From the NCBI GenBank assembly GCA_016879935.1, contig JAACJQ010000441.1, positions 1 through 47,646 of the forward strand: a stretch of 47,646 nt of DNA, in the 5' to 3' direction. Origin of the DNA: Archangiaceae bacterium. Its GTDB lineage: Bacteria; Myxococcota; Myxococcia; Myxococcales; Myxococcaceae. Numbering within the stretch: position 1 is the stretch's first letter; each line of letters starts with the position of its first letter. Positions 1 through 47,646 of the stretch are shown piece by piece. Below the pieces are notes generated by a model. That model searched no databases. It was not told where the DNA came from and worked only from the letters and a program-made list of their open reading frames with translations. The translations under genes and the position numbers were made by a program.

Positions 1-1
1 C

Positions 2-295
2 ATCTCGAAAGACGTCGCCGACTACGCCGTTCGCCTCGCGACCGAGACGCGCAGCCACTCCGAGATCGAGCGTGGCGTGTCGACGCGCGCGGTGCTGGCC
101 CTCGTCTCGGCGGCCCGTGCGTGGGCCCTGTGGGAGGAGCGCACCTTCGTGACTCCGGGAGACGTTCGCGCCGTGCTGCGTCCGGTGCTCTCGCACCGGC
201 TCGTGCTCAAGACCTCGATGCAGGGTGCGTTCAGCCGCGAAGAGGCCGGGCACCTCGTCGACGAGCTGGCCCGCCGGGTGCCGTCACCGAGGTGA
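2..295 (+). CDS. MoxR-family AAA+ ATPase, C-terminal fragment
   Basis: This is the 3' end of a gene that begins before the window; the frame is open from base 2 and ends with TGA at 293-295. About 97 residues remain. They form the helical lid region typical of MoxR ATPases: the 'GVSTRAVLALVSAARAWAL' stretch, then 'VTPGDVRAVLRPVLSHRL', which is the usual end of that family. MoxR proteins act as chaperone-like ATPases and are commonly encoded just before DUF58 and transglutaminase genes, as here. The Walker motifs lie outside the window, so the call rests on the C-terminal signature and on the neighbours. Confidence 0.85.
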   Translation: MSKDVADYAVRLATETRSHSEIERGVSTRAVLALVSAARAWALWEERTFVTPGDVRAVLRPVLSHRLVLKTSMQGAFSREEAGHLVDELARRVPSPR

Positions 296-299
296 GTGC

Positions 300-1229
300 A
301 TGCTGGAGCGACTCCGCCGTGCGTTGAACCCGGGCCGGCTGCTCCGAATCACGCCGATTGGCCGCGTGTATCTGTTGATCACCGTCGGCATCGGCCTCGG
401 CGCGCTGAACACCGGCAACAACCTGCTCTACCTGGTGCTCGGGCTGCTGCTGGCAACCATCATCGTCTCGGGCATTCTCTCGGAGCGCATCATCTGGGAC
501 CTCGAGGTGCGGCGGCTGTTGCCCGACGGTGCCTTCGCGCACGAGCCCTTCACGATTCGTTACGAGATTCGCCGCAAGAAGGGCCAGGCGTTTGCGCTGA
601 CGATCAAGGAGGCCGGCTCGGTGGAGTCGCAGGGGGCGTGGGCGCCCGTCGTGGTTGGTGGCGCGCCGATCGTCGTGCGTGGGCTCGCGACGGCTCCCAG
701 GCGTGGGCCATGGGCGCTCCAGGCCATTGAGGTGAGCACCACCTTCCCCTTCGGCATCTTCGAGAAGATCCGCACGCTCAAGGTGAGCGACAGCCTCATC
801 GTCTACCCGCGCCGTGGGTTCGCGTGTGATCCGCCGCCGCGCTCCGACACGCCGCTGCGTGGAGACACGGGCGGCTCGAAACACCGCGATGGCACTGCCG
901 ATCTCGCCGACCTGCGCGAGCTCGCCCCCAACGAAGACGCCCGCCGCATTCACTGGAGAAAGAGCGCCACCGCCGGAAAGCTGATCGCCGTCGAGCGCGA
1001 ACGGGAAGAGCGCCGCCAGGTGACCCTCGAGGTCGACACCTCACTCGCGTCGGACGAGCTCGATCGAATCTGCGAAGAGGTCGCAGGTCAGACGTCGCTT
1101 TTGCTCTCGCGCGGCTACGACGTCGGCCTCGACGTGGGCCGGCGACACCTTCGGCCAGGCAATGGAGCGCCGCACGAGAAGCGCATTCTCTCGGCCCTGG
1201 CCATGGCGGGCTACGGAGAGGACGAATGA
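300..1229 (+). CDS. DUF58 domain-containing membrane protein
   Basis: A 309-residue protein. I chose the ATG at 300, five bases after the MoxR stop and preceded by a GAGGTGAG ribosome-binding sequence, over the upstream in-frame ATG at 225, which lies inside the MoxR gene. Two membrane helices lie near residues 22-62. The DUF58 signature is clear around residues 225-255, with 'RELAPNEDARRIHWRKSA' followed by 'KLIAVERE'. Proteins of this family have a vWA-like fold and work with MoxR ATPases; their exact function is unsettled. The stop overlaps the next start as ATGA (1226-1229), so the three genes are translationally coupled. Confidence 0.9.
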   Translation: MLERLRRALNPGRLLRITPIGRVYLLITVGIGLGALNTGNNLLYLVLGLLLATIIVSGILSERIIWDLEVRRLLPDGAFAHEPFTIRYEIRRKKGQAFALTIKEAGSVESQGAWAPVVVGGAPIVVRGLATAPRRGPWALQAIEVSTTFPFGIFEKIRTLKVSDSLIVYPRRGFACDPPPRSDTPLRGDTGGSKHRDGTADLADLRELAPNEDARRIHWRKSATAGKLIAVEREREERRQVTLEVDTSLASDELDRICEEVAGQTSLLLSRGYDVGLDVGRRHLRPGNGAPHEKRILSALAMAGYGEDE

Positions 1230-3199
1230 GCCGCGCGCCCGGCGTGTTGTCGCGTGACGTGGCGGCGCTCTCGGCGTTCGGGGCGGTCGCCATCTCGGGC
1301 GTGTTGCCGCTGCCCATTCTCGTCATCTTCCCAGTCGTCTTCGTCGTCTCGCTGCTTGGCTACCGGCCGCTCGCGGGTCGGCGGGTCGCCAGCGTGATCG
1401 TGCTGCTGGCACTCGCGGTGCTGCTCTTCGGCTCGGTGTGGTTCTCGCTGCTCGATCTCGTGGTCGCGGCGGTGTCGTTCGCGACGCTGGTCACCTGCCA
1501 TCGCATGCTGGCGGAGCCGACGCCGCAGGCCTCGAGACAGGTGTTGCTGTCGGGCCTTCTGCTCGTCGCGGGTGGCGCGGCGCTCACCGGTGAAGCGCTG
1601 TTCGCGTTCTTGATGGTGGCCTTCTTCTTCGCGGCCTCGTGGTCGATGGCGTGGCTGGTGCTCGCGCGCGACGACGCCCAGCTCGAAGCGCCCGAACGAC
1701 GCGCGATCTCGCGGCAGCTGTTCTCTGGAGCCCTCGCCACCCTCGTGATGGGGCTGGTGTTCTTCGTGTTGTTTCCACGCCTGTCGTGGAACCTCGCAAA
1801 CCGTCGCAGCGCGGGTGGGCTCGGTGGCGTCACCGGCATGTCCGAGACCGTGAAGCTCGGCGGCGGCGGCGACATCAAGACGAGCGCGCGCGTCGCGTCT
1901 CGCGTCACCCTCGCACCAGAGCCGGGCGTCGAGCAGCTCAACGGCTATTTCGTCGGGCGGCACTTCGATGCGTTCGACGGCCTCGAGTGGAAGTCGACAG
2001 GCAAGGCAGGGGCGCCGCAGGGCTGGGTCAACCTTCGACACGCAGGTCGGCGGCTCAAGACCGTCACGCAGGAGTACGAGCTGACCGCAGCCTACGGCAG
2101 CCGAACCCTCGTCGCGCTCGACACGCCCACCACGTTCACGCGCGCGAGGGCCATCAACCTGTCGGGCCCGCAGCAACTGCCGCTCATTCACGTGCCCGAC
2201 GACCAGGTCTTCGGCACCCTCGACGGCAACGTCATCACCTACACCGCGAACAGCGATCTTGCGCCGCAGGTCGATCGCGCCGCGCCCAGCGCCGCCTCGT
2301 CACAGACGCCACCTGCGCTCGACGCGCGCATCGCGCAGCTGGCCGACGAGATCGTCGCGGGCTCGACCGATCAGCTCGCCATCGCCAACAAGCTCGAGGC
2401 GCAGCTCAAGCAGCGCTACGCGTACACGCTCGATCTGCCGGGCGCCGTGACCGACCCGCTCGCCGACTTCCTCTTCGTGCGCCGCGCGGGCCACTGTGAA
2501 GACTTCGCCACCGCGCTCGCGGTGATGCTGCGGCTCAAGGGCATTCCCAGCCGCGTGGTGACGGGCTTCTTCGGTGGAGAGCTCGTCGGCAACCGGTACG
2601 TCGTTCGTTCGGGCGATGCACACGCGTGGGTCGAAGCGTTCGTCGACGGCGCGTGGGTTCGCCTCGACGCCACACCCGATCTGGGCCGCTCTGCCTCGGG
2701 CAACCGGCTCGCTGCCGCCCTTGCAGGCGCGTGGGAGAAGCTCGAGGAGTGGTGGCGCTCCCGCGTCATCGACTACTCGTTCCAGGACCAGATCTCGTTC
2801 GCGCGCTCGATCGTGCGGCCGCCCCCACTGCCGCAGGAGGACCGGGCGACGGAGCCGACGGCCGACCGCCCCCAGGGGCTTCGTGTCGGGGTCGGTCTGC
2901 TCGGGCTCGCGCTGCTGGTGCTGGGACTCTGGCTGCGGCGGCAGACGGCGCCTCGGGCACACCCCGCCACCTCGTTCCTCGAGCAGATCGAGGCCAGGCT
3001 GAAGCTCGCGGGGGTCGCCCAGGTCGACGAGCTGCCGATCGAAGAGCTGTCGGCCTCGATGACCCGCGCCGCCCACCCCCTCGCTCCGGCCGTCGCTCGA
3101 GCGGCCCGCCGGTACCTCGAAGCGCGTTTCCAGGGGGCCGTGCTCGACGTGGGTGAGCAGGCGACACTCCTCGCGGCGCTACAATCGCCGCCCCGCTGA
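1226..3199 (+). CDS. TgpA-like membrane transglutaminase (DUF3488/transglutaminase/DUF4129)
   Basis: A 657-residue protein. Residues 1-190 hold about six hydrophobic segments. A periplasmic region follows, then a transglutaminase core with the catalytic triad visible: Cys424 in 'RRAGHCEDFA', His466 in 'GDAHAWVE' and Asp481 in 'RLDATP'. Another membrane helix lies near residues 555-572, followed by a short cytoplasmic tail of the DUF4129 type. The order matches TgpA of Pseudomonas, an inner-membrane protein with a periplasmic transglutaminase domain. It is coupled to the DUF58 gene by ATGA. The substrate cannot be told from the sequence. The frame continues to the TGA at 3197-3199. Confidence 0.92.
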   Translation: MSRAPGVLSRDVAALSAFGAVAISGVLPLPILVIFPVVFVVSLLGYRPLAGRRVASVIVLLALAVLLFGSVWFSLLDLVVAAVSFATLVTCHRMLAEPTPQASRQVLLSGLLLVAGGAALTGEALFAFLMVAFFFAASWSMAWLVLARDDAQLEAPERRAISRQLFSGALATLVMGLVFFVLFPRLSWNLANRRSAGGLGGVTGMSETVKLGGGGDIKTSARVASRVTLAPEPGVEQLNGYFVGRHFDAFDGLEWKSTGKAGAPQGWVNLRHAGRRLKTVTQEYELTAAYGSRTLVALDTPTTFTRARAINLSGPQQLPLIHVPDDQVFGTLDGNVITYTANSDLAPQVDRAAPSAASSQTPPALDARIAQLADEIVAGSTDQLAIANKLEAQLKQRYAYTLDLPGAVTDPLADFLFVRRAGHCEDFATALAVMLRLKGIPSRVVTGFFGGELVGNRYVVRSGDAHAWVEAFVDGAWVRLDATPDLGRSASGNRLAAALAGAWEKLEEWWRSRVIDYSFQDQISFARSIVRPPPLPQEDRATEPTADRPQGLRVGVGLLGLALLVLGLWLRRQTAPRAHPATSFLEQIEARLKLAGVAQVDELPIEELSASMTRAAHPLAPAVARAARRYLEARFQGAVLDVGEQATLLAALQSPPR

Positions 3200-3211
3200 C
3201 TCGGGTGTTGC

Positions 3212-3217
3212 TACGCT
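3212..3217 (+). promoter_or_regulatory. Candidate -10 element TACGCT for the Npt-HEAT gene
   Basis: TACGCT ends 7 nt before the GTG at 3225, which would place the transcript start at about 3224, so the mRNA would be essentially leaderless. A second hexamer, TACAAT, lies at 3180-3185. The spacing repeats at many gene starts in this window, and it is the main reason I prefer the 3225 start. Confidence 0.45.
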
Positions 3218-3224
3218 GCGCGCC

Positions 3225-6110
3225 GTGCTGCTGCGGATCCTCGAGGCCGTGCTCCCCGTACGACGAGGCGAACGGCAACTGACGTTCGCGTTGTTCCTGC
3301 ACAGCCTCTTCGCCGTCGGCTCGTTCCTGACCGGCCGCAGTGTTCGCGACGCGTTGTTCCTGGCGCATGGCGACCGTTCCCAGCTCGCGTGGATGTACGT
3401 GCTCTCGGCCGTCGCCGTCACGGCCACCGGGCTTGCGTATGGCCGCCTTGCGACGCGCGTTCGTCGCGATCTGATGGCGCTGGGCTCTGCGTCGACGTTC
3501 GCCCTGCTGTTCGGCCTGCTGTTCGTACTCGAGAGCAACCACCCGCCCTGGGTGTACTCGCTGATCTACGTCTCGGTCGAAGTCATGGGCGCGCTCGTGC
3601 TCGTGCAGTTCTGGACGCTCGCGAACGAGCTCTTCAACGCGCAGGAGGCCAAGCGGCTGTACGGCCTGATCGGCGCCGGAGGCACCTTCGCGAACATTCT
3701 CATCGGCCTGCTCTCGGCGAGGGTGGCGAAGACGTTCGGCACCAGTGCGCTGTTGATCATGTGTCTGGTCTTGCTCGGAGCGACGGCGGTGGCCTCGTTC
3801 TTCGCAGGGCGCCTCGGTCGTCAGCGCCTCTTCGCCAGGGCTGCCAGCGGAAAGCCGAGCGCTGCGAAACGAACCGGTGGCGCCGCGCGCGTCATGGCCG
3901 ACAGCCACCTTCGGACGGTGGCGTTGCTGGCCGCCGTCACCTTCTTCACCACCACGCTCGTCGACTTCGAGTTCAAGGTCGTGGCTGCCGACAAGGTGCC
4001 GACCGAAGAGCTCGCGGCGTACTTCGGGTACTTCAGCGCGGTCGTCGGCGTGCTCGCCCTCGGGCTCCAGCTCTTCGGCACCAGCCGACTCTTGAACCGC
4101 GCAGGCGTCGTCGGCTCACTCGCGGTGCTCCCGCTCTCGCTCACCCTGGGCAACGCGGCGCTGGTGCTCTTCCCCGCGCTGTGGGCTGCGTCGATCACCA
4201 AGGGCGCCGACACCCTCTTCCGCTACTCGGTGAACGACGCGACGACGCAGATCCTCTACCTGCCCGTGCCCTCGCAGGCGCGCGTCGCGGCCAAGGCCTT
4301 CATCGACGGCGTGGTGAAACCCACCGCCATCGGCCTCGCGGGCGTCACCTTGAAGCTCTGGGGCGTCTTCGTCGGCAAGGACCCGTACCGACTCGCCTGG
4401 ATCTCGCTGGTGCTGGGCGGGGCCTGGCTGGCGGTCGTCTCGAGCCTGCGCAGCCGCTACATCAAGACCCTCCAGGACAACCTCAAGAACCGGCGCCTCG
4501 ATCTGGCCGGCGCGCGGGTGAACGTCGTCGATGGGTCGACCAGCGGCGTGCTCGAGCGCGCCCTCGCCAGCGACGACACGCGCGAGGTGCTCAACGCGCT
4601 CGCCCTGCTGCCGCACCTCGAGAAGCTGTCGCTCGACATTCAGGTCGAGCGTCTGCTCGAGCACCCCGACTCCGAAGTGCGGGTGAAGGCGCTCGAGTAC
4701 TACGCCCACCGCCAGACGATGCGGTTCGCGAACTCGGTCTTCAGGCGCTTCGAAGATCCCGATCCCGCGGTGCGGGCGGCGGCCATCGATGCCTTCTGCG
4801 CCATCGGCCGTGACAAGGCCGTGAAGAGCGTTCGGATGTTCCTGCAGGACGCCGACCCGCGCATTCGCAGCGCCGCAGTGACGGGCATGATCCGTTACGG
4901 CGGGCTCGACGGCGTGCTCGTGGCGGCCGAGGCGCTCAAGGCCCTCATCGACAACACCGACAACGTCATGCGCCTGCACGCGGCGAAGGTGCTCGGCGCG
5001 ATCGGCGTGACGAACTTCTACCAGCCGGTGCTGCAGTTGATGAGCGACCCAGACCCGCGCGTTCGCCGGGCGGCGGTCACTGCGGCTGGGCAGCTCAAGA
5101 GCGCCGAGTTCGTCATTCCCCTCATCTACCGAACGCAGAGCCACGAGACGGCGCGTGAAGCCACCGACGCGCTCACGAACTTCGGCGTCGCCATCGTGCC
5201 AACGCTGGCCAAGGTGCTCGGCAATCAGCTGGAAGACGCGAACATCAGACGTTCGGTCGCGCGCGTGCTCGGGCGGGTCGGCACCAACGAGGCCATCGAC
5301 GTCATCACCCAGCACCTCTCGGAGCCCGACGAGGAACTGCGTGGCCGCCTCTACAAAGCGCTCGCCCGCACGGTGAAGGGGCGGCGGCTCGTGCTGAAGG
5401 ACAAGGCGCCGGTGCGCGCGGCGCTCGATCGCGAGCTCGCGCGTGCGTGGAAGGCGCTCCATCAGGCCGAGGTGCTCGGGCTCGCGGGTGGGCCTGCTGC
5501 GTCGACGCCGAGAACGGGAGAACCCGCCGCCCGCGCGCTGCTCGCCTCGGCGCTGACGGAGAAGGTGTCGCAGATCGAGGGGCGCCTCTTTCTGCTGCTG
5601 GCCGTGCTCTACCCTGACGCCGACATGGAGCAGATCTCAGCGGGCATTCGAGACGCGCTCGCCGCCGACGCCGCGCGCCGCCGTGGCAACGCGGTCGAGC
5701 TGCTCGACAACCTGCTCGACCGCGAGCTCAAGGGCCGCTTCCTGCCGCTGCTCGTCGAGCAGCCCCGCGCCGAGAAGCTCAAGGCCGTCGCCGAGCTGTA
5801 CCCGCGCGCCGAAGGGCTCGACGCGAGAACGGCGCTGCTCGAGCTGGCCAGAGACGAAGTCGCCTGGGTGCGCGCCTGTGCGGTGTGGTGTTGCGCCGAG
5901 GCGAGCATCACCGTCGACGTGCGGCCGCCGACGCTCGAGGCCGCAGCCGGTGACGCCAACCCGATCGTCCGCGAGATCGCCTTTGCGACCCTGCGCACGG
6001 TCGACCCCGCGCGCGCGAAGGTGCTGGCCACGGAGCGCGAGTTCGACGACGCGCCCTTCGTTCAGCAGCAGCTCGACGCGATCAAGCAGGCTCCGTCAGG
6101 AGCCGCGTGA
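3225..6110 (+). CDS. Npt1/Npt2-type (ATP/ADP translocase-like) transporter fused to HEAT repeats
   Basis: A 961-residue protein from the GTG at 3225. An in-frame ATG at 3153 would add 24 low-complexity residues and overlap the previous gene by 47 bases, so I rejected it. Residues 1 to about 420 form a 12-helix MFS-type core that opens with 'VRRGERQ' and 'GRSVRDALFL', the start pattern of nucleotide-transporter-like proteins of delta-proteobacteria. From about residue 450 to 750 there are repeated HEAT helices such as 'DPDPAVRAAAIDAF', 'DADPRIRSAAVTGM' and 'DPDPRVRRAAVTAA'. A less regular helical tail runs to the end. The classic members import ATP in intracellular parasites; the substrate of free-living, HEAT-fused forms is not known. 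The HEAT part should be cytoplasmic and may bind a partner. Confidence 0.85.
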   Translation: MLLRILEAVLPVRRGERQLTFALFLHSLFAVGSFLTGRSVRDALFLAHGDRSQLAWMYVLSAVAVTATGLAYGRLATRVRRDLMALGSASTFALLFGLLFVLESNHPPWVYSLIYVSVEVMGALVLVQFWTLANELFNAQEAKRLYGLIGAGGTFANILIGLLSARVAKTFGTSALLIMCLVLLGATAVASFFAGRLGRQRLFARAASGKPSAAKRTGGAARVMADSHLRTVALLAAVTFFTTTLVDFEFKVVAADKVPTEELAAYFGYFSAVVGVLALGLQLFGTSRLLNRAGVVGSLAVLPLSLTLGNAALVLFPALWAASITKGADTLFRYSVNDATTQILYLPVPSQARVAAKAFIDGVVKPTAIGLAGVTLKLWGVFVGKDPYRLAWISLVLGGAWLAVVSSLRSRYIKTLQDNLKNRRLDLAGARVNVVDGSTSGVLERALASDDTREVLNALALLPHLEKLSLDIQVERLLEHPDSEVRVKALEYYAHRQTMRFANSVFRRFEDPDPAVRAAAIDAFCAIGRDKAVKSVRMFLQDADPRIRSAAVTGMIRYGGLDGVLVAAEALKALIDNTDNVMRLHAAKVLGAIGVTNFYQPVLQLMSDPDPRVRRAAVTAAGQLKSAEFVIPLIYRTQSHETAREATDALTNFGVAIVPTLAKVLGNQLEDANIRRSVARVLGRVGTNEAIDVITQHLSEPDEELRGRLYKALARTVKGRRLVLKDKAPVRAALDRELARAWKALHQAEVLGLAGGPAASTPRTGEPAARALLASALTEKVSQIEGRLFLLLAVLYPDADMEQISAGIRDALAADAARRRGNAVELLDNLLDRELKGRFLPLLVEQPRAEKLKAVAELYPRAEGLDARTALLELARDEVAWVRACAVWCCAEASITVDVRPPTLEAAAGDANPIVREIAFATLRTVDPARAKVLATEREFDDAPFVQQQLDAIKQAPSGAA

Positions 6111-6111
6111 C

Positions 6112-6390
6112 TCAGCTCTTGAACGTCGCGACCAGCACCCAGACGCCGATCACCAGAAAGGCCACGCCCGCCAGCCGCTGCAGCGTGAGGGGAGCGATGA
6201 CGCGGCTGAGCGCTTCTCCCGCCACCACAGCGATGGCCGAGGTCGCCACCAGGGCGAGCGCCGAGCCGACGAAGACCGACAGCCGCGACTGCCCTGAGCT
6301 GGCGAACGAGAGGGTGGCGAGCTGGGTCTTGTCTCCCAGCTCGGCGACGAAGACCGCGAGGAACGTGGTGCCGACGAGCTTCCAGTCCAT
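6112..6390 (-). CDS. Half-size Gdt1/UPF0016 (TMEM165-like) cation transporter
   Basis: A 92-residue membrane protein with three predicted helices and one copy of the family motif E-x-G-D-K-T (residues 17-22). The family exports or imports Mn2+ or Ca2+. Full-size members carry two such halves, so a single-repeat form must pair with itself or with a second half-size protein. No second half-size gene is adjacent. It runs against the Npt-HEAT gene with a one-base gap between stops, and it diverges from the cyclic-nucleotide-binding gene. A weak -10-like TAGAGC lies just upstream of the ATG at 6390. Confidence 0.88.
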   Translation of the reverse strand: MDWKLVGTTFLAVFVAELGDKTQLATLSFASSGQSRLSVFVGSALALVATSAIAVVAGEALSRVIAPLTLQRLAGVAFLVIGVWVLVATFKS

Positions 6391-6441
6391 GCGGTGGCTC
6401 TACGACCTCACTGCCGACGATGCACGCACGAAGGCCCGCGC

Positions 6442-6447
6442 TATGCT
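6442..6447 (+). promoter_or_regulatory. Candidate -10 element TATGCT for the cNMP-binding gene
   Basis: TATGCT lies 18 nt before the ATG at 6466, so the leader would be about 12 nt. It has the same GCTAnnCT form as the hexamers seen before several other starts in this window. Confidence 0.4.
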
Positions 6448-6465
6448 GCGCCGCCGCAGGCGCTC

Positions 6466-6879
6466 ATGATCTCCACCGTCGAGAAGGTGCTCTTCCTCAA
6501 GTCGATCGACCTCTTCTCCCAGATTCCCGGAGAAGATCTGACCGCCGTCGCGCTCATCTCGAGCGAAGAGCGCCGCGATCAGGGCGACGAGATCTTCGCC
6601 GAGGGTGAAGCAGGCGACGCGCTGTACCTCGTCATCGACGGCAAGGTGCGCGTTCACAAGCAAGACCGGGTGATCGCCGAGCTCGGAGAGCGCGAGTGTT
6701 TCGGCGAGATGGCCATTCTCGACGCCGCGCCCCGCTCGGCGACCGTCACCGCGCTCGACGAAACGGCGCTGCTCAAGATCACCCGGGAAGACTTCCAGGA
6801 GATCATGACCGAGAAGCCCGAGATCGCGATGGGCATCATCAAGGTGCTCACGCGCCGCCTGCGCGACGCGATTCGGTAG
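6466..6879 (+). CDS. Single-domain cyclic-nucleotide-binding protein
   Basis: A 137-residue protein made almost entirely of one cNMP-binding domain. The ATG at 6466 is preferred to the in-frame one at 6394 because the added residues are low complexity and the -10 element would then lie inside the gene. The phosphate-binding cassette is intact: 'FGEMA' at 79-83 and 'PRSATVTA' with Arg90. This supports real binding of cAMP or cGMP. There is no DNA-binding domain, so it is not a CRP-type regulator; it more likely acts as a regulatory subunit or signalling adaptor. The next two genes are signalling-like proteins, and a cyclase gene lies at 31431-33971. Confidence 0.9.
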   Translation: MISTVEKVLFLKSIDLFSQIPGEDLTAVALISSEERRDQGDEIFAEGEAGDALYLVIDGKVRVHKQDRVIAELGERECFGEMAILDAAPRSATVTALDETALLKITREDFQEIMTEKPEIAMGIIKVLTRRLRDAIR

Positions 6880-6944
6880 CCCGCACAGGTGGGCAGAGGT
6901 CACACCCCTCGCGAACGCGAACGCGCGCCCTCGCCTGCCAGCGC

Positions 6945-6950
6945 TACACT
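6945..6950 (+). promoter_or_regulatory. Candidate -10 element TACACT for the helical-repeat gene
   Basis: TACACT ends 8 nt before the ATG at 6959. The predicted transcript start is at about 6957, so the mRNA would have almost no leader. No Shine-Dalgarno sequence is visible before this start. Confidence 0.5.
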
Positions 6951-6958
6951 CGCGCGCC

Positions 6959-8734
6959 ATGGCACAACCAGCGGCAGCTTCGTTGGCTCCGGGAGGCGAC
7001 GCGCCTCCCGACCCGATGTCGGATCCCAAGGTCAAGAAGCAGGTCGAGGTCGCGCGCAGCGTCGCGTACCACCTGCTCAAGGGCATCAAGATGATCGGCA
7101 TGTACCGCCACAACGAGTCGAAATACGGCGAGTACCTGACCAAGGCGCACATCGCGTTGACCCAGTACCTCGAAGAGTTCGGCGTGCTTCAGCTGAAGGT
7201 CGACGTCACCAACTTCCAGCTCTTCAAGCAGGACCTGTTCAGCGAAGACAGCCAGCTGCCCTACAAGTTCTTCAAAGACGGCATTCGGCAGCTCATGTTC
7301 CGGCCGGGCTTCACGGTCGAAGAGCTCACGGCGTTCACCGTCATCTCGCTCTCTGATCCCGACCGCGGCGCCGAAGATCTGAACGCGCAGCTGTGGCGCG
7401 CGCAGATGCCGCACTTCGAATACATCATGGTCGAAGGCTTCCGCATGGACGAGTTCTCCGAAGAGGAGGTCCAGGTCGAGGTCGACAAGGTGGTCGACTA
7501 CCTGCAGCGCCGCCTGCGCACGGCGAGCGACGACTTCCTCCGGTTCGCTCGCGTCACCGAAGAAGATCTCGAGATGAAGCTCGACAACGTCGAGCAGATG
7601 CGTGGCGTGGTGATCACTGGCGTCACGGCCGACGCGACGTTCAAGGCCCGCACCCAGAAGGACATTCACGACGAAGAGAACCAGCGCCTCTTCCCCAAGC
7701 TCATCAGCGCCGTCTTCCAGGTCGTCGAGAGCGGCGTCGACGACGCCGAGCTGCTCACCGACATGTTCACGCAGCTGCTCGACGCGATGTTGCTGCAGGA
7801 AGACTTCACGATCATCAACCAGGTCGTGCTCAAGCTCAAAGCCATGGAGCAGCGCGCCGGCTCCGACAGCGCCATCGGCCGGCTGCTCCGCAACTTCGTG
7901 GCGCGCATGGGCGAAGAGCAGCGCGTCGGCCGCGTGGCCGACATCATCAAGTTCACGCGGCTCAAGAACCCGCAAGACATCGTGCGCTACTTGTCGAACC
8001 TGGGCGCCGACTGCGTGCCGCTGCTGCTCGACGCGCTCGAGGTGATCGAGCTGCCCGAGAACCGCACGCTCCTGTGCGACGTCATGATTCCCTTCGCGAA
8101 GGATCTACCCGACCCCTTCGTGAACCGGCTCCAGAGCGACAAGCCGCAGGTCGTTCGCGACATGATCTACGTGCTCGACCGGGCGAACCACCCCGAGAAG
8201 CTCAAGTTCTTCTCGACGGTGCTGCGCTCGAAGAACCTCGCGGTGAAGCTCGAGGTGATGAGCATCATCGCGCGTGGCCGCACCGGCGAGGCGCGCAAGC
8301 TGATCGCGGCGATGCTCGAAGACGACACCCAGCAGGTGCGCATTCAGGCCGCACGCGTGCTGCCCGAGTTCGATCGCGAGAAGGCCTTCCTCGATCTGAT
8401 GAAGCTCGTGAAAGACCCGTCGTTCGAGAAGCGCTCACCCGCCGAACACGAGGCGCTCTACTCGGCCATCGGCTCGACCGGCGTGAACGGCGCGATCGCG
8501 TACTTCACGCAGCTGCTGCAGGTGAAGGCGGGGCTCTTCAACAAAGAGAAGGTGAAGCAGGACAAGATCCTCGCGGTGGCGGGGCTTGGCGGCGCTTGCA
8601 ACATCCAGACGGCGAAGCTGCTGCAGGAGCTGCTCGAGGACAAATCGCAGCCGCCCGAAGTGCACAACCACGCCAGGCTGCACCTGGGGCGCGTTCGCAA
8701 AGCGCTGTTCGGCAACCCCGACAAGGAGGCCTGA
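6959..8734 (+). CDS. HEAT-like repeat protein with a module shared with the next gene
   Basis: A 591-residue soluble protein of no named family that I recognise. Residues 25-135 form a module that resembles the N-terminus of the next protein: a helix with 'GIKMIGMYRHN', a strand region 'FGVLQLKVDVTNFQL', then a helix and 'FRPGFTVEELTAFTVI'. The middle (about 140-330) is acidic and helical. From about 340 to 580 there are helical HEAT-like repeats such as 'QVVRDMIYVLDRANHPEKLKFF' and 'QQVRIQAARVLPEFDREKAF'. The next gene starts 3 nt after the stop, so the two form an operon. Function unknown; the context suggests signalling or scaffolding. Confidence 0.82.
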   Translation: MAQPAAASLAPGGDAPPDPMSDPKVKKQVEVARSVAYHLLKGIKMIGMYRHNESKYGEYLTKAHIALTQYLEEFGVLQLKVDVTNFQLFKQDLFSEDSQLPYKFFKDGIRQLMFRPGFTVEELTAFTVISLSDPDRGAEDLNAQLWRAQMPHFEYIMVEGFRMDEFSEEEVQVEVDKVVDYLQRRLRTASDDFLRFARVTEEDLEMKLDNVEQMRGVVITGVTADATFKARTQKDIHDEENQRLFPKLISAVFQVVESGVDDAELLTDMFTQLLDAMLLQEDFTIINQVVLKLKAMEQRAGSDSAIGRLLRNFVARMGEEQRVGRVADIIKFTRLKNPQDIVRYLSNLGADCVPLLLDALEVIELPENRTLLCDVMIPFAKDLPDPFVNRLQSDKPQVVRDMIYVLDRANHPEKLKFFSTVLRSKNLAVKLEVMSIIARGRTGEARKLIAAMLEDDTQQVRIQAARVLPEFDREKAFLDLMKLVKDPSFEKRSPAEHEALYSAIGSTGVNGAIAYFTQLLQVKAGLFNKEKVKQDKILAVAGLGGACNIQTAKLLQELLEDKSQPPEVHNHARLHLGRVRKALFGNPDKEA

Positions 8735-8737
8735 GCC

Positions 8738-10054
8738 ATGGCCGAGAACCTTCAGATCGCGAAAGCGTCGACCGGCGACAGCGAGCTGCTCGACAGCTAC
8801 GGCCGAGAGCACAGCGAAAAGCTGCAGGGCATGGCGCGCTCGCTCGTGTCGGCGCTCTACATGCTGATTCGCTCGGTGAAGATGTACGACCCCGACAACA
8901 CGGTCTTCGACAAGCCGCTCAGCCAGCTTCAGGACAACATCAACCAGATCATCCGCAAGGAGGGAAAGCTCGAGCTCATGGGCATCAAGCAGTCGTTCTA
9001 TTTGAACGGCATGCTCGTGAAGGTCGACATGGCCTCGCTCGACAACGTGAAGTACCTGCTCGAAGAAATGCGCGGGAAGGACGTGGGCGGCTTCACCATG
9101 CTGCGCACGACCTCGATCGCCGAGCTCAAGAACTTCATCTGGATCTTCTCGAAGGAGCAGACCGACCTCGCGAACGAGGACGGCACCGACGGCAAGAAGC
9201 TCGTCTCGATGAAGCTGGCGAAGTGGTCGAAGCTCAAAGACAAGCTCGAGAATGAGAAGGACGAGAGCGAAGCGAAGCTCGATCGCAAGAAGTACGCGCT
9301 GACCTGCTACGGCCGCGCGATCTTCTTCACCAAGAAGTACATGGAGTCGCTGCGCAACGACAACCCGCTGAACACGTCGAAGTCGCTGCGCATTCTGCAG
9401 GACTTCGTCGACATCTCGATGGACCACCGCACGCACTTCCTCGGTCTGACGACGACGAAGACGGACAGCGAGTACCTCGCGTACCACCAGGTCAACACGT
9501 GCCTGATGTCGATCGTCTTCGGCAACGAGCTCGGCCTCACCAAGCCGCAGCTTCGCGACCTCGGCTACATCGCGCTCTTCCACGACGCCGGCATGGGCAC
9601 GGTGCCCGACAACCTGCTCAACAAACGCGGCTCGCTCACGCCCGACGAGAAGGCCCTCATCGCCCGCGCGCCCCTCATCTCGGTGCGCAACATTCTTCGA
9701 GAGAAGGCGATCAACCGCTCCACCCTGCTCCGCCTGGTGACGACGTTCGAGCACAAGGTCGAGTTCGGCACCGCCGTGCGCGACGGCCAGGGCAACATTC
9801 AGATGATCATTCCCAAGGCCAACCTCGGCCTCTACGCGAAGATCATCTCGATCTGCGCCACCTACGACGCGTTGACGTCGAAGCGCGCGTTCCGCGACTC
9901 GTACGGCCCCGAGGTCGCGCTGATGCTGATGTGGACCGAGATGCGCAACAAGTTCGATCCCGATCTGCTCCGCATCTTCATGCGCGTGATGGCGATTCAG
10001 CCGATCAAAGTGCTGACGAAGCGGCAGCAGTCGTTGTCGATCGGCCTCATCTGA
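8738..10054 (+). CDS. Degenerate HD-GYP protein with a shared N-terminal module
   Basis: A 438-residue protein started by an ATG with an AAGGAGG ribosome site at the expected distance. Residues 30-125 form the module shared with the previous protein ('SVKMYDPDN', 'GKLELMGIKQSFYLNG'). Residues about 245-430 align with HD-GYP phosphodiesterases. His250 and the His282-Asp283 pair ('FHDAG') remain, and the later 'CATYDALTSKRAFRDSYGPE' block is clear. The HHExxDGxGYP loop is replaced by 'FEHKVEFG' (His339) and has no GYP. True HD-GYP enzymes cleave cyclic di-GMP; loss of this loop predicts a binding-only or altered protein. It ends 6 bases from the convergent rluD stop. Confidence 0.85.
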   Translation: MAENLQIAKASTGDSELLDSYGREHSEKLQGMARSLVSALYMLIRSVKMYDPDNTVFDKPLSQLQDNINQIIRKEGKLELMGIKQSFYLNGMLVKVDMASLDNVKYLLEEMRGKDVGGFTMLRTTSIAELKNFIWIFSKEQTDLANEDGTDGKKLVSMKLAKWSKLKDKLENEKDESEAKLDRKKYALTCYGRAIFFTKKYMESLRNDNPLNTSKSLRILQDFVDISMDHRTHFLGLTTTKTDSEYLAYHQVNTCLMSIVFGNELGLTKPQLRDLGYIALFHDAGMGTVPDNLLNKRGSLTPDEKALIARAPLISVRNILREKAINRSTLLRLVTTFEHKVEFGTAVRDGQGNIQMIIPKANLGLYAKIISICATYDALTSKRAFRDSYGPEVALMLMWTEMRNKFDPDLLRIFMRVMAIQPIKVLTKRQQSLSIGLI

Positions 10055-10060
10055 ACCGCG

Positions 10061-10972
10061 CTACTTCATCGCCGCGAGCGCCTTCTTCAGATCGGGCGGC
10101 AAGGGCGCTTCGGTGGTGACGGGCTTGCCGGTGCGCGGGTGCGGAAACGTCAGCCGGTGCGCGTGGAGGGCGAGGCGTGGCGCGGCAGTGAGCTTCTGCG
10201 AGGTGCGGGTGCCGTAGATCGGGTCTGCGAGGAGCGGAAAGCCGGCCTCGGCGAAGTGCACGCGGATCTGATGGGTGCGGCCGGTCTCGAGCGTCACCTC
10301 GACCAGCGTCGCGCCACGCAGGTGCTGCTTGACCCGATAGTGCGTGACGGCGCGTTTGCCCGTCTTCACCCGGCCCGTGAAGCGCTGCCGGTGCACGGGG
10401 TGTCGCCCATGGAGCGTGTCGAACGTGCCCTCGTCAGGCGGGCGGCCGGCGACGATCGCGAGGTAGACCTTCACGACCTCTCGTGAGGCGAACGCCTTCT
10501 GGAGCGTCGTCAGCGCCTTCTCGTGCTTGGCGATCACCATGACGCCCGAGGTGTCTTTGTCGAGGCGGTGAACGATGCCGGGCCGCAGCTCTCCGCCCAC
10601 GCCCTGCAGATCTTCCACGTGGTGGAGCAGCGCGTTCACCAGAGTGCCCTGCTGATGCCCTGCACCGGGGTGCACCACCATGCCGGCCGCCTTGTCGACG
10701 ACCAGCACGTCGCGGTCTTCGAAGAGCACGGTGATGGGGAGCGCTTCGGCCTGCGGAACGGCGGCGACCGGAGCTGGAATCTCGACGACGATCTCCTCCG
10801 CGCCAGCCACGCGCCCAGACGCCTTGATGGGCGAGGCCGAGACGGTGACCCGGCCTTCGTCGATCAGGGCCTGAATGCGGGAGCGGCTGAGATCGGGAAG
10901 CCGCGCTGCGAGGAAACGGTCGTAGCGTTCTCCCCGATCGGCAGCGGTGGCGACGACGGTGCTGCGGGTCAC
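10061..10972 (-). CDS. rluD: Large-subunit rRNA pseudouridine synthase, RluD family
   Basis: A 303-residue enzyme that isomerises uridines in RNA to pseudouridine. An S4 RNA-binding domain occupies about residues 14-65 ('RLPDLSRSRIQALIDEGRV'). The catalytic domain carries the diagnostic 'GIVHRLDKDTSG' with nucleophile Asp138, and the later 'LETGRTHQIRVH'. Length and order fit RluD; the close relative RluC cannot be excluded because target sites cannot be read from sequence. Its ATG overlaps the stop of the upstream small gene as ATGA, so it is the last gene of the selA operon. Confidence 0.92.
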   Translation of the reverse strand: MTRSTVVATAADRGERYDRFLAARLPDLSRSRIQALIDEGRVTVSASPIKASGRVAGAEEIVVEIPAPVAAVPQAEALPITVLFEDRDVLVVDKAAGMVVHPGAGHQQGTLVNALLHHVEDLQGVGGELRPGIVHRLDKDTSGVMVIAKHEKALTTLQKAFASREVVKVYLAIVAGRPPDEGTFDTLHGRHPVHRQRFTGRVKTGKRAVTHYRVKQHLRGATLVEVTLETGRTHQIRVHFAEAGFPLLADPIYGTRTSQKLTAAPRLALHAHRLTFPHPRTGKPVTTEAPLPPDLKKALAAMK

Positions 10973-11232
10973 CAGATCTTCGACTTCACGTGGCCCTTGG
11001 GCTTGATGACGACGTCGACGATCGCGCGATCGAAGAAGTTGGTCTTCGTGAAGATCTCGGAGCTGACGCGGGTCTTGAACAACTCGCGGCCCTCTTCGAT
11101 CTCGTCGCGCAGAACGTCGAACAGCGTGTCGTGTTCGATGCCCTGGATGATCTTCGCCTCGTTGTAGAGGGAGATGTCAGAGGCGATGGCTCGGGCCAAC
11201 CGCATCGCCTTCATCCGTTCTTCGTCGGTCAT
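10969..11232 (-). CDS. Conserved-looking small hypothetical protein (87 aa)
   Basis: An 87-residue protein with no family that I recognise. It is mostly helical and charged up to about residue 60 ('ARAIASDISLYNEAKIIQGI'), then has a short basic strand-like tail ending 'KPKGHVKSKIW'. It has no signal peptide or membrane helix. It lies 33 nt after the J-like/HTH gene and overlaps rluD by ATGA, which argues that it is a real translated gene. Codon use matches its neighbours. Confidence 0.75.
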   Translation of the reverse strand: MTDEERMKAMRLARAIASDISLYNEAKIIQGIEHDTLFDVLRDEIEEGRELFKTRVSSEIFTKTNFFDRAIVDVVIKPKGHVKSKIW

Positions 11233-11265
11233 GGGCGCGATCTTTCCGGCGGATCCCCGCCGCGG

Positions 11266-13002
11266 TCAACCTTTCGACTTGGCGAGGTGCGCCTCGACGA
11301 AGGTCAAATAGCTCTTCGAGACGCGGAGGCCATCGAGCCCCAGCTCCCGTGCGACGCTCATGAGCATGCCACGCAGGTAGACCATCGCGGGCAGCTGTTC
11401 GTAGCGGTCGTTCTCGAGGTTCTCGATGTGGCGAACACCGATGCGTGTGCGCTCTGAGAGCTGAAGCAACGACAGACCGCGTGCCATGCGTACCTGGCGC
11501 AGGAGATCGCCATTGAACTCGACCCCGGCGGGCACTTCGTAGGGCTTCGGGCGCTCGGGCGCCTTGTACTCGCGGGGAGCGAACGGGCGCGTGGGGACGA
11601 TGGCGGTCGATTCGCCATCTCCGACCTCGGGCGGTTCAACGCGGGTTGCGAGTTCGTCGGGACGCTTCTCGGACTCAGCAGCCTGCTTTTCAGCGGCGTC
11701 ACGCTCGGCCTTCTCAGCCGCAGCCTGTTCCGCAGCCTTCTCTGCAGCGGCTTTCTCAGCAGCCTCCCGTTCGGCCTTCTCGGTTGCTTCGCGTTCGGCC
11801 TTCTCGAGCGCGTCCCATTCCGCCTTTTCGGCAGCGGCTTTTTCGGCAGCGGCTTTTTCGGCAGCGGCTTTTTCGGCAGCGGCTTTTTCGGCAGCGGCTC
11901 TTTCGGCAGCGGCCTTCTCAGCTGCGGCCCTTTCAGTCGCTTCGCGTTCCGCCTTCTCGAGGGCCTCCCACTCGGCCTTCTCAGCTGCTTCGCGAGCAGC
12001 CCTCTCGGCAGCCGCTTTCTCAGCCGCCGCTTTCTCAGCAGCCGCTTTCTCAGCAGCCGCCTTCTCAGCAGCCGCCTTCTCAGCAGCCGCCTTCTCAGCA
12101 GCCGCCTTCTCAGCAGCCGCCTTCTCAGCAGCCGCCTTCTCAGCGGCCGCCTTCTCAGCAGCTTCCTGTTCCGCTTTCTCGAGCGCTTCCCACTCGGCCT
12201 TCTCGGCTGCTTCGCGAGCCACTCTTTCAGCAGCCGCCTTCTCCGCCGCGGCCTTCTCAGTGGCTTCGCGCTCCGCCCGCTCGAGGGCTTCCCACTCCGC
12301 CTTCTCAGCAGCCTCACGCGCGGCCTTCTCAGCTGCCTCGCGCTCAGCCCGCTCCGCTGCTTCCCGTTCAGCCTTCTCTGCAGCTTCCCGTTCAGCCTTC
12401 TCTGCAGCTTCCTTTTCCGCCTTCTTCGCCTTCTTCGCGGCTCTCTCGGCAGCGGCTCGTTCCCGCTCCGCATCCTCGCGCGCCTTTTCAGCAGCGGCCC
12501 GCTCAGCGGCTTCCTGCTCCGCCTTCAGCGCCGCCGCCTTCTCAGCCGCAGCGCGCTCGGCAGCCGACTGGTCATTCGACCTGATAGGAACCGTGAAGCC
12601 CGACGACGGAGCCTGCGTGGTGATCGTGTAGCTGAACCCACTCGACGCAGGCGCTGCCGGAGTCGAGCTCACGAACGCGTACGAGCCGCTCCACGCGGGC
12701 GCGGCTCCGGTCTGCGGCAGCGTCGGCGCAACGCGCTTCCTGGGTGCGCCCTCTCTCGGAGGCAGCCCGATCTTCGCGTCGTACGTCGCTCGACGCTCCT
12801 CATCGAGGAGCACGTCGACAGCCTCTTTCAGCCGGGTTCGCAGCGCACGCGCGCGGCCCTCATCGATGAGGCCGTACAGCGCCGCCTGATCCTCCGAGTA
12901 CAACCGCGAAAGCCGATCGAACGCCGCTCGAATGTCGGCATCAGATGCCCCGACGGACACCTCGAGCAGCTCGTAGAACGTCTGAGACTGGAACGACTTC
13001 AC
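11266..13002 (-). CDS. J-like domain / AAAEK coiled coil / RodZ-type HTH protein
   Basis: A 578-residue protein of three parts. Residues 6-76 look like a J domain ('FYELLEVSVGASDADIRAAFDRL' onward, ending 'DEERRATYDAKIG'), but the HPD tripeptide is absent ('RLYSEDQ' in its place), so it should not stimulate DnaK in the usual way. Residues about 150-430 are Ala/Glu/Lys pentapeptide repeats likely to form one long helix, similar in style to TolA. Residues about 490-575 carry an HTH of the RodZ type ('VRMARGLSLLQLSERTRIGVRHIENLE'). RodZ is membrane-anchored with the HTH first; here the HTH is last and no membrane helix is seen. It overlaps the MinD-like gene by ATGA, which suggests a working pair. 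Confidence 0.85.
   Translation of the reverse strand: MKSFQSQTFYELLEVSVGASDADIRAAFDRLSRLYSEDQAALYGLIDEGRARALRTRLKEAVDVLLDEERRATYDAKIGLPPREGAPRKRVAPTLPQTGAAPAWSGSYAFVSSTPAAPASSGFSYTITTQAPSSGFTVPIRSNDQSAAERAAAEKAAALKAEQEAAERAAAEKAREDAERERAAAERAAKKAKKAEKEAAEKAEREAAEKAEREAAERAEREAAEKAAREAAEKAEWEALERAEREATEKAAAEKAAAERVAREAAEKAEWEALEKAEQEAAEKAAAEKAAAEKAAAEKAAAEKAAAEKAAAEKAAAEKAAAEKAAAEKAAAERAAREAAEKAEWEALEKAEREATERAAAEKAAAERAAAEKAAAEKAAAEKAAAEKAAAEKAEWDALEKAEREATEKAEREAAEKAAAEKAAEQAAAEKAERDAAEKQAAESEKRPDELATRVEPPEVGDGESTAIVPTRPFAPREYKAPERPKPYEVPAGVEFNGDLLRQVRMARGLSLLQLSERTRIGVRHIENLENDRYEQLPAMVYLRGMLMSVARELGLDGLRVSKSYLTFVEAHLAKSKG
11823..11930 (-). repeat. 15-bp tandem repeat coding for AAAEK units (block A)
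   Basis: About seven head-to-tail copies of a 15-bp unit (plus-strand form TTTTTCGGCAGCGGC). The first copies are identical and later ones drift. Each unit encodes five residues of the Ala/Lys/Glu helix, so the reading frame survives gain or loss of copies. Confidence 0.85.
12001..12165 (-). repeat. 15-bp tandem repeat coding for AAAEK units (block B)
   Basis: About eleven copies of a second 15-bp unit (plus-strand form CTTCTCAGCAGCCGC), with six or more in a row identical. It codes for the same pentapeptide as block A but uses different codons, so the two blocks expanded independently. The copy number probably varies between strains. Confidence 0.88.
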
Positions 13003-13973
13003 CGTTCCAATGCAATCAGGTTTTCCGCGACTCGCAACAAGCCAGCGGCGGCGGCGCTCTGGGGGAACGCTCGAATGAGTGATTGCCGGGCGCGAACCGC
13101 CTGCCAGACGGCGTCGTCATGGGCGACCGAGCCGAGGTAGCCCAGCTCGAGCCCGAAGAACTTCTTCCAGGCGCTGACGACGGTCGGCCCGATGTCGAAG
13201 TCACCGCGGGTACGGGCCTGATTCACGAGCACCCACGGGGTGAAGCCCGCGAGCGCGTGCTCGAGGCGGGCGGCAGACTCCACGTCGGTCTTGCGCAGCT
13301 CGAACACCACGTCCATCGGAGTCAGGGGCGCCTGGCCATCACGTGGCGCGAGCGCACGGGCGACGATCGACGCGAAGTCGTCCTCCGGCGCGAGCGTCTG
13401 GAGCCGCCTGAAGAACGCCGCCTTGATGAACCGGTAGGCGTTCTCGATCGAGGTCGGCTCGGGCAGCATGACGACGATGCCGATGTCGGCGATCAGGAAG
13501 AAGTCGATCACGTGGAAGCTGGTGCCGGCGCCGAGATCGAGCAGCACGTAGTCGACGTCGAGCGTCTTGAGGTGCCGTAGCAGCTTCGACTTCTGTGAGT
13601 GCTTCGGGTTCGCCGCGTCGAGTTCGTCCATCGCGCCCGAAATCAACTCCAACCGCTCGATACCGGTGGGCACGACGACGTCTTCGAGCCGATCGACGCG
13701 CTTCTCGACGAAGTCCGACAGGCTGACCCTGGGTTGGGCGACGCCGAGGCAGGTGTGCAGGTTGGCTCCGCCGAGATCGGCGTCGACGAGCACCACCTTC
13801 GAGCCTCGCTCGGCGAGCGCGATGCCCAGGTTCGCCGACACGAGCGACTTGCCGATACCGCCCTTGCCTCCGCCAATGGCCACCACGCGACGAGCGCGGG
13901 TCTTCGGGCGGGGGCCGGCCTTGCGTGGGAACTCGATGATCGCGCCGTGATCGAGCGCTTCGTTCTCAGCCAT
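12999..13973 (-). CDS. MinD/ParA-family P-loop ATPase (FlhG/FleN-like)
   Basis: A 324-residue ATPase. The deviant Walker A motif 'GGKGGIGKS' spans residues 35-43, followed by 'VVLVDADLGGANLHTCLG' and a Walker B-like 'DYVLLDLGAGTSFHVIDFF'. The stretch 'PEPTSIENAYRFIKAAFFRRL' is typical of a delta-proteobacterial MinD-like group. Such proteins act as dimers that switch with ATP to position cell structures or regulate flagella. A short basic N-terminal extension (residues 15-29) precedes the P-loop. It overlaps the J-like/HTH gene by four bases and lies 4 nt after the HNH gene. A direct flagellar role is possible but not shown, since the flagellar genes are 27 kb away. Confidence 0.88.
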   Translation of the reverse strand: MAENEALDHGAIIEFPRKAGPRPKTRARRVVAIGGGKGGIGKSLVSANLGIALAERGSKVVLVDADLGGANLHTCLGVAQPRVSLSDFVEKRVDRLEDVVVPTGIERLELISGAMDELDAANPKHSQKSKLLRHLKTLDVDYVLLDLGAGTSFHVIDFFLIADIGIVVMLPEPTSIENAYRFIKAAFFRRLQTLAPEDDFASIVARALAPRDGQAPLTPMDVVFELRKTDVESAARLEHALAGFTPWVLVNQARTRGDFDIGPTVVSAWKKFFGLELGYLGSVAHDDAVWQAVRARQSLIRAFPQSAAAAGLLRVAENLIALER

Positions 13974-13977
13974 GACG

Positions 13978-14577
13978 TCAGTCGTCCTTCAATTCCACGT
14001 TCCAATACGACGCGTCCGCCACGCTGAGGAAGGGCAACCACTCCCGGTAGGTCTGCGGCTTGGCGGCGTTGCGGAACATCGGCGTCCACTTCGGTCGAAT
14101 CGCGGGCCGAAGCAACGCCATTCCCGCCTGCTCGGGCGTTCGGCCGCCCTTGCGGAGGTTGCAGGCAATGCAGGAGCACACGACGTTCTCCCAACACGTG
14201 CGCCCTCCCTGCGACCGCGGAATGACGTGATCGAGGTTGAGATCGGACCGCTTGAGCTGCCGGCCACAGTACTGGCACGTGTCCTGATCGCGCGCGTAGA
14301 TGTTGATGCGGCTGAACCGCACCCGCATGCGGGGCAGCTTCTCGAACGCCGTCAGCACCAGCACTCGCGGTACACGAATCGACTTGTTGATCGAGTGAAT
14401 GCGATCACCCGTCGCGGCGCTCAGCTGCTCCCAGTCGGCGAAGTCGTACTGCCGGTACTGCTCATCGAGGGCGCGCGCGACGCCCTGATACAGCAGCGAG
14501 ATGGCGCGCTTCACGCTCGTGACGTGAATCGGTTGGAAGTTGCGGTTCAGCACCAGCACGGCGGTGTTCAGCATCAT
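13978..14577 (-). CDS. HNH endonuclease family protein (paralogue 1)
   Basis: A 199-residue protein. The start at 14577 gives an ATGA overlap with the selA stop; an in-frame ATG at 14622 adds only arginine-rich residues and is rejected. The HNH core holds two zinc knuckles, Cys101/Cys104 ('CQYC') and Cys136/Cys139 ('CIACN'), with Asp116-His117 in 'LDHVIPRSQGG' and Asn131. The N-terminal 80 residues ('VLVLNRNFQPIHVTSVKRAI') define a widespread family of unknown biological role. A paralogue lies at 16228-16773 on the other side of selA. The catalytic residues are all present, so nuclease activity is plausible. Confidence 0.9.
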   Translation of the reverse strand: MMLNTAVLVLNRNFQPIHVTSVKRAISLLYQGVARALDEQYRQYDFADWEQLSAATGDRIHSINKSIRVPRVLVLTAFEKLPRMRVRFSRINIYARDQDTCQYCGRQLKRSDLNLDHVIPRSQGGRTCWENVVCSCIACNLRKGGRTPEQAGMALLRPAIRPKWTPMFRNAAKPQTYREWLPFLSVADASYWNVELKDD

Positions 14578-15956
14578 GGGGCTCCTCGAACGGCGGCGAC
14601 ACGCGTCGCGACGACGTGACAATCGGCCTCAGTGAGACAACGAACGTCGAACCACAGCTCGTCGTCGGTGATTCTGGCGACGATGGCCGGCGTGCCCTGC
14701 CGCAGCACCTCATGCAGTGCGATGGCGGGCCCGGCGACGGCAACGGCGAAAGACGGCGGCTCGGCGAGCGGCATCGAGCCTCCGCCGACCTTCGAGATCG
14801 TCTGAACGACCCGATGGGGAATCGGGCCCAGCGCCTTCGAGAGGAGTCGAGCACGGGCCTCGAGTGTCGCGAGCGGCGTCGTCAGCATCGCGCGAGTCGG
14901 CACTTCGGAGTCGGCGGCGCCGTCACGATACGCCTCGAGCGTCGCCTCGAGGGCCGCGACGGTCAGCTTGTCGATTCGCAGCGCGCGGTTGAGCGGGTGC
15001 TTCGACAGCTTCGAGATCACGTCCCTCGAGCCGCACACGATGCCGGCCTGGGGCCCGCCCAGCAGCTTGTCGCCCGAGAACGCCACGACGTCGGCGCCCG
15101 CTTCGATGATCGACCGAACGGTCGGCTCCGAGGTGAGCCCCTCGGAGTGCAGCGGCAGCAACGCGCCACTGCCGAGATCTTCGAACACCGGCACGCCGCG
15201 CGTTCGACCCAGCTCGGCCAGCTCGGCCGTGCTCGCTTCTTCCGTGAAGCCGACGACTGCGAAGTTCGAGCGATGCACCTTGAGCAGCAAGCCGGTCTGC
15301 GGCGTGAGCGCCGCTTCGTAGTCGCCCACTCGCGTGCGGTTCGTCGTGCCGACCTCCACCAGCGCGCAGCCCGACTGGCGCATCACGTCGGGAACGCGGA
15401 AGCCTCCACCGATCTCGACGAGCTCTCCGCGCGAGACGATGACTTCCCTGCCCTGAGCAAGTGCTCCCAGCGTCAACAGCGTCGCGGCCGCACAGTTGTT
15501 CACGACCAGCGCGTCTTCCGCTCCGGTCATGCGACAGATCAGCTCGACGACGTGCGAATACCGGCTGCCCCGCTCGCCCTCGTCGAGATCGAGCTCGAGG
15601 TTGCAGTAGCCGCGCGCGATCTCAGCGACGCGATCGACCGCGCGAGCCGACAGCGGCGCCCGCCCCAGGTTCGTGTGCAGCACGACGCCGGTCGCGTTGA
15701 TCACCCGGCGAAGACTCGGCTGAACGAGCGTCGAGAGCTCGGCGGCGACCGCGCCGACATCGAACGCGGCCTCATCGCCCTTCAGAATTCGTTCACGCGC
15801 GGCCTGCACCGCGTTTCGACACGCCTCCACCACGAGCGAGCGAGCCGACGAGGCAACGAGCGGCGCGACCTGCGCATGCAGCAGCAGCTCGTCGATCGAC
15901 GGCAGCGCGCGAAGAAGAGCCTGCCGACGGCCGGTCTCAGTGGGTGTGGCACCCAT
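14574..15956 (-). CDS. selA: L-seryl-tRNA(Sec) selenium transferase
   Basis: A 460-residue PLP enzyme that converts seryl-tRNA(Sec) to selenocysteinyl-tRNA(Sec). The PLP lysine is Lys297 in 'SGDKLLGGPQAG', close to Lys295 of the 463-residue E. coli enzyme. Other family marks are 'NATGVVLHTNLGRAPLS' and 'GTTNRTRVGDYE'. I chose the ATG at 15956: the one at 15971 overlaps a TACGAT promoter hexamer, and the one at 16118 runs back through a terminator hairpin. selB, selC and selD are not in the window. It heads the operon that ends with rluD. Confidence 0.93.
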   Translation of the reverse strand: MGATPTETGRRQALLRALPSIDELLLHAQVAPLVASSARSLVVEACRNAVQAARERILKGDEAAFDVGAVAAELSTLVQPSLRRVINATGVVLHTNLGRAPLSARAVDRVAEIARGYCNLELDLDEGERGSRYSHVVELICRMTGAEDALVVNNCAAATLLTLGALAQGREVIVSRGELVEIGGGFRVPDVMRQSGCALVEVGTTNRTRVGDYEAALTPQTGLLLKVHRSNFAVVGFTEEASTAELAELGRTRGVPVFEDLGSGALLPLHSEGLTSEPTVRSIIEAGADVVAFSGDKLLGGPQAGIVCGSRDVISKLSKHPLNRALRIDKLTVAALEATLEAYRDGAADSEVPTRAMLTTPLATLEARARLLSKALGPIPHRVVQTISKVGGGSMPLAEPPSFAVAVAGPAIALHEVLRQGTPAIVARITDDELWFDVRCLTEADCHVVATRVAAVRGAP

Positions 15957-15969
15957 GGTCCGTAGCGCC

Positions 15970-15975
15970 ATCGTA
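15970..15975 (-). promoter_or_regulatory. Candidate -10 element TACGAT for selA
   Basis: On the minus strand TACGAT ends 13 nt before the ATG at 15956, the same spacing as seen at 19257. It would start a six-gene transcript with a leader of about 7 nt. Confidence 0.42.
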
Positions 15976-16006
15976 GCGTGAAAACGCCCCGGCCCCGAAA
16001 AGAGGG

Positions 16007-16038
16007 CGCCCCTCCGAGACGTGAATCTCGGAGGGGCG
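16007..16038 (-). terminator. Intrinsic terminator, minus-strand direction
   Basis: A perfect 13-bp stem (16007-16019 with 16026-16038) closes a 6-nt loop. Read on the minus strand it is followed by CCCTCTTTT, a short U-tract. There is no T-run on the plus side. It would end transcripts from the HNH gene at 16228-16773 just before the selA promoter. Confidence 0.75.
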
Positions 16039-16039
16039 G

Positions 16040-16227
16040 AAAGTGACTGCCATGAACCTGTGAGTGCGCTGCTCGTCTGGACGGGGGCACCAGGGTCCTG
16101 TGAGGCGTGGACCAGCACCCAGCGACCTTTCGGTCTCTCTGTCTACCCGTTCAGGCTGTGCGGTCGGCCCGCACCCGCCGGTTCGTGTCTGTCTTGGTTG
16201 TCTGTGTCTGGAACAGCGGCAACCCGA
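16040..16227 (-). other. Structured spacer after the HNH gene; possible ncRNA or 3' UTR
   Basis: About 190 bases between the HNH stop and the terminator contain no convincing gene. Three short perfect hairpins lie in series: 16094-16098 with 16109-16113; 16124-16127 with 16132-16135, closed by a GAAA tetraloop when read on the minus strand; and 16158-16163 with 16169-16174. The stretch 16180-16220 is rich in A and C on the minus strand and poor in pairing. Base composition differs from the coding DNA around it. It could be a stable 3' UTR or a processed small RNA. Confidence 0.4.
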
Positions 16228-16773
16228 TCAATCTTCCTCGAGGCTGCCGTGCCAGTAGGTCAGGTCCCTCAGCCAGGTGCCCCAGGAGGCGGGCATGCCC
16301 TTCTGGAACTGGAAGGTGAGACGGAGCGTGTCCGGCAGCTTCGTCGGCTTCACCGGCTTCACCTTCAACGGCATGTGGGCCTGGTCCGGCGTGCGTCCAC
16401 CCTTGTTCTGGTTGCAGGGCACGCAGGCGATCACGATGTTCTCCCAGTTCGTGGCGCCGCCGCGCGAACGGGGAATGACGTGGTCGTACGTCGCTTCCGC
16501 GCGAGTCACGGGGCGCTGGCAGTACTGGCAGCGGCCGTGGTCACGGGCGTAGACGTTCTCGCGGCTGAACCGGATCACCGGCTTGCGCCGCGCGAGCATT
16601 CTCAGGAAGCGAACCACGGACGGGACCTTGATCTCGAAGCTCACGCTTCGAATCGTCTGATCCTCGTACGCCTCGACGAGCTCGACCTTGCCGAGGAACA
16701 GCAGCGTGATGGCGCGCTGCCAGGGAATGCGTGCGACGGGCTGGTACGAACGGTTGAGAACGAGCGTCTCCAT
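16228..16773 (-). CDS. HNH endonuclease family protein (paralogue 2)
   Basis: A 181-residue paralogue of the protein at 13978-14577. The zinc cysteines are Cys82/Cys85 ('CQYC') and Cys117/Cys120 ('CVPCN'); the HNH centre is Asp97-His98 in 'YDHVIPRSRGG' and Asn112, then 'KGGRTPDQA'. The shared N-terminus is 'LVLNRSYQPVARIPWQRAI'. A strong ribosome site (AAAGGAGG at 16778-16785, minus strand) precedes the ATG. It is transcribed alone and ends at the terminator at 16007-16038. All catalytic residues are present; the biological role of the family is not established. Confidence 0.92.
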   Translation of the reverse strand: METLVLNRSYQPVARIPWQRAITLLFLGKVELVEAYEDQTIRSVSFEIKVPSVVRFLRMLARRKPVIRFSRENVYARDHGRCQYCQRPVTRAEATYDHVIPRSRGGATNWENIVIACVPCNQNKGGRTPDQAHMPLKVKPVKPTKLPDTLRLTFQFQKGMPASWGTWLRDLTYWHGSLEED

Positions 16774-16849
16774 GGTGCCTCCTTTCGGCGGCTCACCTGT
16801 CGTGGAGCCGATGCCGCAGAAGACGCAGACGCTTTCGATTCCTGAACGA

Positions 16850-18349
16850 CTACACCTTCTTGTCGGCCTTTTTCGGCTTCTTCTCGGGCACCGGCGCGAC
16901 CGTCTTCGCGACGTCTTCGGGCGAGTACAGCAGCTTGTAGGTGTTGTAGCTGCGCAGCACGCGCTTCACGTAATTGCGCGTTTCCTGAAGGGGAATCTGC
17001 TCGATCCACGCGGGCAGATCTTCGACGGGCAGCTCCTTGCGCCAGCGGCCCACGGCACCAGGACCAGCGTTGTAGCTGGCGACCGCGAACGGCTTCACGC
17101 CCTCGAAGCGGATCATGAGATCGGACAGGTAGCGGGCACCGAGCTTGATGTTGAGGTCTGGCTCGAGGAGCGCGGCGGTCGACGGCCTGGGCAGCTTGAG
17201 CTGCGCGGCGACCTCCGCCGCGGTGTACGGCATCAACTGGCACAGCCCGAGCGCACCGGCCCACGAGAGCGCCTTGGGGTCGAGCGCGCTCTCTTCACGC
17301 ATGAGGGCCTGCAGGAGATCGGGGTCGAGCTCGTCAGCCTCGAGGCTCGAGGCCTCGACCTGTTCACGAAACGCCTTCGGGTACGCAATCTCCCAGACGA
17401 GGCGGGTCTTGCGCGTGATTGGCCCTGAGAGATCGCGACGCAGCCACAGCCGCGCCATGCCGTGCGCGGGACGCTCTTCACCAGCCATCGCGAGCATCAC
17501 GACGAGCAGTCGGAGCGACTCCGCCGGCAGCTTCGCGCGCTCGATCGAGATGATCTCCATCGGAACGAGCTCACCGAAACCGAGGCGCAGCAGCTCCACC
17601 GCAGAGCGGAATTGCAGGTCGTCGGCCATGGCGGTGACGGGCAGCGGGAAGACGTCGTCGACACGCGAGGCCGCCGCGACCGCCTTCTGCAGCGCCTTCA
17701 CCTTCGAGGGACTCAGCGCCTCCGCTCGTTCACGCGAGAGGAGCCCGTAGAAGGTCGCGGGGTGCGCAGCGGCGTTCTCGGCGAGCACGGTGAAGGCTTC
17801 GGTGCGCTTGCCCTGCTCTTCCAGAATGCGCGCGCGCCAGTAGCGGGCCCGCTCCTGTTCGTGCGACTCCTCCATCGAGCCGAAGCGCTCTTCGATCTCT
17901 TCGAGCACCTCGATCGAGCCGGCCTTGTCGCCCTGGGTGCGGCGGAGCCAAAAGAGCTTGAACAGCCCGTCGGCCCCCATGTCGGAGAGCGGAAAGCGAT
18001 CAGCCAGCTCGGCGAGGCGATCGGCGGCTCCTTCGAGATCGCCTGCACGCTGACGCACCTCGGCCGCGAAGAAGAGCGCATCATCAGCGAGGGGGTGATC
18101 GGGGAAGTCCTTCGCGAGCGTCTCGTACGTCTCGATCGCGGTGTCGGGCGTCGTGACCGTCTGGCTGAAGCCGAGCGTGTAGAGCGCCTTCGCGCGCAGA
18201 TCGTCGTCCTTGCACTTCTTCACCACGGGCGTGAGGGCAACGACGGCCTTCGGGTGCGCCCGGAGCTTTCGGTGTGCCTTCCCGGCCGCGAAATGGGCGC
18301 GGCACGCGAGCGCATCGGGCAACTTGAGTTCCTCGAGCAGCGGCTCCAC
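16850..18349 (-). CDS. Soluble lytic transglycosylase, C-terminal part after an in-frame stop
   Basis: The 499-residue downstream part of a gene split by a TAG. It holds TPR-like helices and then an SLT domain with catalytic Glu in 'LMREESALDP' (Glu643 counted from the full start), 'GALGLCQLMPYTA', 'NIKLGARYLSDL' and 'AVASYNAGPGAV', all normal for Slt-type enzymes that cleave peptidoglycan to 1,6-anhydro products. Its first possible start is the GTG at 18349, without a signal peptide. It is in the same frame as the upstream part, so the two look like one 789-codon gene. Without readthrough, the enzyme part could be made only by restart and would remain in the cytoplasm. Confidence 0.85.
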   Translation of the reverse strand: MEPLLEELKLPDALACRAHFAAGKAHRKLRAHPKAVVALTPVVKKCKDDDLRAKALYTLGFSQTVTTPDTAIETYETLAKDFPDHPLADDALFFAAEVRQRAGDLEGAADRLAELADRFPLSDMGADGLFKLFWLRRTQGDKAGSIEVLEEIEERFGSMEESHEQERARYWRARILEEQGKRTEAFTVLAENAAAHPATFYGLLSRERAEALSPSKVKALQKAVAAASRVDDVFPLPVTAMADDLQFRSAVELLRLGFGELVPMEIISIERAKLPAESLRLLVVMLAMAGEERPAHGMARLWLRRDLSGPITRKTRLVWEIAYPKAFREQVEASSLEADELDPDLLQALMREESALDPKALSWAGALGLCQLMPYTAAEVAAQLKLPRPSTAALLEPDLNIKLGARYLSDLMIRFEGVKPFAVASYNAGPGAVGRWRKELPVEDLPAWIEQIPLQETRNYVKRVLRSYNTYKLLYSPEDVAKTVAPVPEKKPKKADKKV

Positions 18350-18361
18350 GAGCGCGAGGCC

Positions 18362-18364
18362 CTA
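18362..18364 (-). other. In-frame amber codon interrupting the transglycosylase gene
   Basis: TAG on the minus strand at codon 286. The preceding residues are 'EQLIDAHRNA' and the following in-frame residues are 'GLALVEPLLEELKLP', a seamless continuation. A one-base change from GAG or CAG would restore the frame. It is a nonsense mutation, a sequencing error, or a recoded stop. Confidence 0.85.
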
Positions 18365-19219
18365 CGCGTTGCGATGGGCGTCGATGAGCTGCTCGGCGCG
18401 CGTCACCTTCACTTCGGTCGACAGACTTTCGACATCGACGAGCCGCTTCTCGTTCTTCGTCGTCTGAACCGAGAGCGGGTGCTTCGACCACAGCGCGGCG
18501 AGGGCAGCCTGCTCGGCCCTCGCGTCACCTCGCACCTGGTGGAGATCGGCGAGCGCGAGCAACGCCTCGGCCCCGACGTCCCTGCCCCACGGCGGCGCCG
18601 GCCGTTCACCAAGCGACGTGAGCACCTCGATCGCGCGCGGAGTCTCCTTCGTGTGGCGGAGCGATCGCCCCAGCCCCAGCTGCGCGTCGAACCACATGCG
18701 AGACTTCGGGTTCACCTTCTCGAAGACGCGATTGGCGCTCTCGAAATCGTTCAGGCCTTCGAAGGCCCAGCCCGCGTGAACGAGGCAGCGATCGGTCAGC
18801 GCGGTGTACGTCTCGGCCAGCGCTTCGAACTCGGGCGCGGCGAAGGCGAAGTCTCTCGTGCGAAACGCGGCAAGCGCACGAAGGAACCGCACCGGGTTCG
18901 TGTCTTTGACGGCGTCGAGCTTCTCCCGCGCGCGTGTGTACGAGCCCTGGGCGAATGCCTGCCGCGCCTCCCGCAGCTTCCCCTCGAGGAAGTAGGGCGA
19001 CAGATCGGCGCGCTCCATCGAGATGACCTGAGGAACGCCCGCGTCGACCACGACCGGAGGGGCCTCGAGCGCCGGAAACGCGGGGTTCGCCATCAGCGCG
19101 ATCGGGTCGGGCTCGGCCATCACCTCGGCGCCAAACGGGTCTTCGTCGGTTCCGCGTTGTGCGAAGGCCAGCGATGCCACGAGCAGAAACCCGAGACTGA
19201 CCAGACGGCTGACGCGCAC
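18362..19219 (-). CDS. Soluble lytic transglycosylase, signal peptide and TPR part
   Basis: A 285-residue N-terminal part. I chose the GTG at 19219: a TACGAT hexamer ends 6 nt before it, and it gives a clean signal peptide ('RLVSLGFLLVASLAFAQRG') cut after about residue 18. The ORF could open much further upstream, but that would cover the divergent kinase gene. TPR-like helices fill residues 75-285 ('YTRAREKLDAVKDTNPVRFLRAL'). The frame stops at TAG (18362-18364), and the same frame then continues straight into the catalytic part. Alone this piece would be a secreted TPR protein with no enzyme domain. Confidence 0.82.
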   Translation of the reverse strand: MRVSRLVSLGFLLVASLAFAQRGTDEDPFGAEVMAEPDPIALMANPAFPALEAPPVVVDAGVPQVISMERADLSPYFLEGKLREARQAFAQGSYTRAREKLDAVKDTNPVRFLRALAAFRTRDFAFAAPEFEALAETYTALTDRCLVHAGWAFEGLNDFESANRVFEKVNPKSRMWFDAQLGLGRSLRHTKETPRAIEVLTSLGERPAPPWGRDVGAEALLALADLHQVRGDARAEQAALAALWSKHPLSVQTTKNEKRLVDVESLSTEVKVTRAEQLIDAHRNA

Positions 19220-19225
19220 GAACGC

Positions 19226-19231
19226 ATCGTA
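19226..19231 (-). promoter_or_regulatory. Candidate -10 element TACGAT for the transglycosylase gene
   Basis: On the minus strand TACGAT ends 6 nt before the GTG at 19219, which predicts a leaderless mRNA. A TTGACG -35-like sequence lies at 19247-19252 with a 15-bp spacer, inside the leader of the divergent gene. Confidence 0.5.
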
Positions 19232-19237
19232 CACGGC

Positions 19238-19243
19238 TACACT
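19238..19243 (+). promoter_or_regulatory. Candidate -10 element TACACT for the histidine kinase gene
   Basis: TACACT ends 13 nt before the ATG at 19257. Only 6 bp separate it from the opposing -10 at 19226-19231, so the two polymerases cannot bind together. Confidence 0.48.
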
Positions 19244-19256
19244 GCACGTCAACTTC

Positions 19257-21458
19257 ATGGACATCAGGACACAAAGCGCGCTGCTGGCAGGCATCATCGG
19301 CCTCGCGCTCGGCATCTCGATGCTCCTGAGGCAGCAGCGCGCGCGGGTGGTGACGCTCTTCAGCGTGTTCGCGCTGTCGGTGGGCGCGTTCCACTTCGCG
19401 CGCTTCCTCGAGGGGCTCTTCCCCATCGTCGACGACACGCCGTCGATCGTGTCGCGGGTGATGCTGGGGCTCACCATCGTCCTCGGAGCCCTGGTTCCGT
19501 CGACGGCGCTGTCCTTCTTCCTCGAGTTCCTCAACTTCAGTCCTCGCGCTGCGCGCTACGGCCGGCGCACCTCGTTCTTCTCGCTTCTTCTTGGTCTGGC
19601 GGTCGGCGCGACACCACTGGCCGATCAGCTGTGGGCGCGAGTGGCCGTGGTCGCGTGGGTGCTGCTGGCGCTCACGTTCTCGGTGTCGCTGCTGCTCTCA
19701 CGCATGCAGGCCAGCGAGTCGCGCATCGATCGCCTGCGCCTGATGTACCTGGCGATCGGCGCCGGCGGCTCCATCGTCTTCTCGGCGCTCGACTTCCTCG
19801 CGCGCTTCGACATCGCGTTCCCCACGCTTGGGCCCATCATCTCGACGCTGTACCTGTTCTTCCTCAGCCAGACGCTGCTGCGCCTGCGCCTGATGGACCT
19901 GCACGAGCTGCTCGGAAAGATCGCGTCGCAGACGGTGCTCGCCGTCATTCTCGCCGTCGTCTTCATCGTGCTGACGGTGTGGGTGCAGAAGGACAACACC
20001 AGCCTCTACCTGTTCAACACGACCGTCTCGGCGTTCGTGATGCTGATTCTGCTCGAGCCGCTCTCGAACTGGGTCGAGGAGCGCGTGGTCGCCCTCTTCT
20101 TTCGCCAGCGCTTCGCGTTCCTCGAGTCGGTGCGGCAGCTGCTGCGGCGAACGGCCAACGTGATCGACGGCCCGCAGCTGGCGGCGATGCTGCTCGACGG
20201 CCTCAACGAGACACGCCGAATCACGCATGCCTCGATCTACCTGCTCGCGGAGGATCGGCCCGGCTTCCGGCTGCTCGACAGTCGTGGCCCGCAGCCGGCG
20301 CTCTTTCTCGATGCAGGCACCGCGCGGGCCCTCGTCAGCCGCACCGAACGTGCGCAGCTGCTCGAGACGGTGAACCGGCGCTCCGCCGAGCTGAAGGCGC
20401 AGCCGCTCGAAGCCCGCAAGGCGCGTGAAGAGGTGAAGCGGCTCAACGACGTGAGGCAGGCGCTCGAGCAGATGCGCGCCGGCATCACGGTGCCCTTGAT
20501 GGGCAACGATCGGGTGCTCGGCTTCTTGAACCTGTGGGACGAGCGCGTGCCCGAAGCGTTCGCGTCCGACGAGATCGCGCTCATTCTCGAGCTGGCCGAT
20601 CGCTTCTCCACCGTCGTCGAAAACTCGAAGCTGTACGAGCGCATGCGCGAACGCGACCGCCTCGCCGCGCTCGGTGAGATGGCCGCCGGTCTGGCCCACG
20701 AGATTCGCAATCCGCTCGGAGCGATCAAGGGCGCCGCGCAGTGCCTCGACCCGAAGACCGTGCCGACCGACGATCGAGAGTTCATCGAGGTGATCGTCGA
20801 AGAGGTGAACCGGCTCAACGGCGTGGTGACGGCGTTCCTCGACTACGCGCGCCCGCTCAAGCAGAGCTTCGGCCCCACCGACGTGAACGAGGTCGTCACC
20901 CGCACGTTGCGGCTCATTCAGAACGATCTGCCGAAGAACGTGACGATTCGCGAAGCGCTGGCGCCCGATCTCGCGCGCGTCGATGGTGACGCGGAGCAGC
21001 TCAAGCAGGTGCTCATCAACCTCGTGCAGAACGCAGCGCAGGCCATTGGCGACAAGCCCGGCGAGATCGTGCTCACAACGATGAAGCCCGAGCGCTTCGG
21101 CGACTTTCGCCAGCCCGACTCCATCGAGATTCAGGTGACCGACTCGGGCCCGGGCATTCCACCGGAGCAGCAGCTGAACATCTTCGTGCCGTTCTTCACC
21201 ACGAAGCAGAAAGGCACGGGCCTGGGGCTCGCGATCTGTCAGCGCATCGTGAAGAGCCACGGAGGGACGATCGCCGTTCAGAGCAAGGTCGATGAAGGCG
21301 CGACCTTCGTCATTCGACTGCCGTCGCTGCCTTCGGAGCAGCCCGCGCCTGAGACGCCGCTCCCGGAAGGCACGCCGATGCCTGGCACGATCGCACCGCC
21401 AGAGGTCGTGCAGACGAGAGCGAGCCGCCGCGATCGAAAGAAGAAACAGCGCGCCTGA
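19257..21458 (+). CDS. Membrane sensor histidine kinase (multi-TM, GAF, HisKA, HATPase)
   Basis: A 733-residue kinase. Residues 1 to about 285 contain roughly eight or nine hydrophobic helices with little loop, so the sensor is in the membrane. A GAF-like domain follows (about 290-460). The dimerisation domain has phospho-acceptor His481 in 'GLAHEIRNPLGAIKG'. The ATP-binding domain shows the N box ('LINLVQNAAQAI'), 'DSGPGIPPEQ' and 'GTGLGLAI'. A Pro-rich tail ends in a basic cluster. No response regulator is adjacent; such NtrB-type kinases usually signal to NtrC-type regulators. The stop (21456-21458) directly abuts the stop of the opposing PDZ gene. Confidence 0.92.
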   Translation: MDIRTQSALLAGIIGLALGISMLLRQQRARVVTLFSVFALSVGAFHFARFLEGLFPIVDDTPSIVSRVMLGLTIVLGALVPSTALSFFLEFLNFSPRAARYGRRTSFFSLLLGLAVGATPLADQLWARVAVVAWVLLALTFSVSLLLSRMQASESRIDRLRLMYLAIGAGGSIVFSALDFLARFDIAFPTLGPIISTLYLFFLSQTLLRLRLMDLHELLGKIASQTVLAVILAVVFIVLTVWVQKDNTSLYLFNTTVSAFVMLILLEPLSNWVEERVVALFFRQRFAFLESVRQLLRRTANVIDGPQLAAMLLDGLNETRRITHASIYLLAEDRPGFRLLDSRGPQPALFLDAGTARALVSRTERAQLLETVNRRSAELKAQPLEARKAREEVKRLNDVRQALEQMRAGITVPLMGNDRVLGFLNLWDERVPEAFASDEIALILELADRFSTVVENSKLYERMRERDRLAALGEMAAGLAHEIRNPLGAIKGAAQCLDPKTVPTDDREFIEVIVEEVNRLNGVVTAFLDYARPLKQSFGPTDVNEVVTRTLRLIQNDLPKNVTIREALAPDLARVDGDAEQLKQVLINLVQNAAQAIGDKPGEIVLTTMKPERFGDFRQPDSIEIQVTDSGPGIPPEQQLNIFVPFFTTKQKGTGLGLAICQRIVKSHGGTIAVQSKVDEGATFVIRLPSLPSEQPAPETPLPEGTPMPGTIAPPEVVQTRASRRDRKKKQRA

Positions 21459-23651
21459 TTACCAGTAGCTCATCAGCAACGACTTGCGCCGCAGCACCAG
21501 CTCGAGCGGGCGGCCTTCACGTTCGAAGCCGATGCGCACGGCCGTTCCTGCGGGCCCACGAATGCGGCTGACGACGTTCTGGAGATCGGCACCAGCAGGG
21601 GCGCCGTCGATGGTGACGATGACGTCACCGGCGCGAACACCAGCGCGTTCAGCCGGACTGCCCTCGTTCACGACCTGCACCGAAATGCGCGTCGGGTCCG
21701 GGCGAAGCGTCATGCCGACGCCCTCGAAGCGCGGCGCGTCGTCTTGAAAGGGCTTGTTCGGAGCGGGCTGCAGCTCGACGACCAGGTTCGACGCGTCAGG
21801 CCTCGCGGGTAGGTAGAAGCCCTGCGCCTCGTAGCCCTCGCGGCCGACGATCAACTGCACCTGTTTGGGCTGTGGCGGCAACGTGAACTCGCCGCGCGCG
21901 TCGGTGGTGACGCTCACCTTGCCCATGGCCGACTCGGCACGAATGCGCGCGTTCTGAATCGGCAGCTTCGAGGTGCGATCGACGACGCGACCGTGAACCG
22001 GATCGGTCGCGGTGAGGCGCAGCGTGATGTCGACGGGCGCGCCCGCGATCGTCACCAGCTGACCGCCCGTTCGGCCACGCCCGCTCACCTCGGCGAGCAC
22101 GATCCACCGGCCCTTGGGCAGGTCGATCTGGAACACGCCGTCTGGCGCCATCAGCACGTACTTCCGCACGGCGCCGGTCTCGTCGCTGCGGGCGAGCACC
22201 ACCGCGTCGGCCACCGCAGCGCCGCTGTCGTCGATCACCCGAACCAGGGCCTTGCCCCGCTCGAGCCGCAGCACGACCTGATCGCCGGGCTTCGCCGTCG
22301 CCGTCGCCGCACCGTCGGGCCCTTCGGCGTCGAGCAACACCTGCGCGGCGGGCACGCCTTCGAACGTGAACGTTCCATCGGCTGCAGACACCGTCTCTGA
22401 CGAGGGGCCCGACCAATCGCCGCTGCGCCAGCGAACCCGAACGCCGCCCACTGCGGGCTCGACGCGGCCCGAGAGCACCTTCCCCGCAGTCACTTCGATG
22501 TTCCACGGCTGCCCGTCATCACGGTGATCGAAGGGCCCCGCGATCGTGCTGAACGCGCCATGGCGCACCTGCACGAGGTAGCGACCGACGGGCACGGCGT
22601 TGAACGAGAAGCGCCCGTCGAGCAGCGCAGTCGTCGTGCTGACGGAGTCTTCGGTGAAGGCGTTCACGAGCGTGAGGCTCGCGGTCGAGAACGGCGCTCC
22701 ATCTTTTCGAACGGTGCCACTCACCAGGCCCAGATCGCCGAGTTCGAGCACCACGCCCTTGTGCGTCTCCCCAACCGCGATGCGCACCTCAGGCCCCGAG
22801 AACGTCACGCCTGCAGGCGTCACCGCCATCACGCGTCGCAGGCCCTCGCTGCACTCGATGCGGAACTCGCCCCTGGCATTGGAGAGCACGATCGGGCTGC
22901 GTTCGCCGCGACGAACGCCTTCGGTGAGTTCGGCCCAGACCGAGACACCTGCGCGTGGCGTGCCCTGCTCCATCACCTGGCCTTCGATCGCCGAGACGGG
23001 AGAGAGCGCGAGATCGAGACGCCCACCCGCTCGCGCCAGCTCGAGCGACACCCACTCGGTGCGTGGCAGGAACCCCTTCGCTCCGACGTCGAGCCAGATC
23101 TGGCTCTTCGGCGCCGGCAGTTGAAACGCCCCCAGCGCGTTCGTCTGCGTGGTGCCGCCCGACCACGAGATCACCGCGCGCGGAATCGGCGCACGCGTCA
23201 CCACGTCGCGCACCACCCCATCGAGCGTCACCGTCGGCTTCAGCTCGAGCACCAGGCCATCGATCGTCTTGCCAGGCTCGATGACGAAAGGGCCGAGCAC
23301 GTCGGAGGCGAGCGCTCCAGCAGACGCCGCGAGAAACACCGGCTCTCCTGGCACGCCCTCGACGCGAAATGCGCCGTCGTCGAGGCTCTCGACGGTCATC
23401 GGCACGGTGGCCTTCAGCGAGATTCGGGCTCGCGCGACCCCCTGCCCATTCGCCTTGACGAAGCCGGCAAGCGCCCCCGGACGAACGGTCTCGACCAGCT
23501 GCCGCGGGAGCTTCGGGCTGTCGGCGTCGTCGGTGTTCTCGACCGCCGTCTGCACTCCAAGCGGGGCCGAGTCATCGGACGACGAGAAGGCCCACCAGAG
23601 GCCAGCGACCAGAAACAGGGCTCCAACGACGGCGAGGGCGCGGCGAGACAC
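21459..23651 (-). CDS. Membrane-anchored protein with Ig-like (carboxypeptidase-regulatory) repeats and a PDZ domain
   Basis: A 730-residue protein with a GTG start. Residues 5-25 form an uncleaved signal anchor or signal peptide ('ALAVVGALFLVAGLWWAFSS'). A long series of carboxypeptidase-regulatory-like beta-sandwich repeats follows, recognised by phrases such as 'TLDGVVRDVVTRAPIPRAVI', 'GAFQLPAPKSQIWLDV' and 'GRVVDRTSKLPIQNARI'. The last 90 residues are a PDZ domain ('GSPAERAGVRAGDVIVTIDG'). No protease catalytic domain is present, so it is probably an exported binding or scaffold protein. It lies 9 nt after the giant coiled-coil gene, in the same operon. Confidence 0.85.
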   Translation of the reverse strand: MSRRALAVVGALFLVAGLWWAFSSSDDSAPLGVQTAVENTDDADSPKLPRQLVETVRPGALAGFVKANGQGVARARISLKATVPMTVESLDDGAFRVEGVPGEPVFLAASAGALASDVLGPFVIEPGKTIDGLVLELKPTVTLDGVVRDVVTRAPIPRAVISWSGGTTQTNALGAFQLPAPKSQIWLDVGAKGFLPRTEWVSLELARAGGRLDLALSPVSAIEGQVMEQGTPRAGVSVWAELTEGVRRGERSPIVLSNARGEFRIECSEGLRRVMAVTPAGVTFSGPEVRIAVGETHKGVVLELGDLGLVSGTVRKDGAPFSTASLTLVNAFTEDSVSTTTALLDGRFSFNAVPVGRYLVQVRHGAFSTIAGPFDHRDDGQPWNIEVTAGKVLSGRVEPAVGGVRVRWRSGDWSGPSSETVSAADGTFTFEGVPAAQVLLDAEGPDGAATATAKPGDQVVLRLERGKALVRVIDDSGAAVADAVVLARSDETGAVRKYVLMAPDGVFQIDLPKGRWIVLAEVSGRGRTGGQLVTIAGAPVDITLRLTATDPVHGRVVDRTSKLPIQNARIRAESAMGKVSVTTDARGEFTLPPQPKQVQLIVGREGYEAQGFYLPARPDASNLVVELQPAPNKPFQDDAPRFEGVGMTLRPDPTRISVQVVNEGSPAERAGVRAGDVIVTIDGAPAGADLQNVVSRIRGPAGTAVRIGFEREGRPLELVLRRKSLLMSYW

Positions 23652-23660
23652 GCCCTTCTT

Positions 23661-26600
23661 CTACTTCTTTCCGTTGCCGTTCGTTCCGTTCTCACCCGTC
23701 TCTTCGTCGAGGAGCAGGATCTCCTCGGCCTCGTCCTCCGAGACGTCGAGCTCGAACACCTCGTCTGGCGGAGGTGGCGTCGGCTTCTTCGGAGCCGCCT
23801 GCTTGAGCAGCTCGGCCAACGCAGGCACGGGGTTCACGGCGGTGACGGGATCGTCGTCGAACGCGAGATCGATCGCGGCTGGCGGTGACTTCGGAGGAGG
23901 CGGCGGTGGCGCCCGGCGGGCCTCTTCGAGATCTCGGCGGGACTGATCGAGCAGCTTCCGGGTCAGCTCGAGATCGGTCTCGAGGCGCAGCATGCGATCC
24001 TTGAGCTGGTCCTGCTCCTTCACGCGCTTCTCGAGGCTGTCGACGGCTTCAGCGAGCCGCTCGCGTTCGGTCTCGATCAGCTCGTTCTCGGCGGTCAACT
24101 CGGCGACCTGCTCACGAAGATCGGGGCTGCCCGTCTTCGTCTGCTCGAGCGCTTCGTTCGCCGTGACGAGCTCGTGCTGCAATTCGCCGTACTTCACGCG
24201 CAGCGCGAGGAGCAGGTCTTCGGCCTGTTTGCGCCCGCCGACCGCCGCGTCGACGTCGCTCTTTGCGCCGATGCGCGCGAGCTCGAGCTCAGCTTCGAGT
24301 TCGGGGAGCCGGCGACGCAACGCTTCGATCTCTGCATCCGACTGCGGCGCGGTGCGCTCGGCCTCGGCGAGCCGCTTCTCGAGCACGTTCACCTTGATGC
24401 GCAGCTCGGTGATCTCGGTGCCGAGCGCGGGGCGTTCGTCCTGGTACTGCGAGAGCGACTCGGCGAGCTGAGCCGCACGCGTCTCGGCGTCGAGCAGCTG
24501 CTGCTGGAGTGTTGCGACCCGGCCTTCGAGCTCGGCGCCTGACGACTCGAGCGTGCCGCTGCGGGCGCGCAGTTCGATCAGCTCGGCGTTCATCGCCGCA
24601 GACGACGAGACCAGCTCGGAGCGGCTCTCTTCGGCGGCCGCGAAGCGCTGCTGCAGCTCGACCAGGGACGTCTCGAGCTGCGGTGCCTTCTCGCGGAGCG
24701 CGAGCAGCTCGGGCTGGGTCGACTTGAGCTGTTCGAGCTCGCCTTCGAGCGCAGGAACCCGCTGGCGCAGCCGCTCCACCTCGGACTCGAGCTGGGCTCG
24801 CGCTTCTGCGATCGCGCGGCTCTCACCACCCGCCTGGGCGAGCGAGTTGCGCAGCTGGTCGAGCTCGACGCGCGATCGATCGAGTTCCTGCTGCAGCGCG
24901 AGCTTGCCGGCCTGATGCCCACGGGCCTCGGAGTTCGCCTTCTCGACGACCGCCGACACCTTCGCGAGCTCGGCCTGAACTGCCTCGAGCCGGGCCTGAG
25001 CCTCGGTGCGCTCCGTCGAAGCGGCAGCTCGAGCCTGATCGAGATCCTTCTTCAGCTCATCGCGCTGTCGCTCGAATTCGTTGGCCTTGCCTTCGGCCGC
25101 TCCGGCGCGCTGAAGGAGCTCGTCCTCTTTCGTGGCCAGCGCCCTCGCCGCCTCGGCGCTGCGTTGCTCGAGGTTGGCCCGATACGCAGCCGCCTGCTGT
25201 TCGAGCGTCTGGGCGTGTTCCGTCCGGTTGGCAGCGAGCCGCGCCTCGAGCTCGGCTTGCCGCTGTTCGAGGGCGCGTGCGGCGGCCTGCGTCGTCGCCT
25301 CGATCTCGCCGCGGTGCGCATCGATGAGCGCGGCCCGCGCCTGCTCCCAGTCGGCTGTGCGCCGCTCGAGCGTCGTCTTCGCGTCTTCCAGCGTCGCCGT
25401 GCGCTCGGCCAGCTGGGCTTCGAGCTGCGCCCGCTGTTCGGTCAGCGCCGCCAGCTCGGCCACACGCGTCTCGAGGAGGGCCGACACACGCGTCCGATCG
25501 GCTTCCGCGCCTTCACGTAGCTGGCGCTCCTGTTCCCGCGAGAACGCGCCTTCTTCGAGCTCGGCCCTCAGGTGCTCCAGCTCCTCGGTGAGCGACTGGG
25601 TCTGTCGCTTCGCGTTCGCGAGGTCGGCTGCGAGCGAATCGCGTTCGCCGGTCAGCTGCGCGCGAAGGGCGTCGCGCTCCGCCGACAGCGCGGCGAGGCG
25701 CTCATCGCGATCTCCGACCAGCTGCTGCAGATCTGCCACGTGATCGCGCTTGAGGATCTCGAGCGTCTGCGCGTGCTCCGCAGTCAGCCGATCGATCGTG
25801 CTGGCGCGATCATCGAGGGTGCTCTGCAGCGACGCCGACGAGGCGGCGAGATCGGCGAGCCGGTGATCGCGTTCGCCGAGCGAGGCGGCCAGCTCGTCAG
25901 CGCGACGTTCGAGCGCCGCGAGGGCCAGGCGCGTCTCGTTCAGTGAGGCCTCGCGCTCGGCCAACGTCGTCGAGAGCCGGGTCAGCTCGAGCTGTCGCTG
26001 GTAGCTGGTTCCAGCCAGGGCGTCGCGCTCGGAGGACAGCGCCGTCAGCGCCTGCTCCTTCGCGGCGAGGGTCTCACGAACCTGGGCGAGCGCCGCCTGA
26101 ACCTCGTCGAACGACGCCGTTCTGCGATCGAGCGCATCACGCAGGCTCGAGCCGTCGCGTTCGAGCTGCTGAGCCCGTTGCCGCTCGGCGGCGAATTCGG
26201 CCCGCTGCGCCGCGAGTTCCTCGGTGCTCTTTTCCAGCTCCGACGTTCGGGCCGCGAGCGCTGCGTCGCGCTCCGAGAGCTGAAGCCGAAGGGCCGCCAC
26301 TTCCCTGTCCGACTGCACGACCGCGCTGCGTTGCTCGGCCGTCTCCTCCTGCTGTTCGCGCAGCGAACGGGAGAGGTCCGAGACGCGCGCCTCGAGCTCG
26401 ACGGCGCGAGAGGCCGACAGCTCGGCGGCCTGCCTCAACGACTGGTAGCGCTCGTCACCGCTGCGCCGCTCGACTTCGGTCTGGGCGCGAAGTTCGTTCA
26501 GCTCGCGATCGATCGCGTTCTTCTGCGATTTCGCGGCGGCCAGCGCCTCGTCGGCCGCCATGGTGATGCGCTGAAGGTTCTGAACCTGTGCTGACAGGCC

Positions 26601-29141
26601 CGAAGCGCGCTGGGTTGCTTCGTCGAGCCGTTGCTGAAGTGCGGTCTTCTCGTCTCGCGCGGCGCCGAGCGTCTGCGCGGTGCGTTCCAGCGACTGGGTC
26701 GCCTCGGCGAGCGTGCCCTCGAGCAGCGAGACACGGTCGGACAAGGTGCGAACGGCCTGTTTGCTCGCCTCGAGGTCCGCCGACTTCTCTTCGAGTTCGA
26801 GCAGGCGGGTGTCGAGCGCCCTGCTCTTCTCATCCAGCGCGGCGCGTGAGGCCTCGAGTTCCTTCGTCTTCTCGACCAGCGCCGCCCGGGTCTGATCGAG
26901 CGCGCCCGACTTCTCGTCGAGGCTGGCGCGCGTCTCGTCGAGAATCTTCTGGCCGTCGCGGAGCATGCCGCCGAAGCGGGCGATCTCGCTGTCGAGGCCG
27001 ACGACCTGCTGACGGAGCGCGGCCGTCGTCGCCCGTTCGCTGGCCAGCGCCGTGTCTCGCTCGGCGACCAACCCCTCGAGGGTGCGCTTCTGCTGCGCGG
27101 CCGTCTGCACGGCGTCGTCGTGCTCCCGGCGGGCCTGCGCGACCTCTCCTTCGAGCCTCCCGACCGCGGCCGTGAGGGTCGATTCGTGATCTTCCAGCTC
27201 GGCGACGCGCTGCTGTTCGCTCTGCCTCGCCTTGCGAAGGTCGTCCACCGCCCCGCGCAGATCGTCTCGCTCCTCGATGAGCCGGTCACGGTCTTGCGTC
27301 AGCTCGACGATCTGACGGCGAAGCTCGGTCGCCAACACATCGGACTGCTCGCGCGAGGTGCGCTCGGCGGTGATCGCGGTCTCGAGATCGCGCTCCAGGC
27401 GTCGGCCTCGAGCGATCTCGGAGTCCTTCTCGGCGCTCAGCTGGGCGATCTGGTCGCTGAGCTGCTGAACGTTGGTGTTCGTCTCTGCGAGGCGCTGCTC
27501 GTACTGCTGAGCGAGATCGCGCCATGTGCGCTCCGAGCTCGCGAGCGTCTCGATGTCGCGCAGCGCACGGGCGTGCGACGACGTCGCCGACTGCAGCTCG
27601 GTCTCGATGCCCGCCAGCGCGGTCTGCTTGATGGCCAGCTCTGCCTCGAGCTGTTTGACGCGGGCGGCCTCGCGCTGGAGCTCCTGCTCGAGCTCACGGC
27701 GATGGTTCGACTCGACCTCGAACGAGCGCGCGAGCGACAACCGGTCGGCCTCACGCTTCGACGACTCGTCCCGCATCGCGACGACCTGCGAGCGCGCTTC
27801 ACCGAGCGATCGTTCGAGCCCCTCGATGGCCTGGAGCGATTGGGTGCGGGCATCGGCCAGGGCCAGCTCGCGCTGACGGGCTGCGGCGAGCTCGGTTTCC
27901 TTCGAGGCGATCTCTTCGCGGGCCCGATCGGCGTGAGAGAGCGCCCGTTCGCGCTCGAGCCGCTCGGTGACGACGTCTTCCTGCGCCTTCTTGAGCTCTT
28001 CGTAGGCGCGGGCGAGGCGGGTGCGGGCGTCTTCGAGCTGGGTGCCGACCTCTTCCCGGCGCGCCCGCTCGAGCCTGTTCTGCTCCTGCGACGCGAGCGC
28101 CTGAATCGCCGCGTCCTTCTGGGCTCGGAGGAGTGCCTCGTGATCGGCGCGGGCAGCGGTCGCCCTGCCCTCGGCGTCGATCGCGCGCTCTCGCAGGACG
28201 GTGAGCTCGGCTTCGAGCCTTCGAACCCGCTGCGCCAGCTCTTCACGATCACGCAGCGACTCGGGGCGCTCGCGTTGGGCCTCGAGCTGTGCCGTCAACC
28301 GCGCGACGGCCTCCTTGCCGGCCTCGAGCTGCGCCCTGGTCTCTCGGAGATCGGCCTGCCGCGTCTCGAGCTCGGCCGTCTTCTTCTGCAGGGCCTCTTT
28401 CAGGCGCTCAGAACGGTCGCGCCAATCACGCGCACGGGTGGAGAAGTCTTCGAGCTTGCCGCCGGTGAAGGCGAGCGGCTCGGGCGGCAGCTGCACCCAG
28501 GTCGGGTCGAAGCTGCGCGCTGGCTCCTGGCCGGCCACGACGATGAAGTAGGCCGCCTCGCTGTTGCCTGCGAGCGAGCCGTCGACCTGCAGCCCGTCGC
28601 CACGCTCGAATGCCAGCTGGTAGCCGAGCACGGGAGACTGGGTTGCGACCTCGACGGAGTGAAAGTGGACCGAGAGCGCGTCGAGCAGCTGGCCGTAGGT
28701 CGGCGTCGGCGTGCCGTCTTCGGCTTCGATCATGCTCGAGAGCGCGAGGCCTGCAGGGTTGCGCAGGCCACCCATGAGGTAGCCGTTCTTCGCGACGAGG
28801 CGGGCGAGATCTTTGAGCAGCTCGGGCGCCTGAACGTACGGCGCGAGATCGGCCACCATCACGAGGTCGAAGCTGCCCGCCTCGAAGTCGTCGAACACGG
28901 GCGGTCGAAACCGCAGATTCGGGCCCGCCAGTTTGGCCTGCGCGTCTTGAATCGCCTGCAGATCGCTGTCGGCCGCGACGACGACCCTCGCGCCACGCGT
29001 CGAGAGAAACCGCGCCGACTGACCGAGCGTCGAAGCGACCGCGCCGATCTCGAGCACGCGACGTCGCGCATAGAGGCTCTCCGCGAAGATGTAGCGCGGT
29101 AGCAGCTCGCTCTGGCCCAGCTTCTTGAAAGAAGTCGACAC
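23661..29141 (-). CDS. Giant coiled-coil protein with a methyltransferase-like head
   Basis: An 1826-residue protein from the GTG at 29141; an alternative GTG at 29189 lies upstream of a good -10 element and is rejected. Residues about 10-225 resemble a class I SAM-dependent methyltransferase: 'RRVLEIGAVASTLGQSARFL' in the motif I position, an acidic strand end, and 'GSFDLVMVADLAPYV'. The glycine-rich loop (GxGxG) is not intact. From about residue 250 to 1740 the sequence is almost unbroken heptads rich in Glu, Arg, Ala, Gln and Leu. The tail is Pro-rich and acidic. No signal peptide is seen, so it is cytoplasmic. The layout recalls motility and polarity proteins of myxobacteria such as AglZ, which has a different head; no name is justified. 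Confidence 0.85.
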   Translation of the reverse strand: MSTSFKKLGQSELLPRYIFAESLYARRRVLEIGAVASTLGQSARFLSTRGARVVVAADSDLQAIQDAQAKLAGPNLRFRPPVFDDFEAGSFDLVMVADLAPYVQAPELLKDLARLVAKNGYLMGGLRNPAGLALSSMIEAEDGTPTPTYGQLLDALSVHFHSVEVATQSPVLGYQLAFERGDGLQVDGSLAGNSEAAYFIVVAGQEPARSFDPTWVQLPPEPLAFTGGKLEDFSTRARDWRDRSERLKEALQKKTAELETRQADLRETRAQLEAGKEAVARLTAQLEAQRERPESLRDREELAQRVRRLEAELTVLRERAIDAEGRATAARADHEALLRAQKDAAIQALASQEQNRLERARREEVGTQLEDARTRLARAYEELKKAQEDVVTERLERERALSHADRAREEIASKETELAAARQRELALADARTQSLQAIEGLERSLGEARSQVVAMRDESSKREADRLSLARSFEVESNHRRELEQELQREAARVKQLEAELAIKQTALAGIETELQSATSSHARALRDIETLASSERTWRDLAQQYEQRLAETNTNVQQLSDQIAQLSAEKDSEIARGRRLERDLETAITAERTSREQSDVLATELRRQIVELTQDRDRLIEERDDLRGAVDDLRKARQSEQQRVAELEDHESTLTAAVGRLEGEVAQARREHDDAVQTAAQQKRTLEGLVAERDTALASERATTAALRQQVVGLDSEIARFGGMLRDGQKILDETRASLDEKSGALDQTRAALVEKTKELEASRAALDEKSRALDTRLLELEEKSADLEASKQAVRTLSDRVSLLEGTLAEATQSLERTAQTLGAARDEKTALQQRLDEATQRASGLSAQVQNLQRITMAADEALAAAKSQKNAIDRELNELRAQTEVERRSGDERYQSLRQAAELSASRAVELEARVSDLSRSLREQQEETAEQRSAVVQSDREVAALRLQLSERDAALAARTSELEKSTEELAAQRAEFAAERQRAQQLERDGSSLRDALDRRTASFDEVQAALAQVRETLAAKEQALTALSSERDALAGTSYQRQLELTRLSTTLAEREASLNETRLALAALERRADELAASLGERDHRLADLAASSASLQSTLDDRASTIDRLTAEHAQTLEILKRDHVADLQQLVGDRDERLAALSAERDALRAQLTGERDSLAADLANAKRQTQSLTEELEHLRAELEEGAFSREQERQLREGAEADRTRVSALLETRVAELAALTEQRAQLEAQLAERTATLEDAKTTLERRTADWEQARAALIDAHRGEIEATTQAAARALEQRQAELEARLAANRTEHAQTLEQQAAAYRANLEQRSAEAARALATKEDELLQRAGAAEGKANEFERQRDELKKDLDQARAAASTERTEAQARLEAVQAELAKVSAVVEKANSEARGHQAGKLALQQELDRSRVELDQLRNSLAQAGGESRAIAEARAQLESEVERLRQRVPALEGELEQLKSTQPELLALREKAPQLETSLVELQQRFAAAEESRSELVSSSAAMNAELIELRARSGTLESSGAELEGRVATLQQQLLDAETRAAQLAESLSQYQDERPALGTEITELRIKVNVLEKRLAEAERTAPQSDAEIEALRRRLPELEAELELARIGAKSDVDAAVGGRKQAEDLLLALRVKYGELQHELVTANEALEQTKTGSPDLREQVAELTAENELIETERERLAEAVDSLEKRVKEQDQLKDRMLRLETDLELTRKLLDQSRRDLEEARRAPPPPPPKSPPAAIDLAFDDDPVTAVNPVPALAELLKQAAPKKPTPPPPDEVFELDVSEDEAEEILLLDEETGENGTNGNGKK

Positions 29142-29152
29142 GCCGAGGGGCG

Positions 29153-29158
29153 AGTCTA
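29153..29158 (-). promoter_or_regulatory. Candidate -10 element TAGACT for the giant coiled-coil gene
   Basis: On the minus strand TAGACT ends 11 nt before the GTG at 29141, giving a leader of about 5 nt. It supports the shorter start of this gene. Confidence 0.42.
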
Positions 29159-29218
29159 CTCGGCTGGGGAAACCGCCCAAGGAAACCACCTGGCAATTGG
29201 CGGTGTTTCAACCCGTAC

Positions 29219-29224
29219 TAGCCT
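29219..29224 (+). promoter_or_regulatory. Candidate -10 element TAGCCT for the 274-residue membrane protein gene
   Basis: TAGCCT ends 10 nt before the ATG at 29235. It is weaker than the others because an overlapping TACTAG gives an alternative reading. Confidence 0.3.
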
Positions 29225-29234
29225 GTTGCGCGCC

Positions 29235-30059
29235 ATGGCCACCGACTCCGACGCAGGACCGCAGAGCTCTTTTCTTCGTCGCCTGGGGCGAGCCTTTCGC
29301 AACCTCGTGATCTTCGCGGTCGTCGTCGCTGCCGCAACCGGCGGCCTGTACGCCGCCTCGTTGCTGAACTCGCGAACGTGGAGCCTCGAGGTGCAAGGCG
29401 GCCAGCTGATCGTGACCCGGGGCAAGATGCTGCCAATCGGCACGGAGCCCTTCCAGCCGGCTGATCCGCTCCTCGCCGAGGCCTACGCGCCGCTCGATCT
29501 GAACGGCAACACCGCCCTCGCGGTCGTCGGTCAGAAGTTCGAAGACCGCGACGAACTCGATCGCGCCCTCTTCTCGGTCATCGAGCTGCTCGCGAAGCCG
29601 CGGGTGGCCTCCGATCTGAAGCGCGATCTCGATATCGGCGTCGCGCTGGTGAAGCGGGCGGAGGCGTTGCGTGGCCTCACGGAGCAACAACGGGCCACGC
29701 TCGGAACGCTGAAGGCCGAGGTCGCCTACTTCCTCGCGAAGCAGCGCATCGACGACGCACGCAAGCAGCTCGACGAGGCGCTCCAGCAGCTGAAGCTCGC
29801 CGCCGACGCCGATGCCCGCCACAAGAAGGACGCGACGCAGATGCTGTTGGCCGTGGAGCCGCAGGTGAAGTCTCTGTCGGACACGCTCCGGGCCGCGGTG
29901 CAGGGCCTCCCGCCGCCGCCTCCGGTCGCGCCCAACCCCACGCCGCCGCCTGCGGATCCGAAGCCGGCTGACGTGAAGCCTGCCGAAGATGCCGCTGCCG
30001 ATGCTGGGGCTCCTGCCGAAACGCAGAAGCCTGCTCCGCCAGAGACTGACGGCCACTGA
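29235..30059 (+). CDS. Hypothetical single-pass membrane protein with a Pro-rich tail
   Basis: A 274-residue protein. A basic N-terminus is followed by one membrane helix at about residues 22-43 ('LVIFAVVVAAATGGLYAASLL'). The next 185 residues are mainly helical and charged and are probably periplasmic ('QRIDDARKQLDEALQQLKLAADADARHKKD'). The last 45 residues are Pro/Ala/Lys-rich. I do not recognise the family. The start at 29235 is preferred to an ATG three codons earlier because of its distance from the -10 element. It may share a transcript with the MFS gene 22 nt downstream. Confidence 0.75.
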   Translation: MATDSDAGPQSSFLRRLGRAFRNLVIFAVVVAAATGGLYAASLLNSRTWSLEVQGGQLIVTRGKMLPIGTEPFQPADPLLAEAYAPLDLNGNTALAVVGQKFEDRDELDRALFSVIELLAKPRVASDLKRDLDIGVALVKRAEALRGLTEQQRATLGTLKAEVAYFLAKQRIDDARKQLDEALQQLKLAADADARHKKDATQMLLAVEPQVKSLSDTLRAAVQGLPPPPPVAPNPTPPPADPKPADVKPAEDAAADAGAPAETQKPAPPETDGH

Positions 30060-30081
30060 GGTCCGCGCTACAGGCGCGCGC

Positions 30082-31353
30082 GTGAGCACCCCCGGCTATC
30101 TCGAAGTTCTGCGTCGACGGCCCGCCTACCGCCGAATCTGGCTGGGCTCGGTCGTCAGCCTCGCGGGCGACTGGTTCACGCTCATCGCGCTGTACTCGCT
30201 GCTCAACGAGTACGCGGGCAGTGGTGAAGCGGTGGGACTGATGCTGCTGGTGCGTTTCCTGCCTGCCGCCCTGCTCGGCCCCGTCGCGGGAGTCGTCGCC
30301 GATCGATTTCCACGTCGCGTGATCATGATGACGTGCGACATCGTGCGCGCGCTCGTGGTCCTGGGGTTCCTGCTCGTTCGCCAGCCGAGCGACGTGTGGA
30401 TCGTCTACGCCCTCACCTTCGTGCAGATGACCGCCGCCGCGTTCTTCGACCCTGCCGAGCAGGCCGCCATCGCCAGCACCGTCGAGCGCGACGAGCTCGT
30501 CACGGCCAACACACTGCAGGGCATCACCTGGTCCGCAATGCTGGGTTTCGGAGCGGTAGCGGGCGGCGCGACGGCAGCTGCTTTCGGGCGTGACGCGGCG
30601 TTCTTCGTGAACGCGCTCACCTACCTCGGCTCGGCGGCGTTCGTTCGTGGAGCCGCCGTTCCCTTCACGGCCCGCGCGCGACCTGCGACGTGGAGCGCGA
30701 CGTTGGGCCTCGACGATCTGCGCGAAGGCATCACACGACTCAGAGCCGACCCGATCGTTCGCCGCACCATCTGGGTGAAGACGGCGTGGGCGATTCCCGG
30801 CGGTGGTGCGCTGCTGCTCTACGCGATGCTGGGAGAGCGCGTGTTCGCACCAGGCGGAAAAGGAGAGGCAGGCATCGGGGTGCTGCTCGGCATGCGCGGC
30901 GTCGGTGCCTTTCTCGGCCCGCTCGTCGCGCGACGGCTTGGCGGTGACACGCCGGCGTTTCTCGAGCGTGCGATCGGTATCGGGTTCATCGTCACCGCGG
31001 CGTTCTGGGTGGCGTTCGCGTTCTCACCCTCACTGCCGGTTGCGGCGGTGATGCTCGCGTGCGCGCACCTGGGCATCTCGACGCAGTGGGTGTTCTCGAG
31101 CTCGTTGCTGTCGATGCAGGTCGAAGACTCGATGCGCGGCCGCATCTACGCCGTCGACTTCATGTCGTACATGTTGATGCTCGGGCTCTCGAGTTGGCTC
31201 GCGGGCCGGGTGCTCGACGCGACGAACCTCGGCCCGCGCGTGATGATGGCGTCGCTGAGCGGTGTGCTGTTGGTGACGGCCACGATCTGGTGGCTGCTGG
31301 GGCGGGCCTCCGCCACGCCGGTCGGGGTGGAGTCCGCCCGTGGCGACGCGTGA
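30082..31353 (+). CDS. MFS transporter (MFS_3 / enterobactin-exporter-like)
   Basis: A 423-residue transporter from the GTG at 30082. Twelve membrane helices are predicted. The loop between helices 2 and 3 carries 'GVVADRFPRRVIM', the family signature. The region 'FDPAEQAAIASTVERDELVTANTLQG' is typical of the MFS_3 group that includes EntS-like and macrolide exporters. Substrate unknown. The in-frame ATG at 29989 lies inside the previous gene and is rejected. A weak -10-like TACAGG ends 7 nt before the GTG. After the TGA (31351-31353) the same frame stays open for 31 more codons, listed separately. Confidence 0.88.
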   Translation: MSTPGYLEVLRRRPAYRRIWLGSVVSLAGDWFTLIALYSLLNEYAGSGEAVGLMLLVRFLPAALLGPVAGVVADRFPRRVIMMTCDIVRALVVLGFLLVRQPSDVWIVYALTFVQMTAAAFFDPAEQAAIASTVERDELVTANTLQGITWSAMLGFGAVAGGATAAAFGRDAAFFVNALTYLGSAAFVRGAAVPFTARARPATWSATLGLDDLREGITRLRADPIVRRTIWVKTAWAIPGGGALLLYAMLGERVFAPGGKGEAGIGVLLGMRGVGAFLGPLVARRLGGDTPAFLERAIGIGFIVTAAFWVAFAFSPSLPVAAVMLACAHLGISTQWVFSSSLLSMQVEDSMRGRIYAVDFMSYMLMLGLSSWLAGRVLDATNLGPRVMMASLSGVLLVTATIWWLLGRASATPVGVESARGDA

Positions 31354-31449
31354 CGAACCTCTCTGACTCCGGAAAGCCTCGACGTCGAGCTGTTCGAGGT
31401 CGCCCGTGCACTGAGCGCCATCGACGACGCCTACTCGTCGCGGTCGTAG
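31354..31449 (+). other. Coding-like in-frame tail after the MFS stop
   Basis: The 31 codons after the MFS TGA are in the same frame, have high GC in third positions and encode a plausible acidic helix (from 'LTPESLDVELFEVARAL' to the TAG at 31447-31449). The tail overlaps the last 19 bases of the convergent cyclase gene. It may be the former C-terminus of the transporter, a gene remnant, or chance. Confidence 0.35.
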
Positions 31450-33971
31450 ACGCCGCTCCACGTCTCGGGAGGCGGGGTCGCCAGGTATGCTTCGCAGCGG
31501 GCGACGTAGCGATCGATCAGCGGATCATCGGCCTCGGCCGCGAGCGTCTTGAACGCCTCGAGCGCCTCCGCGAACTTCCGCTCACGCCACGCCTTCATCG
31601 CCGCTTCATGCTTCTCGAGCCTCGGCCCGAGCTTCTCGCGATCAGCCGCGCGGCCGATCAACTCGAACACCTCGAGCGGCTCGGCGAGCCGGCCCACCTC
31701 GACCCTGTCGACGGTACGGAAGAGAAACCGATCACCGACCTCGTCGACGACCGGCCGGGCCACCAGCACCCGCGAGCCATACCGCTTCGCGATCGCCTCG
31801 AGCCTGAACGAAGTCGCGACCGGCTCGCCCATGACCGTGTAGTTCACGCGGTGCAGCGTCCCCATTTCTCCGACGACGGTGGGGCCGGTCTCGAGGCCGG
31901 CGCGGAGCACCAGTGAACGCCCACAGGTCTTCTCGAGCTCGGGCCTGCTCTTCTCGAACTTCTCCTGCATCGCGAGCGCGGCTTCGCAGGCGACGGCCAC
32001 TTGATCGGGCAGCGAGACGGGTGCGCCCCAGAACGCCATCAGCCCGTCTCCAAGGTACTTGTCGACGTGGCCGCCCGATTCGATCACCACGTCCGTCATG
32101 TCGTTGAGGTACGTCTGAAGCACCTTCACGACCTCGGCTGGCTCCTTCTCTTGCGCGACGGCGGTGAAGCCCTCGATGTCGGAGAAGTAGACGGTGAGCG
32201 GACGGCGCTCGGGCCGCATCAGCGCGAGGTCTCGCTCGACGCGCGCGAAGACGTCGGCCTTCACGGCGCCACCGAGCGCACGACCGATGAAATCTCGCAG
32301 GCCCTTTTCGATGGTGCGCGCGTACCCCTGTGCCGCCAGAAAGGTGAGGCCGCACGCGAACAGCGGAGCCGCCATGGCGACCCACCGCTGCTCGGCGACG
32401 AACAACTGCCGCGCCGCGAGCGCGTGGAGCGCGGTGACGCCTGCGATGGTGAAGACCCACGCCAGCCAGCCCGGGTTTCGCGCCAGCGTCGACCACACCA
32501 CGGCGAGCACTGCGCCCATGAACGCGAAGGCGATCGTGAGCCAGAAGTCAGAGACCGGCGGCGCGCGGACGATGCCCGTGGAGTGCAGCAACCCGACGAC
32601 CGACTGCGCGAGCACTGCGGCGTGCCCGAGCTCCCCGATGGACGTGGGAACCGTGGCGGCCCCCATCGCGCGCTCATCGGAGAGAATGACGACGCGCCCA
32701 GCGAGATCGTTGTCGTAGTGGCGAACACCGCGCCCAGCCGCGTCGTCTTCTGCGTTCTGCAAGAGCCGCCACGCGGGCACCGTGCGCTTCACCGTGCCTC
32801 GCCCACCGCGGCCTGGCTCCGAGGCGTCCCAGCGCAGCGAGCCGAAGCCATCGGGATCCATGGGCACGTCGAAGCGCCCACCGACGCGCAGCCGCCCCTC
32901 GCGGTATTCGAGCGAGCGTGAGCCGACCAACGCCATGACGGCGAGGAGCGGTGCCGAGGCGAGCGCCCGCGGCGAGCCGTCGATCTCTCCGCCGACCAGC
33001 AGCGGCACCGCCCGAACCCGCTTGTCGGGGTCATCGAGCAGCGTGGCCGCACCAGCCGGGGCGCCCCACAACAACAGCGGAGCCACCGGCGCCTCGATGG
33101 ACCTCGCCCGCACGAGCCTCGTCGGGTCGACCCCTTCGACGGCCACCTCGGCGATGCGCTGCGTGAGCCACGCCTCGTCGACGTCGTGCTCGTCGTCGGA
33201 AGGAACGCGTTGGCGGGTCTGCACCGTCTTCACGTTCAGCGCCTGCGCGAGCTCCTTCGCCTTCGCCTCCGACGCAGCCCCGGCCCAGATCACGGGTTTG
33301 CCGTCTGAGATGAGGTAGGTGACTGGCGCCTTCCGGCTCAAGCCCTCGCGCACCATCGAGAACGCCTCGCGGGTCGTCTCGAACTCTCCCAGCCGCACCA
33401 TCACCGGGGTGAGCGGGCGCTCGCCGGGCCGGCCACGCTCGTTCGAGAAGCTCCAGGTGAGCACGATCTTCCCGTCGCGCGGCTCGAGCAGCGCGGCCAG
33501 CTTCTCGTCATCGGACTGAAGCCGCTCGCCCTTGCAGGGAGCGCAGGTGCGTGGAGAGACGTCGCGAAACGACTGATCGAGGATCACCAGCGCCGCTCCC
33601 TCGTCGAGCACCTGCGCGGCGACCCGGCCCGTCAGCTCGCGCGGCCAGGGCCGCATCGCCCACTCGGGGTGTTCGGTCTCGCGCGCGTTCGCGATCGTCT
33701 CGTCATCGACGCTGACGATCACCACCTCGTCGCTGCGCTGCGACGCTTCTCCCAGCTGTCGGGCGCGCCAGTCGTAGGTCAGCCACTCCACGCGCTCGAG
33801 CAGCAGCCGGAGCTGAACGTGCCAGCGCGGGTCGCCCGTGAAGTCCTGGCGCTCGATGCGGAAGAACGAGGCGCCCCCGAACACCAGCCCGAACACCGCA
33901 GCCCAGAAGAAGGCCACACCGAACTTGCGCACGAAGCGGAGCCCGGCGGACTGAAGAGGGTTCGTAGACAC
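31431..33971 (-). CDS. CHASE2-domain class III adenylate/guanylate cyclase
   Basis: An 846-residue protein from a GTG start. One membrane helix (about 18-38) is followed by a periplasmic CHASE2 sensor (about 55-480, with 'EVVIVSVDDETIA'), three membrane helices (about 500-575), and a class III cyclase domain. Both metal-binding Asp residues are present: Asp598 in 'YFSDIEGFTAV' and Asp642 in 'YLGDGLMAFWGAP'. In the usual GDxVNxxxRLE motif the sequence reads 'GEPVATSFRLE': Glu716 replaces Asp and Ala719 replaces the catalytic Asn, while Arg is kept. Activity or base choice may therefore be altered. A TPR-like C-terminus follows. It diverges from the lipoprotein gene. Confidence 0.92.
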   Translation of the reverse strand: MSTNPLQSAGLRFVRKFGVAFFWAAVFGLVFGGASFFRIERQDFTGDPRWHVQLRLLLERVEWLTYDWRARQLGEASQRSDEVVIVSVDDETIANARETEHPEWAMRPWPRELTGRVAAQVLDEGAALVILDQSFRDVSPRTCAPCKGERLQSDDEKLAALLEPRDGKIVLTWSFSNERGRPGERPLTPVMVRLGEFETTREAFSMVREGLSRKAPVTYLISDGKPVIWAGAASEAKAKELAQALNVKTVQTRQRVPSDDEHDVDEAWLTQRIAEVAVEGVDPTRLVRARSIEAPVAPLLLWGAPAGAATLLDDPDKRVRAVPLLVGGEIDGSPRALASAPLLAVMALVGSRSLEYREGRLRVGGRFDVPMDPDGFGSLRWDASEPGRGGRGTVKRTVPAWRLLQNAEDDAAGRGVRHYDNDLAGRVVILSDERAMGAATVPTSIGELGHAAVLAQSVVGLLHSTGIVRAPPVSDFWLTIAFAFMGAVLAVVWSTLARNPGWLAWVFTIAGVTALHALAARQLFVAEQRWVAMAAPLFACGLTFLAAQGYARTIEKGLRDFIGRALGGAVKADVFARVERDLALMRPERRPLTVYFSDIEGFTAVAQEKEPAEVVKVLQTYLNDMTDVVIESGGHVDKYLGDGLMAFWGAPVSLPDQVAVACEAALAMQEKFEKSRPELEKTCGRSLVLRAGLETGPTVVGEMGTLHRVNYTVMGEPVATSFRLEAIAKRYGSRVLVARPVVDEVGDRFLFRTVDRVEVGRLAEPLEVFELIGRAADREKLGPRLEKHEAAMKAWRERKFAEALEAFKTLAAEADDPLIDRYVARCEAYLATPPPETWSGVYDRDE

Positions 33972-33981
33972 GGCCGCGGGG

Positions 33982-33991
33982 AGACTATGCT
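33982..33991. promoter_or_regulatory. Overlapping divergent -10 elements (bidirectional promoter)
   Basis: The ten bases AGACTATGCT hold two -10 hexamers that share a TA step: TATGCT on plus (33986-33991, ending 6 nt before the ATG at 33998) and TAGTCT on minus (33987 to 33982, ending 10 nt before the GTG at 33971). Both mRNAs would be leaderless or nearly so. Confidence 0.5.
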
Positions 33992-33997
33992 GCCGCC

Positions 33998-34933
33998 ATG
34001 AAGATCGCTCCGAAGATGCTCAAGGTCATCGCGCTCGCCGCGGTGATCACCATGGTCGCGGTTGCGTGCGACCTGCAGAAGACGGCCAACCAGATCAGCG
34101 CGCGCAGCGTGGTGGTCGCGACCCTGCTCGCGACGCCCGGGGTCACCATCAAGCCCGAGGCGATCGCCGGGCTCGACGCGAGCATTCCCAGCTTCGACGC
34201 AGGCGGCATCACCATCGACGGCGGCTTCCCCATCAACCTCGCCGACGCCGGCCTGCCGATTCCTGCGCAGAACGTGGTGCTCGTCTTCTTCGGGCAGCGG
34301 CAGGGCGACAACCTCGACACGCCCCCGATGGGCGTGGGCGGCGCGAAGGTGACGCTGCAGCAGGTCGGAGGTGCTGCGTACACGCTCAACGAACAGGGCA
34401 GCGGCAACTACCTGCTCACGGGCGACGACGCCGGCTTCCGCTACACGAGCAACGCGACGTACCAGTTCAGCGTGGTGTCGGCAGGAGAGACCTACGTCGC
34501 CGAGGTCGCGCAGGTGCCGCCCGAGGAGCGCATTCTCGCCTTCGAGAGCCAGAAGGGCTTCATCGATCAGCCCGCGAACCAGCCGCTCACCTTCGTGCGC
34601 CCCGAGCCCGCGCCGGGCGCTCGCCTGAACCTCGGCTTCGTCAACGTGTTCCCGATCGACGCGACGGGCAAGCAGTCGCCGATGCCGAGCTACACGAACG
34701 TGCCGACGACGCCGCTCCAGTTCCTCAAACTCGTCGCAGACACCGTGGGGCTGCAGACGGAGTACCGCGCGCAGTCGGTGACGATTCCTGCGACTGCGTT
34801 CCCCGAGCCCAACAAGAACTACATCATTCTCTTCCAGTCGGCGAAGACGGGCGGGCCCAAGTCCGACAACCTGTTCTCGGGCTCCGCCATCATCGCGGGC
34901 ACTGCCGCCGTCGGGATCGTGAAGACCCGCTGA
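33998..34933 (+). CDS. Putative lipoprotein of unknown function
   Basis: A 311-residue protein. The N-terminus is a lipoprotein signal: a basic start, a hydrophobic stretch and a lipobox ending in Cys24 ('MVAVAC'). The mature part has beta-rich, Gly/Asp-rich sequence ('GGAKVTLQQVGGAAYTLNEQGSGNYLL'), suggesting a beta-sandwich. I do not recognise a family. The predicted transcript start falls on the A of the ATG. It converges with the secreted-protein gene, with 3 bases between stops. Confidence 0.82.
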   Translation: MKIAPKMLKVIALAAVITMVAVACDLQKTANQISARSVVVATLLATPGVTIKPEAIAGLDASIPSFDAGGITIDGGFPINLADAGLPIPAQNVVLVFFGQRQGDNLDTPPMGVGGAKVTLQQVGGAAYTLNEQGSGNYLLTGDDAGFRYTSNATYQFSVVSAGETYVAEVAQVPPEERILAFESQKGFIDQPANQPLTFVRPEPAPGARLNLGFVNVFPIDATGKQSPMPSYTNVPTTPLQFLKLVADTVGLQTEYRAQSVTIPATAFPEPNKNYIILFQSAKTGGPKSDNLFSGSAIIAGTAAVGIVKTR

Positions 34934-34936
34934 CGA

Positions 34937-35473
34937 TCACTCTGCAGGGGCTGCTTCTTCCTTCTTCTCGATCTTGTCGAACCAGCCCTTGTAGCCAATC
35001 TTGATCGAGTCGTTGGTGAAGTCCTCGCCGCGCTTCTTGTCGACGAGGTACCACTTCCCGTCCTTCTTCCCGACGAGGTACGCCGACTCTTCGCCCTCGG
35101 CGACGCCCTTGTCTTCGACCTGGAAGTTGTCTTCGGTGACCTTCACGATCACGGTCGACTCGGTCGGGCCCTGGCGCGCGTCGCCCACCTTGAAGTCCTT
35201 CAGGTAGTAGTCGACTTTCTCGTGGTACCAGGGCGCCATCGGGTGATCTTCTTTACCCATGCGCTTCTTGCGCTCGGCGATGGAGTCGAGCGTCTTGGGG
35301 TGCAGCAGCTTCTTCGCGTCGGCCCACTTCTTGGCCTTGAGCGCGGTGAGGTACTTCGTGGTGAGCTCCTTCGCGCCCTTCACCTCAGCCGACTGCGCGT
35401 CTGCGGCGGCGGGCTCTTCGGCGAGCGCGAGGGACGACAGCGACAACATGATCGACATCACGAGCTTCTTCAT
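34937..35473 (-). CDS. Small secreted protein, possible NTF2-like/DUF4878-type fold
   Basis: A 178-residue protein with a clear signal peptide ('MKKLVMSIMLSLSSLALAEE', cut near residue 18). The mature protein is Lys/Glu-rich. 'ELTTKYLTALKAKKWADAKKLLHPKTLDSI' followed by strands such as 'STVIVKVTEDNFQVEDKG' and 'GKWYLVDKKRGEDF' looks like the helix-then-sheet order of NTF2-like lipoproteins of the DUF4878 kind. A GAGGTGAAA ribosome site precedes the ATG. Function unknown. Confidence 0.78.
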   Translation of the reverse strand: MKKLVMSIMLSLSSLALAEEPAAADAQSAEVKGAKELTTKYLTALKAKKWADAKKLLHPKTLDSIAERKKRMGKEDHPMAPWYHEKVDYYLKDFKVGDARQGPTESTVIVKVTEDNFQVEDKGVAEGEESAYLVGKKDGKWYLVDKKRGEDFTNDSIKIGYKGWFDKIEKKEEAAPAE

Positions 35474-35585
35474 GGGGTTTCACCTCGAAAAAGAGGACGA
35501 CTCGGCTCCTAGCACGCGGCTGACGGGCGGGAGTCGGGCGAATTCTCCCCGTCGTCATCACGCCCCCATCTGTCCCACCTTTGGG

Positions 35586-35591
35586 TAGTGT
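35586..35591 (+). promoter_or_regulatory. Candidate -10 element TAGTGT for the receiver-DUF4388-J-TPR gene
   Basis: TAGTGT ends 9 nt before the TTG start at 35601, predicting a start near 35598. No ribosome-binding site precedes the TTG, which fits a leaderless start. Confidence 0.42.
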
Positions 35592-35600
35592 GCGCTCACT

Positions 35601-37898
35601 TTGCCTCCTGCTCCCGTCAACGTTCTCATCGTCGACGATGATCGGTCGACCCAGCGCTTCCTCGCCGACGCTCTCACCAAGAAGGGCTTCGTGGTGACCG
35701 TCGAACGCGACGGCGAGTGGGCCGTGAAGACCTTCGAGAAGAAGTCTTTCGATCTCGTGATCCTCGACATCTTGCTGCCGGCGCTCAACGGCTACGAGGT
35801 CGCCAAGCAGCTCAAGGCGATGCCGCGCGGCAAGCGCACGCCCATCGTGATGATCTCGGGCGTCTACAAGAACGCGATTCACCAGCGGGAGGCGGTGCAG
35901 AAGCACGGCGCGGTGGCGTTCCTCGAGAAGCCGATCGATCTCGAGAAGCTGGCGGGCACCATTCGGGAGGCGCTCGGAGACAAGTACCCCAAGCCGCTCG
36001 TCGCGAAGCCGCCTCCGCCGCCCGTCGAAGAAGACGAAGCGACCGGAGAGTTCTACGCCGACGACCTGCAGCGCGAAGAGGCCGAAGAGGTCGAGGTGCA
36101 GGCCAAGCAGGTGCAGACGAGCAAGCCCTCGGGCCCGGTGATCAAGGGCGACTTCGCCCAGGCGCCGTTCGCGAAGGTGCTGGCCGAGCTGTACCGCTGG
36201 CGGGCCACGGGCGCGCTGCTGGCCGGGCGCGCGAAGGTGAAGAAGATCGTCTACCTGCGTGACGGCGTGCCCGAGCTGGTGAAGTCGAACCTGCTCGTCG
36301 AGGCGCTCGGCCGCATTCTCGTGCGCGAGCGCATGATCACCGAGGCCGAGTGCGAAGAGTCGCTCAAGCGCATGAAGGCGACCAAGCGCATGCAGGGCAC
36401 CGTGCTGATCGAGATGGGCTGCATCAGCCCGCACAACCTCTCGTACGCGCTCACCCAGCAGATGCAGGAGAAGCTGTACGACGCCTTCCGTTGGGACGAC
36501 GGCCTCTATCAGTTCAAGCCCGGCGTCACGCAGCCTCCCGAGCCCGTGGGCCTGGGCATGACGACCGCGCAGCTGATCGTCGAGGGCGTTCGCCGCACCT
36601 ACGACGAGAAGCGATTGGCGCGCGTGTTCGGCGACGTCTCGCAGCTCTACGTGCACCCGAGCGACGAGCCGCTCTACGCCCTGCAGGACGCCGGCCTGTC
36701 GGACGAAGAGAAGGAGATCGCGTTGGTGGCCGATGGTCACAAGACCGTCGCCACGCTGCGCGCGCTCAACGTGATGTCGCCGGTGGAGACCGACAAGCTG
36801 ATCTTCGCGCTCACCTGCGCGCAGATGTTGTCGCTGAAGCCGACACCGGCTGCGGGCAAGCCGAAGGTCTCGATCGCGAAGATCGCCGCCGATCTGCACC
36901 CCGAGCCGCCGCCGATGCCGAAGTCGAGCCCGGCGCTGCCGCCGCCGCTCCCACCACCGCTGCCGCCTCCCCTGCCCCAGCGCGCGCCGCCTCCTCCTCC
37001 GAAAGGCGACCTGCTCGACCTGCCGTGGGATCACGCCGAGCTCGCGCGGGCGCCGGCTGCGCCAGATCCCGTTCCGCCGCCGCCTCCTCCCGACACGACG
37101 CCACCGGCCAAGCCGCGCAAGGGCAAGAAAGACGAAGCGCCGCCACCTGCGCCGAAGTCGGGCTCGCTGCTGCCCGAGCTCTCAGAGGTCGTCAGCATGC
37201 CGCGGCTCTCGAACGAAGAGCGCGATCACCGCGAGCGCCTGGCCGCGAAGGTCACCGCGATGCGCAAGCTCGACTACTTCGAGGTGCTGGGCATCAAGCG
37301 CAACGCCAGCCGTGAAGACGTCAAGCGCGCCTACTTCGCGCTCGCGAAGGAATACCACCCCGACAAACACGCGATGTCGAAGTCGGCCGAGGTCAGGGAG
37401 CTCGCGCAGCAGCTGTACGACTTGATCTCGAGCGCGCACGACACGCTCACCGACCCGACCGAGAAGGAGCGCTACCTCGCGGAGCTCAAGCAGGGCGTCA
37501 AACGCGACATGGGTGACGACGTCGGCAAGATCCTCGCGGCCGAGGGCAAGTTCCAGCGCGGAGAAGAGTTCATGCGCCAGCGCCAGTTCGCCGAAGCGGT
37601 GCAGGCCTTCAAAGAGGCGGTCTCGCTCTACGCCGACGAAGGTGAGTTCTTCGCGTGGCTGGGTTGGGCGCGCTTCCAGATGAACCCGGCCACGGTCGAA
37701 GAGTCGATGGTCGACATCGAGAAGGCGATCACGCTCAACCCGAAGCTCGACAAGAGCTACCTGTTCCTCGGGTACATGCACAAGGCGACCGGCCGCCCCG
37801 ACAAGGCCGAGAAGCAGTTCGAGAAGGCGATTCAGGCGAACCCCGATTGCACCGAGGCCCTGCGCGAGCTGCGGCTGCTTGGGAAGTCGAAGCGCTGA
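35601..37898 (+). CDS. Response regulator fusion: receiver - DUF4388 (PATAN) - J domain - TPR
   Basis: A 765-residue protein from a TTG start; the receiver fold begins at once ('VNVLIVDDD'). The receiver (1-125) has phospho-acceptor Asp56 ('VILDILLP') and the conserved Lys in 'FLEKPIDLE'. A DUF4388/PATAN region spans about 175-420 ('KGDFAQAPFAKVLAELYRWRATGALL'). A long Pro-rich linker follows (430-530). A complete J domain sits near 553-630 with the HPD motif at 586-588, so it should stimulate a DnaK. Two or three TPRs end the protein. The layout is typical of myxobacterial signalling proteins. The patatin gene starts 3 nt downstream. Confidence 0.92.
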   Translation: MPPAPVNVLIVDDDRSTQRFLADALTKKGFVVTVERDGEWAVKTFEKKSFDLVILDILLPALNGYEVAKQLKAMPRGKRTPIVMISGVYKNAIHQREAVQKHGAVAFLEKPIDLEKLAGTIREALGDKYPKPLVAKPPPPPVEEDEATGEFYADDLQREEAEEVEVQAKQVQTSKPSGPVIKGDFAQAPFAKVLAELYRWRATGALLAGRAKVKKIVYLRDGVPELVKSNLLVEALGRILVRERMITEAECEESLKRMKATKRMQGTVLIEMGCISPHNLSYALTQQMQEKLYDAFRWDDGLYQFKPGVTQPPEPVGLGMTTAQLIVEGVRRTYDEKRLARVFGDVSQLYVHPSDEPLYALQDAGLSDEEKEIALVADGHKTVATLRALNVMSPVETDKLIFALTCAQMLSLKPTPAAGKPKVSIAKIAADLHPEPPPMPKSSPALPPPLPPPLPPPLPQRAPPPPPKGDLLDLPWDHAELARAPAAPDPVPPPPPPDTTPPAKPRKGKKDEAPPPAPKSGSLLPELSEVVSMPRLSNEERDHRERLAAKVTAMRKLDYFEVLGIKRNASREDVKRAYFALAKEYHPDKHAMSKSAEVRELAQQLYDLISSAHDTLTDPTEKERYLAELKQGVKRDMGDDVGKILAAEGKFQRGEEFMRQRQFAEAVQAFKEAVSLYADEGEFFAWLGWARFQMNPATVEESMVDIEKAITLNPKLDKSYLFLGYMHKATGRPDKAEKQFEKAIQANPDCTEALRELRLLGKSKR

Positions 37899-37901
37899 GC
37901 C

Positions 37902-39311
37902 ATGCGGTTGCGTGAGCGGTTCGAGATCATCCGCCCGCTCGAGGAGCTCGAGTCGGCGCTGGTACGCGGCGCGCTCGAGAACCCCTCGCTCGTCTCTGCA
38001 CACGAAGAGGCGGTGCTGCGAACGGCGCTCTCGCTCGCGCGGCTCTACAAGGTCAACCAGGCCGGGCGCGATCTCGGCGTGGGCGCGGCGCTGACGCCAT
38101 TTCGTGAGGAGCTGTCGCGACGGCTCACCCCGGTGCTGTTGCCGAAGAGCGGCAAGATTCAGCGCGCCGAGCTGCTGCCGCACCTGCGCGATCTGAAGGA
38201 GCGCACGCTCAACACCCGCGACTCCCTGGTGCAGCGCTTCAAGGGGCGCCTGTCGGCCGACGCGGTCGATCACGAGATTCGCAACAAGTCGCTGGTGCTG
38301 GTGCTCGGCGGCGGCGGCGGCACGGCGTACGTGTACCTGGGCGTGATGGCGTTGCTCGACGAGTACGGGCTCTCGCCGAAGCTGCTGTCGGGCACCTCGA
38401 TGGGCGCGATCCTCGGGCTGTTCCGGTCGCGCATGCGGCGCTTCGAGCAGGACGAGGTCGTCAACATCGTGCGCACGCTCTCGTGGCGGCGGCTCTTTCG
38501 CGCGGTGTCGACCGAGAACAAGTACGGCGTGCCGGCGGCGCTGCGACTGTTCCTTCGCTCGGGCATCGGCCGCTGGTTCGGCGTCGACACGCGCGGCGGC
38601 GAGGCGCTCACGCTCGCGCAGCTGCCGATCAAGACCCTCATCACCGTCTCGGGCATTCGCACGGGGAAGCTGCCCCACCCGCTCGAGTTCTACGAGCGCC
38701 TGACGGCCGCGTCTCCAAAGCGCCTGCTCAACCCGCTCGTGCTGCCACAGTGGATCGCCGCGCTCTGGGAGTTCGCGACGCACCCCGAGATTCTCACCCG
38801 CATCACGCTCGGCGCCGACGAAGGCACCGAGTCGTTCGATGCGGTCGACGCCGCCGGCTTCTCGAGCGCCCTGCCCGGCATCATTCACTACGACGTGCTG
38901 CGCGCCGACCCGCGCATGCACTCGATGCTCGGAGACATGTTCGCCAGTCGGCACATCTTCCGCCTCGTCGATGGCGGGCTCGTCGACAACGTACCGTCGA
39001 AGGCCGCGTGGCGAGCGGTGCACAAAGGCGAGATCGGCACCCGCAACGCGTTCATCTTCGCGCTCAACGGCTTCGCGACGAAGCTGTCGACCCCGCTGTG
39101 GATTCCGCTCCAGCGCATCGCCGAGCTCAACGTCGCGCGCTCGCGACCGTGGGCGCACCTCACGCACGACTTCAAGCGCACGCTCAACGCGCTGTCGGTG
39201 GTGCCGCGGGTCGACGAGCTGCTCGACGCGATTCAGTGGGGCCGCGCGCAGGTGGCTCCGCAGCTTCCGTTCATCACGCGAATGCTCGCGCCGCTGCCGA
39301 GACTGGGCTGA
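37902..39311 (+). CDS. Patatin-like phospholipase
   Basis: A 469-residue serine hydrolase. The oxyanion-hole stretch 'VLGGGGGTAYVYLGV' precedes the nucleophile Ser166 in 'GTSMG', and the dyad is completed by Asp357 in 'LVDGGLVDN'. Residues 1-120 form a helical N-terminal domain. There is no signal peptide, so it acts inside the cell or is exported by another route. Patatins cleave acyl chains from phospholipids. It is in an operon with the receiver-J protein and the small membrane protein 12 nt downstream. Confidence 0.92.
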   Translation: MRLRERFEIIRPLEELESALVRGALENPSLVSAHEEAVLRTALSLARLYKVNQAGRDLGVGAALTPFREELSRRLTPVLLPKSGKIQRAELLPHLRDLKERTLNTRDSLVQRFKGRLSADAVDHEIRNKSLVLVLGGGGGTAYVYLGVMALLDEYGLSPKLLSGTSMGAILGLFRSRMRRFEQDEVVNIVRTLSWRRLFRAVSTENKYGVPAALRLFLRSGIGRWFGVDTRGGEALTLAQLPIKTLITVSGIRTGKLPHPLEFYERLTAASPKRLLNPLVLPQWIAALWEFATHPEILTRITLGADEGTESFDAVDAAGFSSALPGIIHYDVLRADPRMHSMLGDMFASRHIFRLVDGGLVDNVPSKAAWRAVHKGEIGTRNAFIFALNGFATKLSTPLWIPLQRIAELNVARSRPWAHLTHDFKRTLNALSVVPRVDELLDAIQWGRAQVAPQLPFITRMLAPLPRLG

Positions 39312-39323
39312 AGGAGGCGCGCC

Positions 39324-39530
39324 ATGCCGACCGCGTCGATCGTTCTGGGGATTCTCGCCGTGATCTTCGCGACGATCGCGGCGCTCTGCGGGTACGTGTG
39401 GTGGCGGGTCGTGACCAGCCCTGGTGACGACAACCCGCTCGGAGGCCTGGCGATGCTCGTCGCGATGATCGCCGGCGGGCTGGCGTTCGGGTTCGCGTTG
39501 ATCGCGATGCTGCTCGCGCGACGCGGGTGA
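39324..39530 (+). CDS. Small two-helix membrane protein
   Basis: A 68-residue protein with two membrane helices (about 6-28 and 42-64) and a short polar loop ('SPGDDNPLGG'). It is preceded by AAGGAGG at a normal distance from the ATG, which supports translation. No family is recognised. Its TGA directly abuts the stop of the opposing kinase gene (TGATCA at 39528-39533). Confidence 0.72.
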   Translation: MPTASIVLGILAVIFATIAALCGYVWWRVVTSPGDDNPLGGLAMLVAMIAGGLAFGFALIAMLLARRG

Positions 39531-41078
39531 TCAGTCTCCCGCTTCGGGGAGCAGCAGATGAAACGCGGTGCCATCGGGCCCGGTCTCGAACTCGATCCAC
39601 CCGCCCATCTCTTCGACGATCTCTTTGCAGATCGACAGGCCCAGGCCGGTGCCCTTGCCCACGTCTTTCGTCGTGTAGAACGCGTCCCACATGCGCTTCT
39701 GCACGTCGACGGGAATGCCCGTGCCGTGATCACGAACGGTGATGCGCAGGCGTTCCTCCTCGACACAGCCGCGCACTTCGATCTTCCGCTCCTTGCGATC
39801 GCGCGCCGACATGGCGTCGAGCGCGTTCTGCATCAGGTTCAGAATCACCTGCCCGAGGGCCGAAGGTGAGCCGATCACCTCTGGCAAGAGGGGAATGGCG
39901 GCGACGATCTCGCACTCGCTCTTCTTGGCGCCGCGGAAGATCGTGATCGCCTCCTGAATCGCGCGCGAACAGTCGAAGCGCACCTTCTCGTCGCGGCGGC
40001 GCGCGGTACCCTTGAGCGCCTGCACGATCGTCTCGATGCGCGAGACGCCTTCGATCGACTCGCTGACGATCTCCTCGAGTTCCCCTGCCGACGAAGGCAG
40101 CGCCACTTTCGACTCGCGCAGCTCGGCGATGTCGCTCTTGAGCGAGTGCAGGTTCGACTTCAGGAAGGCGAGCGGGTTGTTGATCTCGTGCGCGACGCCC
40201 GCCACGAGCTGCCCGATGGTGGCGAGGCGATCTCGCTGCGTCGCGACCTCCATCGCGCGAGCCGCCGAGGCCTCGATGACGGACACGTCGGTCACCGCGC
40301 CGATCGCATCGGCGAGCCCCTGGATGATTCGAATCGACCCTTCGTTCAGGCTCGCTGGCGGAGCGACGACGCAGAGCAGCCCACGCTGCGTTCTCGCGCC
40401 CGTCGGGAACACCAGCACCGAGGCCGAATCTTCGCACTCGAACGGGAGCTTCAGCGTCGAGCGGCCGAGCTCGGGCAGATGCACCTGCCTGCGCTGGCCC
40501 CACGCCACGTTCATCAGGCAGTCCTTGCGACCGAGCGGAATCACGATCTCGCGCTCTTCGGGCCGCAGCCCAGCCGACCCTTCGCACCGCAGATCGTTTC
40601 CAGCGAGCTCGAAGCAGACGATGCGTGAGAGCGGGAGCTGGTCACGAACCACCTCGATCGCGCGGCTGATGGCCTCGCGCTTCGACCCCGACGAGGCCAT
40701 CGCGCGAATCACGGCGCGGAGCACCCCGGCTTCGGCCTTCGCCCGCTCGAGACGTTTGCGATCGAAGCTGACGATCCACCCGTGCTCGCCGCGATCGGGA
40801 GCGATGGAGATGAGCACCCGCTCCGACGCAGACACTTCGACCGACGTCTGCACACACGAGACGCGGGCCTTCGCTTCGCCCAGCAGGGCCGTGACCGCAG
40901 CTTCGAGCATTGGAGCCGCCGGCGAGGCGAAGAGCTCTTCGGCAAGGTGGTTCCGCTCGAGGCAGACGCCCTCGTCGTCGACCCACTGGAGCCCCACCGG
41001 CATCGCATCGGCGAAGGCACGGAAGGCCTCACCGCGCTCAGGCGGGGCGAGCGGAAGCTTGATCGCTGGCTGGCCCAT
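39531..41078 (-). CDS. PAS/GAF histidine kinase, probable partner of the flagellar sigma54 regulator
   Basis: A 515-residue soluble kinase from the ATG at 41078; the ATG at 41129 would add a stretch with no family likeness. Order: PAS-like (about 15-110), GAF-like (about 120-265), then HisKA with His297 in 'GVAHEINNPLAFLKSNL', and HATPase with 'LNLMQNALDAM', 'DHGTGIPVDVQ' and 'GTGLGLSI'. It has no membrane helix, like FlrB/FleS kinases of polar flagella. It lies divergent from the flagellar operon, whose first gene is an activator. That activator lacks a receiver domain, so the phosphotransfer target is unclear. Confidence 0.9.
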   Translation of the reverse strand: MGQPAIKLPLAPPERGEAFRAFADAMPVGLQWVDDEGVCLERNHLAEELFASPAAPMLEAAVTALLGEAKARVSCVQTSVEVSASERVLISIAPDRGEHGWIVSFDRKRLERAKAEAGVLRAVIRAMASSGSKREAISRAIEVVRDQLPLSRIVCFELAGNDLRCEGSAGLRPEEREIVIPLGRKDCLMNVAWGQRRQVHLPELGRSTLKLPFECEDSASVLVFPTGARTQRGLLCVVAPPASLNEGSIRIIQGLADAIGAVTDVSVIEASAARAMEVATQRDRLATIGQLVAGVAHEINNPLAFLKSNLHSLKSDIAELRESKVALPSSAGELEEIVSESIEGVSRIETIVQALKGTARRRDEKVRFDCSRAIQEAITIFRGAKKSECEIVAAIPLLPEVIGSPSALGQVILNLMQNALDAMSARDRKERKIEVRGCVEEERLRITVRDHGTGIPVDVQKRMWDAFYTTKDVGKGTGLGLSICKEIVEEMGGWIEFETGPDGTAFHLLLPEAGD

Positions 41079-41092
41079 CGCCGTGAAGCCTG

Positions 41093-41108
41093 TGCAACTT
41101 CGCGACCT
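41093..41108 (-). promoter_or_regulatory. Weak sigma54-like promoter for the kinase gene
   Basis: On the minus strand there is a GG then, 10 bases later, the GC of TTGCA, which is the -24/-12 spacing of sigma54 promoters. The -12 side matches well and the -24 side poorly. The start would fall about 5 nt before the ATG at 41078. Confidence 0.25.
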
Positions 41109-41197
41109 CGCAGGAGGTGAGTCAGCCACCCCGGGTCTGGGTCACCACACACCCTCACGCCAAGGTGCTGATTCCTCATTCGGGCCCAGGTGGGTGG

Positions 41198-41230
41198 GTC
41201 GATCGAGAGTCGACCGTGACTCTCGTCACG
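41198..41230 (+). promoter_or_regulatory. Nested inverted repeats, candidate activator binding site
   Basis: Three perfect inverted repeats overlap: arms 41198-41202/41210-41214, arms 41204-41211/41218-41225 (8 bp), and arms 41215-41220/41225-41230 (6 bp). The centre is about 90 bp upstream of the predicted sigma54 transcript start, a normal place for an enhancer-binding protein site. Confidence 0.5.
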
Positions 41231-41278
41231 CGGGTGGCGCGTCAGCCCAGTGACTCGGAATCGTTGGTTCTCTGGCGC

Positions 41279-41294
41279 TGGCAAGCGGGTTGCT
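41279..41294 (+). promoter_or_regulatory. Sigma54 (RpoN) promoter of the flagellar operon
   Basis: TGGCAAG-CGGG-TTGCT matches the consensus TGGCACG-N4-TTGCA with GG and GC at the right spacing. The predicted start is near 41305, giving a leader of about 43 nt before the ATG at 41348 with a GGGAGGGG ribosome site. Confidence 0.8.
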
Positions 41295-41347
41295 CAAGCC
41301 CCTCCCGAACCGGCGTTACCCACGCCACCCCTGGGAGGGGAACTTTC

Positions 41348-42499
41348 ATGAATCTCGCATTCGCCAACACCTCGGTGCCCACCTCGACGTCTCTCGTGCA
41401 CGCTCCGGGGTCGCCGCTCGAAGAGGTGATCAAGGCCGTGGCGCGCATCGCGCCGACTGACTCGACGGTGCTGCTGACGGGAGAGACGGGCACGGGCAAA
41501 GAGGTGATCGCCCGCTACGTTCACGAGAACAGCCCGCGGGCCCGCCGTCACTTCGTGCCGGTGAACTGTGGCGCCATTCCCGAGACGCTGCTCGAGAGCG
41601 AACTGTTCGGCCACGTGCGCGGCGCGTTCACGGGCGCCGTCGCCAACCGCAAGGGCCGGGTCGCGATGGCCGAGGGCGGCACGCTCTTCCTCGACGAGAT
41701 CGGCGAGATGCCGCTGCCGCTGCAGGTGAAGCTGCTGCGCCTGCTCCAGGAGCGCACCTACGAGCCCGTGGGGAGCGCCGAGAGCGTGAGCGCGAACTTC
41801 CGGCTGATCGCGGCGACGAACCGCAAGCTGGCCGAAGAGGTGGAAGCCGGCCGCTTCCGTCGCGATCTCTACTACCGGCTCATGGTGTGCCCGGTCGAGC
41901 TGCCGCCGCTGCGCAGCCGCAAGGCCGACGTTCTCGCGCTCTTCAACCACTTCTGGCGTCAGCGCGGCGAGACGCGCCCCATCGAGCCGGCGGCGATGCG
42001 CGCGATCGAGCTGCACCCGTGGCCGGGCAACGTGCGCGAGCTCGAGAACCTCGTCGAGCGCGTGTCGGTGTGCACCGAAGGCCCCGTGATTCGCGTGACG
42101 GATCTTCCGTCGCCGGTGCGCCAGGCCGCGATGGCGATCGGAGAGCTGCAGACCCCGTCGCTCACGCTCGTGCCGCCTCCGCCTGCGACGCCGCCCGAGT
42201 TCGGGCTCGACGCGCCCCAGCCGGTTCCCACCCCGATGCCGCGTGGCTTCGAGCCGCTGCCGTCGGAAGCGCCGGTCATGCAGGTGCCGGTGCCCGAGCG
42301 GCTGCTCGCGGAAGCCGCGGCGCCGTCGCTGCCGATCGATCTGCCTGCGCTCCTGCGCACGCTCGAAGACACGTACATCGCCGTCGCGCTGCAGCAGGCG
42401 AAGGGCAACCGCAAAGCGGCCGCCGACCTGCTGGGCCTGCAGCGCACGACGCTGGTCGAGAAGCTTCGCCGCCGCGCGCGTGAGTCGCAGGCCGCCTGA
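41348..42499 (+). CDS. Sigma54-dependent activator, receiver-less (flagellar, FlrC/FleR/FlbD-like)
   Basis: A 383-residue AAA+ protein that opens sigma54 promoters. The ATG at 41348 follows GGGAGGGG; in-frame codons further up precede the promoter. Walker A is 'GETGTGKE' (45-52), the sigma54-contact loop 'GAFTGA' is intact (92-97), and Walker B is 'TLFLDEIGE' (Asp116-Glu117). A Pro-rich linker (about 275-345) leads to a Fis-type HTH ('[23 protein letters not shown]'). There is no N-terminal receiver, only about 20 residues, so control must come from partner proteins. It is first in the flagellar operon and has a sigma54 promoter, so it may activate itself. Confidence 0.92.
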
Positions 42500-42542
42500 G
42501 TTCGTCGTCTTCGAGTCTCGTGGATCCCTGGGGAGGGAACCG

Positions 42543-43868
42543 ATGGTCTTCGCGCTGGTCAGCATCGCCCTGAGCGCTCCGCCGCCGACGGGCTTCACCA
42601 CGGCGGTCGAGCGGGTCGCGCTCGAACGGACTTCGCCGACGGTGGAGTCATCGGTCGACCCGCTCATGCGGACGATTCGACTGACCGGCGCGAAGATCGC
42701 GGGTCGTCTCTCGAGCCAGCTCTGCCCCACGCAGCAGGCCGGGCGTGATGGGCTCACCCTTCGATGCACCACGCGCCGGTTGTGGGCCGGCATCGCGCAA
42801 GACGAGAAGGGGCTGTACCTCGACGTGCGGGCGCTGCGTGGCGTGACCTGGAAGTGGGACGTCGAGGGCGTGCCGCTGCAGGCCTGGCCGATGAAAGCGC
42901 TCGGCATTCCCGACGAGTGCCCCGGCATCGGCGACGCGGTGAAGGCCGAGTGTGCGCTGGGCGAAGGCCACCTCTTCGAGGCGGAGCAGCTCTATTCGGC
43001 GGCGCTGAACGGCCCCGACGCACACCTGGCCCGCATGCGCCTGGGCGATCTCGCCATGCAGCGTGGCGACGCCGAAGCGGCGATGGGCTGGTACGCGAAG
43101 GTCGTCTCGGCCGGCCCGGTGACGCGCATCGCGCAGCTGCGCTCGTGCGATCTCACCGGCAACTGTCTGATGCAGCGGCCCGCCGAGCTGCGCGGCCTGG
43201 GTGGCGTCATCGAGGTCGAGGCCGTGGTGCACCTCGTTCGGCAGGCGCTCGCCCTCAACCAGGATCGCCGGGCGATGCAGCTGCTCAACGACGCCATCGA
43301 GCGCAAGGTGCCCGTCTGTCAGTCGGCGCGGGCGTTCTGTCAGAAGGCCCTCGAGGCGGCGTTCAGCGCGGAAGATGACGAAGCCACCACCTCGGCGCTG
43401 GCGATCTACGCCGCCACGGGCATCGGCGAAGGTGAAGGCGGCATCGCGGTCTCGGAGGCTGCGGCGACGGCGGCCGAAGACGCAGGCGCCCCGGGGTACG
43501 CGGCTGCGGTGCTCGCCTCGCTCTCGGGCCGCATGCCCCGTGAAGCGCTCGACCAGCACCTGCAGCGCGTGGCCCGCCTCTACCTCGCCGCGAAGGACCC
43601 GGTTCGTGCGCAGTTCGTCGTCGAGTACGCAGAGCAGAAGCTGACGCCGGCCGAGCTGCGCACCAAGAGCTGGGCGCAGGTGCGCAAGGGCCTGATGCCG
43701 AAGTCGGTCGTGGCCGTGTCGTCGAAGCCGCGCGCCGCACCCATCGCCGACCGCATTCCGGCGATGACGACCGACGTCGAGATCTCGAAAGAGCTCGCCC
43801 GCGCCGCCCAGGCCCGCGCCACCGCCGCTGAACCATCGCCGTCCACGACTCTGGAGAAGAAGCCATGA
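42543..43868 (+). CDS. Exported TPR-like protein in the flagellar operon
   Basis: A 441-residue protein from an ATG with a GGGGAGGG ribosome site. A short N-terminal hydrophobic stretch ('MVFALVSIALSAPPP') is a probable signal peptide. The middle has several Cys residues (for example 'DECPGIGDAVKAECALGEG') and TPR-like helices ('LARMRLGDLAMQRGDAEAAMGWYAKV'). No named family is recognised. It sits between two AAA+ genes and overlaps the second by ATGA. It may be a periplasmic flagellar assembly or sensing factor; this is inferred from position only. Confidence 0.78.
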   Translation: MVFALVSIALSAPPPTGFTTAVERVALERTSPTVESSVDPLMRTIRLTGAKIAGRLSSQLCPTQQAGRDGLTLRCTTRRLWAGIAQDEKGLYLDVRALRGVTWKWDVEGVPLQAWPMKALGIPDECPGIGDAVKAECALGEGHLFEAEQLYSAALNGPDAHLARMRLGDLAMQRGDAEAAMGWYAKVVSAGPVTRIAQLRSCDLTGNCLMQRPAELRGLGGVIEVEAVVHLVRQALALNQDRRAMQLLNDAIERKVPVCQSARAFCQKALEAAFSAEDDEATTSALAIYAATGIGEGEGGIAVSEAAATAAEDAGAPGYAAAVLASLSGRMPREALDQHLQRVARLYLAAKDPVRAQFVVEYAEQKLTPAELRTKSWAQVRKGLMPKSVVAVSSKPRAAPIADRIPAMTTDVEISKELARAAQARATAAEPSPSTTLEKKP

Positions 43869-44743
43869 ACGACCTCGTCGCCCTGAGCCGCGCCATGCAG
43901 GAGGCCGTCGCCGCAGCCCTCGACGTCGCGCCGAGCCCCACCACCGTCTTCCTGCGCGGGGAGCACGGCACCGGCAAGCGCCGCTTCGCCCGCTTCATTC
44001 ACGAGAACTCGAAGACGGCGCAGCGCTCCTTCGTCGAGATCAACCCGACCACCTTCACGGTCGCGCAGGCCGAGCAGGCGCTCCAGACGGCCGGCACGGT
44101 GCTCTTCGACGAGATCGGCGCCCTGTCGATCGAGAGCCAGGCGCACCTGCTGCGGTTGCTCGAGGCCCCGCATGCCGCCCGCATCATCGCCACCACCAGC
44201 GACGCGCCCGACGAGCTGGTGCGAACCGGCAAGCTGCGCAGCGATCTCTTCTACCGCCTCGACGTCTACCCGCTGCGGGTGCCGTCGCTGCGCGAACGAC
44301 ACGACGACGTCGCGCGACTGGCGCAGGTGCTCCTGGTGAAGGCCGCCGCTCGCCTGGGCCGCCCCGCGCCGACGCTCTCGACACAGGCCGTCGCGGCGCT
44401 GGAGCACGGTGACTTACCCGGCAACGTGCGTGAGCTCGAGAACGTGCTCGAGCGGGCGCTCATTCGTTCGCGCACCGCGACGATCGAAGTGCAGGCCCTG
44501 GCCCTGGCGCCGCCGCGCATGGAGCCTGGCCTCTTCCCCGAGGGGTTGCCCCTCGATCTCGGCGCGCTGGAGCGTCTGGCGATCGCAGAAGCCCTTCGCC
44601 GCGTGAACGGCAACCGCACCCACGCCGCCCGGCTGCTCGGCATCGGCCTGCGCACGCTGCGCCAGAAGTTGAACGGGCCCGGCACCCGCGCCACCACGTC
44701 TGATCCCGAGCCAGAGGCCGAAGCCGCTCAGGTGTTGTCATGA
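43865..44743 (+). CDS. Short sigma54-activator-like AAA+ protein lacking GAFTGA
   Basis: A 292-residue AAA+ protein with Walker A 'GEHGTGKRR' (about 32-40), Walker B 'TVLFDEIGA', an arginine-rich 'RSDLFYRLDVYPLRVPSLRERHDD' and '[17 protein letters not shown]', followed by a Fis-type HTH ('GNRTHAARLLGIGLRTLRQKL'). The segment that should hold GAFTGA is missing: 'FVEINPTTFTVAQAEQAL' runs straight to Walker B. Such a protein should not be able to open a sigma54 promoter alone. It could form mixed rings with the activator at 41348 or inhibit it. It is coupled by ATGA on both sides, to the TPR gene and to flgB. Confidence 0.88.
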   Translation: MNDLVALSRAMQEAVAAALDVAPSPTTVFLRGEHGTGKRRFARFIHENSKTAQRSFVEINPTTFTVAQAEQALQTAGTVLFDEIGALSIESQAHLLRLLEAPHAARIIATTSDAPDELVRTGKLRSDLFYRLDVYPLRVPSLRERHDDVARLAQVLLVKAAARLGRPAPTLSTQAVAALEHGDLPGNVRELENVLERALIRSRTATIEVQALALAPPRMEPGLFPEGLPLDLGALERLAIAEALRRVNGNRTHAARLLGIGLRTLRQKLNGPGTRATTSDPEPEAEAAQVLS

Positions 44744-45165
44744 AGCTCTTCGACACGACGCTCGATCGTCTTCAGGCCTCGCTCGACGTTCGGCTGGCGC
44801 GGCAGAACGTGCTGGGCGGCAACCTCGCCAACGCCGACACGCCCGGCTACCAGCCGCGCGAGCTCGACTTCGAGGCCGCCATGAAGGCGCGCACCACGGC
44901 CCTGGCGAGCGGAAAGCCCTCGTTGCCCTCGGCGCTGCCCGTCGAAGGCCACCTCTCGCTGAACGTGTCGCAGCCCGAGCCCGACGAGCCGTCGAGCTTC
45001 GTGAAGGTGGCTGACAGCCCGGGCGGCCTCGATGGCAACGGCGTCGACCTCGATCGCACCATGGTCGAGCTCTCACGAAACGCCCTGCTCTACGGCGCCA
45101 GCACCCGGAGCGCGGGCAAGAAGCTGTCGATTCTCCGGTACGTCGCGAGCGAAGGCGTCGGCTGA
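44740..45165 (+). CDS. flgB: Flagellar basal-body rod protein FlgB
   Basis: A 141-residue proximal rod protein. The N-terminal family motif is 'LARQNVLGGNLANADTPGYQPRELDF' and the C-terminal helix contains 'VDLDRTMVELSRNALLYGAST'. Length is normal. It overlaps the preceding AAA+ gene by ATGA and is followed 21 nt later by flgC. FlgB joins FlgC, FlgF and FliE between the MS ring and the distal rod. Confidence 0.95.
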   Translation: MKLFDTTLDRLQASLDVRLARQNVLGGNLANADTPGYQPRELDFEAAMKARTTALASGKPSLPSALPVEGHLSLNVSQPEPDEPSSFVKVADSPGGLDGNGVDLDRTMVELSRNALLYGASTRSAGKKLSILRYVASEGVG

Positions 45166-45186
45166 GCCACCTGAAGGAGACATACG

Positions 45187-45645
45187 ATGGACTTCCTCTC
45201 TGCACTCAAGATCGCCGGCTCGGGGCTCTCGGCCCAGCGCACGCGCGTCAACGTCGCCGCGAGCAACCTCGCGAACGCCGAGTCGACGCGTGGACCCAAC
45301 GGCGAGCCGTACCACCGGCGAGATCCCGTGCTCGCCGCCGTCGCGTTCGAAGCGTCGCTCGCCGATGCGTCCCAGGTTCCGCTCGGGCCGGCAGAACCCG
45401 GGGCTGCATCGACGGCGACGGCCGTGCAGGTGACGGGCATTCAGGAAGACAACAGCCCGGGCAAACGCGTGTACCTGCCGGGGCACCCCGATGCCGACGC
45501 GAACGGCTTCGTCACGTTTCCCAACGTGAACCCCGTGAACGAGACGGTGAACCTGATCACCGCGCAGCGTGGCTACGACGCGAACGCGACGGCGGTGGAG
45601 ACGCTCAAAGCCATGGCGCAGCGCGCGCTGGACATCGCGAGGTGA
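45187..45645 (+). CDS. flgC: Flagellar basal-body rod protein FlgC
   Basis: A 152-residue rod protein with the usual start 'FLSALKIAGSGLSAQRTRVNVAASNLANAEST' and the end motif 'FPNVNPVNETVNLITAQRGYDANATAVETLKAM'. A strong AAGGAGA site precedes the ATG. Length and order are normal. fliE follows after 3 bases. Confidence 0.96.
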   Translation: MDFLSALKIAGSGLSAQRTRVNVAASNLANAESTRGPNGEPYHRRDPVLAAVAFEASLADASQVPLGPAEPGAASTATAVQVTGIQEDNSPGKRVYLPGHPDADANGFVTFPNVNPVNETVNLITAQRGYDANATAVETLKAMAQRALDIAR

Positions 45646-45648
45646 TGA

Positions 45649-45942
45649 ATGAAATCGCTCAGCGTCAATAGCGTCGAGTTCCCCTCCTCCACGCCGGCCG
45701 TCGAGAAGCCCGAAGGCTCGGGCGCCGCAGGGTTCGGCCAGGAGCTCGAGGCCGCAGTGAAGAAGGTCGACGATCTGCAGGTCGCGGCCGACGTCGAGAC
45801 GCAGAAGCTCGCGAACGGCGACGGCAACCTGCACGAGACGATGCTCGCGCTCGAGAAGGCCGACATCGCGATGAGGCTGGCGATGAAGGTCAGGACGAAG
45901 CTGGTCGAGGCCTACAACGACGTGATGCGCATGACGGTGTGA
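45649..45942 (+). CDS. fliE: Flagellar hook-basal body complex protein FliE
   Basis: A 97-residue protein linking the MS ring and the rod. The conserved C-terminal half is seen: 'VDDLQVAADVETQKLANGDGNLHETMLALEKADIAMRLAMKVRTKLVEAYNDVMRM'-type sequence, ending with the expected '-YNDVMRMTV'. The first 35 residues are variable, as usual. The next gene starts 4 nt later. Confidence 0.94.
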   Translation: MKSLSVNSVEFPSSTPAVEKPEGSGAAGFGQELEAAVKKVDDLQVAADVETQKLANGDGNLHETMLALEKADIAMRLAMKVRTKLVEAYNDVMRMTV

Positions 45943-45946
45943 CGCC

Positions 45947-47572
45947 ATGGAGAGCCTGCTCAAACAGCTTCGGGAGCTTCCTGCGCGACTGCAGGCGTTG
46001 CCCGCAGGAGTGCGAATCGCACTGATCGCGGGTGGCGTCATCGCCCTCGCGCTCGCGGGTGGCGTCGGCGTGCTGGCGCGCTCTGGCGGCGAGTACCAGT
46101 ACGCGTTCACCAACCTCAGCCAGGAAGACGCGACCGAAGCGGCCGGCGTGCTGAAGACCTCGGGCATTCCGTACCGCACCGAGGCCAATGGCTCGGCCCT
46201 CGCGGTGCCGGCCGACAAGGTCTACGACGCGCGCATTCTCCTGGCGACGGCCGGGCTGCCGCGCGGTGGCGGCGTGGGCTTCGAGCTGTTCGATCGCGGC
46301 GATCTCGGCGTCAGCGAGTTCACGCAGCGGGTGAACCTGCGCCGGGCCATCGAAGGCGAGCTGGCACGCACCATCGGGCGGCTGGCGGGCGTTCGCAGCG
46401 CGAAGCTCACGGTGTCGCTGTCGGAGAAAGGCCTGTACCGCGACGAAGACAAGAAGCCGTCGGCGACGGTGGTGGTGATGCTGCAGCCGGGCCGCGCGCT
46501 GGGCGAACGCGAGCTGGCGGGCATTCGGCACCTCGTGAGTTCGTCAGTGCCGGGGCTGCCGCCCGATCAGGTGACGGTGATCGACGGCCGGGGCGCGGTG
46601 CTCTCGTCCGACTCGGCGTGGGACTCTCCCGAGGCGTCGTACCAGCGCAAGCTCGAGCGTGACTTCGAGCAGCGCATCGTCGGGCTGCTCGAGCCGGTCG
46701 TCGGTCAGGGCGCGGTGATTGCGCGGGTCACGGCGAGCGTCGACGCCACGCAGGTGAACCAGAACTCCGAGGTGTTCGACCCCGACGCGGTGGCGCTGCG
46801 CAGTGAGCGCAAGGTGACCCAGTCGTCGTCGACGCAGCAGAACACCCAGGCTGGTGTCGCCGGAGCGCAGGCGAACGTGCCGCTCCAGCAGCCGCCTCCG
46901 CAGGCCGGCCCGACGTCGCAGGGCAACCAGGCGAATCAAGACGAGGTGAAGAACTTCGAGATCTCGAAGACCACCACCACCACCCTCGCGCGCATTCCCC
47001 GGCTCCAGAAGATCTCGGTGGCGATCATCGTCGACGGCGTCGAGGGCAAGGTGCGCGACGCGGCCGAGGTCGCACGGCTCGGCGAGCTGGCCCGCAAGGC
47101 GGTTGGCTACGACGAGGCACGCGGAGACGCGTTCGAGATCACGAGCCAGGTCTTCGGCAAGTCCGACGTTCCCGCGCCTGCACCCGTCGCGGCCACCTTC
47201 CCCGTGTGGGGCTACGGCGCCATCGGGGGCGGCGCGCTGGCCCTGCTCGCCCTCATCGCGTTCCTTCTCCGTCGCCGCGCGCAGCCCGTCGAAGCGGAGC
47301 TGGTGCTCAAGCCCGGTCAGAAGGTCAGCGAGCTCGAGGCCACCGCCGCCGCGATCGACGGCAAGAAGCCCGAACTGCCGACGCCCGAACCGCAGCCCGT
47401 GCTCGTCGACCCGCTCGCCGATCTCAAGGAGCGCGCCCGCGCCATGGTCCGCGAAGATCGCGAACGCGCGCTCATGCTCATTCGCGCCTGGCTGAGCGCC
47501 GACCTCGACAAGAACCCCTCGCCGCACCTGAACGCCTCGCCCCCGCAACCACTCGGAGCCGAACGTGGCTGA
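45947..47572 (+). CDS. fliF: Flagellar MS-ring protein FliF
   Basis: A 541-residue membrane protein. The first membrane helix is at about residues 23-45, followed by ring-building domains ('YAFTNLSQEDATEAAGVLKTSGIPYR', 'ARILLATAGLPRGGGVGFELFD', 'EFTQRVNLRRAIEGELARTI'). A Gln/Pro-rich loop lies at about 290-330. The second membrane helix is near 420-442, and the cytoplasmic tail ends with a helix ('LKERARAMVREDRERALMLIRAWLSAD') that matches the FliG-binding end. The stop overlaps the next start by 8 bases. Confidence 0.96.
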   Translation: MESLLKQLRELPARLQALPAGVRIALIAGGVIALALAGGVGVLARSGGEYQYAFTNLSQEDATEAAGVLKTSGIPYRTEANGSALAVPADKVYDARILLATAGLPRGGGVGFELFDRGDLGVSEFTQRVNLRRAIEGELARTIGRLAGVRSAKLTVSLSEKGLYRDEDKKPSATVVVMLQPGRALGERELAGIRHLVSSSVPGLPPDQVTVIDGRGAVLSSDSAWDSPEASYQRKLERDFEQRIVGLLEPVVGQGAVIARVTASVDATQVNQNSEVFDPDAVALRSERKVTQSSSTQQNTQAGVAGAQANVPLQQPPPQAGPTSQGNQANQDEVKNFEISKTTTTTLARIPRLQKISVAIIVDGVEGKVRDAAEVARLGELARKAVGYDEARGDAFEITSQVFGKSDVPAPAPVAATFPVWGYGAIGGGALALLALIAFLLRRRAQPVEAELVLKPGQKVSELEATAAAIDGKKPELPTPEPQPVLVDPLADLKERARAMVREDRERALMLIRAWLSADLDKNPSPHLNASPPQPLGAERG

Positions 47573-47646
47573 CGCCAACCAGGACACCTCGAAGACGCAG
47601 GCCCCGCCGCTCCCGTGGATCGACAAGCCGGGCCCCGGCGCCAAAC
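47565..47646 (+). CDS. fliG: Start of probable fliG (partial)
   Basis: A frame that opens with GTG at 47565, overlaps the fliF stop and stays open to the window edge, giving 27 residues rich in Pro, Lys and Gln ('MADANQDTSKTQAPPLPWID'). This is too little to identify by sequence. The name rests only on the standard order fliE-fliF-fliG. If correct, this FliG carries an unusual Pro-rich N-terminal extension, or the true start lies beyond the window. Confidence 0.45.
   Translation, partial: MADANQDTSKTQAPPLPWIDKPGPGAK

Follow-up and report, generated by a model that had tools for sequence, protein, structure and literature searches.

A conserved gene pair of Myxococcota encoding a HEAT-repeat protein and a degenerate HD-GYP protein with homologous N-terminal modules

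We found that two adjacent genes in a 47,646-nucleotide stretch of DNA from an Archangiaceae bacterium (contig JAACJQ010000441.1; hereafter the window) are a conserved Myxococcota gene pair, that their products, a HEAT-repeat protein (B) and a protein with a degenerate HD-GYP domain (C), begin with one homologous module, and that protein kinases are attached to relatives of the pair, an association suggestive of a new signalling assembly. The account towards which we lean is that B and C would dock into a complex, with C as a nonhydrolytic receptor and B as an adaptor in a kinase pathway. We know of no earlier example of this arrangement, and a literature search found no paper on the B–C pair.

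A sequence-only reading of the same DNA had recognized three consecutive open reading frames (cNMP-binding, helical-repeat and HD-GYP-like), and the Pfam domains agree with it (Table 1). The free-standing cNMP domain of protein A is matched by PF00027 (E 8e-22) and its cassette, FGEMAILDAAPRSATV, is intact, as had been claimed; the HEAT-like repeats ascribed to B are borne out by HEAT_2 (E 1.6e-11) and by HEAT helices in tandem; and C matches HD_5 (E 2.1e-11). The protein encoded upstream, T, matches TLC (E 2.4e-14) and HEAT_2 (E 1.6e-34).

Table 1. Features of the B–C locus and its upstream neighbours, in positions of the window
Feature	Positions	Strand	Description
Protein T ORF	3153-6110	+	TLC/MFS transporter with HEAT repeats in the same chain; probably the true partner of A
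Protein A ORF	6466-6879	+	Free-standing cNMP-binding protein; neighbour, judged to lie outside the B–C system
Protein B ORF	6959-8734	+	591 aa; N-terminal module, helical middle and HEAT repeats
B module	7031-7363	+	B residues 25-135; from hhalign against the C module and AlphaFold2
B HEAT-repeat part	7949-8716	+	B residues 331-586; portion kept in kinase fusions
C ribosome-binding site AAGGAGG	8723-8729	+	Within the 3' end of B; read from the sequence
Protein C ORF	8738-10054	+	438 aa; N-terminal module and degenerate HD-GYP domain
C module	8813-9154	+	C residues 26-139; motif KMYDPDN
Degenerate HD-GYP domain of C	9269-9997	+	C residues 178-420; aligned to PmGH
Loop in C in place of HHExxDGxGYP	9743-9829	+	Family consensus TFEHKVDFGTAVRDGRGNIQMIIPKTNLG; conserved among orthologues

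Homologous modules in paired genes

The N-termini of B and C are one homologous module, so that the resemblance noticed in the sequence-only reading stands up to profile-profile comparison. Compared directly by BLASTP, the two window proteins show no significant similarity (E 0.18), and profiles of close orthologues reach P 0.018; as both are too weak alone, diverse members were required. With 34–36 distant members added per family (62 sequences used for B, Neff 5–6), hhalign gave P 8.2e-10 and a probability of 96.5%, laying B residues 29–132 on C residues 30–139 collinearly and with few gaps, while controls in which one profile was reversed (P 0.26) or other domains were compared gave P 0.2–0.3. 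HMM searches also crossed between the families, the C module matching a B protein at 5e-4 and the B module a C protein at 2e-4; such matches came from two distant genomes and one further genome. AlphaFold models, made from separate alignments, predict with good confidence the same order of elements in both modules, helix-helix-strand-strand-helix-strand-helix: in C, helices 27–47 and 55–75, strands 78–83 and 86–89, helix 98–113, strand 116–121 and helix 127–135; in B, helices 23–48 and 53–74, strands 77–81 and 86–88, helix 100–106, strand 109–114 and helix 120–131, with an additional strand and helix beyond the module, up to residue 186. The AlphaFold2 model of B has pLDDT values mostly of 84–95 to about residue 130 and above 90 across most of the helical solenoid at 331–586; pTM is 0.56 for B and 0.51 for C.

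The domain types of the two proteins are known, and the module is one for which there is no Pfam or NCBIfam model: neither Pfam (E up to 1) nor NCBIfam (E up to 0.1) gave a match over the module of either protein. Searching PDB sequences with the C module returned chance matches only (best E 0.2), the Foldseek and VIA-align matches for C cover the HD domain alone (model 181–430) and leave the module outside them, Foldseek results for B were dominated by repeat folds, and plasmids searched with the B module plus middle region gave no match. The module may nevertheless be commoner than seen here, because our surveys of the module and of the pair covered Myxococcota.

Three bases separate the stop codon of B from the start codon of C, and the AAGGAGG of C lies inside B. 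That the two genes would also adjoin in relatives was a testable consequence of the earlier reading, and it holds: B precedes C in all 37 related loci that have upstream sequence, with a spacing of mostly 1–7 bases. In 195 Myxococcota genomes, C lies directly downstream of B on the same strand for 135 of the 139 B matches among the matches listed, fused kinases left out; the other four are at contig breaks, and in one of them (genome G108, locus L145) the contig edge still shows C. Conversely, C matches lacking a listed B proved on inspection to have one, save two at contig ends (G016 and G107), and B accompanies C in every distant relative with room on the contig. When eight genomes were searched with broad module profiles, B and C modules were found as matching neighbour pairs, the sole other carrier being a fused protein of the window's own genome; a lone B with no C downstream (L143) lies near a contig start, and neither module was found in two of the eight. 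In Myxococcus the pair is single-copy and conserved.

Kinase fusions and the pairing of B with C

The window's own genome contains two further versions of the system. At one (L079), a B'–C' pair has a kinase gene upstream; at the other (L080), a 1108-aa protein consists of a kinase, the C module, an HD remnant and the HEAT part of B. We found 11 fused ORFs, in ten genomes, that join the B HEAT part to the C module, nearly all with the HD remnant. Their domains follow one of two orders, kinase-HEAT-Cmodule-HD or kinase-Cmodule-HD-HEAT; a Pkinase domain was detected in ten, and the remaining ORF (L140) begins at the end of a contig. The C module is kept in all 11, and a B module was found in none of them, even with HMMER filters off. 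At a further locus (L146) a separate B lies beside a C–kinase fusion. A kinase gene is the same-strand neighbour of B–C at six loci (L035, L079, L084, L086, L091 and L114), a raw count; since kinases are numerous in myxobacteria, the fusions are stronger evidence for a kinase link than is adjacency. There is no kinase match in the window. The link was missing from the sequence-only reading, being visible in relatives only. We judge the case for a coupling of B–C to a kinase to be evenly balanced.

The fusions bear as well on how B and C might be related physically. Loss of the B module from the fused proteins is what would be expected if this module serves docking alone, as fusion into one chain would render it dispensable, and the gene fusions together with the one-to-one pairing of the genes argue for a physical complex of the two proteins, which we consider probable. 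Alternatively, one could envision the module as a ligand-binding or homodimerising input domain that B and C use separately, the genes being neighbours through a common pathway. The module tree would fit such an arrangement, in that the modules of B and those of C fall into two clearly distinct clades (FastTree, 146 modules; all 72 from B apart from all 74 from C, support 0.999), a split that is favoured by having made the B and C alignments separately before merging them. However, a separately used input domain does not sit well with a module almost confined to paired genes, nor with one-chain fusions that keep the C module and show no B module, and we regard this alternative as unlikely.

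The degenerate HD-GYP domain and a proposed mechanism

The C-terminal domain of C has the HD-GYP fold. The best structural match is Bd1817 of Bdellovibrio bacteriovorus (PDB 3TM8/3TMB; VIA-align Z 19.5, 3.5 Å over 213 residues, model 181–419), and the active phosphodiesterase PmGH (4MCW) is matched with Z 15.0 and, by profile, with E 1e-11. In PmGH the metal ligands are H189, H221, D222, H250, H276, H277 and D305, and alanine mutants at H250 and H277 have essentially no activity (PMC4159591). The full set is not present in C: H250, H282/D283 and H339 are kept (equivalent to PmGH H189, H221/D222 and H276), and M286, A311, K340 and A374 replace PmGH K225, H250, H277 and D305. None of 38 C orthologues has His at the positions of PmGH H250 and H277. 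Because both of these residues are needed in PmGH, it is very unlikely, judging from the sequence, that C would work as a normal HD-GYP phosphodiesterase.

These losses do not have the look of simple decay. The HHExxDGxGYP motif is absent from the window protein, as the sequence-only reading had stated; alignment to PmGH places a new loop, EHKVEFGTAVRDGQGN, where it should be. This loop is at least as conserved among the orthologues as the rest of the HD domain (mean majority fraction 0.84; 0.88 in its C-terminal half), and R383 and R386, at the positions of PmGH R314 and K317, are invariant. The conserved replacement loop and the invariant basic positions together argue that C has not simply decayed. 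The two basic positions are those that contact c-di-GMP in PmGH, where the R314A and K317A mutations left activity largely intact (PMC4159591); since these mutations had little effect, retention of the positions is weak evidence for binding, and we look on cyclic-dinucleotide binding by C as possible, if rather doubtful.

One might suppose instead that C has stayed catalytic, as a mono- or dinuclear HD phosphohydrolase of altered specificity. H250, H282 and D283 are nearly invariant among the 38 orthologues, 17 of which have Asp at residue 374, and relatives of C with the same module from other families of Myxococcota (the distant L099 and L110, and L091) have a nearly complete ligand set and the GYP motif, so that the family spans active-looking and degenerate members. 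But neither of the two ligands essential in PmGH is present in any of the 38 orthologues, Met takes the place of the centre-stabilising lysine in 37, and position 374 is occupied by Ala in the window protein and in half of the orthologues; a surviving enzyme is thus quite improbable.

We thus return to C as a nonhydrolytic component. In the mechanism that we propose, B and C, made from one closely spaced operon, would be two subunits of one cytoplasmic signalling complex, docked, probably, through their homologous N-terminal modules. With essential metal ligands gone, C would not be expected to hydrolyse cyclic dinucleotides in the known way; its retained fold and two basic positions, along with a remodelled pocket that is conserved, suggest that it is probably a ligand sensor, with a cyclic dinucleotide as the leading candidate, or a regulatory pseudoenzyme. 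The HEAT solenoid of B would offer a protein-binding docking surface for output. The wider family may work with PknB-type Ser/Thr kinases, as input or as output, and the window pair would be the version with an unlinked kinase. More tentatively, we suggest that Myxococcota could have a hitherto undescribed signalling system in three parts, Ser/Thr kinase, HEAT adaptor and pseudo-HD-GYP receptor, in which a dedicated pair of homologous docking modules keeps the parts together. It would exist in three forms: an operon, a kinase-less pair such as that of the window, and single-chain fusions from which one module has been lost. If true, this would give a testable function to an unnamed and almost always paired couple of myxobacterial genes and would tie HD-GYP-type folds to Ser/Thr kinase signalling; the natural fusion series would serve as a test of the docking role of the module, and Myxococcus, where the pair is single-copy and conserved and genetics is easy, would be a tractable system.

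Several known systems resemble parts of this one. Like C, Bd1817 combines the HD-GYP fold with a degenerate motif. To our knowledge, it has no known HEAT partner or kinase link. Bd1817 is an inactive HD-GYP protein in which phosphodiesterase activity is absent (PMC4159591), yet it keeps a dinuclear iron centre, whereas C lacks two of the metal-histidine positions, and the structural match to it leaves the C module (26–139) uncovered. PmGH and the RpfG-type HD-GYP phosphodiesterases share the domain family and fold of C; in contrast to them, C is without equivalents of H250, H277 and K225 and without the GYP motif, and carries the new module in place of GAF or REC. A degenerate c-di-GMP enzyme is used as a receptor in the GGDEF domain of M. 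xanthus SgmT, to which C may be likened in working as a catalytically dead c-di-GMP-enzyme fold in signalling, a role that for C is proposed; C differs in being another domain, with a putative ligand, and in being paired with a HEAT protein. HEAT-repeat scaffolds (HEAT_2; alphaRep structures) are comparable to B residues ~330–586; B has in addition the module, a middle region without a match and the pairing with C. The Che7 system of M. xanthus includes a HEAT protein (PMC9040617).

The neighbouring cNMP-binding protein

The sequence-only reading had made A part of the same block and envisaged a nucleotide-responsive complex of A, B and C. Of this proposal the B–C complex survives as likely and the membership of A does not: although A is the gene immediately before B in the genus of the window and also in some Myxococcales outside it (L115, L118), a single complex with A as its sensor is very improbable, since T is followed by A in genomes without a B match (e.g., G021, G022, G023, G024 and G027; L120–L127), the window's own genome encodes a T-like protein with an A-like domain in the same chain (L119), and Myxococcus keeps B–C without an A orthologue. 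A and the B–C unit thus each occur without the other, and A is most likely outside the B–C system; it looks like the split-off cNMP part of a transporter protein. Candidate T–A fusions in L115 and L118, drawn from long open frames, were rejected as T and A are in different frames. The protein of L119, a 1015-aa ORF of TLC/MFS-HEAT-cNMP architecture, is unrelated to B–C; the transporter and cNMP parts that the window has as separate genes are there in one chain, and its C-terminal cNMP part resembles A.

Transporter and cNMP-binding gene pair

A TLC/MFS-HEAT transporter gene (T) followed by a gene for a free-standing cNMP-binding protein (A) was found repeatedly across Myxococcales, and in a paralogue elsewhere in the same genome (L119) the transporter and cNMP parts are fused; together, the recurrence and the fusion suggest that T and A form a cyclic-nucleotide-controlled transporter. 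At the loci L128 and L130, from two genomes belonging to a single family, T-A is followed closely downstream by a gene for a Ser/Thr kinase.

Features of the window
Position	Strand	Description
3153-6879	+	TLC/MFS-HEAT transporter gene, then free cNMP-binding gene
11266-13002	-	Protein with J-domain-like N-terminal stretch, long EKAAAEKA repeat region and RodZ-like helix-turn-helix C-terminal (domains named by eye)

Variants of the HEAT-repeat (B) and HD-GYP (C) genes

In three relatives of C (L099, L110 and L091) the HD-GYP ligand set is almost complete and the GYP motif is present; these are the active-looking end of C's own family. In L146 (6310-8997), a C-terminal protein kinase domain is fused onto the C module and HD part, adjoining a separate B gene. 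The second B-C pair of G157 (L086) has its C gene broken across two frames, separating the module from the HD part, probably a frameshift or pseudogene. In L143 a B protein (157-1965), starting about 156 bases from the contig start, is followed by NADH-dehydrogenase/formate-dehydrogenase-like genes, without C downstream.

Minus-strand repeat protein

The EKAAAEKA region consists of 15- and 24-base tandem repeats, and ParA/MinD-like and HNH genes adjoin this gene in most relatives.
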